A DNA stretch of 48,295 nt from Clostridia bacterium (GTDB lineage: Bacteria > Bacillota > Clostridia > Christensenellales > Aristaeellaceae): contig JAFQOD010000007.1 in assembly GCA_017395685.1 (NCBI GenBank), positions 1 to 48,295 of the forward strand. The letters run 5' to 3'. A model generated the notes under the pieces. It was not told the DNA's origin, did no database searches, and worked only from the letters and a program-made list of their open reading frames with translations. The position numbers and the translations under genes are program-made. Each line of letters starts with the position of its first letter. Within the stretch, counting starts at the first letter, position 1. Positions 1-48,295 of this stretch are shown piece by piece.

Positions 1-59
1 TCATGCCTTTGTTCGATTAGGACTACCAATTCTTCTATCTTTGTGTACTCTCTTGACAT
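1..59 (-). CDS. IS-associated small ORF, N-terminal 19 residues only
   Basis: The frame begins at ATG (complement of 57-59) and reads MSREYTKIEELVVLIEQRH before leaving the window. AGGAGGT on the minus strand lies about seven bases upstream of the ATG, so translation is well supported. Start peptides of this kind (Lys/Glu-rich helix) occur in small helix-turn-helix ORFs that precede IS3-type transposases, which fits the IS-like end behind it. With only 19 residues the family is an inference. Confidence 0.4.
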   Translation of the reverse strand, partial: MSREYTKIEELVVLIEQRH

Positions 60-67
60 GTAAAACA

Positions 68-110
68 CCTCCTGGCGTAGTTTCCATTCTACAACAGGAG
101 GCGTCTTTTT
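68..110. promoter_or_regulatory. Hairpin hiding the IS ORF ribosome-binding site; terminator on the plus strand
   Basis: CCTCCTG (68-74) pairs with CAGGAGG (95-101), and GTAG (77-80) pairs with CTAC (89-92) inside it. On the minus strand the outer stem contains the Shine-Dalgarno of the IS ORF, so transcripts entering from outside would fold and mask it. On the plus strand the hairpin is followed by TCTTTTTTC (104-112) and could end transcription. Confidence 0.55.
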
Positions 111-244
111 TCTATTGTCCGTTATTCAGGGAACAGTCCACAGACAGCAGGGGATGTATTTTTTCCTGTAGAATGGGGAATGATTTTTACCGGCGGGGAA
201 TTTTATAGGAAAATATTGAAAAATTATTTTTTCCCTGTTTTGAT

Positions 245-273
245 TTGACAATTGGGTGTATAATACCATTGTA
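245..273 (+). promoter_or_regulatory. Candidate promoter/operator region of rubrerythrin
   Basis: TTGACA (245-250) and TATAAT (259-264) are both present but only 8 bases apart, so they cannot be the two halves of one sigma-A promoter. TATAAT-ACC-ATTGTA (259-273) is an imperfect inverted repeat reminiscent of, but not spaced like, a PerR box (7-1-7). Peroxide or iron control of rubrerythrin would be sensible, but this site is only suggestive. Confidence 0.3.
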
Positions 274-363
274 TGGAGGCTCTGATGGTATTCAGCCCCC
301 CAGAAAAAAGAATAGGCTACCCGGAGGATGGGCGGGGGCCTACAAGAATGAGGAGGATGGAAA

Positions 364-1029
364 ATGGAAAAATGGAAGTGCACCGTATGCGGTTATATTC
401 ATGAAGGCCCTTTGCCTGAGGGTTACAAGTGCCCCCTGTGCAAGCAGCCTGCTGAAAAATTCGTGAAAATTGAGGAGGAAAAACAAATGAAGAAGAATCC
501 CTATGCCGGCACCAAGACCGAAAAGAACCTGTGGGAAGCTTTCGCTGGCGAATCCCAGGCCCGCAATAAGTATACCTATTTCGCCTCCGTGGCCAAGAAG
601 GCCGGCTTTGAGCAGATCGCTGAAATCTTCCTCAAGACCGCTGAAAATGAAAAAGAGCATGCCAAGCTGTGGTTCAAGGCCCTGGGCGAGCTGGGGGATA
701 CCGCCCAGAATCTGCTCCATGCCGCTGAAGGCGAAAATTACGAATGGACCGATATGTATGACCGCATGGCCAAGGATGCGGAAGAAGAGGGCTTCACTGC
801 CTTGGCCGCCCAGTTCCGCGGCGTTGCCGCCATCGAAAAGAGCCATGAGGAGCGCTATCGCAAGCTGCTGCACAATGTGGAAGCCAAGGAAGTATTCGAA
901 AAGAGCGGCGTTACCCTGTGGGAATGCCGCAACTGCGGCCATCTGGTGCTGGGCGTGAAGGCCCCCGAGGTATGCCCCGTATGCAATCATCCCCAGGCCT
1001 TTTTCGAAGTGCATAAGGAAAATTATTGA
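364..1029 (+). CDS. Rubrerythrin with an additional N-terminal rubredoxin-like domain
   Basis: This is a non-haem di-iron peroxidase that reduces hydrogen peroxide in the cytoplasm of anaerobes, taking electrons through rubredoxin-type Fe(Cys)4 centres. Residues 6-26 hold a first CxxC...CxxC knuckle (CTVCG...CPLC). Residues ~50-180 form the ferritin-like four-helix domain with the ExxH-type ligands ([19 protein letters not shown]). The C-terminus carries a second knuckle (CRNCG...CPVC). Normal rubrerythrins are about 180-195 aa with only the C-terminal rubredoxin; this one is 221 aa. AGGAGG at 351-356 lies seven bases before this ATG. A second strong site inside the gene (473-478) precedes an in-frame ATG at 487, which would give a canonical form. 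It appears monocistronic. Confidence 0.95.
473..489 (+). promoter_or_regulatory. Internal ribosome-binding site and in-frame ATG in rubrerythrin
   Basis: AGGAGG (473-478) falls exactly at the junction between the N-terminal rubredoxin-like domain and the four-helix domain, eight bases before an in-frame ATG at 487 (Met42). Translation from here would give a 180-residue protein starting MKKNPYAG, the usual length and N-terminus of a rubrerythrin. Whether both starts are used cannot be told from sequence. Confidence 0.6.
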
Positions 1030-1126
1030 TCTGTCTTTCCTGGAAGGGGGGAATCCTCCCTTCCTGTGAAATGGCAGCATCCGGGCCGCTTTTCTTCCCG
1101 TTTCCGGGGAAGGAGGGCGGCCCTTC

Positions 1127-1155
1127 TTGACATTCCCGGCAATTTTGGATACAGT
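1127..1155 (+). promoter_or_regulatory. Candidate promoter of the DMT permease gene
   Basis: TTGACA (1127-1132) is followed after 17 bases by TACAGT (1150-1155). The -35 is perfect, the -10 is weak, and the position is right for the ATG at 1189. Confidence 0.4.
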
Positions 1156-1188
1156 AAGCCTTGAGCAAAATATGGGGGATTTTTTCTT

Positions 1189-2028
1189 ATGATGTATCTG
1201 GGGCTTGCCATTCTTTCCAGCGCGCTGATTGCCGTGCTCATGCGGCTCAGTGAAAAACATACAAAAAGCAGCCTGGCCATGCTGGCGGCCAATTACAGCG
1301 CCTGTGGGCTGCTGGCGGCGGTATTTGCCGGGGAGGGGAGATTGATGCCCATCCAGGCGGAGGGCTTTTTGGCGGCGCTTCTTCTGGGGGTGCTGGGGGG
1401 CGTGATCTATCTGGGGGCCTTTCTTCTGATGCAGTGGAATATCGCCCGGAACGGGGTGGTGCTGCCCTCCACGTTTATGAAGCTGGGCATTCTGGTGCCC
1501 ACGGTATTTTCTGCAGTGATTTTTCATGAAACGGCAGGCCCCCTGAAATGGATGGGGGTGGCCCTGGCCGTTGCCGCCATTGTGATGATGCACGGGGGCG
1601 GCAGCATGGAAAATAAAAGCCTGATCGGGCTGATCCTGCTGATGCTGGCAGGGGGCTGTGCCGATTTTATGAGCAAATTATTTGAGGAGCTGGCCCCGGC
1701 TGCCCTGAAAAATCAATTTCTTTTCTATATTTTCTTTGTTGCCCTGGTGCTGTGCATTGCCCTGTGCCTGGTGAAGAGGGAGCGGCCGGGGAAAAAGGAT
1801 GTGCTCTTTGGCCTGGCCATCGGCATTCCCAATTATTTTTCTTCCCGTTTCCTGCTGCTTTCCCTGGATTCAGTGCCTGCCATGGCCGCTTTTCCCAGCT
1901 TCAGCGTGGGTACCATCCTGCTGGTGGCGGCGGCGGGGGTGCTGCTGTTCAAAGAGAAACTGAGCATGCGGAAATATCTGGCCCTGGCCGTCATTCTGGG
2001 GGCGCTGGTGCTGCTCAACTGGGAATGA
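1189..2028 (+). CDS. DMT-superfamily (EamA-like) permease
   Basis: A 279-residue integral membrane protein with about ten hydrophobic segments in two similar halves (1-~135 and ~143-279), the layout of drug/metabolite transporters. The substrate cannot be read from sequence. Helices are rich in Gly/Ala with few charges; a short polar linker (HGGGSMENKS) separates the halves, and the C-terminus ends right after the last helix (VLLNWE). Two ATGs in a row (1189, 1192) follow a poor ribosome-binding site (GGGGG, 1172-1176), so the exact start is uncertain. It has its own candidate promoter and is not clearly in an operon with either neighbour. Confidence 0.8.
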   Translation: MMYLGLAILSSALIAVLMRLSEKHTKSSLAMLAANYSACGLLAAVFAGEGRLMPIQAEGFLAALLLGVLGGVIYLGAFLLMQWNIARNGVVLPSTFMKLGILVPTVFSAVIFHETAGPLKWMGVALAVAAIVMMHGGGSMENKSLIGLILLMLAGGCADFMSKLFEELAPAALKNQFLFYIFFVALVLCIALCLVKRERPGKKDVLFGLAIGIPNYFSSRFLLLSLDSVPAMAAFPSFSVGTILLVAAAGVLLFKEKLSMRKYLALAVILGALVLLNWE

Positions 2029-2034
2029 GATCGG

Positions 2035-2063
2035 TTGATAGAAAGCGGCAATTATGCTATACT
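2035..2063 (+). promoter_or_regulatory. Promoter of the GH20/DUF4298 operon
   Basis: TTGATA (2035-2040), 17-base spacer, TATACT (2058-2063) with an upstream TGC giving an extended -10. It lies just after the permease stop and about 36 bases before the GH20 start. Confidence 0.6.
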
Positions 2064-2098
2064 GAAATCACAATCCGGATGGACAGGAGGAACTGAAT

Positions 2099-3877
2099 AT
2101 GATGCTTTTTCCCCAGCCCCGTGAAATGGAGATCCTGGATGGCGTATATGCGGTAAAGGAAGGCTATCAGGGCCTGGATCTAATGGCATTTTATCAGAAA
2201 ATCAAGGCGGGCAATCAGGATGTGCAGATCCTTTCCGCTCCCTTGCTTGCAAAAGAGGAATATATTCTGGCAATCGACGCCCAGGGCGTGCGGCTTTCCG
2301 CTGCCTGTGATGAGGGCCTGTTCCGGGGGGCCACCAGCCTGCATCAGATGATTGGCAGGGAGGAGGGGCGGCTGCCCTTCCTGCGCATTCAGGATGCCCC
2401 GGAAATCAAGCGCCGGGGCTATATGGTGGATATCAGCCGGGGCAAAATGCCCAAGGTGGAAACCATCAAATTGCTGATTGATTTTCTGGCGGGTCTCAAA
2501 TACAACGAACTGCAATTGTATATGGAGGGGGATTGCTTCAAATACGCCGCTTATCCCAAGGAAACGGCCCATTTTGATTGCCTGACCCCGGAGGATATTC
2601 ACGAATTGGATCAGTATTGCGCCGATCGGTTCATCGATCTGGTGCCCAATCAGAATTCCTTCGGGCATATGTATACCTGGCTGCGGAAGCCGGATTTCCA
2701 TCATCTGGGCCTGTTTGAGCGGGAGGATCAGGTGCCCTCCACCTTAAATCCCCTGCTGCCCGAAAGCTTTGAATTCATGTGCAATCTGTATCAATCCCTG
2801 CTGCCCCATTTCCGTTCCGAATATGTGAATATCGGCTTGGATGAGGCTTATGGCCTGGGCAAATATCAGATTGAGGAATATTGCCGGGAAAAGGGCAAGG
2901 ATGTGGTCTTCATGGAATGGCTCAATAAGCTGAATGACCATATCAACAAGGCTCACGGCAAAAAGGTGATGTTCTGGGCGGATATGATCTATAATTATCC
3001 CCAGAGCTATCATATGGTGCCCCGGGATGCCATCGCCCTGGAATGGGGCTATGAATACATCCAATCCCAGCGGATGACCGATCACTGCATCGCCTACCGG
3101 GATGCAGGGGTGCGCTATTATGTATGCCCCTCCGTCAATACCCATGGGGCCTTTACCTCCCGGATGGATGTGACCACCTTCAATATCCGCACCTGCGGCG
3201 AGCTGGCCAAGGAATACGGGGCGGAGGGCCTGCTGCTTACCGAATGGGGCGGCGGCGGCCAGTTCTTCATCTGGTGCCTCACGCCCATCGCCCTGTGCGG
3301 CCAGTACGGCTGGAATACCGGCAAGCCCCAGGACGGCGAATCCTTCAAGGCGGATTTTATCCGCAATGCGGAAGCCTATGTGGATGAAACGGTATTCGGC
3401 GGGGCGAAGGTATCCCGGCTTATGTATCGGATGGCCAATTATTATCTGCTGGAGCCGGAGCGGGTGCACGTATGCACCATGAGCGCCATGATGCTGGAAA
3501 AGCCCCTGCACGTCACCAATCATGCCCATTTGTTTGATGTATTGGATTCCGGGGATGATTTCTATTTCGATAATGTGATCGAATATGTGGAAAAGGTGAT
3601 GGCGGATATTGAGAAGGTGGATTTCTGTGATCGCTTCAAGCGGGAAATCCGGCTCACTGCCTGGCTGATCCTGCTGGGGGCGGAAATTTGCAAGGTGAAG
3701 CTGCATCCGGCGCAATCCATTCCCCATGTGGATGCCATCATTGCCCGGATTGACCGCATCCTGCCCGAATATGACGAACTGTGGCATTACCGCAATTATG
3801 ATCAAGGCATCATGCGCTTCCTGCGCCATCTCCATGCCCGGCGGGAAGAATTGCTGCAGCTGAAAGGAAAGGGCTGA
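2099..3877 (+). CDS. Glycoside hydrolase family 20 protein (beta-N-acetylhexosaminidase-like)
   Basis: A 592-residue cytoplasmic enzyme with no signal peptide. Residues ~1-95 look like the GH20 N-terminal accessory domain; from ~100 the TIM barrel begins (RRGYMVDISRGKMP). The conserved GH20 Asp-Glu pair sits in NIGLDEAYG at D248-E249; in the family Glu is the acid/base and Asp positions the substrate acetamido group for substrate-assisted catalysis. Released N-acetyl sugars would come from imported glycan or peptidoglycan fragments, but the substrate is not determinable here. The C-terminal ~170 residues are helical with no recognised domain. AGGAGG precedes the tandem ATGATG start. The next ORF starts one base after the stop, so the two are cotranslated. 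Confidence 0.85.
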   Translation: MMLFPQPREMEILDGVYAVKEGYQGLDLMAFYQKIKAGNQDVQILSAPLLAKEEYILAIDAQGVRLSAACDEGLFRGATSLHQMIGREEGRLPFLRIQDAPEIKRRGYMVDISRGKMPKVETIKLLIDFLAGLKYNELQLYMEGDCFKYAAYPKETAHFDCLTPEDIHELDQYCADRFIDLVPNQNSFGHMYTWLRKPDFHHLGLFEREDQVPSTLNPLLPESFEFMCNLYQSLLPHFRSEYVNIGLDEAYGLGKYQIEEYCREKGKDVVFMEWLNKLNDHINKAHGKKVMFWADMIYNYPQSYHMVPRDAIALEWGYEYIQSQRMTDHCIAYRDAGVRYYVCPSVNTHGAFTSRMDVTTFNIRTCGELAKEYGAEGLLLTEWGGGGQFFIWCLTPIALCGQYGWNTGKPQDGESFKADFIRNAEAYVDETVFGGAKVSRLMYRMANYYLLEPERVHVCTMSAMMLEKPLHVTNHAHLFDVLDSGDDFYFDNVIEYVEKVMADIEKVDFCDRFKREIRLTAWLILLGAEICKVKLHPAQSIPHVDAIIARIDRILPEYDELWHYRNYDQGIMRFLRHLHARREELLQLKGKG

Positions 3878-3878
3878 G

Positions 3879-4178
3879 ATGGATCAGATCAGGCGCATTG
3901 AGGAAATGGAGGCCATCTTTGATGCGGCCGGGGCGGCCCTGGCCCGATTGGAGGCAGCGGCAGAAGAGTATCTTTCCCTGGCGGGGGATCTGCGCCGCCT
4001 GGAGGCATATTATACCGGCGGCCAGTGGCTGCGGGATTATCAGGATGATGAAGCGGGGCGCCTGCCAAGGGCACTGAAGCGGGGCGTGCTTTCCCAGGAT
4101 GGGGTGGATGATCTGCTGGCGGCGGAAAAGCGGATGCTGGCACTGCTGAAGGGGCTGCATCGCCCGGGGGAAGAATAA
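3879..4178 (+). CDS. DUF4298 family small protein
   Basis: A 99-residue acidic, mostly helical protein starting one base after the GH20 stop codon. The central part (YYTGGQWLRDYQDDEAGRLP followed by LKRGVLSQDGVDDLL) is the hallmark of DUF4298 proteins, which are small and uncharacterised. No signal peptide or membrane helix. The tight coupling to GH20 suggests coexpression, but DUF4298 genes occur in many contexts and no function can be assigned. Confidence 0.75.
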   Translation: MDQIRRIEEMEAIFDAAGAALARLEAAAEEYLSLAGDLRRLEAYYTGGQWLRDYQDDEAGRLPRALKRGVLSQDGVDDLLAAEKRMLALLKGLHRPGEE

Positions 4179-4212
4179 ATCGCCCCTGCAATTGATATCC
4201 GAAAAAACAAAG

Positions 4213-4239
4213 AACAACCGGTATCGCCGGTTGTTTTTT
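4213..4239 (+). terminator. Rho-independent terminator of the GH20 operon
   Basis: AACAACCGG (4213-4221), loop TATCG, CCGGTTGTT (4227-4235), then a T run to 4239. A nine-base-pair perfect stem. Confidence 0.9.
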
Positions 4240-4362
4240 GTATTGAGAAATGCCCTTGCGGCCGCCCGTTGGGGAAACGCTGGCCCCGGAAGCGCAGCCG
4301 TCCCCATCGTAGGGCGGGATGCCCTCGTCCCTCCGTAAGCATTTTTACCAATCCCGGTGTAT
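4240..4362. other. Non-coding spacer between converging genes
   Basis: No ORF with a ribosome-binding site. It holds a GC-rich stretch (about 4259-4335, including GGGCGGGATGCCC at 4313-4325) that looks like a fragment of an intergenic repeat, but I see no second copy in this window. Confidence 0.3.
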
Positions 4363-4399
4363 GAAAAAAGACTGCCGGTTCCAAAGAACCGACAGTCTC
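4363..4399 (-). terminator. Terminator of the beta-helix protein gene
   Basis: Read on the minus strand, GACTGTCGGTT and AACCGGCAGTC pair with one mismatch around a short loop (4370-4397) and are followed by TTTTTTC. Confidence 0.8.
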
Positions 4400-4418
4400 T
4401 TTTACAATTACTTATGAA

Positions 4419-5876
4419 TTACTTCACAGTAGCCTTGGCAGTATCAGTTACAAGATCAGACAGGTTTTCAGCGGTCAGAGCCACGCCATCCAGGGTGCAA
4501 TTTTCGAAGGTGACAGCAGCGCGGGGATCGACAGTGTAACCGGCTTCAAATTCGCAGCCCACAAATTCGGTGGGAGCATAGGGACGGCAGAAGCTGTAAC
4601 CGTTACCTTCGCCGAAATAGCAATCCACGAACTTGGCCTCGCCCAGAGTAGCGGCAAAGCTGGTCCAGCCCTTGAAGGTGGAATTGGTGGCGATCAGATT
4701 CTGATTCAGGCCCTGGTCGCAGCTGATGGTATAGGTGGTGCCATCAATGATCACGTTTTCCAGCACAACAGGCTCGGAATGATCGCTGTTATGATTGATG
4801 AAAATGCCGCGGAAGGAACCGGTCACCTTCAGATCCTTGATCAGACCGCCGGTGGTATTGATACCGGAATCCCAGGTACCGCCGGCGCCCTTGATATCCA
4901 GGGTGTTGCCGTTGCCGTAAATGGCCTGGCCGTTCTTCACATTGAGACCGGTGGTGCCGTAAGCATTGCTCATGTTAGCGGGATCGATCTTGATATCGTC
5001 CGTCAGAACAACATCCTGGCCGTTTTCCAGAGCCGCAACCAGTTCATCGGCAGTTTCTACCAAGACGGGAATAGCGGGGGCTTCAGTCCAGGGATGATCG
5101 GTGCCGAAAGCAGCATTCAGAGCAGTTTCAGCATCGGGGAAGTTGATGGTCTGCACAGCCTGGGTGAAGGCCAGGATTTCATAGGTGTCGCCCAGCAGTT
5201 CCATATCTTCGTTGGTGGCATTGTGGGTCATAACCACCTGCAGCAGAGAAGGACGGGAGATTTCACCGGCAGCAAGTACGTTCTTATAGGTCGCACTCAT
5301 GACCAGATACTGAACGCCTTCAATGGTGCAATAGCCATGCTCCTCCCAGTCGAAGCGATCATTGAGATTGATATTCATCATGAATTCCTTATCAGAGCCT
5401 TCGCTGTATTCCATGCCTTCAGGGCATTCGAAGGCGAGCCAGGTGCGGTAGTAGCAATCGGATTTGCCGGTATTCTTGACGAACACAAACTTATCCAGTG
5501 CACCAACCAATTTATCATCGCTCCACAGGCCATTGCCAGCGCCATTTATAGTGCCATCACTTTCAGCTGTTACATAGGGACCCCAGTAGAGCAGATCATT
5601 TGCTTCAGCGGTGTAGGGGTTCGTAGAGCCGGCAACAGGGTACGCAGGATACAGCGGTTGGCCTTTTACAAAGGGAACAAGATCACCATCGTTAAGCAAA
5701 CCGGTATGCTCAACGCCTTCAGCGCGCTGCAGTTCGATCTGTTCGATCTGCACATTACCCAGCGTCATCACGTTTACATCGCTATCGGTATCGGATAGAT
5801 AGGCCATGGTGCCGGTGGTAGCCATGGCAACGCTGAGCACCAGCGCGGCCAGCAGCAGCCATTTACGGGTTTTCAT
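4419..5876 (-). CDS. Secreted right-handed beta-helix protein with SipW-type signal peptide
   Basis: A 485-residue exported protein. Residues 1-25 form a signal peptide (KTRKWLLLAALVLSVAMATTGTMA) followed by AYLSDTDSDVNV, the TasA/CalY-like pattern processed in relatives by a SipW-type signal peptidase; no sipW gene is in this window. Residues ~35-255 are a beta-rich domain, and from ~280 there is a series of short strand repeats (LVETADELVAAL, VVLTDDIKI, YGNGNTLDIKG, LENVIIDG, ATNSTFKGW, FVDCYFGEG, VGCEFEAG, FENCTLDG) typical of parallel beta-helices that bind or cut polysaccharides. No catalytic set is recognisable, so an adhesin or surface scaffold is as likely as an enzyme. It is monocistronic with its own promoter and terminator. 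Confidence 0.8.
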   Translation of the reverse strand: MKTRKWLLLAALVLSVAMATTGTMAYLSDTDSDVNVMTLGNVQIEQIELQRAEGVEHTGLLNDGDLVPFVKGQPLYPAYPVAGSTNPYTAEANDLLYWGPYVTAESDGTINGAGNGLWSDDKLVGALDKFVFVKNTGKSDCYYRTWLAFECPEGMEYSEGSDKEFMMNINLNDRFDWEEHGYCTIEGVQYLVMSATYKNVLAAGEISRPSLLQVVMTHNATNEDMELLGDTYEILAFTQAVQTINFPDAETALNAAFGTDHPWTEAPAIPVLVETADELVAALENGQDVVLTDDIKIDPANMSNAYGTTGLNVKNGQAIYGNGNTLDIKGAGGTWDSGINTTGGLIKDLKVTGSFRGIFINHNSDHSEPVVLENVIIDGTTYTISCDQGLNQNLIATNSTFKGWTSFAATLGEAKFVDCYFGEGNGYSFCRPYAPTEFVGCEFEAGYTVDPRAAVTFENCTLDGVALTAENLSDLVTDTAKATVK

Positions 5877-5923
5877 TTTTACCTCTTCCTTTCTTCATGG
5901 GGAAACCCCATTTCTACTGCAAT

Positions 5924-5952
5924 ATTATATCCCGATCAAGAAATATTTACAA
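5924..5952 (-). promoter_or_regulatory. Promoter of the beta-helix protein gene
   Basis: On the minus strand TTGTAA (5947-5952), 17-base spacer, TATAAT (5924-5929). A small ATGGGG/CCCCAT hairpin lies in the leader at about 5897-5912, before the ribosome-binding site. Confidence 0.55.
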
Positions 5953-6089
5953 GATTGTGTCAAGCGCCAAATAATTAGGCGTAATTGAAAATGTAAAAAA
6001 ATACCCTTTTCAGCCGCAGAGGAAATGGGAATAAATGAAGCACAAAAACCGCCGATCTGTATGATAAATCCGGCATTTCAAAAATGCTC

Positions 6090-6118
6090 TTGCAACCGCA
6101 AATCAGAAACGGTATAAT
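6090..6118 (+). promoter_or_regulatory. Promoter of the hut operon
   Basis: TTGCAA (6090-6095), 17-base spacer, TATAAT (6113-6118), about 80 bases before hutU. No clear operator repeat or antiterminator hairpin is visible in the leader, and no hut regulator gene is adjacent. The rest of the 5953-6089 spacer shows nothing recognisable. Confidence 0.65.
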
Positions 6119-6196
6119 AAAAAGGAATGATTCTTATAGAGCGTGAAATATTAAATTTTTATTACAAAGGCGATTTTTAGCCGGAAAGGACGATCC

Positions 6197-8203
6197 ATGA
6201 CCGATTTGAATGCAAAAATTTTGCAGCTTGATGAACAATTGCCGGAATATCCCTCCTTTGATCCGGCCTATCGCCGTGCCCCCCGTAGGGAATCTGCCCT
6301 CTCCCAGGGGGATAAGGAGCTGGCCATCATGAATGCCCTGCGCTATATCCCCAAAGCCCATCATCAGCAGATGGCGGCGGAATTCGCCCAGGAGCTGGAG
6401 GAGCACGGCCGCATCTACGGCTATCGCTTCCGTCCGGAGGGCAGGCTGTATGGCAAGCCCATCCATGAATACAAGGGCAATTGCATCGAGGCCAAGGCCT
6501 TCCAGGTGATGATCGATAACAATCTGGATTTTGATATCGCCCTCTATCCCTATGAGCTGGTTACCTATGGGGAAACCGGCCAGGTATGCCAGAATTGGAT
6601 GCAATACCGGCTCATCAAAAAATACCTGGAAGTGATGACCGATGAGCAGACGCTGGTGGTCATGTCCGGGCATCCCTTGGGGCTGTTCCGCTCCCATAAA
6701 TTGGCGCCCCGGTGCATCATTTCCAATGGGCTGATGGTGGGCGCCTTCGATAATCAGAAGGATTTCAATCGTGCCGCCGCCATGGGCGTGGCCAATTACG
6801 GCCAGATGACCGCCGGGGGATGGATGTATATCGGGCCCCAGGGCATCGTGCACGGCACCTTCAATACCCTGCTCAATGCCGGGCGGCTGAAGCTGGGCAT
6901 CCCCGAGGATGGCAATCTGGCGGGCAGGTTATTCGTATCCGCAGGCCTTGGGGGCATGTCCGGCGCCCAGGGCAAGGCGGCGGAAATCGCCGGGGCGGTA
7001 TCCATCATCGCAGAAGTGGATGAATCCCGGATCATGACCCGGTATACCCAGGGCTGGGTCAGCAAAAAGACGGACAGCCTGGAAGAGGCCGTGCAGATGG
7101 CCAAGGAAAAGCTGGCGGCAAAGGCCCCCTGCGCCATCGCCTATCACGGAAATGTAGTGGATCTATTGGAATATCTGTATGATCACAACATTCATGTGGA
7201 TCTGCTCAGCGATCAGACCTCCTGCCATGTGCCCTATGACGGGGGATACTGCCCCCAGGGCCTCACCTTCGCCCAGCGCACCGAAATGCTGGCCGCCGAT
7301 CCCAAGGGATTTGCAAAGCTGGTGGATCGGTCCCTGCAGCATCATTATGAAATGATCTGCAAGCTGCATGACCGGGGCACCTATTTCTTCGATTACGGCA
7401 ACAGCTTCCTCAAGGCCGTATACGATACCGGCGTTACCGCCATCTGCAGGAATGGGGAAAATGATCTGGATGGATTCGTCTTCCCCTCCTATGTGGAGGA
7501 TATCCTGGGCCCCTGCCTGTTTGATTTTGGCTACGGCCCCTTCCGCTGGTGCTGCCTTTCCCGCAATCCCGAGGATCTGGATAAGACGGATGCCGCCGCT
7601 GCGGAATATATCCTTTCCCTCAACCGGCGCTATCAGGATTATGACAATTATATCTGGTGCCGGGACGCCAAGAAAAACAAGCTGGTGGTGGGCACCCAGT
7701 GCCGCATCCTCTATCAGGATGCCCTGGGCCGGATGAACATCGCCCTGAAATTCAATGAAATGGTGCGTAACGGAGAAATCGGCCCCGTGATGCTGGGAAG
7801 GGATCACCACGATACCGGCGGCACCGATTCCCCCTTCCGGGAGACATCCAATATCAAGGATGGATCCAATATCATGGCGGATATGGCCACCCAGTGCTAT
7901 GCCGGCAACTGCGCCCGGGGCATGAGCCTGGTGGCGCTGCATAACGGCGGCGGCGTGGGCATCGGCAAGGCTGTCAACGGGGGCTTTGGCATGGTGCTGG
8001 ACGGCAGCGAGAGGGTGGATACCATCCTGCGCATGTCCATGCCCTGGGATACCATGGTGGGCGTTTCCCGCCGCGCCTGGGCCCGGAATGAAAATGCCCT
8101 TTCCACCATTGAGGAATACAACGAAATGTATAAGGAAACCGATCATATCACCGTGCCGGTAGTGGCAGACCGGGAACTGGTGCGGAGTATTCTGAAAGGC
8201 TGA
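6197..8203 (+). CDS. hutU: Urocanate hydratase
   Basis: Second step of histidine degradation: hydration of urocanate to 4-imidazolone-5-propionate using tightly bound NAD+ as an electrophile. The 668-residue protein is full length for the longer clostridial type. The family core is evident: FRSHKLAPRCIISNGLMVG, QMTAGGWMYIGPQGIVHGTF, then the dinucleotide-binding GLGGMSGAQGKAA from about residue 250. The C-terminal region has LGRDHHDTGGTDSPFRETS, near which family members place the active site. AAAGGA precedes the ATG. First gene of a five-gene operon; hutI follows after seven bases. Confidence 0.97.
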   Translation: MTDLNAKILQLDEQLPEYPSFDPAYRRAPRRESALSQGDKELAIMNALRYIPKAHHQQMAAEFAQELEEHGRIYGYRFRPEGRLYGKPIHEYKGNCIEAKAFQVMIDNNLDFDIALYPYELVTYGETGQVCQNWMQYRLIKKYLEVMTDEQTLVVMSGHPLGLFRSHKLAPRCIISNGLMVGAFDNQKDFNRAAAMGVANYGQMTAGGWMYIGPQGIVHGTFNTLLNAGRLKLGIPEDGNLAGRLFVSAGLGGMSGAQGKAAEIAGAVSIIAEVDESRIMTRYTQGWVSKKTDSLEEAVQMAKEKLAAKAPCAIAYHGNVVDLLEYLYDHNIHVDLLSDQTSCHVPYDGGYCPQGLTFAQRTEMLAADPKGFAKLVDRSLQHHYEMICKLHDRGTYFFDYGNSFLKAVYDTGVTAICRNGENDLDGFVFPSYVEDILGPCLFDFGYGPFRWCCLSRNPEDLDKTDAAAAEYILSLNRRYQDYDNYIWCRDAKKNKLVVGTQCRILYQDALGRMNIALKFNEMVRNGEIGPVMLGRDHHDTGGTDSPFRETSNIKDGSNIMADMATQCYAGNCARGMSLVALHNGGGVGIGKAVNGGFGMVLDGSERVDTILRMSMPWDTMVGVSRRAWARNENALSTIEEYNEMYKETDHITVPVVADRELVRSILKG

Positions 8204-8210
8204 TGCATCT

Positions 8211-9437
8211 ATGACCGTATTGATCAAAAATATTGGCCAATTGGCAACGCCCCTTGGAAGCAGTGCCCAAAGGGGCAAAGCTCAGGGGGAAATCTGCCTG
8301 CTGAAGAATGCCTGGCTGCTGATGGAAGATGGCGTGATTCGTAAGATCGGGGAGGGGGAGGCGCCCTGCATCCCGGATGCAAAAATTATCGATGGGGAAG
8401 GCCGCCTGGTCACCCCCGGCCTGGTGGACGCCCATACCCATCTGGTTTTCGGGGGCTGGCGTGCCCATGAACTGATGCTGAAGCTGCAGGGGGTGCCTTA
8501 TCTGGAGATATTGGCTGCCGGCGGCGGCATCCTTTCCACCGTCCGGGCTACCCGGGGGGCATCCCAGGAAGAATTGCAGGATAAGGCAGCCGCGGCCCTC
8601 AGGGAAATGCTGCAATACGGCACCACCACCTGCGAATGCAAAAGCGGCTACGGATTGGATCTGGATACGGAACTGAAGCAGCTGCGGGCGGTAAAGGCAT
8701 TGAATGAAGCCCAGCCTGTGGAGCTGGTGAGCACCTTCCTTGGGGCCCATGCGGTGCCCTCCGAATTTGCCGGGGACAGGGCAGGCTATATCCGCCTGCT
8801 CACCGATCGGGTGATCCCGGAGGTGGCCAAAGAGGGCCTGGCGGAATTTTGCGATGTATTCTGCGAAACGGGGGTTTTCGATGCTGCGGAAGCAGAGGAA
8901 ATCCTGAAAGCAGGCCTGTCCCACGGGCTGGGGGCGAAAATCCACGCCGATGAAATCAATCCCATCAGCGGAAGCCAATTGGCAGGGGAACTGCGTGCCG
9001 TCTCCGCCGAGCATCTCATCGCCGCCCCGGACGGGGGCATTGAAAAAATGGCGGAGGGGGGCACGGTGGCCGTGCTGCTGCCCGCCACCTCCTTCTATCT
9101 GGATAAGCCCTTTGCCAGGGCCCGGGCCATGATTGACGCCGGGGTGCCTGTGGCGGCGGCCACGGATTTCAATCCCGGCTCCTGCCCCAGTTTGAATATG
9201 CAGATGGTGATGAGCCTTGCCTGCTATAAATACCGGATGAAACCGGAGGAGGTACTCACGGCGGTCACCCTGAATGCCGCCGCCGCCATCGGAAGGGCCC
9301 ATCGCATCGGCACCCTGGAAGCGGGCAAGCAGGCAGATATTCTCATCTGGGATGCTCCCAGCCTTGAGCATATCTTCTATCGCTTCGGCAGCGATCAGGT
9401 GAAAACGGTGATCAAGAAAGGAATCGAGGTAAAATAA
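8211..9437 (+). CDS. hutI: Imidazolonepropionase
   Basis: Third step: hydrolyses 4-imidazolone-5-propionate to N-formimino-L-glutamate. A 408-residue amidohydrolase with the metal-binding VDAHTHLVF at H75/H77, the family GCGSGYG-like stretch (ECKSGYGLD), HADEI later in the barrel, and the metal-ligand region AATDFNPG near residue 320. It ends with the usual small beta-sandwich (GTLEAGKQADILIW). Its own ribosome-binding site is weak and it starts seven bases after hutU, so translation is probably coupled. Confidence 0.97.
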   Translation: MTVLIKNIGQLATPLGSSAQRGKAQGEICLLKNAWLLMEDGVIRKIGEGEAPCIPDAKIIDGEGRLVTPGLVDAHTHLVFGGWRAHELMLKLQGVPYLEILAAGGGILSTVRATRGASQEELQDKAAAALREMLQYGTTTCECKSGYGLDLDTELKQLRAVKALNEAQPVELVSTFLGAHAVPSEFAGDRAGYIRLLTDRVIPEVAKEGLAEFCDVFCETGVFDAAEAEEILKAGLSHGLGAKIHADEINPISGSQLAGELRAVSAEHLIAAPDGGIEKMAEGGTVAVLLPATSFYLDKPFARARAMIDAGVPVAAATDFNPGSCPSLNMQMVMSLACYKYRMKPEEVLTAVTLNAAAAIGRAHRIGTLEAGKQADILIWDAPSLEHIFYRFGSDQVKTVIKKGIEVK

Positions 9438-9439
9438 TT

Positions 9440-10333
9440 ATGAATAAAATCATTGAATGCGTGCCCAATTTCAGCGAAGGCCGGGATCTGGAAAAGCTGG
9501 AAAAGATTCTGGATTGCTTCCGGGGCAAGGAAGATGTGAAGCTGTTGGATTATTCCTCCGATAAGGATCACAACCGCAGCGTGGTCACCGTCATTGGCGA
9601 GCCGGAGGCCCTGCGGGATGCAGTGGTGGCCGCCATCGGCAAGGCGGTGGAATTGATCGATATGACCAAGCATCAGGGCCAGCATCCCCGGATGGGCTGC
9701 GTGGATGTGGTGCCCTTCATCCCCATCCGCAATACCACCATTGAAGACGCCGACCGCATCGCCAAGGAAACTGCTGCCCTGGCGGCGGAAAAATACGGCC
9801 AGCCCTTCTTCCTCTATGAAAAATCCGCCTCCGCTCCCCACCGGGAGAATCTGGCGGAGGTACGCAAGGGCCAGTTTGAGGGCATGGCGGAAAAAATGCT
9901 GGATCAGGAAAAATGGAAGCCGGATTTCGGCCCTGCCACCATCCATCCCACCGGCGGCGTTACCGCCATCGGTGCCCGGATGCCCCTGATCGCCTTCAAT
10001 ATCAATCTGGATACCTCCAATCTGGAAATCGCCACCAGGATCGCCAAGGCGGTGCGCCATATTTCCGGCGGCTTCCGCTATTGCAAGGCCCTGGGGGTCA
10101 TGCTGGAGGAGAGGAATGTGGCCCAGGTTTCCATGAATCTTACCGATTATACCAAGACCCCCATTTACCGGGTATTTGAAACGGTGAAGATGGAGGCCCG
10201 GCGGTATGGCGTGAATGTGCTGGGCAGCGAAGTGATCGGATTGGTGCCCCAGCAGGCGCTGGTGGACTGCGCCGAATACTATCTGCAGATTGAGGATTTC
10301 TCCGGCGAACAGGTGCTGGAAAGCCGGCTGTAA
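9440..10333 (+). CDS. ftcD: Glutamate formimidoyltransferase
   Basis: Transfers the formimino group from N-formiminoglutamate to tetrahydrofolate, releasing glutamate. The 297-residue protein is the transferase alone: it starts IIECVPNFSEGRD and contains HNRSVVTVIGEP and QGQHPRMGCVDVVPFIP, all typical of the formiminotransferase N- and C-subdomains. In animals this activity is fused to the cyclodeaminase; here that is the next gene, six bases downstream. GAGGT ahead of the ATG lies in the end of hutI. Confidence 0.95.
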   Translation: MNKIIECVPNFSEGRDLEKLEKILDCFRGKEDVKLLDYSSDKDHNRSVVTVIGEPEALRDAVVAAIGKAVELIDMTKHQGQHPRMGCVDVVPFIPIRNTTIEDADRIAKETAALAAEKYGQPFFLYEKSASAPHRENLAEVRKGQFEGMAEKMLDQEKWKPDFGPATIHPTGGVTAIGARMPLIAFNINLDTSNLEIATRIAKAVRHISGGFRYCKALGVMLEERNVAQVSMNLTDYTKTPIYRVFETVKMEARRYGVNVLGSEVIGLVPQQALVDCAEYYLQIEDFSGEQVLESRL

Positions 10334-10345
10334 AGGAGCATGGAA

Positions 10346-10981
10346 ATGAAAGATTTGCGGGAAATGACAGCGGCAGAATTGGTATCCGTCACCTGGTCCG
10401 ATGCCCCGGCCCCCGGCGGCGGCAGCATTGCGGCCCTGGCGGGCAGCCTGGGGGCAGCGCTGACGGGCATGGTGGCCAATCTGAGCCAGGGGCCCAAATA
10501 TGAGGCCATCCGGGAAGAAATGGCGGCGATCGCTGCGGAAATGAAGGATCTGAAGGATGGGCTGCTGCTGGCTATGCAGCAGGATACGGAGGCCTTTTCT
10601 CTCTATATGGCGGCGCTGGCCATGCCGAAAAATACGGATGAAGAAAAGGCAGTCCGCCGGGAAAAGATGCAGCTTGGCCTGAAAAGCGCGGCAGAAACGC
10701 CCCTGCAGGTGGCAAAAAGCATCCTGCCGGTATTTGCAATGGCGGAAAAGGTGCTTTCCTGGGGCAATCCCAATGCGGCTACCGATGCACTGGTATCCGC
10801 CATGCTGGCCCGCACGGGCATGCTGGGGGCGCTGCTCAATGTGAAAATCAATCTGGGCAGCATCAAAGATGAGGCATATGTGAAGGCCATGGCCCTTGAG
10901 GTGAGCGCCTTGGAAAAGGCCGCCCTGGAAGGGGAAAAGCGGGTGCTGGCCCGAAGCGAATATTCCGCATCCCTTTGCTGA
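10346..10981 (+). CDS. fchA: Formimidoyltetrahydrofolate cyclodeaminase
   Basis: Converts 5-formimino-THF to 5,10-methenyl-THF and ammonia. An all-helical protein of 211 residues with the glycine-rich family motif APAPGGGSIAALAGSLGAAL near the N-terminus and NPNAATDALVSAMLARTG later. An ATG at 10340 is in frame, but the Shine-Dalgarno GGAG (10335-10338) is only one base from it and seven from the ATG at 10346, so I prefer the second. With ftcD it channels histidine carbon into the one-carbon pool. Confidence 0.93.
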   Translation: MKDLREMTAAELVSVTWSDAPAPGGGSIAALAGSLGAALTGMVANLSQGPKYEAIREEMAAIAAEMKDLKDGLLLAMQQDTEAFSLYMAALAMPKNTDEEKAVRREKMQLGLKSAAETPLQVAKSILPVFAMAEKVLSWGNPNAATDALVSAMLARTGMLGALLNVKINLGSIKDEAYVKAMALEVSALEKAALEGEKRVLARSEYSASLC

Positions 10982-11012
10982 GAAAACATATTGATTGAAA
11001 GAGGAATGAGCC

Positions 11013-12545
11013 ATGAGATCCGTTGTAACCATCACAGGGGAAACGCTGACCCTGCGGAATATTCATACCGTCTGCTGCCATGATGCGCCGGTGATGCTGG
11101 CTGATCAGGCCCGGGAAAGGATTCTTCAATCCCGGAAAACGGTGGATGATCTGGTGGATGAGGGCCGGGTGGTATACGGCATCACCACCGGCTTTGGAAA
11201 ATTCAGCGATGTGCATATCACCCAGGAAGAATGCAAAACATTGCAGCGCAATCTGATTATCACCCACGCCGTGGGCGCAGGAGGGCCCTTCAGCCGGGAG
11301 GTATCCCGGGGCATTATGCTGCTCAGGGTCAATAATCTGGCCAAGGGCTATTCCGGGGCACGGCTGGAAATTGTGGAAACGCTGATTGCCATGCTGAACC
11401 GGGGTGTCACCCCGGTGATCCCCCAGAAGGGCAGCCTGGGCGCCAGCGGCGATCTGGCCCCCCTTTCCCATATGGTGCTGCCCATGATCGGATTGGGCGA
11501 AGCGGAATATCAGGGGGAAATTCTGCCCGGCGCCGAGGCCATGGCCCGGGCGGGCATCCCTACGGTGGAACTGGTGGCCAAGGAAGGCCTGGCGCTGATC
11601 AACGGCACCCAGGCTATGACCTCCGTGGGCGCCATGACCCTCTTTGACGCCCTGGAGCTGATGGAATCGGCCAATATTGCGGCGGCCCTGACCTTTGAGG
11701 CCCATCGGGGCGTGGTGGACGCCCTGGATGAACGGGTGCATGAGGTGCGCCCTCACTGGGGGCAATTGGAAACGGCCAGGATGCTGCGCACCTATCTGGA
11801 GGGCAGCAAAAATACCACCCGGCAGGGGGAAATCCGGGTGCAGGATCGCTATTCCCTGCGCTGCACCCCCCAGGTGCACGGCGCCAGCTGGGATGCGCTG
11901 CAATATGTGCTGGACCGGGTGGAAATTGAAATGAATGCCGTCACCGATAACCCCATCATTTTCTCCGATACCATGGAGGGCATCTCCGGCGGCAATTTCC
12001 ACGGCCAGCCCATGGCCCTCAGCTTTGATTTCCTGGGCATTGCCCTGGCGGAGCTGGCGGATATTTCCGAACGCCGGATCGAAAGCCTGGTGAACCCCTC
12101 CATCAGCGGCCTGCCCGCCTTCCTGGTCAGAAACGGCGGCCTCAATTCCGGCTTCATGATTGTGCAGTATACCGCCGCCGCCCTGGTATCCGAAAATAAG
12201 GTGCTGGCCCATCCCGCCAGCGTGGATAGCATTCCTTCCTCCGGCAATCAGGAGGATCATGTGAGCATGGGCACCATCGCCGCCCGGAAGGCGGGAGAAA
12301 TCCTGGAGAATCTGCGGCGTGTGATCGGGATGGAATTGATGTGCGCCTGCCAGGCCATCGATCTGCAGAACGGCGGGGATAAGCTGGGCAAGGGCACTCG
12401 GGCAGCCTATGCTGCCGTCCGCCGGGTATGCGATATGCTGGAGGAGGATCGCCCCCTGTACGAGGATATCAACCGCTGCGAAGGTTTGCTTCGGGATGGC
12501 ATTCTGCTCAGCGCCGTCCGCAGCGCCTGTAAGGCCGCTGAGTGA
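11013..12545 (+). CDS. hutH: Histidine ammonia-lyase
   Basis: First step: non-oxidative deamination of L-histidine to trans-urocanate. The 510-residue protein contains GSLGASGDLAPLSH, whose A144-S145-G146 cyclise to the MIO electrophile, plus YGITTGFGKFS and GNFHGQPMA of the family active site. Last gene of the operon and followed by a terminator. It is unusual only in order: the gene for the first enzyme is last. No histidine permease is linked here. Confidence 0.97.
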   Translation: MRSVVTITGETLTLRNIHTVCCHDAPVMLADQARERILQSRKTVDDLVDEGRVVYGITTGFGKFSDVHITQEECKTLQRNLIITHAVGAGGPFSREVSRGIMLLRVNNLAKGYSGARLEIVETLIAMLNRGVTPVIPQKGSLGASGDLAPLSHMVLPMIGLGEAEYQGEILPGAEAMARAGIPTVELVAKEGLALINGTQAMTSVGAMTLFDALELMESANIAAALTFEAHRGVVDALDERVHEVRPHWGQLETARMLRTYLEGSKNTTRQGEIRVQDRYSLRCTPQVHGASWDALQYVLDRVEIEMNAVTDNPIIFSDTMEGISGGNFHGQPMALSFDFLGIALAELADISERRIESLVNPSISGLPAFLVRNGGLNSGFMIVQYTAAALVSENKVLAHPASVDSIPSSGNQEDHVSMGTIAARKAGEILENLRRVIGMELMCACQAIDLQNGGDKLGKGTRAAYAAVRRVCDMLEEDRPLYEDINRCEGLLRDGILLSAVRSACKAAE

Positions 12546-12641
12546 GGAACGGTATACCCAAAGGCTATGCGCCGCTGGAAAGCTTTTTCCTGGATCATGC
12601 GGCAATTGAATAAATATCCTCTGCGCAATGGAGGGATACGA

Positions 12642-12674
12642 AAAAGGAGGCATACGTTCTGTATGCCTCCTTTT
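12642..12674. terminator. Bidirectional terminator between hutH and the DHHW gene
   Basis: AAAAGGAGGCATAC (12642-12655), loop GTTCT, GTATGCCTCCTTTT (12661-12674): a 14-pair perfect stem with A and T tracts, serving both convergent genes. Confidence 0.9.
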
Positions 12675-12688
12675 AACCGGGCGGATTA

Positions 12689-13666
12689 TCAGCGGTAGGT
12701 GGTTCCCCATTTGAAGAAATATCCGTCCCCCAGCAGCAATACCTTGGAAATATCCCATTTCTTGATGGACTGGGTGAGATTGAATTTTTCTTCCATATCT
12801 TCTTTGTAGTGCCGCATATCCACAAAATAGGTGTTATTGAAATGGCTGGCGATCAGCATGTTGATGGAATTGGAGAAGGAACCGGCAAATACCAGAATGT
12901 TTTCTTTGCTTTCATCACCGGTGGTGAATTGCACCAGGCCCACATCGCCGCCGTAGAATTCGCCGTAATGATTGGTCAGCTTATTCTTTTTATTGAATTT
13001 CCCATTGAAATAGGCATCCTGCTTGCCATAGGCGGTCTTCTTTTTGCCGTTGATGCGCACGGCCATTTCGGGGAAATCAAACCGGTATACGGTGAAATTT
13101 TCATCGCTGGTTTCGCGGCTGATGAGCTTATTGAGCGAACCGTTGAAGCATACGGGGAATTCCACAGTTTCAATGGGTTCCATCAATGGTTCATCCTCGC
13201 CCAGCAGCATGCGGATGATCTGCTGATAGCCATAGTAGGATCCCTGATAATTCCAGTGATGATCGGTCTTATAATAGAAGCGGCAGTAATCCTCAAAGGA
13301 ATCCATGGGCAGCATGGCAGTTTTGCTGTCGGGATAATATTCCTGAATAATTTCATACAGAGGGGGTACAGCCTCCAGATGATCGAAATCCACCGACCGG
13401 GAGGAATTGGCCAGATACACATAGGTTTCCACATCGGGGAACTTGGAAAGCACTTTATTGAAGCTCTCCGCCTGTGTGATGGCCTTATCGGGATAGAAAT
13501 AAATCTGGTAATCCTCGATCAGATAGCCGGTATCGGCCAGGCTGTATAGCTTTTTCTTTTGGCTGACCACCGTATATGCTGTTCCATCCTCTCCCGGCAC
13601 AGCCAGGCCGGGCATCGCAGGTAACAGAAGAATAAACACCATCAGCATGCACAGAAAGCGTTTCAA
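12689..13666 (-). CDS. DHHW family protein (AlgX/SGNH-like, exported)
   Basis: The protein has an N-terminal signal (LKRFLCMLMVFILLLPAMPGLA) and the family signature YKTDHHWNYQGSYYGY, in which Asp-His-His-Trp corresponds to the catalytic region of AlgX/AlgJ-like hydrolases that act in O-acetylation of surface polymers. A serine-containing block (VFAGSFSNSIN) lies late in the protein. The open frame extends to an ATG at 13705, but no ribosome-binding site precedes it. GGGAGGG seven bases before a TTG at 13666 gives a clean signal peptide, so I choose TTG. The usual partner MBOAT acyltransferase is not adjacent. Confidence 0.8.
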   Translation of the reverse strand: MKRFLCMLMVFILLLPAMPGLAVPGEDGTAYTVVSQKKKLYSLADTGYLIEDYQIYFYPDKAITQAESFNKVLSKFPDVETYVYLANSSRSVDFDHLEAVPPLYEIIQEYYPDSKTAMLPMDSFEDYCRFYYKTDHHWNYQGSYYGYQQIIRMLLGEDEPLMEPIETVEFPVCFNGSLNKLISRETSDENFTVYRFDFPEMAVRINGKKKTAYGKQDAYFNGKFNKKNKLTNHYGEFYGGDVGLVQFTTGDESKENILVFAGSFSNSINMLIASHFNNTYFVDMRHYKEDMEEKFNLTQSIKKWDISKVLLLGDGYFFKWGTTYR

Positions 13667-13790
13667 TGATTTTCCCTCCCCGCTCCAGTATTGTTTGAGC
13701 ATCATAGAATCTCTAGTTTTCCTTGGAATTATATCATTTCGCTATATAAAAGTCAAATTCAGGAAGGAATGGGGGGAAGGTAGAAGAATA

Positions 13791-14167
13791 GTTTGTTTTC
13801 TCTATCCGGATGTGCCGGCGGAGAGCATTGAGGATTTCCGCGAATGTGTTTTGGCGGCTGGGAAAACAAGCGCTATGCCCAACTCAACGGTAACGCAGAA
13901 TATCGGGCGCGGATCGATTCCGGCGATGAACTGCCCTTCCCCAACGGCGAAATCCGGGCGCAGTTTGCCGCACGCTGTTCCACCGCGTTTGAAAGCATCC
14001 GCAGGCAAACGGAGGCCTGCGCCCTGATCGCCCACGGCGGCACGATCATGGCGATCATGGAGCGGTATGCCATGCCCCGGGGGACGTACTTCAGCTTTCA
14101 GGCCGAAAATGGCTGCGGATTTATCCTGAACGGGGATGGCAGCTATGAAGCCATTGAAAAAACCTGA
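13791..14167 (+). pseudogene. Histidine-phosphatase (CobC/phosphoglycerate-mutase-like) pseudogene
   Basis: Two frames join into one histidine-phosphatase sequence. Frame 1 (13797-13847) encodes FLYPDVPAESIEDFREC. Frame 2 (from about 13850) encodes FGGWENKRYAQLNG, LPFPNGE and ALIAHGGTIMAIMERY. Family members read REC-D-FG here; inserting one A into the G-T at 13848/13849 restores GAT (Asp) and a continuous frame, so a one-base deletion is the simplest explanation. The N-terminal ~60 residues, including the catalytic RHG motif, are missing upstream. A 107-aa fragment from ATG 13844 could be translated but would be inactive. Beside the corrinoid transporter an alpha-ribazole-phosphatase origin is plausible. 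Confidence 0.8.
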
Positions 14168-14197
14168 TGGAGCCAGATGGTTCCATCAGGTTTTTTT
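14157..14197. terminator. Bidirectional terminator between the pseudogene and the ABC transporter operon
   Basis: AACCTGATGGA (14161-14171) pairs with TCCATCAGGTT (14182-14192); A run on one side, T run (14191-14197) on the other. Confidence 0.9.
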
Positions 14198-14957
14198 ATT
14201 GCCACTGCTCCAGCATTTCCTGCATCCAGGCGTATACATCCATATCATACACGCTGCGGAGATTTTCCGGGGTCAGCACATCATTGATCTTCCCATGGGC
14301 TTCGCATTTTCCGTGGTTCATCAGCACGGCGTGGGTGCCGTAGCGGCGGGCCAGGCCCAGATCATGCACCACCGACATCACCCCGCGGCCTGGCTCCTTC
14401 AGCCACTGGGCTATCAAGGAAAAAATGTGCTTCTGATATACCAGATCCAGGTGATTGGCGGGCTCATCCAGGATCAGCACCTGGGGATTTTGCGCAAATA
14501 CCTGGGCGAGAAAGGTACGCTGCAATTCGCCGCCGGAAAGCGTCAGCACGCTGGATCTGCGAAGCTCCGTCAGGCCGGTAAGCGCCAGGGCGCGCTCTAC
14601 CTGATCCCTGCCCTCATCATCGCGTGCGGACAGGAAGCTGGAGGTATACGCATAGCGACCCAGCCCCACCACTTCCTCCACAGAGTAGCCATAGCCTACG
14701 CTGTTTTTCTGCGACAGCACGCCGATCTTCCGCGCCAGCTGGGCGGGCTTGTACCGGCGGATATCGGTGCCCTCCAGTTCGATGCTGCCTTCATAGGGCA
14801 CACCCTGGGAGATGGTTTCGATCAATGTGGATTTGCCCGCACCATTGGGGCCCACCAGCATCAGCCATTGACCCTCATGCAATTCAAAGCTCATTTTGTC
14901 CACCACGGTATGCTCACCGTAGCGAACAGTGATGTGATTCCCTTTCAGCATCTGCAT
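14196..14957 (-). CDS. btuD: ABC transporter ATP-binding protein, BtuD/FecE type
   Basis: The cytoplasmic ATPase of a corrinoid or siderophore importer; 253 residues. Visible motifs are Walker A GPNGAGKST, Q-loop VLSQKNSVGYGYSVEEVV, signature LSGGE, Walker B VLILDEP and the H-loop VVHD. The ATG at 14957 shares its A with the permease TGA stop (TGATG), so translation is coupled. The open frame continues upstream inside the permease gene, but that part is a shadow. The cobalamin riboswitch at the head of the operon argues for vitamin B12/cobinamide. Confidence 0.92.
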   Translation of the reverse strand: MQMLKGNHITVRYGEHTVVDKMSFELHEGQWLMLVGPNGAGKSTLIETISQGVPYEGSIELEGTDIRRYKPAQLARKIGVLSQKNSVGYGYSVEEVVGLGRYAYTSSFLSARDDEGRDQVERALALTGLTELRRSSVLTLSGGELQRTFLAQVFAQNPQVLILDEPANHLDLVYQKHIFSLIAQWLKEPGRGVMSVVHDLGLARRYGTHAVLMNHGKCEAHGKINDVLTPENLRSVYDMDVYAWMQEMLEQWQ

Positions 14958-15988
14958 CACCTGGCCTTTCTGGTGCGGTAAAAAATGGTTACGAAAGCCA
15001 CGGCGCCTACCAGCGACGTCACCACGCCGATGGATAATTCGATGGGGCGCAAAATCGTACGGGCCGTGAGGTCTGCCAGCAGCAGGAAGATCGCACCGGA
15101 AAACATGGAAGCGGGCAGCAGCCGCTTGTGATTGGGACCGGTAATCATCCGCGCCATATGGGGCATCACTAAACCGACAAAGCTGATGGTGCCGGAAATG
15201 GATACGCATACGCCGATCAGCACCGATACGGTGATGAGGATGATCAGCTTGACACCCTTCACATTTACGCCGATGTGCCGGGCGTTATCTTCGCCGATGG
15301 CAAAGGCATTCAGCTCCCGGGCGTAGCGCAGAATGACGCCGCCGCACAGCAGCACTGAAATGGCCAGAATCCGGGTATGGCTGAAATTGGTTCCCGACAG
15401 CGAACCCATGGTCCAGAAGGTGATGGACTTGATGTGATCCTCTGCAAAGGAAATCACCAGATTGATCGCGCTGGATGCAAACATCGAGAAAATCACGCCG
15501 ATCAGGATGATGCTGTTGGTGGTCAGTGACCGGTCCAGTGTGTAGGCCAGGCCGAGAATGGCCGCCAGCGAAAGGAAAGCAAACAGCATGGCCATCACCA
15601 TCGTTCCGCCGTAGGCGGTGCCGGGGATGGTGATGCCCAATGCCAGCGAAAGCACCGCACCCAACGATGCGCCGCTGGATACCCCCAGGGTGGATCCGTC
15701 TGCCAGGGGATTGCGCAGCAGGCCCTGCATGGCAGCGCCGCAAAGAGACAGCGCCGCCCCAACCAATGCCACATTCAGCACCCGGGGCAAGCGCACGTTC
15801 AGGATGATGCTCTTGGAAATGCCTGTGGGGATCTCCATGCCCCAAAGGCTGTTCCACAGGGCGGTGACGGTGTCCCCCAGGGGAATATTCACGCTGCCCA
15901 CGCAGATGCACAGCAGCATAGCGGCAATCAGTGCAGCGATAAACAGGATATACGTCCGCCAGGAAAAATGTTCAGAAAGCTTTTTCAT
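14957..15988 (-). CDS. btuC: FecCD/BtuC-family ABC transporter permease
   Basis: The membrane subunit of the importer, 343 residues with about ten transmembrane helices. Family landmarks include LPRVLNVALVGAALSLCGAAMQGLLRNPLA, GVSSGASLGAVL and the C-terminal GLVMPHMARMITGPNHKRLLP coupling region that contacts the ATPase. The start (complement of 15986-15988) has no obvious Shine-Dalgarno, and a GC-rich hairpin sits just upstream, so its yield may be lower than that of the binding protein gene. Confidence 0.93.
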   Translation of the reverse strand: MKKLSEHFSWRTYILFIAALIAAMLLCICVGSVNIPLGDTVTALWNSLWGMEIPTGISKSIILNVRLPRVLNVALVGAALSLCGAAMQGLLRNPLADGSTLGVSSGASLGAVLSLALGITIPGTAYGGTMVMAMLFAFLSLAAILGLAYTLDRSLTTNSIILIGVIFSMFASSAINLVISFAEDHIKSITFWTMGSLSGTNFSHTRILAISVLLCGGVILRYARELNAFAIGEDNARHIGVNVKGVKLIILITVSVLIGVCVSISGTISFVGLVMPHMARMITGPNHKRLLPASMFSGAIFLLLADLTARTILRPIELSIGVVTSLVGAVAFVTIFYRTRKAR

Positions 15989-16003
15989 TGTATTTCAGGA
16001 AGG

Positions 16004-16028
16004 GGGCAGCCGGTCAAGCCGGCTGCCC
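16004..16028 (-). promoter_or_regulatory. GC-rich intercistronic hairpin without T run
   Basis: GGGCAGCCGG (16004-16013) and CCGGCTGCCC (16019-16028) form a ten-pair stem with a five-base loop between the binding-protein and permease genes. With no T tract it is more likely an mRNA-stability or attenuation element than a full terminator. Confidence 0.6.
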
Positions 16029-16044
16029 GTGTGGTTGATGTGAT

Positions 16045-16938
16045 TTACTTGGTGATACCATTGAGAAAATTATAAAGGTTTTCCGCAGCTTCTGCCAGCC
16101 GGGGAGCGGGGCGGGTCATGGTGTAGGAATCGGCGTTGTAAACCGCGCCATTCTTGATTGCGGTGATGCTTTCCCAGCCAGGGCGGCCCATCACTTCATC
16201 CACAGCGGTTTCGCCCATGCCCGTTACCAGCACGATGTAATCGGGATTGCGTTCAATCACCTGCTCCTGGCTGACCGCCTTCCAGCCTTCGATATCCGCA
16301 AAGGCATTCTTCATGCCGCAGATCTGGGCCAGCTCATGCATGAAGGTGCTGTTGCCGGCGCTCCACAGGCCCCACTCCAGAGGCATAACCTCGAAGTAGA
16401 TGGTCTTGTCAGTCTGTTCACTTTTGGCGGCAACATCGGCAAAGGTTTTCTGCATTTCTGCGATAACAGCCTCTGCGTTTTCGTCCTTGCCCATGATCGT
16501 GCCCAGCAGGCGGATGTTCTGGTACACCCCTTCAATGCTGTTGGCATCAGTGCCGATGACGCGGATACCGTTCTGCTCTAAAAGTTCCACATGCTCGATG
16601 GTGTGGTGCATCCCGGACATGACAACAACCTGGGGATTCAGCGCCAGGATCTCCTCCAGATTGGTGTCCGCGCCGGACTGCACAGCGGGCAGCTCCAGCA
16701 CGGCGGCAGGATAGTCGCAGTATTTGCCGCGGCCAACCAATGCATCCTCACAGCCGATGGCATACAGCATTTCGCAATCGCCGGGATCCAGGGCGATGAT
16801 GCGGGTGACGGGGCCCTCGATGGTCACTTCACGGCCGAACATATCGGTCACGGTGATGGCGTTGCTTTCCGCCATCACGGCTGCCGTGCAGCACATCATC
16901 AGCAGGGCAAGGAACAGGGAAACGAGCTTTTTGGACAT
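16045..16938 (-). CDS. btuF: ABC transporter substrate-binding protein, BtuF/FepB family
   Basis: The extracytoplasmic binding component, 297 residues. Signal peptide 1-23 (LVSLFLALLMMCCTAAVMA); the Cys pair is not a good lipobox, so membrane anchoring is uncertain. The mature protein begins ITVTDMFGREVTIEGPVTRIIALDPGDCEMLYAIG, the standard opening of helical-backbone periplasmic binding proteins. The two lobes are joined by the long helix around residues 150-170. It is the first gene after the cobalamin riboswitch, so corrinoid is the likely ligand. Confidence 0.92.
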   Translation of the reverse strand: MSKKLVSLFLALLMMCCTAAVMAESNAITVTDMFGREVTIEGPVTRIIALDPGDCEMLYAIGCEDALVGRGKYCDYPAAVLELPAVQSGADTNLEEILALNPQVVVMSGMHHTIEHVELLEQNGIRVIGTDANSIEGVYQNIRLLGTIMGKDENAEAVIAEMQKTFADVAAKSEQTDKTIYFEVMPLEWGLWSAGNSTFMHELAQICGMKNAFADIEGWKAVSQEQVIERNPDYIVLVTGMGETAVDEVMGRPGWESITAIKNGAVYNADSYTMTRPAPRLAEAAENLYNFLNGITK

Positions 16939-17011
16939 ATCAGTCCCTCCTCAGATAGGATCAAATGAATTAGCTGGAGGGTACCGCTCTTCCATTGCCT
17001 GTGACGGCGAT

Positions 17012-17042
17012 AAAAAAACAGTGTCCCTCCCTGAGGAACACT
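17012..17042 (-). terminator. Riboswitch expression-platform terminator
   Basis: On the minus strand AGTGTTCC (17035-17042) pairs with GGGACACT (17020-17027, one G-U) and is followed by TTTTTTT (17012-17018). It stands between the aptamer and btuF, as expected for ligand-induced premature termination. Confidence 0.85.
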
Positions 17043-17109
17043 AACCGGGCCGACAGCTTTCTTCGATACGGCGCTGTGCGGCACACGAAACCAGCCGGGC
17101 GGAGATATA

Positions 17110-17335
17110 CTCCGCGCCTGGTGCATCGAAAAAAGGCGTTCGCCCAAGCAGCATGCCCACCCCCAGGGGAATGATTGATTCACGGTGTAAATAAGTCTCC
17201 CGGCTTGGTCTCATCCTACTCATGCACCTTCCCGCTTTCGCAGTGGTTTCCATCGCATTTTCGTCAACTTCACGGTTACTGGGATAGCCCGGAACTTTCA
17301 TCCGATTCCTGTGACAGAATTTTTCCAATCCTGCC
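17110..17335 (-). ncRNA. Cobalamin riboswitch
   Basis: The minus-strand leader contains the conserved core pieces in order: GTGAAGTTGACGAAAATG (P3-P4 region), ACCACTGCGAAAGCGGGAAGG (around 17226-17247), GGATGAGACCAAG, then the B12 box AGCCGGGAGACTTA (about 17193-17207). Boundaries are approximate. Ligand binding is expected to favour the terminator at 17012-17042 and repress the transporter. This is the main evidence that the downstream ABC importer carries corrinoids rather than siderophores. Confidence 0.9.
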
Positions 17336-17379
17336 GCGCATCGCTGCGCAGATACACCGGCTATTCATTTGTCGAATTT

Positions 17380-17408
17380 ATTATAGTCGCCTTGTGCTTT
17401 TCCGTCAA
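17380..17408 (-). promoter_or_regulatory. Promoter of the riboswitch-transporter transcript
   Basis: Minus-strand TTGACG (17403-17408), 17-base spacer, TATAAT (17380-17385), about 40 bases before the aptamer. Confidence 0.8.
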
Positions 17409-17499
17409 TTCATTTTGAAAGATTCATGGAAGAAAAAAACACATTATTCTCAAATAGTGTGCGGTATCCGATCGGTATCCCAGGAGGAGAGCGATCCTC

Positions 17500-17527
17500 A
17501 ATCCCCCCTTTCAGCAGCAGGGGGGAT
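17500..17527. other. Intergenic hairpin of unknown role
   Basis: AATCCCCCC and GGGGGGATT pair around an 11-base loop. There is no T run on either side. The rest of 17409-17572 shows no gene or recognised element. Confidence 0.35.
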
Positions 17528-17572
17528 TGCCTGCATGATTGCTATTCCGCTACTGAAACGCCTGAAAAACAA

Positions 17573-17604
17573 CAAAAAACACGGAAACCCTCAGGATTTC
17601 CGTG
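17573..17604 (-). terminator. Terminator of the five-tRNA operon
   Basis: Minus strand CACGGAAA / TTTCCGTG stem (17580-17604) followed by TTTTTTG (17573-17579), just after tRNA-Cys. Confidence 0.85.
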
Positions 17605-17611
17605 CTTTTAT

Positions 17612-17686
17612 TGGAGGCGCCACCCAGACTCGAACTGGGGAATAAAGATTTTGCAGACCTTCGCCTTACCACTTGGCTATGGCGCC
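17612..17686 (-). tRNA. tRNA-Cys (GCA)
   Basis: Cloverleaf with acceptor GGCGCCA/GGCGCC, anticodon stem AAGGT/ATCTT around CTGCAAA (anticodon GCA), T-arm GTTCGAGTC, and encoded CCA. Last of five tRNAs on this transcript. Confidence 0.95.
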
Positions 17687-17694
17687 GTAAAAAA

Positions 17695-17770
17695 TGGAGC
17701 GGTAGACGAGGCTCGGACTCGCGACCTCCACCTTGGCAAGGTGGCGCTCTACCAACTGAGCTACTACCGC
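17695..17770 (-). tRNA. tRNA-Gly (GCC)
   Basis: Acceptor GCGGTAG/CTACCGC, anticodon loop TTGCCAA (GCC), T-arm and encoded CCA are all present. Confidence 0.95.
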
Positions 17771-17776
17771 ACACTA

Positions 17777-17852
17777 TGGTGCCTTGGGGCGGAATCGAAC
17801 CACCGACACTGTGATTTTCAGTCACATGCTCTACCGACTGAGCTACCAAGGC
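17777..17852 (-). tRNA. tRNA-Phe (GAA)
   Basis: Acceptor GCCTTGG/CCAAGGC, anticodon loop CTGAAAA (GAA), GGTTCGATTCC T-arm, encoded CCA. Confidence 0.95.
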
Positions 17853-17857
17853 GAATA

Positions 17858-17935
17858 TGGCGACCCGGAAGGGGCTCGAACCCTCGACCTCCAGCGTGAC
17901 AGGCTGGCATTCTAAACCGACTGAACTACCGGGCC
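17858..17935 (-). tRNA. tRNA-Asp (GTC)
   Basis: Acceptor GGCCCGG/CCGGGTC (one G-U), anticodon loop CTGTCAC (GTC), encoded CCA. Confidence 0.95.
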
Positions 17936-17941
17936 ATATTA

Positions 17942-18017
17942 TGGTGGGAACAATAGGGCTCGAACCTATGACCCTCTGCTTGTAAGGCAGATGCTCTCCC
18001 AGCTGAGCTATGCTCCC
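17942..18017 (-). tRNA. tRNA-Val (TAC)
   Basis: Acceptor GGGAGCA with a matching 3' strand, anticodon loop CTTACAA (TAC), encoded CCA. First of the operon Val-Asp-Phe-Gly-Cys. Confidence 0.95.
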
Positions 18018-18049
18018 ATGTCTTGCGCTCATCGCGCGGGACGATGTAT

Positions 18050-18078
18050 ATAATACCTCATGAAGAAGCATTTGTCAA
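18050..18078 (-). promoter_or_regulatory. Promoter of the five-tRNA operon
   Basis: Minus-strand TTGACA (18073-18078), 17-base spacer, TATTAT (18050-18055). Confidence 0.85.
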
Positions 18079-18134
18079 GGTCTTTTTTGAAAAAAATCCG
18101 GTTTTTTGAAAAAATCTTTCTTCTCCCTCATTTC

Positions 18135-18163
18135 TTGCAGCGGCATGGGGGCTATGCTATAAT
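18135..18163 (+). promoter_or_regulatory. Promoter of the LCP-pfkB operon
   Basis: TTGCAG (18135-18140), 17-base spacer, TATAAT (18158-18163) with extended TGC. Confidence 0.75.
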
Positions 18164-18193
18164 ATCAGCAGAAGATAAAGGGGAGGGCCCGCC

Positions 18194-19096
18194 GTGAAAC
18201 GATGGATATGCTGGCTTTGCGCCGCGATATTTTGCTTTGGTATAGTGTCTTCGGCCCAGGCCCAGGCTTTCTGGACGCAAGAGGAGCTGGATTGCTGCCT
18301 GGCTGCGCTGCAGCAGGGGGAGCATCAGATTCCTGAAAATAAGAGGATTCTTCTTTCCATGGATCAGCTGGATAAGGCCACAGATCTGGATGCAAGGTGG
18401 ACGCATATTTTGCTTGCCAGCAGCAAGGCGGCTGATATGCAAAAAAATGATGGGGCATCCTCTCTGCTCTTTCTGCTTTCCGTCCATTCCGGCAGCCGGG
18501 AAATGCATCTGACCGTTCTGCCGCCCTCCGCCCTGCTTGATGTGGAGGGCCTGCCCGGGCCCGTTCCCTTGAAATATATCAACTGCTTTGGCGGGCCGAG
18601 GCTGGTGATGCAATCGCTGAACCGGGCGCTGGGGCTGAATATCAGCCGGTATTGCGCGGTGAATGAAGCGGTCTTTTCCCAGGCCATTGAGACGCTGGGC
18701 GGCGTGAAAATATCATTGACGGCGGAGGAAAGCGCCGCTCTCTCCCTCCCTGAAGGGGAAGCGCTGCTTACAGGGGAAGAGGCACTGCACTTTGTGCGGC
18801 TTCGCATGGCGGGGGAAGGGGCTTCCCGGCCGCTGCGGCTGATGCAGAGCGCCTATCAGCAATTTACCCGGGATTTTTCCCTGAGCGCCATCATCCGGCT
18901 GGCCCGGATCATTTTGCCCATGATTGACACCAATCTGTCGATCAAGGATGTGATCAGCCTGGCCTATATCGCCTTTACGGGGGAGGGGCCATTGGGCCTT
19001 TCCTTTTATACTTTAACTGCCGATGGGGCAGGGCGATTGGGCGATGAAGCCGCCGCTGCCTTTCATCAGAATATTGATGGAGTGATGCTGCCATGA
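18194..19096 (+). CDS. LytR-CpsA-Psr (LCP)-like exported protein
   Basis: 300 residues with an N-terminal signal/anchor (RWICWLCAAIFCFGIVSSAQAQA). The body matches LCP phosphotransferases, which attach glycopolymers to peptidoglycan: YINCFGGPRLVMQSLNRALG, ETLGGVKISL and the EALHFVRLRM block with its conserved arginines. Family members usually have a longer N-terminal cytoplasmic/TM part and DARTDT-type acidic residues near the start; the corresponding stretch here (LDARWTHILLASS) is degenerate, so activity is uncertain. GGGGAGGG precedes the start, which lies 30 bases after the promoter. Its stop overlaps the next ATG by four bases. Confidence 0.75.
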   Translation: MKRWICWLCAAIFCFGIVSSAQAQAFWTQEELDCCLAALQQGEHQIPENKRILLSMDQLDKATDLDARWTHILLASSKAADMQKNDGASSLLFLLSVHSGSREMHLTVLPPSALLDVEGLPGPVPLKYINCFGGPRLVMQSLNRALGLNISRYCAVNEAVFSQAIETLGGVKISLTAEESAALSLPEGEALLTGEEALHFVRLRMAGEGASRPLRLMQSAYQQFTRDFSLSAIIRLARIILPMIDTNLSIKDVISLAYIAFTGEGPLGLSFYTLTADGAGRLGDEAAAAFHQNIDGVMLP

Positions 19097-20013
19097 TTAC
19101 CGCCCTTTCCCTGAACCCGTGCCTGGATAAAACCATGACCCTGGATTGCTTTGATCCCGACGCACCCAATCGGGTGGAGATTGCCCGGATGGATCTGGGG
19201 GGCAAAGGGGTGAATGTGGCCCGGGTGCTTTCCATCTTTCCGGGTGAGCATCAGCTGATGGGCTTTGATTTTGAGGGATCGCCTGTGGAAAAGGAACTGG
19301 GGGAGAAACTTCCCTGCCATCTGATCAGGCGGCAGGGGGCGCTGCGGATCAATCTGAAGATCCGGGAGGCATCCGGCCGCACCATTGAAATCAATGAACG
19401 GGGGGCAAAAATTGAGGAAGAGGCGCTGCGGCAGATGGAGGAAAGGCTGTTGTCCTCCTGCCCTGGCGGCAGCTGGGCGGCCCTGTGCGGCAGCCTGCCC
19501 CCCGGCGCGCCGGTGGATACCTATCAGCGGCTATGCCGGAAGCTGAAGGAAAAGGGATGCTTTGTGGCGGTGGATTGCGATGGGCCGGCGCTGATTTCTG
19601 CATTGGAGGCGGGGCCTGATCTGATCAAGCCCAACGCCCAGGAGTTTTTTACCCTCACCGGGGCGGACGCCTCTGATCTGCCCTCCGCCCTGATCGCTTT
19701 GCGGAAGCTGCATGAAAAGGCGGCCATGATCTGCCTGTCCATGGGGCCGGAGGGGGCGGTGCTTTCCACCAGGGAGGGGGCCGTCTTCTGTCCGGCTGCG
19801 GATGTGCCTGTGAGAGGCACCCAGGGGGCGGGGGATTCCATGCTGGCAGGGCTGCTGATGGCCCTGGAGCGGGGGGAAAGCCCCGGCGAGGCCCTGCGAT
19901 TTGCCTCTGCGGTGGCAGGGGCTTCGGTGATGCTGCCGGGCACCCAGCTGTGCCGCCTGGAGGATGCCCTGGCCATTTATCAGCGGATGCCTGTATGGCA
20001 GGGATGTTCTTAA
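19093..20013 (+). CDS. PfkB-family sugar kinase (1-phosphofructokinase-like)
   Basis: 306 residues. The N-terminus ITALSLNPCLDKTM and LGGKGVNVARVL are typical of FruK/LacC hexose-phosphate kinases, and GTQGAGDSMLAGLL carries the catalytic Asp of the PfkB family. The expected reaction is ATP-dependent phosphorylation of fructose 1-phosphate or tagatose 6-phosphate. There is no fructose PTS gene nearby, which leaves the substrate open. The ATG overlaps the LCP stop (ATGA), so the two are translationally coupled, an odd pairing. Confidence 0.85.
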   Translation: MITALSLNPCLDKTMTLDCFDPDAPNRVEIARMDLGGKGVNVARVLSIFPGEHQLMGFDFEGSPVEKELGEKLPCHLIRRQGALRINLKIREASGRTIEINERGAKIEEEALRQMEERLLSSCPGGSWAALCGSLPPGAPVDTYQRLCRKLKEKGCFVAVDCDGPALISALEAGPDLIKPNAQEFFTLTGADASDLPSALIALRKLHEKAAMICLSMGPEGAVLSTREGAVFCPAADVPVRGTQGAGDSMLAGLLMALERGESPGEALRFASAVAGASVMLPGTQLCRLEDALAIYQRMPVWQGCS

Positions 20014-20024
20014 TTTGTGCTTTT

Positions 20025-20060
20025 GCCCCGGGGCCCTTGCAACGCCCCGGGGCTTTTTTT
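20025..20060 (+). terminator. Terminator of the LCP-pfkB operon
   Basis: GCCCCGGGG (20025-20033), 11-base loop, CCCCGGGGC (20045-20053), TTTTTTT. Very stable. Confidence 0.95.
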
Positions 20061-20065
20061 ATAAT
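20037..20065 (+). promoter_or_regulatory. Promoter embedded in the terminator
   Basis: TTGCAA (20037-20042) lies in the loop of the preceding terminator and TATAAT (20060-20065) begins on its last T, with exactly 17 bases between. It would drive the PLP decarboxylase gene. Confidence 0.6.
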
Positions 20066-20099
20066 ATGAAAGTAAAAAGAGCAGCAAAGGATGGGGAAA

Positions 20100-21335
20100 A
20101 TGCCAAATTTTTCTTTGATGGACAGTGTATTTGAGGCGGCGGCCAGACAGTTTCCAACGCCTTTTCATCTTTATCATGAGGCAGGCATCCGTGCCCGTGC
20201 CCGTGCGCTGAATGCCGCTTTTTCCTGGGCGCCGGATTTTAAAGAATATTTTGCGGTGAAGGCGCTGCCCAATCCCCGCATCCTGAAGATTTTTCAGGAG
20301 GAGGGCTGCGGCCTGGATTGCTCCAGCGAATGTGAATTGCTGCTGGCGGAAATGCTGGGCATGCAGGGGGATGATGTGATGTTCAGCGCCAATGCCATGC
20401 CTCCGGAGGAATTTGCCCATGCCCGGGCAATGAATGCCATCATCAATCTGGATGATATCAGCGATATTGATATGCTGGCGGAAAATGGGGGCATTCCGGA
20501 AGTGGTCTGTGTCCGGTATAATCCCGGCGGTGAATTTTTGATGGGCTCTTCCATCATGGGCTCCCCCGGGGATTCCAAATATGGCTGGACCCGGGAACAG
20601 CTGCCCCTGGGCCTGAATAAGCTGAAAGAAATGGGGGCAAAGAAATTCGGCCTGCATGCCTTCCTGGCCAGCAATACCGCCGGGAACAGCTATTATCCAA
20701 CGCTTGCCGGCATTTTGTTTGATCTGGGCGCCGCTTTGGAAAAGGAATGCGGCATGCCCCTGGATTTCATCAATCTTTCCGGCGGCGTGGGCATCCCCTA
20801 TCATTCCGATCAGGAGGAGGCGGATATCGCCCGGATCGGCGAAGGGGTCAGGCAGGAATATATCCGGGTGTTCGGTGATCCCGCCCAGGCCCGGGTGAAG
20901 ATCAAGACGGAGCTGGGCAGATTTATGACCGGGCCGGAGGGCTGGCTGGTCACACGGGCCGTCCACGAAAAGGATATCCATAAGCGGTATTTGGGTGTGG
21001 ATGCCTGTGCATCCAATCTGATGCGGCCGGCCATGTACGGCGCTTATCATCATATCCATGTCTGCGGCAAACGGGATGCAGCGGCGGATACGCTGTACGA
21101 TGTAACGGGCTGCCTGTGCGAAAATAACGATAAGTTTGCGGTGGATCGGTGGCTTCCCCGGGTGGAAAAGGGCGATCTGATGGTGATCCATGATACCGGC
21201 GCCCACGGGTCTGCCATGGGCTATCAGTATAACGGCAGGCTGCGCAGCGCAGAAATCCTCTATACCCAGGAGGGGGATTTCCGCCTGATCCGCCGGGCGG
21301 AAACGCCGGAGGATTACTTCGCCACACTGGTGTGA
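20100..21335 (+). CDS. Diaminopimelate/ornithine-type PLP decarboxylase (fold III)
   Basis: A 411-residue alanine-racemase-fold decarboxylase. FAVKALPNP holds the PLP-binding lysine; FGLHAFLASNT, LSGGVGIPY (glycine-rich phosphate-binding region) and ELGRFMTGPEGWLV follow the order of LysA-like enzymes, and ENNDKFAVDRWLP with GAHGSAMGYQYNGRLRSAE forms the C-terminal substrate region (LysA normally has CESGD where this has CLCENND). The departure from CESGD suggests a substrate other than meso-diaminopimelate. An ATG at 20091 is in frame, but AAAGGA abuts it and is eight bases before the ATG at 20100. It is monocistronic between two terminators. Confidence 0.85.
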   Translation: MPNFSLMDSVFEAAARQFPTPFHLYHEAGIRARARALNAAFSWAPDFKEYFAVKALPNPRILKIFQEEGCGLDCSSECELLLAEMLGMQGDDVMFSANAMPPEEFAHARAMNAIINLDDISDIDMLAENGGIPEVVCVRYNPGGEFLMGSSIMGSPGDSKYGWTREQLPLGLNKLKEMGAKKFGLHAFLASNTAGNSYYPTLAGILFDLGAALEKECGMPLDFINLSGGVGIPYHSDQEEADIARIGEGVRQEYIRVFGDPAQARVKIKTELGRFMTGPEGWLVTRAVHEKDIHKRYLGVDACASNLMRPAMYGAYHHIHVCGKRDAAADTLYDVTGCLCENNDKFAVDRWLPRVEKGDLMVIHDTGAHGSAMGYQYNGRLRSAEILYTQEGDFRLIRRAETPEDYFATLV

Positions 21336-21361
21336 CGAAAATATTTTCGCAATACAAAAAC

Positions 21362-21395
21362 AACGCCGGGCTGCATAGACAGCCCGGCGTTTTTT
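21362..21395. terminator. Bidirectional terminator between decarboxylase and anti-sigma genes
   Basis: AACGCCGGGCTG (21362-21373), loop CATAGA, CAGCCCGGCGTT (21380-21391), with a T tract on the plus strand and GTTGTTTTTG on the minus strand. Confidence 0.9.
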
Positions 21396-21419
21396 GAGAA
21401 TCGCTTTTTATAAAGGGGC

Positions 21420-22364
21420 TTATTGAATTTTTAGCTGAAAAGTGATGGTGCCGCTTTTTTCGCCGTGATAGAGCATCTGATCATCTTCAGTATAGTGGGT
21501 GAGGGTATAGGGGGCGGTGAGCGTAATGATGCCGTCAGTGTCATTTTCAATGAGAGATTTGCAGGCAATGCCCTGCTCCAGGAGCTGCTGATAATGGGTT
21601 TTCAGTTCGGGCTGCTGTTCCATGAGCGTTTGCATTTCTTTTTCATAGCCGGGTTTTAAGAAATCCAGTTGAATTTCCAGAATGGTGTGCACATGACCCT
21701 CCTCATCCCGGTAGCTATCCGCACTGCTGCCATCCCCCAACAGGCGATATCCTTCCAGATAAAGCTCTTCCATGTTGATCAGCAGCAGTTCTTTTCCAGG
21801 GGCTACCATATCGCTAACGGGGCCGAAGCCTTCCTGGGTCCACAGCCAATGGACAGACCGTTCTACTCCATCGCTTTCAGGTGCTTCACAGCCGCCATCC
21901 CCTACATAAGCCCCATCGGCATCCAGATTCCACAGAGGGTGCAATTCCACTGTATCCGGATCCCGGGGAGCAGCGATGAAGGATACTGCCAGGAAATGCT
22001 GATCAGCTATCCAGGCGGCATTCTGGACGGCGATGGCGATTTCATCATTGGTTTGGCTATTTTGTGGCAGATCGGATTGAAGATTGTCTATGATAGCTTG
22101 GTATTTTTCCGGCTCATGGGTCTGATAAGCGGTGAAACGGTGATTGTAATACCATTCCAGCCCCTGGTTTACCAGGGCGAAGGCGGTACCGCATAACAGG
22201 ATGGTAATCAGGGAAAAAATCAGGATGGTGCGAAGCGCAATTCTTTTCATGGGCTTTTCCTCCATTTGGGAAGGTAGCCCGTGAATCAGATTTAGCATAC
22301 GGCTTTCTGCCTCCGGGGTCATGAGGGGATAATGCTGTTGTAGGCGCTTGGGATCCAGCTTCAT
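21420..22364 (-). CDS. Membrane-anchored probable anti-sigma factor (DUF4179-like)
   Basis: 314 residues: a short cytoplasmic helical region (1-40), one transmembrane helix (residues ~41-65, IALRTILIFSLITILLCGTAFAL) and a large extracytoplasmic domain. That layout, and an ATG overlapping the sigma-factor stop by four bases, are typical of anti-sigma factors that hold an ECF sigma at the membrane. No zinc-binding HxxxCxxC motif is visible, so it is not of the classic ZAS type. The outer domain resembles no sensor I can name. Confidence 0.65.
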   Translation of the reverse strand: MKLDPKRLQQHYPLMTPEAESRMLNLIHGLPSQMEEKPMKRIALRTILIFSLITILLCGTAFALVNQGLEWYYNHRFTAYQTHEPEKYQAIIDNLQSDLPQNSQTNDEIAIAVQNAAWIADQHFLAVSFIAAPRDPDTVELHPLWNLDADGAYVGDGGCEAPESDGVERSVHWLWTQEGFGPVSDMVAPGKELLLINMEELYLEGYRLLGDGSSADSYRDEEGHVHTILEIQLDFLKPGYEKEMQTLMEQQPELKTHYQQLLEQGIACKSLIENDTDGIITLTAPYTLTHYTEDDQMLYHGEKSGTITFQLKIQ

Positions 22365-22837
22365 TCCGGGCGTACCTCCTCTTTCAATATTTTTTGTAGA
22401 GCTTTTCTTGCGCGGAACAATCTGTTTTTCATGCTGGGCAGGGAAATTTTCAGGGCGATAGCCCCTTCCTTTTCTGTCATGCCCTCCATGTATTTGAGTA
22501 GGAAAGGGGTACGTAGATTTTCCGGTAGAGAGTCAATGGCGCTGTACAGACCGGTATCATCGGAGGCGAGCGAAGCGTCGGCCGGTAACTCAATTTCTTC
22601 CATGGGTAGGCTGTGCCGGCGTTTCCGCAGGATGGAATAGCATTCGTTGATCAGGATACGCATCATCCATGCTTTTTCTGATCCGGGTCTTGCCAGGCCC
22701 CTGGATTTCCATGCATTCAGATAGGTTTGCTGCAGAGCATCTTCTGCATCATGTCTGTTCTTCAGGATGCTGTATGCCGTCCGGAAAAAGGAGGCCATGT
22801 ATTGCTGACTGACAGTGATGTAGGTTGCTTCATCCAT
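22361..22837 (-). CDS. ECF-type RNA polymerase sigma factor
   Basis: 158 residues, the usual ECF size. Region 2 (residues ~10-75) contains FRTAYSILKNRHDAEDALQQTYLNAW, which binds the -10 and core polymerase; region 4 (~105-155) has the helix-turn-helix LKYMEGMTEKEGAIALKISLPSMKNRLFRARKALQ. GGAGG lies before the ATG. It is the first gene of a two-gene operon with the probable anti-sigma and probably activates its own promoter. Confidence 0.92.
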   Translation of the reverse strand: MDEATYITVSQQYMASFFRTAYSILKNRHDAEDALQQTYLNAWKSRGLARPGSEKAWMMRILINECYSILRKRRHSLPMEEIELPADASLASDDTGLYSAIDSLPENLRTPFLLKYMEGMTEKEGAIALKISLPSMKNRLFRARKALQKILKEEVRPE

Positions 22838-22876
22838 GGGGCGTTCCTCCGGTGTTTTTTGTGATCACACTTATAT

Positions 22877-22900
22877 AACGCGTATAATCAAGAAAAAGTT
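22877..22900 (-). promoter_or_regulatory. Candidate ECF-type autoregulated promoter
   Basis: The minus strand reads AACTTTTT, then after a 15-base gap from AAC comes CGCGTTAT. The AAC...CG(T) arrangement is characteristic of ECF -35/-10 elements and it sits directly upstream of the sigma gene. Confidence 0.5.
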
Positions 22901-22910
22901 AGCAGCAAAT

Positions 22911-22941
22911 AAAAAACAGGATGTGATATTACATCCTGTTT
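22911..22941 (-). terminator. Terminator of the GH113-like gene
   Basis: AAACAGGATGT (22914-22924) pairs with ACATCCTGTTT (22931-22941); the minus-strand T run continues to about 22911. Confidence 0.85.
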
Positions 22942-22951
22942 ATTCTATGTT

Positions 22952-23914
22952 TTAGTCCCGCTCTTTTTTATACCATTCCTTCAGAATGGCTTCCGTTTTC
23001 TTATCCACAATGGAAAAGCCGGGGGTGAGGGGATCCTGGGGAAGGAAGGTGCCCCAATCCCACCAGAAAAAGCCGGCGAACCAGGGCTCCTCCCACAGGG
23101 CCAGCATGCAGGATTCGTAGAAGCGGGCCTGCTCCTCCTCATCATAGGGGAATTCCCGGTGGGAAAAATCATAGGGCATCATGGCGCAGCCCCTGGCGCT
23201 GCGGCAGCCGATCTCCATAAAGAGGATCTGCTTGCCGCCGTGGGCCTGGGAAAGGGCGGCAAAGCGGGCCTTCTGCTTTTCCCATTCGGCGGTCATATTC
23301 TCCAGGCTGTCCCCGGGAATTTTGCCCACCCCGTAATAAGCGGATGTGCCGATATAATCCACCGCATCCCACCATTTCACGCCGTTTTCCTTGCCGTGAT
23401 TGGTGTTGTATACGATGGGGCCGTGGTAAATCTTCCGCACGGCCTGGATGGCGGCCCGCCATTGTTGCTCCCGATGCTCGGTGCCCAGCATTTCACAGCC
23501 CACGCAGAACATTTCGCAGCCCGTTTCCTCTGCAATCTCAGCATAGTGGCACAAAAAGGCGGTATAGCAATCGAACCATTCCTTCCAGTAATCCCGGCGG
23601 AAGGATACATCATCGGGGAAGGTGATGCGGGCCCGCCACATGCCGTCGGCGCAATTGATCATGGGCTTCATGCATACCTTCAGCCCCAGATCGTGCAGCT
23701 TATGGACGGCCGCCGTCACATCCTTATCGGTGACGGTGTAGCGGTAATCGGGGCGGATCAGGGTGGAAGAATAGGTATCCTGCAGGATAGCAAAGGCCAG
23801 GGCAGCCCAATCGCCCCCCAGCGCCGCCATCCGCTCCATGGAAAGGACGGCCTCCGGCTGCTGATACATGCCCCGGCGGCCGTTGAAGCCATAGGTGAAT
23901 CCTTTGATGAACAT
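22952..23914 (-). CDS. Glycoside hydrolase family 113-like (beta-mannanase-type) protein
   Basis: A 320-residue TIM barrel without a signal peptide, so cytoplasmic. Landmarks in order are KGFTYGF at the N-terminus, MINCADGMWRARI, the acid/base candidate E141 in CVGCEM, SAYYGVG, and the nucleophile candidate E234 in LFMEIG, then FAGFFWWDWG near the end. The spacing fits GH113 mannanases and related GH families; the substrate is inferred only. AGGAGGG precedes the ATG. It appears to be a single-gene unit. Confidence 0.8.
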   Translation of the reverse strand: MFIKGFTYGFNGRRGMYQQPEAVLSMERMAALGGDWAALAFAILQDTYSSTLIRPDYRYTVTDKDVTAAVHKLHDLGLKVCMKPMINCADGMWRARITFPDDVSFRRDYWKEWFDCYTAFLCHYAEIAEETGCEMFCVGCEMLGTEHREQQWRAAIQAVRKIYHGPIVYNTNHGKENGVKWWDAVDYIGTSAYYGVGKIPGDSLENMTAEWEKQKARFAALSQAHGGKQILFMEIGCRSARGCAMMPYDFSHREFPYDEEEQARFYESCMLALWEEPWFAGFFWWDWGTFLPQDPLTPGFSIVDKKTEAILKEWYKKERD

Positions 23915-24143
23915 CCTGGCATTTCCCTCCTGTTCGTTGTGATACGGCGCGGGGGATTCCGCACTCCCTGCACCAGAGGCTGCTGTCTATGGACATCGCC
24001 GCTTTCCGGTATGGGCATTTTGTATTTTTGCTTTTGTACAAGGGCAGCCCCGCATTTTCCTGCAGGCTGCAATGCAGGATCTGCAATCGTTCTGTTCTTC
24101 AACCATCACTGGGAAAGCAGATGATTTCTTCAGTTTAACCATC

Positions 24144-24216
24144 ATCCAGGATCAGTTTTCTTTGAGAGGGTGCGGGAGGGTATTTCTTTTTTAAAAGAAA
24201 TACCCTCCCGCAATAT
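24144..24216 (+). repeat. Dispersed palindromic repeat, copy A
   Basis: A conserved lead-in ATCCAGGATCAGTTTTCTTT is followed by a perfect hairpin of GCGGGAGGGTATTTCTTTT with its complement, ending CCCTCCCGC at about 24211 and then a T tract. Copies B (29953-30037, inverted) and C (39174-39240) share both the lead-in and the stem. This fills most of the 310-base gap between the GH113 and XRE genes; the rest shows nothing. Confidence 0.8.
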
Positions 24217-24224
24217 TTTTTTCA

Positions 24225-24956
24225 TTATGTCAGATCTGCTTCCAGGCGGACGCAGCGGCCCACGAAGGTGAGTTCGTTGTAATTTTTGATTTCGGATTCA
24301 AAGGCGTCGTCATATTTCTGCAGCATGGCCTGATAATCATTGACCCGCTTTACCTTGCGCAGCAGCTTGCCCTGGGGCGTCTGCAGCAGCATGATGGCCC
24401 CATCCACGGCGGCCTGGGCGGGCACCACCAGCAGCAGATCGCCCTTCTGCACCCGGAAGCCCCTCAGATCATTATCCGGCGCCATGAAATAATACACCTT
24501 ATCAGGAGACGCCCCTTCGATCTTGCCGTTGGTGATGGGCAGCAGCCGGTGGCCCACTTCCTTCATCACGGCGTTATAGATGGGCACATGCTTGAGCACG
24601 CCGGAAAGGGCGTCCAGCCAGATGGAGCCGCCGCTGTCGGCGCTTTCGGCTACGGCCTTGGGCCGCTGGGACAGGGGCTGGGCGGGGGATTTTTCCACCG
24701 CTTTGGCCAGGCTGGGCATGGCAGACTGCAGATCCACCGTTGCGGCAATATCATCCAGGGTGAAATCCGATTCATTATGCTGCTTCAGGCCCATGGTTTT
24801 GAGGATGCGCCGGGCTTGATCATCGGCGATGATGCGGGTGCCGGCCTCCACCTCCATCAGATATTTGTCGCTGACGCCGCATTTGCGGGCCACCTGCTTG
24901 TGGGTCAGGCCCTGGCGGGTACGCTCCAGACGGATCAAATCACCTAATCTGCTCAT
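24225..24956 (-). CDS. XRE-family regulator with a degenerate S24-like domain
   Basis: 243 residues. The N-terminal helix-turn-helix (residues ~5-55) reads LIRLERTRQGLTHKQVARKCGVS and KYLMEVEAGTR. A linker (~75-110) leads to a LexA/S24-like fold: PITNGKIEGASPDKVYYFMAPDNDLRGFRVQKGDLLLVVP. The usual catalytic Ser (in S-M before the GD turn) is not seen, so self-cleavage is unlikely. Last gene of the operon with methyltransferase, RNase and barstar genes, 35 bases after barstar; a good candidate for the operon's regulator. Confidence 0.8.
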   Translation of the reverse strand: MSRLGDLIRLERTRQGLTHKQVARKCGVSDKYLMEVEAGTRIIADDQARRILKTMGLKQHNESDFTLDDIAATVDLQSAMPSLAKAVEKSPAQPLSQRPKAVAESADSGGSIWLDALSGVLKHVPIYNAVMKEVGHRLLPITNGKIEGASPDKVYYFMAPDNDLRGFRVQKGDLLLVVPAQAAVDGAIMLLQTPQGKLLRKVKRVNDYQAMLQKYDDAFESEIKNYNELTFVGRCVRLEADLT

Positions 24957-24991
24957 GGGAAATTACCTCCGAAAAAAGTTGTTTGAATGCC

Positions 24992-25282
24992 TTATTGGCC
25001 GTAATCGCTCTGGCCGGAAATGATCTCAATATTCAGATGAGGATTTTCCTGGGTGGCAAGGAAGAATACCGTCATAAATCCGGGCCACTTATCGGGCATC
25101 TTTTCGGCGGGAACGCCAATATCCTCAATGATCAATTCGATATCCTTCAATTCCGTCAGGCAATCGTGGAGCGCATCCAGATTATGCCCGTAATAATCGG
25201 GGAAGGAAAGGGCACTTTTCAGGGCCTGGTGGGCCGCCCGGGGACAATCCCAGGATGCGGCGGAAAGATGAATCTGCTTCAT
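24992..25282 (-). CDS. Barstar-family ribonuclease inhibitor
   Basis: A 96-residue acidic cytoplasmic protein. FPDYYGHNLDALHDCLTEL at residues 28-45 matches barstar's binding helix; D36 and D40 correspond to barstar Asp35 and Asp39, which plug the barnase active site. The ATG overlaps the stop of the upstream RNase gene by four bases (ATGA), so every RNase translation event is coupled to inhibitor synthesis, as an immunity protein requires. Confidence 0.92.
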   Translation of the reverse strand: MKQIHLSAASWDCPRAAHQALKSALSFPDYYGHNLDALHDCLTELKDIELIIEDIGVPAEKMPDKWPGFMTVFFLATQENPHLNIEIISGQSDYGQ

Positions 25283-26022
25283 TCCTTGATCTCCTCAAAG
25301 GTTTCGTAGTGATCCTCGGTATAGAATACCAGGCCGTCATTGCTGAATACAATGCGCTTGCCATTGCGGTAGCGGCCCTCAAAATCGATATCGCATTCGT
25401 AATACTGGCGGCCGCCTTTCCGGGGCAGCAGGCCCTCGTAATTGCCGAATTTATCGCCGCCGATGCTCCTGCCCGGGGCCACCTCCCACAGATTGCCTTC
25501 GCTGCTTTCCCAGCCCAGGGCCTGGGCCTCTTTCTTGGTGATGTAATTTTCAGGCAGCTCCCCGAAGGCGAACAGATAAGCGGCCACATGCTCCTTATCG
25601 GAATACCATTCCCCCTGGATGACAAAATCATCCGCTTCTTTTTCTTCCTGCCGGGGGGCAGGGGTGGAAGCGGGCAATTGATCGGGCAGATCCTCTGTAA
25701 TCAGGGAATAGGTATCCCAATCCATTTCGCCGGTGGCGGGCACGCCGAAATCCTGCTGGAAGGCGATGACCGCTTTTTCGAAATCCTTGCTGAAATTGCC
25801 GCTGATGGGGCCGTCATAATACCCCAGATCATACAGCGCCTGCTGCGCCCTGCGCACCGGCTCCCCGCCGGAGCCCTTTTTCAGCGTTTTGAAGGCATCC
25901 TCCGCCTGGGCGGAGGGCAGCAGCCAGGAAGCATCATTCCCGGGCAGCAGGGGAAGGAAGCTGCCTGCCAACAGCATAAGGGCCGTCAGCAGGGTTATCA
26001 GGCGCATGAACAGATTTTTCAT
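25279..26022 (-). CDS. Secreted barnase-family ribonuclease with peptidoglycan-binding domain
   Basis: 247 residues in three parts: a signal peptide (1-~40), a PG_binding_1-type domain (~45-110: LKKGSGGEPVRRAQQALYDLGYY, FGVPATGEMDW), a Pro/Glu-rich linker, and a barnase domain (~155-247). The last tracks barnase closely: YITKKEAQALGW, GRSIGGDKFGNYEGLLP, YYECDIDF, RIVFSNDG and DHYETFEEI. General base E209, R223 and general acid H238 correspond to barnase Glu73, an active-site Arg, and His102. The expected activity is guanyl-preferring RNA cleavage. The wall-binding module is unusual for barnases and suggests display or retention at the cell surface. ATG overlaps the methyltransferase stop by four bases. 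Confidence 0.9.
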   Translation of the reverse strand: MKNLFMRLITLLTALMLLAGSFLPLLPGNDASWLLPSAQAEDAFKTLKKGSGGEPVRRAQQALYDLGYYDGPISGNFSKDFEKAVIAFQQDFGVPATGEMDWDTYSLITEDLPDQLPASTPAPRQEEKEADDFVIQGEWYSDKEHVAAYLFAFGELPENYITKKEAQALGWESSEGNLWEVAPGRSIGGDKFGNYEGLLPRKGGRQYYECDIDFEGRYRNGKRIVFSNDGLVFYTEDHYETFEEIKE

Positions 26023-27245
26023 TCTTCATCCTCCTTCTGCCGCCACAGGCTGCGGTTGCCGTAAATATCAATGATCAGGATGGCCGGGGTGCCCCGGAGC
26101 TGGGGCAATTGCAGAAGCGGGGAAAGATCGGGGGTATGCTTCCTGCGGGCGGCGCTGGCCTGGGCATGGAATACCCCGTCCTGATAAAAGCCCACGCTCC
26201 ATTGATCGATGGCGTCCAGCCCCTGGATATCCCCCTGGGGCGGAATATATTTGGATAGATAGATATCATGATAGGCGATGCCGGGGATAAATTCCGCCTC
26301 CAGATGGGCGTTGGGGCACTGGATGGGGGCGGAGAGGGTGAAATCCGTTTCCAGCAGCCGCTTCCTGGTGACGGAAAGGGATTGGGGGCTGAGATCGGCG
26401 GAAAGATACCGGCGCCCATTGGCCGCGGCGGCCAGGGCGGTGGTGCCGCTGCCGGCGAACAGATCGGCCACCAGATCCCCGGGCCTGGTGGAGGAAAGGA
26501 TGATCCGGTTCAGCAGCGCCTGGGGCTTCTGGGTATCATAGCCGGTGCGCTGGGGATCCTTCTGCTGCAGATGGCTTACATCCGCCCATACATCCCCGGG
26601 ATAGACGGGATCATCATCATAATAGGTATAGATCTTGCCGCCGGATTGGATGGTGCGGAAGGAGCGGCCGTTTTCATCCACGCATTTGCGCATGTGATTG
26701 GATCGGTTTTCGCTGCGGGGCAGGGGCACCGCAGTGATATCGAAAAACTGCCGCCGGGATTTGCGGTAGAAAAGGATGACGTCGTGCTTCCGGGACAAGC
26801 GCTTCATGCTGCGGCCGCCGGTCTGATAGGCCCAGATAATTTCATTGACGAAATTGCTCTCCCCGAAAATTTCATCGCAGAGGATGCGGGCATGGGCGCT
26901 CATCCGGCTGTCCAGATGCAGAAAGAGGGAGCCGGATTCATCCAGCAGCATTTTTGCATTTTCCAGGGCATCCCTGAGCAGGGCCAGATATTCCCCCTTG
27001 CTTTCGAACCGGTCGGAATAGGCGGGCAGAGTGATCACCTCTTTGCCCGTTTCCCAGCCTGCCTTGCCCACCCGCATGCGGAAGGAAAAATCCTCCCCCG
27101 TCATGAAGGGGGGATCCAGATAGACCAATTGTACCTGGCCTGCCCAGGGGGCAAAATCCCCGCCCCGGGCATCGGCGAGCATAATATTGCCGGCAGCGCC
27201 GGTACCGTGTATTTCCTTGTGGCAAATGGCCTGGATCCAGCCCAT
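26019..27245 (-). CDS. Beta-class DNA (adenine-N6 or cytosine-N4) methyltransferase
   Basis: 408 residues. Motif IV YLDPPF is near residue 43 and motif I FAGSGTTALAAA comes late (about residue 265), the permuted beta order seen in type III Mod proteins and orphan methyltransferases. TQKPQALLNRIILSSTRPGDLVADLFAGSG is the usual SAM-site approach. The C-terminal ~110 residues are not typical and may carry target recognition. No restriction endonuclease gene is adjacent. It starts 15 bases after the cysteine-cluster gene and overlaps the RNase gene, so it belongs to that operon. Confidence 0.9.
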   Translation of the reverse strand: MGWIQAICHKEIHGTGAAGNIMLADARGGDFAPWAGQVQLVYLDPPFMTGEDFSFRMRVGKAGWETGKEVITLPAYSDRFESKGEYLALLRDALENAKMLLDESGSLFLHLDSRMSAHARILCDEIFGESNFVNEIIWAYQTGGRSMKRLSRKHDVILFYRKSRRQFFDITAVPLPRSENRSNHMRKCVDENGRSFRTIQSGGKIYTYYDDDPVYPGDVWADVSHLQQKDPQRTGYDTQKPQALLNRIILSSTRPGDLVADLFAGSGTTALAAAANGRRYLSADLSPQSLSVTRKRLLETDFTLSAPIQCPNAHLEAEFIPGIAYHDIYLSKYIPPQGDIQGLDAIDQWSVGFYQDGVFHAQASAARRKHTPDLSPLLQLPQLRGTPAILIIDIYGNRSLWRQKEDEE

Positions 27246-27260
27246 GATTGCCCCTCCTTT

Positions 27261-27743
27261 TTAAAGCTTGGAAAGCTGATCGTTGAATGCGTGAATAGCG
27301 GAAAGGAAAGCGGCATGCTCCGGACAGGCATACAGGATTTTTCCTGCCTGGCAGACCGCATCGGTAAAATCTTTGGCCAGGCCGGCCTTGCCCCATTCCA
27401 TCAGGGGGCACATGGCCCAGCCCCGGCGATCCATCTTCGCCCCTTTTTCCGTGGGCAGCAGGGGGAAGAGCCGGCAGGAAAGGGGCCGGTCTTTCCGATC
27501 ACATTGGCCGCCGCAGATCAGCAGCTTTGCCCCTTCCATGACCAGATCATCCCGGATGATGGAAAAGCCCTCCGGCAGGGGATCATACAGCATTTCTTCC
27601 CCCGGAAAGAGCAGCATGCCTCCCTGGCCGTCCTCATCGCATTCACAGCAGGCGCCGCCGCAGATGCGGCCGCAATCCTGCCTCAGCGGTGTTACGGATT
27701 CCAATATCTCCCGGGCGGCGATCACGGCATCCAGCCCATTCAT
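27261..27743 (-). CDS. Cysteine-cluster protein (YkgJ/Fli-lysine-methylase-like)
   Basis: 160 residues. Clustered cysteines read CGRICGGACCECD near the N-terminus, CGGQC and later RPLSCRLFP, similar to the zinc/iron-binding CxxxC...CRxxP pattern of YkgJ-type proteins. A longer frame to 27809 exists, but GGGGGAATCTGC precedes the ATG at 27743 and a promoter lies upstream of that, so I use 27743. Function unknown; it is the first gene of the methyltransferase-RNase-barstar-XRE operon. Confidence 0.65.
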   Translation of the reverse strand: MNGLDAVIAAREILESVTPLRQDCGRICGGACCECDEDGQGGMLLFPGEEMLYDPLPEGFSIIRDDLVMEGAKLLICGGQCDRKDRPLSCRLFPLLPTEKGAKMDRRGWAMCPLMEWGKAGLAKDFTDAVCQAGKILYACPEHAAFLSAIHAFNDQLSKL

Positions 27744-27771
27744 GCAGATTCCCCCAAAATAATTTTCTTCT

Positions 27772-27822
27772 ATTCTATCACGTTTGGCCGGGATTGACAA
27801 GGCGGACAAGAGGAGATAAGAT
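27772..27822. promoter_or_regulatory. Divergent promoters with superimposed -35 elements
   Basis: Minus strand: TTGTCA (27795-27800), 17 bases, TAGAAT (27772-27777), for the RNase-barstar operon. Plus strand: TTGACA (27794-27799), 17 bases, TAAGAT (27817-27822), for cca. The two -35 hexamers occupy the same seven bases. Confidence 0.6.
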
Positions 27823-29101
27823 GGATGGGAAGGGAGCGATTCACGTGAAATTTGATCTTCCGTCCCCGGTGATCCAGGCCATTGACCGGCTGGAGAACCG
27901 GGGCTATGCCGCCTACGTGGTGGGGGGCTGCGTACGGGATTTTATATTGGGCGTCACGCCCCATGATTATGATATCTGCACGGCTGCATCCCCGGAAGAA
28001 ATGAAGATGATTTTCCGGGACGAGCGCACCATCGAAACGGGACTGAAGCATGGCACGCTGACGGTGCTGCTGGCGGACATGCCTCTGGAAATTACCACCT
28101 TCCGGCAGGATGGGGAATATCTGGATGGGCGGCATCCGGCCAGCGTATCCTTTACCCGGGCGGTGGAGGATGATCTTTCCCGCCGGGATTTCACCATCAA
28201 TGCCATGGCTTATTCCCCCTCCCGGGGGCTGTGCGATCCCTTTCACGGCAGGGAGGATTGCGCCCTGGGGATCATCCGGTGTGTGGGGGAGGCGGAAAGG
28301 CGGTTTTCCGAGGATGGGCTGCGCATTCTGCGGGCGCTCCGGTTTTCTGCCCGGCTTTCCTTTCCCATTGAGGAGGGAACGGCCCGGGCGCTGCGGAGGC
28401 TGAAAAACAATTTACAAAAGATCAGCAGGGAGCGGATTGCATCCGAGCTGACCGGCATTCTGCAGGGCAGGGATTGCGCATCCATCCTGGCGGCATACGG
28501 AGATGTATTGGCGGCTTCCCTGCCGGAGCTGAGCTTTATGGATGATGAGGCCTGGCGCCGTGCCGGCGGCCTGATCCCTTATTGTCCGGCGGATGGGATG
28601 ATCCGCCTGGCTGCGTTATTGCGAAACTGCCATCCCTCAGGAATAGCGGAAAACTGCGCCCGGCAGGCCCGGTTGATCATCCAGGGGCTGAAAATGCCGG
28701 TCAAAATGATGGATGGGGCGGAACAACTGGTTTTACATCAGCAGGATGCCGTCACGCTGGAAAATATCCAGGAAATGCTGTGGCGGCTGCAGCCGGAGGG
28801 GCTTTCCCGGCTGCTTCAAATGAAAAAGGCCATGGCCCTCTATGAGGGGCAGCCCGGGGCGGAGGGACGCTTCCTGGCATTGGAAGAAAAAATGCAGGGG
28901 CTGATCCGCTCTGACTGCTGCTATCGCCTGGGGCAGCTTTCCGTAAAGGGGCAGGATCTTGCGGCCCAGGGCCTCAGAGGGCCCGCCATCGGCGCCATGC
29001 TGGAGGAACTGATGCTTCAGGTGGTGCGGGGCAAGATACCCAATGAGCGGGAAAGGCTGATGGATTATATCCGATCCAATACCAGCCGCCTTGCGGAATA
29101 A
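27821..29101 (+). CDS. cca: CCA tRNA nucleotidyltransferase
   Basis: Adds or repairs the 3' CCA of tRNAs. The class II head domain is clear: YVVGGCVRDFILG (nucleotide-binding GGxVRD), HDYDICT (metal-binding DxD), LEITTFR, then RRDFTINAMAYS and ERRFSEDGLRILRALRFSARL. No HD domain signature is seen. 426 residues from ATG 27821 (AGGAG five bases upstream). However, the promoter at 27794-27822 would place transcription initiation downstream of that ATG, making the GTG at 27845 (GGGAG eight bases before) a serious alternative. The tRNAs in this window encode CCA, so the role may be mostly repair. Confidence 0.93.
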   Translation: MDGKGAIHVKFDLPSPVIQAIDRLENRGYAAYVVGGCVRDFILGVTPHDYDICTAASPEEMKMIFRDERTIETGLKHGTLTVLLADMPLEITTFRQDGEYLDGRHPASVSFTRAVEDDLSRRDFTINAMAYSPSRGLCDPFHGREDCALGIIRCVGEAERRFSEDGLRILRALRFSARLSFPIEEGTARALRRLKNNLQKISRERIASELTGILQGRDCASILAAYGDVLAASLPELSFMDDEAWRRAGGLIPYCPADGMIRLAALLRNCHPSGIAENCARQARLIIQGLKMPVKMMDGAEQLVLHQQDAVTLENIQEMLWRLQPEGLSRLLQMKKAMALYEGQPGAEGRFLALEEKMQGLIRSDCCYRLGQLSVKGQDLAAQGLRGPAIGAMLEELMLQVVRGKIPNERERLMDYIRSNTSRLAE

Positions 29102-29119
29102 TGCCCTGTTTGCTATAAT
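29091..29119 (+). promoter_or_regulatory. Promoter of the formate/nitrite transporter gene
   Basis: TTGCGG (29091-29096), 17-base spacer, TATAAT (29114-29119) with extended TGC; overlaps the end of cca. Confidence 0.65.
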
Positions 29120-29162
29120 ATTTCCAGTTTGTTACTGATCATCGGAAAGGAAGGAATGCGAT

Positions 29163-29945
29163 ATGCTTACCTCCCGTGAAATTACGAAAAAATGGGAAGC
29201 CATTGCGGATACAAAATGCGGCCTGCCCGCTGTCCGGTGCTTTTTATTGGCGGTGCTGGCGGGGTTATTCATCGGCCTGGGGGCCATGGGCGCCACGGTG
29301 ATTCAATCCCTGGCCCAGGCGGGGCTGGGGAAATTGCTGGGCGCCAGCGTATTTCCCACCGGGCTGATGCTGGTGGTGCTGGCCGGGGGCGAATTATTCA
29401 CCGGCAATTGCCTGATGGCCGGCCCTGCCCTGATGGGAAAAGTCAGATGGAAGGGTGTGCTGCGCAATTGGGGCATTGCCTATGTGGGCAATATGCTGGG
29501 GGCATTCCTGGTGGCGGTGATCGCAACAGCCGGGGGCGTATTGCAATCCCATGGTCAGGCTACGGCCGATCTGGCGCTGACGATTGCCGCCAATAAATTC
29601 AATCTTTCCTTCCTGGATGCGCTGCTCAAGGGCATCGGCTGCAATATCCTGGTATGCGGTGCGGTCTTTATGGCCACCGGCGCCCAGTCCGGGGGCAGCA
29701 AGGCGGTCTGCTGTTTCTTTCCCATCATGCTGTTTGTGCTCTGCGGGCTGGAGCATTCCATTGCCAATATGTATTATGTGCCCGCCGGGCTGCTGATGCA
29801 ATTGATGCCCCGGTATGGCATTGCAGCCCCGCAGGTGACCGTATCCGCCTATCTGCTGCAGAATCTTTTGCCCGTCACCCTGGGCAATATCCTGGGCGGC
29901 GCTGGCCTGGCCGCAGCCTATGCCGGCATTCACAGGGAGAAGTGA
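29163..29945 (+). CDS. Formate/nitrite transporter (FNT) family channel
   Basis: 260 residues with six transmembrane segments, forming the pentameric aquaporin-like FNT fold. GGELFTGNCLM is the family signature loop, and the second half has the matching NxxxC region (GIGCNILVCGAVFMA) and the GLEHSIANMYYVP block with the central histidine of FNT pores. Substrate (formate, nitrite or hydrosulfide) cannot be separated by eye. AAGGAAGG lies before the ATG. No pyruvate formate-lyase or nitrite reductase genes are adjacent. Confidence 0.9.
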   Translation: MLTSREITKKWEAIADTKCGLPAVRCFLLAVLAGLFIGLGAMGATVIQSLAQAGLGKLLGASVFPTGLMLVVLAGGELFTGNCLMAGPALMGKVRWKGVLRNWGIAYVGNMLGAFLVAVIATAGGVLQSHGQATADLALTIAANKFNLSFLDALLKGIGCNILVCGAVFMATGAQSGGSKAVCCFFPIMLFVLCGLEHSIANMYYVPAGLLMQLMPRYGIAAPQVTVSAYLLQNLLPVTLGNILGGAGLAAAYAGIHREK

Positions 29946-29952
29946 GGCGAAG

Positions 29953-30037
29953 TTATTGCGGGAGGGGGATTCTTTTTCAAAAGAATCCCCCTCCCGCACC
30001 CACCCCAAGAAAACTGATTCCGGATATTATTTGGATT
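29953..30037 (-). repeat. Dispersed palindromic repeat, copy B (inverted)
   Basis: GCGGGAGGGGGATTCTTTTT and AAAAGAATCCCCCTCCCGC form a near-perfect hairpin (29957-29997), followed on the minus strand side by the same lead-in as copies A and C (complement of CCAAGAAAACTGATTCCGGA at 30004-30023). It could also terminate the FNT transcript, though T runs are weak. Confidence 0.8.
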
Positions 30038-30166
30038 GTATTTTATCAGCTGTTTTCCCAGCGAGCCTTCTGTTGGGTCCGGGGAAAAATTGGAAGCTGT
30101 TTGTAATTCAGAATTCCGCATTTCGAATTCCGAATGCTATATTGACCGCATCTGGAGGAAAATCCT

Positions 30167-31897
30167 ATGCCCATGGATGGCCTGACCCTGGAATTCATTG
30201 CCCGGGAATTGAAAAATACCCTGCTGGACGGGCGGATTGAAAAAGTAAATCAGCCGGAACGGGATATGCTGGTGCTGCTCATCCGTGCCCAGGGGAAGAA
30301 TCATAAATTGCTGCTTTCTGCTGCCCCCTCCTTTTCCAGGGCGCATATGACCGGCGCTTCCTATCAGAATCCGCCGGATGCCCCCATGTTCTGCATGCTG
30401 ATGCGCAAGCATCTGCAGTCCGGCCGCATTACCGATATTGCCCAGCTGGGGGGCGACCGGATATTGAAAATTGTGGTGGAAAACAAGGATGAACTGGGGG
30501 ATACCGCCCCCCGGGAACTGTATCTGGAATTGATGGGGCGCCACAGCAATCTGACGCTGGTGATGAACGGCCGCATTGTGGACGCCATCCGCCATGTATC
30601 CGGGGATATGAGCCGGGTGCGCCAAGCGCTGCCGGGGCTGCCCTTTGTGCTGCCGCCGGAACAGGATAAGATGGATCCCGCATCCCTCACGGCGGAAAAC
30701 CTGTTTGATCGGCTGCATGCCCTTTCCGGCCCGGCGGATAAGGCGCTGTCCGCCTCCATCCGGGGGCTGTCCCCGGTGGCGGCGAGGGAAATTGCCTTCC
30801 GTGCCACCGGCATGCATCGGGCGGAGATGGATGATCTGAACAAAGCGGAGCTTGCCAGGGTGGTGGCGAAGTTCTTTGATAAAATGCCGGAATTATTCAG
30901 GCCCACCGCCCAGCTGGATGCCGATCATCTCATCCAGGATGTGCTGCCCTTTCCCTATCTTTCCCTGGATACCGGGCTGCAGCGCAGCTATCCCACCCTT
31001 TCCCAGGCGCTGGATGATTTCTATTTCGGCCGGGACCGGCGGGATCGGATGAATCAGAAGAGCGCCACCCTGAAGCGGCTGATCAAAACCCATCTGGAGC
31101 GGGATGAGAAAAAACTGGCCCTTCAGGAGGAGGAACTGACTGCCTCCGCCCGGATGGAGGAATACCGCATTGCCGGGGAATTGCTCACCGCCCAGGCCTA
31201 TCTGGTGCCCCGGGGGGTGGACAGGGTATCCCTGCCCAATTTCTATGATGAAAACGGGGGCATGATGGAAATCCAGCTGGATGTGGCCCTGACCCCCGCT
31301 CAGAATGCCCAGAAATATTTCAAGCGCTATCGTAAAGCCCGCTCTGCCCAGGAGCTGGCCAGGGGCCAGAAGGAAAAAACCTTAAAGGAAATGGAGATTC
31401 TGGAGCAGGCGCTGTTTGATCTGGAGGAGAGCGAAACGGAGCAGGATCTTTCCGATGTGCGCAAATCCCTGGAGGATGCGGGGCTGCTGCGGGCATCCGC
31501 TGCCAGTAAGAAAAATAAGCGGCCCCAGGAAAGCGCCCCCATGCGCTTCATTGCCCCTGACGGCACCGAAATTTTCGTGGGCAAGAATTCCGCCCAGAAT
31601 GACCGCATCACCGGCGCTGCCCGGGGCAGCGATACCTGGCTGCATGCAAAGGATATGCCCGGATCCCATGTGGTGATTAAATGCGAAAGCCCGTCCCCGG
31701 AAACCATGATGATGGGGGCCAAGCTGGCGGGCTGGTTTTCCAAGGGCAAGGGCATTTCCGTGCCGGTGGATTACACCCTGCGGAAATTCGTGAAAAAGCC
31801 CGGCGGCGCACCGGCCGGCTTTGTGATCTATACCCATCAGAAAACGGTGATGGTATCCGCCACGGAAGGGGAGATCGCCGCCATGAAGCGGGGATAA
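30167..31897 (+). CDS. rqcH: RqcH/NFACT-family ribosome quality-control protein
   Basis: Bacterial Rqc2 homologue that binds stalled 50S-peptidyl-tRNA and directs C-terminal alanine tailing. 576 residues, full length. The NFACT-N domain carries GGDRIL with D97-R98, the tRNA-recognition pair described in Bacillus RqcH; HhH and long coiled-coil segments (residues ~300-440) follow, and the NFACT-R domain closes with FVGKNSAQNDRIT, DTWLHAKDMPGSHVVI and TLRKFVKKPGGAPAG. GGAGG lies before the ATG. In older annotations this is a fibronectin-binding protein. Confidence 0.95.
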   Translation: MPMDGLTLEFIARELKNTLLDGRIEKVNQPERDMLVLLIRAQGKNHKLLLSAAPSFSRAHMTGASYQNPPDAPMFCMLMRKHLQSGRITDIAQLGGDRILKIVVENKDELGDTAPRELYLELMGRHSNLTLVMNGRIVDAIRHVSGDMSRVRQALPGLPFVLPPEQDKMDPASLTAENLFDRLHALSGPADKALSASIRGLSPVAAREIAFRATGMHRAEMDDLNKAELARVVAKFFDKMPELFRPTAQLDADHLIQDVLPFPYLSLDTGLQRSYPTLSQALDDFYFGRDRRDRMNQKSATLKRLIKTHLERDEKKLALQEEELTASARMEEYRIAGELLTAQAYLVPRGVDRVSLPNFYDENGGMMEIQLDVALTPAQNAQKYFKRYRKARSAQELARGQKEKTLKEMEILEQALFDLEESETEQDLSDVRKSLEDAGLLRASAASKKNKRPQESAPMRFIAPDGTEIFVGKNSAQNDRITGAARGSDTWLHAKDMPGSHVVIKCESPSPETMMMGAKLAGWFSKGKGISVPVDYTLRKFVKKPGGAPAGFVIYTHQKTVMVSATEGEIAAMKRG

Positions 31898-31995
31898 AAG
31901 GAATTTTTCCTTTTCCCGGTTTTTCGGCAGGAAGCGCCGGATTTGCGGCGAAACAATCATTACTGATTTTTGTACGTTCAAGGAGGATGATTCCC

Positions 31996-32667
31996 ATGAC
32001 CATGCTGGAAACCCTGCGGGAAAAGAACCCTGGCCTGCCTTTCTATTCCGTATATGATCCTGAATTCCGCCCCTTCGGCAAGGTAATCAAGGATTTTGAT
32101 GCTTCTGCTCTCATCGAAACCTGCGAAAAGGCCGCCGTGATGCCCCAAGCCGGTGTAAATTATGTGCCCGATATGCCCGAACTGGAAGCCCTGACCGAAT
32201 CTTTTGCCGCCGTCAAGCATCAGCTGCGGGGCGAAGGCCATACCCAGATCGGCGTATGCTGGGGCTATAACAGCACCCTGCAGTGCCTGGAATATCACCG
32301 CGCCAGCGAGCATAATATTGCCGTCAGTGATGTGGTGCTGTTGCTTGCCGCCCAGCAGGATATGGAAGGCAATGATCTGCCCGCCGGTAAGGTGGTAGGC
32401 TTCTATTGCCCCAAGGGCACCACCATTGAGGTGTATGCCACTTCCCTGCATTATGCCCCTTGCCAGGTGGATGATAATGGCTTCCGCTGCATCGTCATTC
32501 TGCCCCGGGGCACCAATCATGATCTGGAATGCGAAAAGCCCGATACCCTGGAAGGCAAGATTCTCTGGGCCAAGGATAAGTGGCTCATCGCCCATGCGGA
32601 GGCCCCCGAAGCCCAGAAGGGCGCCTATGTGGGCATCCATGGCGAAAATTATGTGGTGAAATATTGA
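31996..32667 (+). CDS. DUF4867 family protein
   Basis: 223 residues, soluble, cupin-like in its second half (GFYCPKGTTIEVYATSLHYAPCQV, CIVILPRGTNHDL). The pattern FYSVYDPEFRPFGKVI... YVPDMPELEAL is characteristic of DUF4867, a family commonly found beside L-fucose/arabinose isomerases, as here (33.9 kb). A role with sugar metabolism is therefore an inference. AGGAGG lies nine bases before this ATG; the next ATG at 32002 is less likely. The open frame upstream of it overlaps rqcH and is a shadow. Confidence 0.8.
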   Translation: MTMLETLREKNPGLPFYSVYDPEFRPFGKVIKDFDASALIETCEKAAVMPQAGVNYVPDMPELEALTESFAAVKHQLRGEGHTQIGVCWGYNSTLQCLEYHRASEHNIAVSDVVLLLAAQQDMEGNDLPAGKVVGFYCPKGTTIEVYATSLHYAPCQVDDNGFRCIVILPRGTNHDLECEKPDTLEGKILWAKDKWLIAHAEAPEAQKGAYVGIHGENYVVKY

Positions 32668-32698
32668 TCCCGGCGATTGTTTGAATGCGATCAGATGC

Positions 32699-32728
32699 AA
32701 AGGGCCCTGCTTCATCAGGGCCCTTTTT
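32699..32728 (+). terminator. Terminator of the DUF4867 gene
   Basis: AAAGGGCCCTG (32699-32709), loop CTTCAT, CAGGGCCCTTT (32716-32726), T run. Confidence 0.9.
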
Positions 32729-32731
32729 CTT

Positions 32732-32760
32732 TTGACAGTGCCTTGGCGCCATGCTATAAT
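32732..32760 (+). promoter_or_regulatory. Promoter of the PHP gene
   Basis: Perfect TTGACA (32732-32737), 17-base spacer, perfect TATAAT (32755-32760), extended TGC. Among the strongest promoters in the window. Confidence 0.9.
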
Positions 32761-32808
32761 GACTACAATTGAACGGATATACAGATCTGATCATGAAGGA
32801 GAAGAAAA

Positions 32809-33840
32809 ATGAAAAAATATCTGCTCCGGGAAGATTTGCCCTATTTCAAAGGCAATCTTCATTGCCATTCCACCCTTTCCGACGGCCGCAGAACGCCGGA
32901 AGAACTGAAGGAAATTTATAAGGCGAAGGGCTATTCCATCCTGGCGTATACCGATCATGATATTTTTCTGCCCCATGAGGATCTGGCGGAGGAGAATTTT
33001 TTGCCCCTTCACGGCTTTGAAATGGAAATAACGGAGGAGGGCGAAAAAGCCTGGCATCGGAAGCAGACCTGTCACATCTGCCTGATTGCGCTGGAAAAAG
33101 ATATGCGGCTGCAGCCCATGTGGCACCGCAGTGAATATCTGTTTGGCAATGCGCCCCAATACCGGGATCAGGTGCAGTTTGATGAAAATCAGCCCGATTA
33201 CATCCGTCATTATGACGGAGAGCACATTTCCGAAATCATGCGGGAGGGGAGAGAAAAGGGCTTTTTCGTCACCTACAATCATCCCTCCTGGTCCAAGGAA
33301 TATTATCCCCAGTACAGCGGATATGAGGGCATGCATGCCTTTGAAATCATGAACGGCGCTTGCTGTCAGGAGGGCTATGATGATTATAACCCCCGGGTGT
33401 ATGATGATTTCCTGTATCAGGGAAAGCGCATTTACTGCATCGGGGCGGATGATAATCACAATTTCTTCCCTGTGGATCACTGCCGCAATGATTCCGGCCT
33501 GGCCTTTACCATGATCCAGGCGGAAAGGCTGGATTACCGCAGGGTCACCCGCGCCCTGGAGGAAGGGAATTTCTATGCCTCCCAGGGGCCGGAAATCCAT
33601 GCCCTGTGGCTGGAAGAGGGCAAGGTGCATATCCGCTGCTCCCAGGCGGAGCGGATCTATTATCATACGGCGGCCCGGAGAGGGGAAGTGGCCTATCCGG
33701 GGGAGGCAGGGGGCATACTGACGGCGGCCTCTTTCCCGGTGGAGATGGATCACGGCTGGTTTCGGCTGGAGGTGCGGGATGAAAAAGGGCTGCACGCCTG
33801 CACCAATGCATATTTTACCGATGAAGTGCTGAAAGATTGA
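32809..33840 (+). CDS. PHP-domain metal-dependent phosphoesterase
   Basis: 343 residues. KGNLHCHSTLSDGRRTPEEL (metal ligands H18, H20, D27) and LAYTDHDIF open the PHP fold; FVTYNHPSW gives another histidine, and CIGADDNHNF the C-terminal Asp/His ligands. No DNA polymerase domain, so this is a stand-alone hydrolase; its phosphorylated or other substrate is unknown. A C-terminal beta-sandwich (residues ~265-340) is present. AAGGAG precedes the ATG. Confidence 0.85.
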   Translation: MKKYLLREDLPYFKGNLHCHSTLSDGRRTPEELKEIYKAKGYSILAYTDHDIFLPHEDLAEENFLPLHGFEMEITEEGEKAWHRKQTCHICLIALEKDMRLQPMWHRSEYLFGNAPQYRDQVQFDENQPDYIRHYDGEHISEIMREGREKGFFVTYNHPSWSKEYYPQYSGYEGMHAFEIMNGACCQEGYDDYNPRVYDDFLYQGKRIYCIGADDNHNFFPVDHCRNDSGLAFTMIQAERLDYRRVTRALEEGNFYASQGPEIHALWLEEGKVHIRCSQAERIYYHTAARRGEVAYPGEAGGILTAASFPVEMDHGWFRLEVRDEKGLHACTNAYFTDEVLKD

Positions 33841-33854
33841 TTGAATCAGATCAG

Positions 33855-33876
33855 GCCGCCGCTCCGGCGGCTTTTT
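33855..33876 (+). terminator. Terminator of the PHP gene
   Basis: GCCGCC (33855-33860), loop GCTCC, GGCGGC (33866-33871), TTTTT. Confidence 0.8.
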
Positions 33877-33885
33877 GATTGCAAT

Positions 33886-33916
33886 GAAAAGGCCGCCCGA
33901 TGGATATCGGACGGCC
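33886..33916 (-). terminator. Terminator of the isomerase gene
   Basis: Minus-strand GGCCGTCCGAT and ATCGGGCGGCC pair with one mismatch (33891-33916), then TTTTC. Confidence 0.8.
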
Positions 33917-33934
33917 CAGGAATGATGAAATCGA

Positions 33935-35419
33935 TCAGGCGAAGGGATTTTCGGTGGGATAGGGCAGGGACTTGGGCTGGTTGTAAGCGATATCCTGCAC
34001 ACCCAGATACTTGAATACTTCGTACAGATGCTTTGCGCAATGGGCGAAAGCAACAGCGCCGTGATGGGGATAGCGCTTCTGCACCAACACGTGACGATAG
34101 AAGCGTTCCATTTCGGGAATGGCGAAGATGCCGATGCCGCCGAAGGAGCGGGTGGCCACGGGCAGCACTTCGCCCTGAGCGATGTAGGAGCGGAGCACGC
34201 CTTCGCTGTCGCACTGCAGGCGATAGAAGGTGATGGCGCCGGGGGCGATATCGCCTTCCAGGGTGCCGCGGGAGATATCGGGTTCGCTTCCTTCGGGCTC
34301 CAGCACACGATGCTGGATCAGCTGATATTTCACAGCGCGATCGGCGCACATCTTGCAGGAGGGGGTGTTGCCGCAATGGAAGCCCATGAAGGTTTCATTG
34401 ATGCAATATTCATGCTTGCCCTTGATATCTTCATCATAGATGTAGCCGGGCACGGTGTTGTTGATATCCAGCAGGGTGACGGCGTCGCCGGTGATGCAGG
34501 CGCCGATGTATTCGGACAGTGCGCCGTAGATATCCACTTCGCAGGCCACGGGAATGCCCCGGGCGGCCAGACGGCTGTTCACATAGCAGGGTTCAAAGCC
34601 GAACTGGGAGGGGAAGGCGGGCCAGCACTTATCGGCAAAGGCCACATACTTGCGGGCGCCCTTGTGTTCTTCCGCCCAATCCAGCAGGGTCAGTTCGAAC
34701 TGAGCCATGCGGGCATTGAGGTCTTTATAATATTTGCCTTCGCCCATTTCCTTGGCCATATCTTCACAGATGGCGGGGATGCGGGGATCGTTGGCATGGG
34801 CCTTGTAGGCAACCAGCAGATCCAGCTCGCTGTTTTCTTCAATTTCCACACCCAGCTCATACAGGCCCTTGATGGGGGCGTTGCAGGCGAAGAAATCCTG
34901 GGGACGGGGCCCGAAGGTGATGATCTTGAGGTTCTTCACGCCGATGATGGCACGGGCGATGGGAATGAAATCGGCGATCTTATCGGTGATTTCGTCGGCG
35001 GTGCCCACGGGATATTCGGGAATGTAGCCCTTCAGATGGCGCATGCCCAGATTATAGGAGCAGTTCAGCATGCCGCAATAGGCGTCGCCGCGGCCGTTGA
35101 TCATATCGCCGTCGCCTTCAGCGGCAGCCACGAACATGCAGGGGCCGTCAAAATACTTGGCGATCAGGGTTTCGGGGGTTTCGGGGCCGAAATTGCCCAG
35201 GAAAACCACGGCGGCATTGCACTCATTGGCCTTCAGTTCTTCCACGGCCTTGAGCATATCCAGTTCATTTTCCACGGTGGTTTTGATTTCTACAATTTCA
35301 AGCTGCTTCTGGCCGCACTTTTCGGCAATGGCCGCCCGGCGCTTTTCAGACAGGGTGATGGGGAAGCAGTCGCGGGATACGGCCACCAGGCCCAGCTTGA
35401 CAACAGGAATGTTGCTCAT
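33935..35419 (-). CDS. L-fucose/L-arabinose isomerase family protein
   Basis: 494 residues, cytoplasmic. The N-terminal and central Rossmann-like domains (KLGLVAVSRDCFPITLSEKRR; AAVVFLGNFGPETPE; ITFGPRPQDFFACN) and C-terminal metal-site domain follow the fucose/arabinose isomerase superfamily. The central region CWPAFPSQFGFEPCYVNSRLAARGIPVACEVD carries the conserved Glu (EVD), and LLDINNTVP follows. It should interconvert an aldose and ketose; which one is not clear. DUF4867 lies close by on the opposite strand, a common association. Confidence 0.85.
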   Translation of the reverse strand: MSNIPVVKLGLVAVSRDCFPITLSEKRRAAIAEKCGQKQLEIVEIKTTVENELDMLKAVEELKANECNAAVVFLGNFGPETPETLIAKYFDGPCMFVAAAEGDGDMINGRGDAYCGMLNCSYNLGMRHLKGYIPEYPVGTADEITDKIADFIPIARAIIGVKNLKIITFGPRPQDFFACNAPIKGLYELGVEIEENSELDLLVAYKAHANDPRIPAICEDMAKEMGEGKYYKDLNARMAQFELTLLDWAEEHKGARKYVAFADKCWPAFPSQFGFEPCYVNSRLAARGIPVACEVDIYGALSEYIGACITGDAVTLLDINNTVPGYIYDEDIKGKHEYCINETFMGFHCGNTPSCKMCADRAVKYQLIQHRVLEPEGSEPDISRGTLEGDIAPGAITFYRLQCDSEGVLRSYIAQGEVLPVATRSFGGIGIFAIPEMERFYRHVLVQKRYPHHGAVAFAHCAKHLYEVFKYLGVQDIAYNQPKSLPYPTENPFA

Positions 35420-35485
35420 GGGAAACGCCTCCTAAAGAAAATTATTGTGTACTGTGGTAAAACGTATGCATTCAGATACAATTTA

Positions 35486-35514
35486 ATCATAGATGATTCC
35501 ACAATATCTGTCAA
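35486..35514 (-). promoter_or_regulatory. Promoter of the isomerase gene
   Basis: Minus-strand TTGACA (35509-35514), 17-base spacer, TATGAT (35486-35491). Confidence 0.75.
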
Positions 35515-35592
35515 GTATTTTCTTCTCATATTCCACCCGGATTGTGCTATTGCCGGGGATTTCGGCAGGGGATAATTGTTACAATTCCCCCC

Positions 35593-35642
35593 TTGACAGG
35601 AAGTGGTAGACAAGTGTATCCTATTGGTAGACAATTGTCACC
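35593..35642 (+). promoter_or_regulatory. blaI-type promoter with two tandem operators
   Basis: TTGACA (35593-35598), 18 bases, TATCCT (35617-35622). GGTAGACAAGTGT (35605-35617) and GGTAGACAATTGT (35626-35638) repeat with a 21-base period, i.e. on the same helical face; the second contains the palindrome GACAATTGTC. One lies in the promoter spacer and one just after the -10, as expected for autorepression by a BlaI-family dimer. Confidence 0.75.
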
Positions 35643-35661
35643 TGAAAAGGAGGTTTTATTC

Positions 35662-36033
35662 ATGCCTGTTCAATGCACGGAGGCGGAATGGAAGATCATG
35701 GCGGTATTGTGGGAGGACGCTCCCCGGACCATGCCGGAGATTACCAGGGCCCTGGCCCCTTCCACCGGCTGGAGCCGCCACACCGTTATCACCCTGCTCA
35801 AGCGGATGCAGGATAAAGGGGCCGTATCGGTGGATGAAGGGGGCCCTGTGAAGCGCTATACCCCCCTGATCACCCGGGAGGAGGCATCCAGCCATGAAAC
35901 GAAAAAGCTGCTTTCCCAGGTATATGCGGGGAAGGCGTCGCTGCTGGTGCAGAATCTGGTGGACAGCGGGGAGCTGACCATCCGGGATGTGGAAGAATTA
36001 CTGGATTTGATCCGTAAGGAGGGAAAGGAATGA
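35662..36033 (+). CDS. BlaI/MecI/CopY family repressor
   Basis: 123 residues. A winged-helix domain (TEAEWKIMAVLWEDAPRTMPEI, SRHTVITLLKRMQDKGAVSV) is followed by the C-terminal dimerisation helices with LVDSGELTIRDVEELLDLIRKE, as in BlaI. AAGGAGG lies before the ATG. It binds operators at its own promoter and is inactivated in known systems after cleavage triggered by the M56 partner, which is the next gene, 32 bases downstream. Confidence 0.92.
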   Translation: MPVQCTEAEWKIMAVLWEDAPRTMPEITRALAPSTGWSRHTVITLLKRMQDKGAVSVDEGGPVKRYTPLITREEASSHETKKLLSQVYAGKASLLVQNLVDSGELTIRDVEELLDLIRKEGKE

Positions 36034-36065
36034 GCCTTTCTCCTCCTGCATAAGGAGGGAAATTG

Positions 36066-37658
36066 ATGCGAACGGCTGTTATCTATAATTTTCTGCTGGA
36101 GGCCAATATCATGGCCAGCCTGGCCATATTGCTGATGCTGGGGATTCGGCGATTTCTGCGCCGGCCCCTGGGAAACGGGCCCATCCGGTTTGGATGGCTG
36201 CTGGCCGCCATCCGGCTTTTATGCCCGCTGACCCTGCCCAATCCCTTCATCGGGCAGATTCGGGCGCAGCATGCCCATGATCTGGCCATCCGCCCCATTG
36301 CCACCCAGATTCAGCGCCGGGTGGAGGATGGGCTGGGGGATCTTTACTGGTTTACCCGCAGCACCCTGGGCATCCCGGAGGAAAATGGGGTGGCCCGGGG
36401 CGCTTATAAGCTCTACAGCGGCGCCTGGAACGGCAATCTGGCCCGGTGGCTGATGATCCTCTATTTTGCAGGCGCTGCGCTGGTGCTGGGCTGGTTTTTG
36501 TTTTCCAATGTACGGTTCCTGCTGCGGCTGAAGCGCAATCGGATTGAGGCCCTTTCCGGGGAAATGTATGATCGGTATCTTGCCCTGTGTGAAAGGCGGA
36601 AGGTAAAGCCTGTGCCGGTATATCTGACCGATCCTTTGCCCAGCGCTTGCCTGGCAGGGGTGTTGAGGCCCTATATCGCCCTGCCCATCACCGTATCCCA
36701 GCAGGATATGCTGCAGGTGCTGGATCACGAAATCTGCCATTATAAAGGAAAGGATCATATCTGGGCGCTGGTGCGGCTTGCCTGCTGCGTGATCCATTGG
36801 TTCAATCCTCTGGTGTGGATCGGGGCAAAATGCAGCTGCACCGATGGGGAACTGCATTGCGATGACCGGGTGACCCGGGGCATGACCGGGGAGGAAAGGC
36901 AGCGGTATGCCGGTATTCTGGTGCTGGCAGCGGCGAAAAAGACCGCCCCCGGGGTGCCGGTACTGGCCACCGGCATGACCATGACGGGGAAAAAGCTGAA
37001 AAGCCGGGTGCAGGGCATCCTGACGGGCAAAAAAGCGGTGCGATGGCTGTCGGTGGGCTTTATGGTGCTGGCCTCCATGCTGCTGGTGTGCGCCTTTGCC
37101 ACGGCGGAGTATTTTCATTCGGCCCCCATTCCCCGGATTGATCTGGCGGCCATTCCCCCTTCCCGGCCCCTGCCGGATGAGGAGGCAGCCCAGGCCTATG
37201 CCCGGGAAATCGCCGCCCTGCCCTTCCTGGGGGCGGATACCAAGGGGGCGGAGTGGACGGTATCTACGCTATCTTTGGAACCGGATATCTGGCAAGTGGA
37301 GGCCGTACAGGAAAAGGGGGAATACTTTGCCGTGGAGGCGACCAAAGACGGGCATGTACGTCAGATTGTCCAGGGCAGCCCGTTTTATTGGAATATGAGC
37401 AACGATGTATTTTATAACGGCACGGATCACCCCTGGGCGTCGGACCGACTCAAGGCTTTCTTTGCCGATATGATGGCCGCCTTCTATCCTGATGAAACGC
37501 CCGATTGGGAAAAATGGAAGATCAGCTACAGCAGGGATCAAAAAAATACGACCATTGCCATCATGGAAATGCCCCTGGATCAAGGGCGGCACATCCTGGT
37601 CACAGTGCAATTGAGCCCGGAATTCCGGCTGCTGGATTGCGGGGAGGGCCACGGATAA
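36066..37658 (+). CDS. M56-family (BlaR1/MecR1-like) membrane metallopeptidase
   Basis: 530 residues. Transmembrane helices at ~10-30, ~35-55 and ~120-145 surround a cytoplasmic zinc-peptidase domain with HEICH (H221-E222, H225) and IHWFNPLVW downstream; a further helix lies at ~325-345. The extracellular C-terminus (~190 residues) is not a penicillin-binding domain, so the signal sensed is not a beta-lactam by the usual mechanism. AGGAGG is seven bases before ATG 36066. Paired with the repressor gene above; no obvious regulated target gene follows in the operon. Confidence 0.88.
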   Translation: MRTAVIYNFLLEANIMASLAILLMLGIRRFLRRPLGNGPIRFGWLLAAIRLLCPLTLPNPFIGQIRAQHAHDLAIRPIATQIQRRVEDGLGDLYWFTRSTLGIPEENGVARGAYKLYSGAWNGNLARWLMILYFAGAALVLGWFLFSNVRFLLRLKRNRIEALSGEMYDRYLALCERRKVKPVPVYLTDPLPSACLAGVLRPYIALPITVSQQDMLQVLDHEICHYKGKDHIWALVRLACCVIHWFNPLVWIGAKCSCTDGELHCDDRVTRGMTGEERQRYAGILVLAAAKKTAPGVPVLATGMTMTGKKLKSRVQGILTGKKAVRWLSVGFMVLASMLLVCAFATAEYFHSAPIPRIDLAAIPPSRPLPDEEAAQAYAREIAALPFLGADTKGAEWTVSTLSLEPDIWQVEAVQEKGEYFAVEATKDGHVRQIVQGSPFYWNMSNDVFYNGTDHPWASDRLKAFFADMMAAFYPDETPDWEKWKISYSRDQKNTTIAIMEMPLDQGRHILVTVQLSPEFRLLDCGEGHG

Positions 37659-37675
37659 AAATTCATACAAAAACA

Positions 37676-37699
37676 GCGCATTGCATCTTCGCAATGCGC
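37676..37699. other. Intergenic hairpin after the M56 gene
   Basis: GCGCATTGC (37676-37684) pairs with GCAATGCGC (37691-37699) around ATCTTC; no T run follows. Confidence 0.5.
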
Positions 37700-37727
37700 C
37701 GTCAGATCGCTGACAACTCCCGCAAAC

Positions 37728-37763
37728 ACAAAAATGACCGTTGAATCCGGTCATTTTTGTTTT
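37728..37763. terminator. Terminator between the M56 and amidohydrolase genes
   Basis: ACAAAAATGACCG (37728-37740), loop TTGAATC, CGGTCATTTTTGT (37748-37760), then TTT. The A/T ends make it usable from both convergent genes. Confidence 0.85.
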
Positions 37764-37880
37764 CTGTGTCAGCATCGGCTGCAATATGCGGTCACTTACG
37801 TTTTTGCAAGCTCCCTTTTTTGCAGCCTCGCTGCCTTGATTTGCAGGGCTTGTCTCAGTCTGCCGTGATTTTTATTGGAA

Positions 37881-39020
37881 TCAATCCACCTTTTTGCCGT
37901 CGATGTATACGGCCACGATGCCGGCGTCGGTATCAAAGGGGGAATTTTTGCAGAGTACCAGGTCGGCATCCTTGCCCACTTCGATGGAGCCTACCCTTTC
38001 TTCAATGCCTGCATGCTTGGCGGGATTGATGGTGATGGCCTGCAGGGCGGCGAAGGGATCCATGCCGTGCTTGACGGCCAGGCCGGCGCACATGGGCAGA
38101 TATTCCTGGGGGATGACGGGGGCGTCGGTGATGATGGATACCTGCAGGCCTGCCTTGGCCAGCACGCCGGGGGTATCAAAGGTCTTGTTCCGCAGCTCGA
38201 ATTTGCTGGCATTGGTCAGGGAGGGGCCAACGGCCACCGGCACATTTTCAGCGGCCAGCTCTTCGGCGATCAGATGGCCTTCGGTCACATGCTCCAGGGT
38301 GATTTTTACCTTAAATTCCTTGGCGATGCGCAGGGCGGTGAAGATATCTTCGCAGGCATGGGCATGGGCCTTGAGGGGCATTTCGCCCTTCAGCACGGGG
38401 ATCAGGGCCTCCATCTTCATATCAAAGCCGGGGCGCTTGGCGGGATCATCCCCTGCGGCTTCCTTCTTCTGCAGATATTCCCTGGCCTTGAACAGCATTT
38501 CCCGGAGCTTGGCGGCGGTGGTCATGCGGCTGGAATCGCACTTATCCTTGTAGCAGCGCTTGGGATTTTCGCCGAAGGCGCACTTCATGGCGATGGCGTC
38601 CTTCACCAGCATATCATCCACCCGCTTGCCCACGGTCTTGACGGCGATAAAGGTGCCGCCCAGCACATTGGCGCTACCGGGGCCGGTGCATACGCAGGTA
38701 ACGCCGCCCTTGGCCGCATCCAGCATGGAGGGCTGCATGGGCTTGAAGCCATCCAGGCCCCTGAGATGGGGGGCCACGATGTCATTCATTTCATTATAGT
38801 CCCGGCCTTCGTAGCCTACGCCGTCAGCGTCCAGGCCCAGATGGCTGTGGGCATCAATGAAGCCGGGATAGATGTGCAGCCCGGCGGCATCGATCACTTC
38901 TTCACCGGCCTGGGGGATATCCTGGCCGATGGCGGCAATCTTTCCGTCCCGGATCATCAGATCGGCCTGGAAGGGCTGTTCACAGATGGCGTTGTGGATC
39001 ATACCGTTTTTGATAATCAT
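37881..39020 (-). CDS. Amidohydrolase (imidazolonepropionase-like subfamily)
   Basis: 379 residues with the amidohydrolase layout: N-terminal beta-sandwich (MIIKNGMIHN), metal-binding IDAHSHLGLD (H58, H60), LKAHAHACEDI and LEHVTEGH histidines, VSIITDAPVIP with the catalytic Asp, and closing EVGKDADLVLCKNSPFD. No signal peptide. Members hydrolyse cyclic amides, ureas or dipeptides; the substrate here is unknown. GGAGG precedes the ATG. It is distinct from hutI at 8.2 kb. Confidence 0.9.
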   Translation of the reverse strand: MIIKNGMIHNAICEQPFQADLMIRDGKIAAIGQDIPQAGEEVIDAAGLHIYPGFIDAHSHLGLDADGVGYEGRDYNEMNDIVAPHLRGLDGFKPMQPSMLDAAKGGVTCVCTGPGSANVLGGTFIAVKTVGKRVDDMLVKDAIAMKCAFGENPKRCYKDKCDSSRMTTAAKLREMLFKAREYLQKKEAAGDDPAKRPGFDMKMEALIPVLKGEMPLKAHAHACEDIFTALRIAKEFKVKITLEHVTEGHLIAEELAAENVPVAVGPSLTNASKFELRNKTFDTPGVLAKAGLQVSIITDAPVIPQEYLPMCAGLAVKHGMDPFAALQAITINPAKHAGIEERVGSIEVGKDADLVLCKNSPFDTDAGIVAVYIDGKKVD

Positions 39021-39085
39021 GGGGAGTACCTCCTAATGTTATTCAAATTTAGAATACAGAAAGATGATTTGTTTTTTGTGATTGT

Positions 39086-39114
39086 ATTGTATCATAGTTT
39101 GGCCGCAGTGTCAC
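39086..39114 (-). promoter_or_regulatory. Candidate promoter of the amidohydrolase gene
   Basis: Minus-strand GTGACA (39109-39114), 17-base spacer, TACAAT (39086-39091). Confidence 0.5.
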
Positions 39115-39173
39115 GGAAAAAATGGTTTCTCTGATTCACCGGGAAAGCGATTGGCAGGATAGCGATCAGAATA

Positions 39174-39240
39174 ATCCAGAATCTGTTTTCTTTGGGAGAG
39201 CGTGAGAGGGTGTCTCTTTTAAAGAAACACCCTCTCGCAT
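39174..39240 (+). repeat. Dispersed palindromic repeat, copy C
   Basis: Lead-in ATCCAGAATCTGTTTTCTTT, then GAGAGGGTGTCTCTTT pairing with AAAGAAACACCCTCTC (mismatch near the centre), ending CGCA. More diverged than copies A and B. It lies just after gdhA and may also serve as its terminator. Confidence 0.75.
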
Positions 39241-39258
39241 CAATCTCTTATTCTGCCC

Positions 39259-40623
<1,365 letters not shown>

Positions 40624-40636
40624 TCACACCTTTGCC

Positions 40637-40666
40637 ATTATACAATCTCCGGGCTTTTCCATGCAA
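40637..40666 (-). promoter_or_regulatory. Promoter of gdhA
   Basis: Minus-strand TTGCAT (40661-40666), 18-base spacer, TATAAT (40637-40642). Confidence 0.65.
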
Positions 40667-40794
40667 GATAAACCCTGTTCTTTTGTTGTTTTCTTCTTGA
40701 AGTGCATCTGGTCAGGCGGGAAGGGGGAGAAACGGATATGCTGTCAGGGCAGGAAAAGCGGAATGGAAAATTTCGTATAAGCAGGGAAAAAGAA

Positions 40795-40823
40795 TTGACT
40801 TTCCTTTTTCCCTCTGGTATAAT
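40795..40823 (+). promoter_or_regulatory. Promoter of the tRNA-Thr/tRNA-Pro operon
   Basis: TTGACT (40795-40800), 17-base spacer, TATAAT (40818-40823). Confidence 0.85.
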
Positions 40824-40849
40824 ATTCTGCGCTGGTGAAGCAATGGTAT

Positions 40850-40925
40850 GCCAATGTAGCTCAGTCGGTAGAGCAGCTGATTCGTAATCAGCAGGTCAGG
40901 GGTCCGAGTCCCCTCATTGGCTCCA
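40850..40925 (+). tRNA. tRNA-Thr (CGT)
   Basis: Acceptor GCCAATG/CATTGGC, anticodon stem CTGAT/ATCAG around TCGTA (CGT), GGTCCGAGTCC T-arm, encoded CCA. Confidence 0.95.
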
Positions 40926-40933
40926 TTTTTTTT

Positions 40934-41010
40934 CGAGGTGTAGCGCAGTTTGGTAGCGCGTTTGGTTCGGGACCAAAAGGCCGCGGGTTCGAATCCCGCC
41001 ACTTCGACCA
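40934..41010 (+). tRNA. tRNA-Pro (CGG)
   Basis: Acceptor CGAGGTG/CACTTCG, anticodon loop TTCGGGA (CGG), T-arm GGGTTCGAATCCC, encoded CCA. Its 3' half (GAATCCCGCCACTTCGACCA) recurs at 41161-41180. Confidence 0.95.
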
Positions 41011-41014
41011 TAAG

Positions 41015-41046
41015 AAAAGGATACCCCTTGGGGTGTCCTTTTTCTT
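41015..41046 (+). terminator. Terminator after tRNA-Pro
   Basis: AAAAGGATACCC pairs with GGGTGTCCTTTT around CTTG, then TCTT. Stem 41015-41042. Confidence 0.8.
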
Positions 41047-41056
41047 ATCTTTGATA

Positions 41057-41180
41057 GCGGGATTCGAAGGGTGCGTCCCTGCCTGCAGGGGAAAAACAGT
41101 CCGGTGGACTGTTTTTAGCACCCCGGGCTGGCGGCAGGGACGGCCTCGGCCCTGCCGGGCGAATCCCGCCACTTCGACCA
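41057..41180 (+). repeat. Structured element with tRNA-Pro-derived ends
   Basis: GCGGGATTCG (41057-41066) and CGAATCCCGC (41160-41169) are perfect inverted ends identical to the T-arm of tRNA-Pro, and the right end continues as an exact copy of the tRNA 3' tail (41161-41180). Inside, AAAAACAGTCC/GGACTGTTTTT is a perfect hairpin, GGGTGC (41069-41074) can pair with GCACCC (41118-41123), and CGTCCCTGCC (41074-41083) with GGCAGGGACG (41133-41142). It has no ORF. Confidence 0.65.
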
Positions 41181-41184
41181 TGGG

Positions 41185-41325
41185 AAAACCCTTGAGAAAT
41201 CAAGGGTTTTTTCATTTTGGTTTTCGACTATCCTTGTAAAGGAAGGCAGTTTTTTGTTTGAAACAGGGCGTTTGGCACAAAAAGCCTTTTTCAAAAGCCT
41301 GCAAACCCTTGATTTACAAGGATTT
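41185..41325. repeat. Nested inverted repeats downstream of the tRNA element
   Basis: AAACCCTTGA/TCAAGGGTTT with a T run (41186-41212) is a terminator-like hairpin. AAATCAAGGGTTT (41197-41209) recurs inverted at 41303-41315, and ATCCTTGTAAA (41230-41240) inverted at 41313-41323, so the 21-base right arm is matched by two separate left pieces. No ORF with a ribosome-binding site in 41186-41378. Confidence 0.6.
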
Positions 41326-41378
41326 CGGGGCTTTTTCATGTCTTTTTGGCGTGCTGAATCAATGTAAATGGAAATGAT

Positions 41379-41402
41379 TAAAAGGCCCCCGAAGGGGCCT
41401 CC
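41379..41402 (-). terminator. Terminator of the TIR/RyR operon
   Basis: Minus-strand AGGCCCC, loop, GGGGCCT (41383-41400) followed by TTTTAAT. 41403-41536 holds nothing recognisable. Confidence 0.75.
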
Positions 41403-41536
41403 TATCTGGTCAGAGATGTTGATTGACGGCTTGGGTGTTTAGCACTGGCGTTTCCTGCATTCCAATGAAAACAGTGGCGATGGCAAGGAACAGGTTTGAG
41501 ATGCATGGAACATTTATGCCCGTTTCAAGCCCCCTG

Positions 41537-43390
41537 TTATTCGGCGATATCATGCAGAATCGCCAGGATATCCGGCAGCACCAGAATATTATTGCGATCC
41601 ATCTGCTTATAATCCACCGGTTTTCCGGTCACGGCGCTTTCCCGGGCGGAGAGCTGATCCAGATCATCCCAGGGGATCAGGCAGGCATGGATCCGCTTTT
41701 CCATATCCTTGGTCAGCCGCAGGGAGGATTTGCCCTTTTCCTGCATTTCCCATTGATAGCGATCAATGCGCTGATCCAGCTCCCCTTCGCTCATGGGCCG
41801 GAAATTCATCACGTAATGGAATGCGCACCAGCGCAGATGCTCGGTAATGGAGAGATTTTCCAGCATTTCTCCCTGGGGAGGCCATTCCCCGGCTTCCACC
41901 TGCTGCATGGTTTTGCCGGCGGCGGTGAGGATCGCCTGATAAAAATCGGCGGAGGCACGGCTGCTCATTCTGCTGAAATAATCGCAGCGCATCCAGTTTT
42001 CCCAGGGCGTTTTTCCGGAATTGCGGCTGTAGGCATGGTTGATGGCCATGGCCATCCGGTCAATGCGCTCAAGATCCAGGGCGTCGCTGCCGTAGATGCT
42101 CAGATAGGTCTGCTCCGTATCCCCCGGCCGGGTGAATACCAGGCCCTGGCCGCTGCACTGCACTATGGCGGGCATGGCGCCCCGGTCTTTCAGCCAGCGG
42201 CCCATATCCCGGGCGATTTCCCGGTTTTCCTTTTCGCTGCCGGTGCACAGCACGATATAGCGGATGGTATCCTTCTGCTCTTTCAGGAAGGCATAAAAGG
42301 CTTCGGATTTGGCACTGATTTCATGAAAGCGGATATCATAATTTTTCCGTATCTCATGATCGTGCAGCATGCCGTTCTGGGGATGCTCATCGATAATATC
42401 CACCCGGAAGTCGCTGCCGCAGAACTGGCCGTTCATCAGCAGGGCGTCAAGGGCGGCCCGGCCCATCCGGCCAAAGCCGATGATCAGCCCATGGAAATTT
42501 TCCCGGGCCTTGGCGCTGCCGTCAAAGGGGATGGTTTCGCAGGGGGGGAGCTTTTGCATCATCAGCCGGGCCGCCAGCTCATATTCCCGGAAGGCCAGAA
42601 TGCTGCCGTAGCCGTATTTCTGATCGGATACAACCAGAGGGGCAATCTGTTCCTCATCCGCTTTGCGGATGAGCAGCCGGGTCTGCCTGGGCTGGACGGC
42701 GGCCTTTTCAAAGGCCCCCAGCAGATTGCAGATAAAGGAAAAATTCTTCGCTCCGTCTTCATGCAGCGCTGCAATTTCGATCTGCCGCTTGCCGGAACGG
42801 ATGCCCAGCTTTCGCAGCAGCCGTTCATCCGGATGATCGCCGGCATTTTCGGTAACGCCGCCAGCCGCCCGGATCGTCGCTTCTAGGGCAGGGCTGCCCT
42901 GGCCGAGGAATACCACGGACCGATGCATCACATCCATCTGCCGCTTTCCGTATTCCACCGATTCAGCATTCACAGCGTAGATCATCAGCAGTGTGCCCCT
43001 GCGCAAAAAGGCGATCCGGATCCTGCGCAGCAATCTGGCGCCCACAGCCGCCGCTGCAGAGCCGATGACGGCATAGAATGCCATGAAATGCACCACCCAG
43101 AACAGCACGATCACCCACTGCTTCTGAAACAGGGGGGCAGATTCGATGCTGCCCAGATCGCTGGAGCCGCCGATCATTCTGCATACGGCCATGATGGTAT
43201 GCAGAAGGGATACCAGGCTGAAGCCGGATACATGAGAATAGCCGTATCCATACAGGATCAGCCCGGAAACCACGGCGATGGAGCCGAATATGCTCATGAT
43301 CCGGTTCCTGATCCGGGTTTCCACTGCCAGATTCAGCACGGCTGCCAGGAAGCATGCCGCCGCAAGGAGGATGAATGAAATCGTAGTCAT
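41537..43390 (-). CDS. Membrane Rossmann protein with C-terminal RyR domain
   Basis: 617 residues. Transmembrane segments lie at ~4-21, ~33-50 and ~92-118, with a short hydrophobic helix (~58-72) between the second and third that could be a pore helix. Two nucleotide-binding-like regions follow, residues ~131-290 and a clear TrkA-N/RCK-type Rossmann at ~300-435 (GLIIGFGRMGRAALDALL, DIIDEH, IRYIVLCTGSEKENREIA). The C-terminus (512-612) reads EHLRWCAFHYVMNFRP, an inserted helix, HACLIPWDDLD and DYKQMDRNNILVLPDILA, the consensus of the RyR (ryanodine-receptor repeat) domain. AGGAG precedes the ATG. Function unknown; it may be a ligand-gated membrane effector. The TIR gene lies 74 bases upstream with no terminator between. 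Confidence 0.75.
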   Translation of the reverse strand: MTTISFILLAAACFLAAVLNLAVETRIRNRIMSIFGSIAVVSGLILYGYGYSHVSGFSLVSLLHTIMAVCRMIGGSSDLGSIESAPLFQKQWVIVLFWVVHFMAFYAVIGSAAAAVGARLLRRIRIAFLRRGTLLMIYAVNAESVEYGKRQMDVMHRSVVFLGQGSPALEATIRAAGGVTENAGDHPDERLLRKLGIRSGKRQIEIAALHEDGAKNFSFICNLLGAFEKAAVQPRQTRLLIRKADEEQIAPLVVSDQKYGYGSILAFREYELAARLMMQKLPPCETIPFDGSAKARENFHGLIIGFGRMGRAALDALLMNGQFCGSDFRVDIIDEHPQNGMLHDHEIRKNYDIRFHEISAKSEAFYAFLKEQKDTIRYIVLCTGSEKENREIARDMGRWLKDRGAMPAIVQCSGQGLVFTRPGDTEQTYLSIYGSDALDLERIDRMAMAINHAYSRNSGKTPWENWMRCDYFSRMSSRASADFYQAILTAAGKTMQQVEAGEWPPQGEMLENLSITEHLRWCAFHYVMNFRPMSEGELDQRIDRYQWEMQEKGKSSLRLTKDMEKRIHACLIPWDDLDQLSARESAVTGKPVDYKQMDRNNILVLPDILAILHDIAE

Positions 43391-43464
43391 GGTAACTCCT
43401 GTTTCATTATGTATTCAATGCCTGCATGCATGGGGCCGCAGACAGGGGAAAAAGTGCGCCGGGA

Positions 43465-46400
43465 TCAATACAGGGTATCCTGCACAATATCAATCAACTG
43501 GGAGGTGGCGGGAATGGCAAAGGCCATCAGACGATACTGATTGGTATTCACATCATAGCGGCATACGTATACCTTGTTTTGCTTGGCATCGAAAAATTTG
43601 AAATCCTTGATGGTAAACAGATCCTCCCAGGATCTGGTATCCACGCACAGTCCGTTAAGACCGGAGCGGATATACAATCTGTTGTTCTGCTGATCCGGCC
43701 AGACGGAGAAGGCCCGGGCGTCAACGGAGCCGCTGAAGAGGGTGCGGAAAACCAGCTGCTGGGTATCCATCTGATAGACCATGAACTGGCCGTCCCTGGT
43801 AAGGAGATAGACATACTGATCATCCAGGAGGATCCCCGTTTTCAGAATGGAAACCGGATGCATGCCCACGGGGATCGTGCAGAAAAGCCCGGCCGTTTTG
43901 CTGTCATAGACCCGGATGCACTTATCCTGATCATACACCGCAAACAGGGGCAGCTTTTCACCGAATGCCATCAGCCTGTCATCCGTGCCCCGGGCGGCGT
44001 CGGGAATGCGGATCCATTTTTCCGCCGCCAGATCATAAACAATGAACTGCTCCATTTCCCTTATATCTTCGGAGGCAAAGCCGCTGAGGATGATCAGCCC
44101 GTTTTTCCCTGTGTGGAGCATGGAGAACAGATCCAGATCATTCCGGGAAACGGGATGCACATCCTGAGGAAGGGGAACGGAAATGGCATTTTCCCCATCC
44201 AGCCAGTAGGTAAGGGTATGATTGCTGCTTTGGGCGGAAAGGATTTTTCCCCCTGCGGCCAATTGGACGGCGTCTGCCCGGGAGAGGGTGGCCAGCAGAT
44301 TGAAATCCTCCGTGGCGGTCATGACGATTACTTCTTTTTCGGAAAGCGGGGTGATGCTGCCGTCCAGGCCGATGCGGCAGATGCCCTTTTCATCCGAGCA
44401 GGCAAGCAGATGCTTTCCATCGCCGGTGAGATAATACTGATCGTAATCGGCGAAATTCCCTTCCATTCTGATGGAAGCCATGGATTGGGCGTTGGTATCC
44501 ACCACATTCAGAAGGAAGCCGGTATCCTGCCAGACAGGGCCCAGCAGCGCCTGCCCCTGGGAGTTGAGGCAGATAAAGTTACCGGGATCTGTGGTGAGTG
44601 CCCCCTCCGTTTTCACGGTTACCGCTTCCGGCAGCACCGGATTGGGCAGCACAGACGCCACATAAGCGGTGCATCGGTCCTCTGCCAGATAGGCGATGCT
44701 GCCGCCCCCTTCTTCCAGCGCCGGCATGACAAAGCCCTGGATCCTGTTATCGCTGATATGGGCCCGGATCAGGCCGTCCCTGAAAAAGAGCATTTCCGGG
44801 GTATCGGGCAGATTGACGATGGCGGAATAGAAATTGGAATCATGCAGGCCGGAGGCATTGCTCCATGCTGCGGCGCAGTAGCCGTCCTCCTGGGCATAGC
44901 CGAAGAGACCATGATCCATCAGATACAGGGCGATGATATCGGCATCCGTTTCCCCGGATGCTTTGATTTTTCCGCTGGCCTTATCCAGCACGATCAGTTG
45001 ATTGGCCACGGCCAGTACGACGCCGGTCTGATCGGAAACGGCCAGGCATTTTTCGTTTGCTGCCAGGTAATTGGCCAGATCGAAGGAATTTTCCCAAAGC
45101 AGGCTGCCTTTTTTCACATCAAAGCACTGCAGATGCAGCGTTTGGTGATTCCGGCAGCTGACCACAAGGGCCTGATCCTTGCCCAGGGCAAAGGTACGCA
45201 GGAAATCGTAGGCGCTGGTCAGGCCGTCATTTGGGATCAGGGAAAGGCTTTCCGCCTGAAGATCAATTGTATACAGCAGGGCCTGGGAAATACCTTTTTC
45301 TGTATTGAAAACGGATCCCGTAAAGAGATCGGGGCTGAGGAAGGCGCCGCTGGTGCCTGCCTGATAATCCCGATCAAAGGCAGTGCCGTCATATAATTCG
45401 TAGGTGACGGATCGCTTCAGCAGGGGAATCCTCTGCTGCAGGCTGCCATCCCGGGCAGAAAGGGTAACAAAGCTGTATTCATACCGGGGATCCGTTACAT
45501 CTTTTTGGAAAGCGCTGAAATAACGGGATTCAATATAGCCGATTTTCTGGCTTTCTTCCTCAAAATAGAGGCCGCTTTCAATCTTGATATCGAAATTCGT
45601 CTGCCATGCGGTATGGCCTGTGGCGGCCTGGAGGCCGGAGAGGATGCCGTCATAATAACAGATGATCAGGCCGCTTTTTTCATCATAAAAGAGCTGGGGA
45701 TCTGCATTCTCGATCCGGTAGATATCTTCATGCTCCGGCAGCTTGGCTTCCCAGAGAAGCAGGCCGGATGCAGCGTCAAAACTGCTGACTGTGCCGTACA
45801 TATCAATGGAAAAGAGACGGCTGCCATCGGCATTGAAGGCCATTTTTTCAATGGGGGAATGATGGGGCAGCGCAGTTTTGGTCAGCAGCAGGGTATCGGA
45901 GCGTTCCTCCAGCACATCAACCGTCTGAAAGAGCACCCGCTCTGCCGGGGCATAATAGGGCCGCTCCATTTCCGGGGAATAGAGGGCGTTGCTGGCATGC
46001 TTCATGGCCTCCGCTGCATCCCCGTTTTTGATGGCCTCTTCTGCTTTGCCGGCCAGCAGGCCGGATTCCCTGTTGAGGGCCAGCTCGATGGCGGCGGTCA
46101 ATTGCTGGTTTTTCTGGGTCAGCTGCTGGTTTTTGGCAAAAAGCATTCCGATAAAGCTGCCGGCCAGCAATAAGGAAAGGGCGGCCAGCGCCCCGATGCG
46201 CTTCATCCGGCGGGTTTTTTCCCGCTGCACCAGCCCGTCATAGGAGCAGCCCAGCATGCCCGCATACAGCTTTTTGATCTGGGCCTTGGTTTTCTTGAGG
46301 GAGGAAGCGATGGTATCGGCCCGCACATCCAGGGCCAGGGGCTCCACATCCTGATACTGCCCGGTTACCTTGTTGAGCACGTGGGTCAGCTGCCGGGGGA

Positions 46401-46749
46401 ATACATCCCCGGGCTCGCCGTCCGCCAGCACCACAAAGGCATCCTCCGCATCATGATGCTCCAGGAAATAATTGATTTCCCGTGCAACCCAGGGCGATTC
46501 CCTGGCCTCCGGGGAACAGATAACGATCAGATGCCGGGATGCATCCAGGGCGGTGCAGATGCTTTCCGTCAGATCGCTGGAGATGGGCAGTTCCTCCTCA
46601 TCCCGGAAGACGATGCCCAGCTTTTTGCCATCCTTGCGCAGGGATTTGGGGATGATATAATTTTCAATCAGCGTATGCACCTGCTTGGCAATGGCCGCAT
46701 CCCGCGGCGCATGCTTATAGCTGATAAAGGCCATGTATGTTCGTTCCAT
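43465..46749 (-). CDS. TIR-domain protein with transmembrane helix and extracytoplasmic beta-propeller
   Basis: 1094 residues. The TIR domain (4-~155) opens YMAFISYKHAPRDAAIAKQV and contains FRDEEELP and SPWVAREINYF; W87-x-x-x-E91 places a candidate catalytic glutamate as in NAD-cleaving TIRs. After basic residues (KTRRMKR, ~178-184) comes one transmembrane helix (185-205), then a coiled coil (NQQLTQKNQQLTAAIELAL), TPR-like helices (~235-260) and ~830 residues of WD40/PQQ-like blades (for example FNADGSRLFSIDMYGTVSSFDAASGLLLWEAKL). The positive-inside rule puts TIR in the cytoplasm and the propeller outside. GGGAGG precedes the ATG at 46749; the open frame beyond it is not coding. Likely a sensor that controls TIR activity. 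Confidence 0.85.
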   Translation of the reverse strand: MERTYMAFISYKHAPRDAAIAKQVHTLIENYIIPKSLRKDGKKLGIVFRDEEELPISSDLTESICTALDASRHLIVICSPEARESPWVAREINYFLEHHDAEDAFVVLADGEPGDVFPRQLTHVLNKVTGQYQDVEPLALDVRADTIASSLKKTKAQIKKLYAGMLGCSYDGLVQREKTRRMKRIGALAALSLLLAGSFIGMLFAKNQQLTQKNQQLTAAIELALNRESGLLAGKAEEAIKNGDAAEAMKHASNALYSPEMERPYYAPAERVLFQTVDVLEERSDTLLLTKTALPHHSPIEKMAFNADGSRLFSIDMYGTVSSFDAASGLLLWEAKLPEHEDIYRIENADPQLFYDEKSGLIICYYDGILSGLQAATGHTAWQTNFDIKIESGLYFEEESQKIGYIESRYFSAFQKDVTDPRYEYSFVTLSARDGSLQQRIPLLKRSVTYELYDGTAFDRDYQAGTSGAFLSPDLFTGSVFNTEKGISQALLYTIDLQAESLSLIPNDGLTSAYDFLRTFALGKDQALVVSCRNHQTLHLQCFDVKKGSLLWENSFDLANYLAANEKCLAVSDQTGVVLAVANQLIVLDKASGKIKASGETDADIIALYLMDHGLFGYAQEDGYCAAAWSNASGLHDSNFYSAIVNLPDTPEMLFFRDGLIRAHISDNRIQGFVMPALEEGGGSIAYLAEDRCTAYVASVLPNPVLPEAVTVKTEGALTTDPGNFICLNSQGQALLGPVWQDTGFLLNVVDTNAQSMASIRMEGNFADYDQYYLTGDGKHLLACSDEKGICRIGLDGSITPLSEKEVIVMTATEDFNLLATLSRADAVQLAAGGKILSAQSSNHTLTYWLDGENAISVPLPQDVHPVSRNDLDLFSMLHTGKNGLIILSGFASEDIREMEQFIVYDLAAEKWIRIPDAARGTDDRLMAFGEKLPLFAVYDQDKCIRVYDSKTAGLFCTIPVGMHPVSILKTGILLDDQYVYLLTRDGQFMVYQMDTQQLVFRTLFSGSVDARAFSVWPDQQNNRLYIRSGLNGLCVDTRSWEDLFTIKDFKFFDAKQNKVYVCRYDVNTNQYRLMAFAIPATSQLIDIVQDTLY

Positions 46750-46852
46750 GGGATATGCCTCCCGTCGCTTGTGGAAAGTGAATGATTTTTTCCTGCGATC
46801 CGCCGGCCACCCCGGCGGTGCATCCTGATGTGCATAAATTTTCCTATTATTT

Positions 46853-46881
46853 ATTATACATGATATTTGCGCCCGCCACAA
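46853..46881 (-). promoter_or_regulatory. Promoter of the TIR/RyR operon
   Basis: Minus-strand TTGTGG (46876-46881), 17-base spacer, TATAAT (46853-46858), extended TG. The ~95-base leader contains a GC hairpin (CCGCCGG/CCGGCGG, 46801-46819). Confidence 0.65.
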
Positions 46882-46975
46882 CTGCCAGACGGGGGGATTT
46901 TTATCAAAATCAGATCATGGGCAGATGCATAAATGGAGACGGCCTGGTATTGATTTCCGCAAACCGGCAATTTTC

Positions 46976-47004
46976 TTGACAAAGAAATATGAATCGGGTA
47001 TACT
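46976..47004 (+). promoter_or_regulatory. Promoter of the phosphodiester-glycosidase gene
   Basis: TTGACA (46976-46981), 17-base spacer, TATACT (46999-47004). Confidence 0.85.
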
Positions 47005-47043
47005 TTTTTTGGTTTTTCATCAGTCTTAAGCGGAGGATAAATC

Positions 47044-47946
47044 ATGAAGCTTACCAGGATCATTGCCTGTTTACTCCTGATGATGATGCTTGCTGCCTGT
47101 GCATCGGCCGGCGAAGAGGAAATTACCGTTCCGCCTTTTGCGGATTTTTCCGAGAAATTCGGGGATCTGTTCCTGGAAGAAGGGGAAGAAATCATCCAGG
47201 AAGAATTGATTTACCGCAGCCAGGATATCTATATTGAAATCACGCCCATGCGCAGATTGGCGTCGGATATTTACGTGGCGGATATTTATGTGCGCAGTGT
47301 GGAAAATTTCCAGCGCGCCTATGGTAAAAATAAATGGAAGAGCACTGCACAGAAAGTAAAGGTGATTTCACAGGCGAATGACGCCATTCTTGGCATGACC
47401 GGCGATAACAGCCATAATCTTACCGCTGGCTGGGTGATTGGGAATGGAAAGGTTCTGCGGAAAAGCAGCAATCGGAAGAGGGATCTTTGCCTGATCTACC
47501 GGGACGGCACCATGGAAACCATTGAAGCCCAGAATGTTGATAATAACTGGCTCAAGGAAAAGGCGGCCACCAATGAAATCTGGCATTGCTTCCTTTTCGG
47601 CCCCGCCCTTCTGGATGCGGAGGGAAAGGCAAAAACCAAATTCAATTCCAATGTAGGGCCTGCCAATCCCCGTTCGGTCATCGGTTATTATGAGCCCGGG
47701 CATTATTGCTTTGTTCAGATCGATGGGCGGGGGGCCAAGAGCAAGCTGGAACCCAAGAAAAAAAGCACGGGCCTGAAGCTGAAGGATCTTTCCCTTCTGA
47801 TGGAGGAACTGGGCTGCAAGGCGGCCTATAATCTGGATGGAGGCCAATCCTCCATGATGTATTTCGGTAATGATCTGATTTCTGTTCCTTATAATAACGG
47901 CCGCTCTGCAGGGGATATCGTCATTATCAAGGAATTGCAGGAATGA
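47044..47946 (+). CDS. Phosphodiester glycosidase (NAGPA-type) lipoprotein
   Basis: 300 residues. The signal peptide ends in the lipobox LAAC (Cys19-20 region, LLMMMLAACAS), so it is probably anchored on the outer membrane face. The body matches the NAGPA/DUF2233 fold: YVADIYVRS, ILGMTGDNSHN, GPALLDAEGK, NPRSVIGYYEPGHYCFVQIDGR, and the closing NLDGGQSSMMYFG with GDIVIIKE, where Asp-Gly-Gly is conserved. Related enzymes cleave sugar-1-phosphodiesters; in Bacillota they may act on wall polymers. AGCGGAGGA precedes the ATG. Monocistronic. Confidence 0.85.
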   Translation: MKLTRIIACLLLMMMLAACASAGEEEITVPPFADFSEKFGDLFLEEGEEIIQEELIYRSQDIYIEITPMRRLASDIYVADIYVRSVENFQRAYGKNKWKSTAQKVKVISQANDAILGMTGDNSHNLTAGWVIGNGKVLRKSSNRKRDLCLIYRDGTMETIEAQNVDNNWLKEKAATNEIWHCFLFGPALLDAEGKAKTKFNSNVGPANPRSVIGYYEPGHYCFVQIDGRGAKSKLEPKKKSTGLKLKDLSLLMEELGCKAAYNLDGGQSSMMYFGNDLISVPYNNGRSAGDIVIIKELQE

Positions 47947-47973
47947 TGGATGCCTGATTGAGAAGGCAATCTG

Positions 47974-48002
47974 TTGACAGATGATTCAGTTTTTTGTATA
48001 CT
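47974..48002 (+). promoter_or_regulatory. Promoter before the short ORF and IS
   Basis: TTGACA (47974-47979), 17-base spacer, TATACT (47997-48002). A strong promoter with only a 19-codon ORF before the IS end. Confidence 0.7.
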
Positions 48003-48037
48003 GTATTCAGCGAATGAAAGGCAGGTGAGCAGCTGTT

Positions 48038-48097
48038 ATGAAGAACTTCATTTTCAGGAAAACGGGAAGGATGGCTGCTTGCCGCATGCGTACATGA
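48038..48097 (+). CDS. Short ORF, possibly the start of a gene broken by the IS
   Basis: ATG at 48038 follows GCAGGTGAGC and a good promoter; it reads MKNFIFRKTGRMAACRMRT and stops at 48095. No family is recognisable. It may be a real leader peptide or the degraded 5' end of a gene interrupted by the insertion at 48157. Confidence 0.3.
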   Translation: MKNFIFRKTGRMAACRMRT

Positions 48098-48163
48098 TGG
48101 ATCTGCCCCCCGACGGTGCATGTGTTTGCAGTGAATTTTTCGCACTCCCCTTTTCCTGAACTG

Positions 48164-48210
48164 CTCCCCATTTGTTAGACAGTATGGTATACTGAATAAC
48201 GAATGGGGAG
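48164..48210 (+). promoter_or_regulatory. Long hairpin hiding the IS3 OrfA ribosome-binding site
   Basis: CTCCCCATTTGTTA (48164-48177) pairs with TAACGAATGGGGAG (48197-48210, one G-U), and CAGTAT pairs with ATACTG inside. The Shine-Dalgarno GGGGAG (48205-48210) is wholly in the stem, seven bases before the ATG. Only transcripts starting inside the element would escape, so read-through would not make transposase. Confidence 0.75.
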
Positions 48211-48217
48211 TGATTTT

Positions 48218-48295
48218 ATGCCCAAGGGAGTACCGAACAAGAGATACACAGCGGAATTCAAGAAACACGTGGTGGAAACGATGTTAAGTGAAGGA
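48218..48295 (+). CDS. IS3-family transposase OrfA, N-terminal 26 residues
   Basis: MPKGVPNKRYTAEFKKHVVE and the following METMLSEG-like residues match the start of IS3-family OrfA helix-turn-helix proteins of Clostridia (PNKRYTxEFKxxVVExM). The gene runs off the window; OrfB would follow by a programmed frameshift. GGGGAG lies in the hairpin described separately. Confidence 0.85.
   Translation, partial: MPKGVPNKRYTAEFKKHVVETMLSEG

Follow-up and report, generated by a model that had tools for sequence, protein, structure and literature searches.

A TIR receptor gene adjoins a gene for a diverged RyR-domain membrane protein in a Clostridia bacterium and may encode a signal-to-ion-channel relay

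A TIR gene and an R1 gene on one strand

The window analyzed here is a stretch of 48,295 nucleotides from the genome of a Clostridia bacterium (contig JAFQOD010000007.1). On its minus strand lie two genes that a sequence-only reading had proposed to be a TIR/RyR operon (Table 1). The TIR gene comes first, and 74 bases further on follows the gene for a 617-aa membrane protein that we call R1, a label chosen against a mix-up with animal RyR1. Both of the reading frames that had been called were confirmed, and by eye both starts have good ribosome-binding sites. The gap between the genes had been described as 74 bases without a terminator; its length was right and its minus strand contained no terminator-like site. 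The shared promoter that had been placed at 46853-46881 did not survive scrutiny. The match there is 9/12, and the region holds 5 such sites compared to 5.1 in shuffled sequences. Because the number of matches does not exceed the shuffled expectation, we rejected this promoter.

Table 1 Features of the TIR/R1 locus, in window positions
Feature	Position	Strand	Basis
Weak promoter-like match, chance level	46860..46888	-	sequence
GGGAGG ribosome-binding site of TIR gene	46758..46763	-	sequence, by eye
TIR-TM-beta-propeller gene, 1094 aa	43465..46749	-	ORF, Pfam
TIR domain, about residues 5-117	46399..46737	-	Pfam; blastp
E91 codon, predicted catalytic Glu of W-x-x-x-E	46477..46479	-	motif, alignment
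Predicted transmembrane segment, residues 187-205	46135..46191	-	hydropathy + charge
Beta-propeller part, about residues 290-1094, predicted outside	43468..45882	-	PQQ_2 + related models, topology
Intergenic gap, 74 bases	43391..43464	-	sequence
AGGAG ribosome-binding site of R1 gene	43396-43400	-	sequence, by eye
R1 gene, 617 aa: membrane N-terminus, Rossmann/TrkA-like part, C-terminal RyR-type domain	41537..43390	-	
R1 hydrophobic N-terminal part, residues 1-130	43001..43390	-	hydropathy, alignment
R1 conserved loop, residues 63-86, possible degenerate pore loop (hypothesis)	43133..43204	-	conservation
G-F-G-R-M-G, residues 305-310, nucleotide-binding-like Rossmann motif	42461..42478	-	conservation
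RyR-type domain, about residues 505-612, with H518, W521, H568, D593/D598	41555..41878	-	profiles, conservation

The gene at 47044, which flanks the pair, has counterparts in four congeners (orthologues of 61-76%), and the stretches retrieved there were free of TIR or R1 matches. A clean empty site for the pair was not found among the congener stretches compared. The nearest relative of the window R1 is flanked by genes that differ from those in the window, and close R1 proteins were detected in 2/29 genomes of the window's genus, in addition to one weak match. Gene pairs of this kind occur in some bacteria, including a species from the cow rumen.

The TIR protein resembles a transmembrane receptor with an intact catalytic motif

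The TIR-TM-propeller architecture claimed for the first protein was confirmed. In Pfam, the protein matched TIR_2 (E 4.7e-9, residues 8-109), ThsB_TIR (28.7 bits against a cut-off of 21.2, residues 8-98) and the PQQ_2 propeller (E 8.2e-13), and its chain contains a single hydrophobic segment (187-205). A blastp alignment with a Butyrivibrio TIR begins at residue 5. The W-x-x-x-E motif, which had been called intact, reads W87-V-A-R-E91. We aligned the window protein and its counterparts, 23 TIRs in all (22 from the linked loci described below and one from the plasmid pNP243), and found both W87 and the predicted catalytic glutamate E91 in 23/23. A second TIR-like gene beside R1 in one locus (L039) has neither W-x-x-x-E nor a Pfam TIR match and was left out of this set; by simple pattern, the motif is also absent from the TIRs adjoining R1-like genes in two other loci (L042 and L044).

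In all 23 proteins the TIR domain is followed by a single clear hydrophobic segment, and the TIR side of the segment is the more positive in 22/23. By the positive-inside rule, the C-terminal repeats are therefore predicted to lie outside the cell, and the guess that the protein has an outside sensor fits this prediction. In Pfam, the repeats of the 23 proteins fall into several types: Sel1 in 11, BspA-type LRR in 5, PQQ propeller in 2 and TPR in 1. The pNP243 TIR gave weak matches to propeller models, and some of the remaining TIRs are cut short. When TIR types were mapped onto a tree of R1, 8 changes were required, compared to a minimum of 4 and to 12.6 with shuffled labels, which argues that inheritance accounts for most of the TIR types and that a few were exchanged while the R1 family stayed the same. 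The R1 of one locus (G544), whose frame has an internal stop, was omitted from the R1 alignment and tree.

A paralogue links R1 to the RyR family

The sequence of the window R1 begins with a hydrophobic N-terminus, which is followed by a Rossmann/TrkA-like part. On its own, the protein matched just NAD_binding_9 in Pfam (E 0.12). There was no Pfam match to RyR (PF02026) or to TrkA_N, and no SLOG or Macro domain at E up to 1; among R1 relatives, TrkA_N matches were below the cut-off (E 3.2e-4, 0.083 and 0.07). PF02026 matched nowhere in the window genome (G000) or in a second genome that encodes R1 (G021). Searches of the PDB with both window proteins or with the R1 profile yielded nothing useful, and structure predictions for R1 were poor (mean pLDDT of 38.4 for the full protein and 47.1 for the last 188 residues). 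The window proteins also gave PADLOC matches, which at E 0.0032 and 0.0044 were dismissed as too weak.

The RyR domain that had been claimed at about residues 505-612 came into view through a paralogue of R1 that usually adjoins it in the window's family and that we call R2. R2 was present in 20/25 R1 loci of our first survey, one of which is truncated where its contig stops. Two genomes yielded no R2 anywhere, the window's own (96% complete) and G021 (84%). All three R2 proteins scanned have Ion_trans_2 and RyR (PF02026) domains in one chain. Full-length profiles of R1 and R2 matched each other with a probability of 99.8 in an alignment that spans most of their length, and the profile of the R1 C-terminus matched R2 with a probability of 97.4 (E 1.1e-11). 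The R2 profile, in turn, matched solved domains of ryanodine receptors (R12; E 9.5e-26) and, at the pore, KcsA and other K+ channels. The K+ filter sequence [TS]VG[YF]GD was found in 18/19 R2 proteins, the 19th being unscored as its start was trimmed. In addition, a PF02026 protein from an Arcobacter plasmid matched the C-terminus of a Butyrivibrio R1 (27%, E 3e-5). On the strength of the R1/R2, R2/ryanodine-receptor and Arcobacter/R1 matches, we rejected a chance resemblance. When the R1 C-terminus was set directly against small RyR proteins, the match was weak (probability of 83.6 over 32 columns), so the case depends mainly on the bridge through R2. The family membership claimed for the window R1 is thus confirmed indirectly: its C-terminus appears to be an RyR domain too diverged for Pfam to recognize. 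No relative of R1 was found in viral contigs, and the viral contigs matched R2 with K+-channel pieces only.

The membrane part of R1 differs from that of R2. The R1 alignment contains no K+ selectivity filter of the TVGYGD type, and the R1 N-terminus alone, compared with the R2 pore, reached a probability of 27.6. With no filter and no match to the R2 pore, the idea that R1 is an ordinary K+ channel is unsupported. Conserved positions in the R1 alignment include those of a loop of the N-terminal part (G75 in 24/24, R71 and D78 each in 22/24, M72 near-invariant), which could be a degenerate pore loop, and those of the Rossmann motif (G305, G307 and G310, each in 24/24). A putative pore of R1's own is the weakest link of the mechanism proposed below.

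R1 genes are recurrently linked to TIR genes

We surveyed the neighborhoods of R1 in two sets of genomes. The first survey yielded 25 loci in which R1 is full length. The window's family (250 genomes) contributed 23 of them, a set of 100 relatives one (G068) and a phylum sample of 398 genomes one (G241). TIR_2 lay within 5 kb of R1 in 22/25 loci, compared to the 0.23 expected from TIR gene numbers and genome sizes. The locus with a stop inside the R1 frame (G544) is included in this count. Two of the three misses are at contig ends (G032 and G663) and the third (G241) is genuine. In 13 of the 22 linked loci, the TIR match begins 20-45 bases from the R1 match.

The second survey covered 79 genomes of Butyrivibrio, the genus of G241. 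R1 matches were present in 28/79 genomes and amounted to 24 full-length loci in 23 genomes, once weak matches and the fragmentary R1 of G1090 were left out. Here, TIR_2 lay within 5 kb in 10/24 loci (0.17 expected), and the other 14, G241 included, had no TIR_2 within that distance. Several of the unlinked R1 genes lie in housekeeping neighborhoods common to different species. All 14 genomes with an unlinked R1 encode an unlinked TIR-TM protein that resembles the window's and has W-x-x-x-E (blastp E <=2.3e-37). Both surveys together, with G241 counted once, comprise 48 loci of full-length R1, and in 32/48 of them TIR_2 is no more than 5 kb away, compared to about 0.4 expected. The pairing of TIR and R1 genes is thus recurrent. 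This recurrence, the RyR-family C-terminus and the invariant TIR glutamate favor the sequence-only reading on the three points at which it had offered to be refuted, and its interpretation is supported in part. One pair resides on a plasmid: in pNP243 of Butyrivibrio fibrisolvens D1 (NZ_CP146964.1), a TIR gene (WP_167562754.1) is followed by an R1 gene (WP_073389489.1) whose product is annotated as a hypothetical protein.

Seen from the side of the receptors, the association is weaker. Relatives of the window TIR were present in 15/100 genomes. No RyR match was found in the stretches examined around ten retrieved TIR-propeller loci without a known R1 (L127-L136), or around seven other TIR loci of R1 genomes (L138, L139 and L142-L146). 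R1 is therefore often beside a TIR gene, yet TIR receptors often occur without R1. For the RyR family at large, a sample of 391 genomes from one class contained 26 with PF02026; a TIR_2 gene lies no more than 5 kb from it in 9 of the 26 but not in the other 17.

We also examined what else lies near R1 and RyR genes. Among the proteins encoded next to R1 loci, 76 of 110 were scanned, with no control set; they gave scattered single defense matches, and none of the 76 was a clear defense neighbor. Three plasmids provide single cases, and not a survey, of RyR genes in other company. In Arcobacter, genes with TrkA_N and RyR are followed by a DUF4062 gene near a type I restriction gene; in Methylobacterium, an RyR gene is near a SIR2 gene; and in Priestia, an RyR gene has a Pycsar-effector/cyclase cluster on one side and a TIR gene on the other. 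DUF4062 proteins are described as TIR-like NADases in the excerpted text of PMC13174449.

These neighborhoods bear on whether the pair serves immunity. R1 could instead be an ordinary membrane component of a vertically inherited envelope or stress pathway, with TIRs as one of several inputs. Orphan R1 genes in shared Butyrivibrio neighborhoods would be expected of such a pathway, and so would sensors predicted to lie outside the cell and the lack of clear defense neighbors among the 76 proteins scanned without a control. However, close R1 is limited to 2/29 genomes of the window's genus and one weak match, one pair is on a plasmid (pNP243), TIR types have been exchanged, and plasmid RyR genes lie beside restriction and Pycsar-type genes. 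We consider this explanation unlikely.

Residues of a putative nucleotide-binding pocket are conserved in R1 and R2

RyR-domain proteins of phages bind the TIR-derived signals 2'cADPR and 3'cADPR, according to PMC13232231. As reported there, 6/8 tested phage homologues bind the signals, and cleavage of 2'/3'cADPR is reported for the founding protein, RyDEP, only. The same source lists H75, W78, H100 and D117 as the ligand contacts of RyDEP. Putative counterparts of this H/W/H/D set are present in both R1 and R2. At the spacing of RyDEP, R2 has H in 19/19, W in 19/19, H in 19/19 and D in 18/19. In R1, the pocket residues are more widely spaced than in RyDEP and R2; the counterparts are H518 (24/24), W521 (24/24), H568 (H in 18/24 and Q in 6/24), and D593 and D598 (both 24/24).

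The conservation of the pocket helps to weigh two further explanations. In the first, R1 would sense the loss of NAD+ instead of a dedicated signal: its Rossmann/RCK part would read the balance of NAD(H) and ADPR, the TIR would act as an NADase and nothing more, and the role of the RyR domain would be mainly structural. The invariance of G305, G307 and G310 in R1 speaks for such a sensor, as does GsuK, an RCK channel that is activated by ADP and NAD+ according to an excerpt of PMC3510474. A structural role, however, would not need the pocket residues that are kept across R1 and R2, and we regard NAD+ sensing by R1 as quite unlikely. The second explanation makes R1 an off switch: its RyR domain would break down or sequester the signal from the TIR, as phage RyDEP proteins do, and the membrane part would only position it. 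This draws on the catalytic pair of RyDEP, H75 and D117, which would correspond to H518 and to D593 or D598 (24/24 R1 proteins), but cleavage is reported for the founding RyDEP alone in the available part of PMC13232231 and R2, the partner of R1, is a K+ channel, and we find it improbable.

A model for TIR-to-R1 signaling

The reading that we prefer is a relay from the TIR receptor to R1, and its basis is the anatomy of the two proteins, homology, residue conservation, gene linkage and the exchange of TIR types. Judging from the hydrophobic segment and its flanking charges, the TIR protein would span the membrane, its propeller exposed at the cell surface and its TIR enzyme in the cell interior. 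Once the outer part is engaged, the TIR domain, with its intact W-x-x-x-E, would convert NAD+ to an ADP-ribose-type signal. By homology to the phage proteins that bind 2'/3'cADPR, this signal would be bound in the C-terminal RyR-type pocket of R1, and signal-bound R1 would alter the flow of ions across the membrane via its RCK-like part. For this last step the model leans on the K+ filter of R2 and on the Rossmann parts. In most relatives from the same family, R2 would be the partner of R1, a K+ channel with an RyR domain of its own; the relay would then probably end in a flux of K+ and a collapse of the membrane potential. The R1 of the window would act without R2. The likeliest purpose, we infer, is arrest of the infected or stressed cell. 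We judge the whole chain, from outer sensor to TIR signal, to binding by R1 (and R2 where present), to altered ion flow, to be evenly poised between right and wrong. A more specific version is offered tentatively and is, in our estimation, fairly unlikely: in a Toll-type receptor, the outer repeat sensor would activate the inner TIR to make a cyclic ADP-ribose isomer, this isomer would open an RyR/RCK channel (R1 alone or with R2), and the pocket may also destroy the signal, resetting the system.

Relation to known systems

Thoeris systems consist of a TIR enzyme, ThsB, and an effector, and the known effector domains are of SLOG or Macro types. The TIR/R1 pair resembles Thoeris in that the gene for a TIR enzyme adjoins the gene for a membrane or NAD-linked effector, and in that the window TIR, at the level of sequence, exceeds the ThsB_TIR cut-off and has E91. 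It differs in its effector, as R1 has no Thoeris effector domain in Pfam and has an RyR domain instead, and in its TIR, which belongs to a protein predicted to be a transmembrane receptor. A Thoeris type VI is named in PMC13232231.

The phage RyDEP proteins (PMC13232231) and the R1 C-terminus share the PF02026 domain family and counterparts of four pocket residues. The phage proteins are reported to remove the signal, whereas the R1 domain is on a host membrane protein encoded beside a TIR gene. Our limited search of the literature on bacterial RyR and TIR domains returned this paper, with a review on axon degeneration and a Pseudomonas putida design study as the only other results, and the excerpt of PMC13232231 describes no TIR-RyR gene pair of a host; the TIR/R1 pair may be an undescribed signal-to-ion-channel relay. 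If so, a nucleotide-gated ion channel would join the known outputs of TIR signaling, and the bacterial RyR domain would gain a host role besides phage counter-defense.

DUF4062 Swarozyc systems come close to this arrangement in one instance, the Arcobacter plasmid on which the DUF4062 gene follows genes with TrkA_N and RyR; RyR domains, however, go unmentioned in the excerpt of PMC13174449.

Among channels, the R2 profile matches the solved R12 domains of animal ryanodine receptors, but R2 has a K+-type pore and an RCK-like part, and the rest of the animal receptor was not among the matches listed for the R2 profile. The pore of R2 matches K+ channels and has a Rossmann-like part behind it, as in RCK-gated K+ channels such as GsuK; unlike these, R2 has a C-terminal RyR domain and is linked to TIR genes. 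If the reading of an RyR-gated channel is correct, nucleotide gating through an RyR domain would occur in bacteria and not in animals alone. The pair would then also offer a small system of purified proteins in which a direct action of cADPR-type signals on RyR domains, long debated, could be examined.

On the receptor side, the predicted outer repeat sensor (LRR in 5/23), single transmembrane segment and inner TIR domain recall Toll-like receptors. The order of the chain is reversed, however, other repeat types occur, and W-x-x-x-E is of the enzyme type; we do not claim common descent. If the model is correct, these TIR receptors, with their exchangeable outer repeats, would provide a simple comparison for Toll-like receptors.

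RyR genes alongside TIR, DUF4062 and SIR2-family genes

Beyond the window, we found RyR genes on plasmids of other bacteria and, in another lineage, an RyR-domain protein with a TIR protein that carries BspA-type LRRs close behind it (see table). Among the plasmids, the Arcobacter row has an integrase nearby, as well as a type I restriction gene, and could represent a parallel system with a different TIR-like NADase. Separately, the Priestia aryabhattai genes for the Pycsar effector, the cyclase, RyR and TIR are grouped on a single plasmid.

Features recorded around RyR and TIR loci
Feature	Record	Stretch	Position
Pycsar-effector gene, cyclase gene with TPR-S match, RyR gene, TIR gene	Priestia aryabhattai plasmid NZ_CP128553.1	L312	1656-9865
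Consecutive TrkA_N, RyR and DUF4062 genes	Arcobacter plasmid CP146529.1	L148	5940-9663
AAA-RyR protein, SIR2-family gene nearby	Methylobacterium plasmid NZ_CP107533.1	L149	
RyR-domain protein, then TIR-LRR protein		L212	6329-9035
R1-like frame	MT835673.1 (unverified phage contig, human faeces)	L150	4786-6876
Three additional TIR proteins (ORFs)	Window's genome	L141; L140	8040-13697; 7077-9581
tRNA-Thr and tRNA-Pro genes, between the pair's end and the next gene	Window		40850-41010

Neighbourhoods and variants of R1

We next consider R1, the membrane protein with the diverged RyR-type domain. A single large similarity cluster of neighbouring genes, to which the EAL-domain protein of the Butyrivibrio plasmid pNP243 belongs, reaches 12 of the 24 Butyrivibrio R1 stretches (L269-L291 and L111); this spread may be due only to the high frequency of genes of this kind there. 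In the window, a 221-base stretch beyond R1 (40966-41181) is 88% similar to one lying 2.3 kb from R1 in genome G021, where no tRNA was called in the counterpart. In genome G544 (L098), an in-frame stop falls close to the end of the R1 frame; the neighbouring frames of TIR and of the paralogue R2 are open.

The ORFs of the three extra TIR proteins in the window's genome have a cysteine-rich, zinc-ribbon-like start, and two of the three are in tandem. Finally, MT835673.1, which carries the R1-like frame, is an unannotated record labelled as phage.
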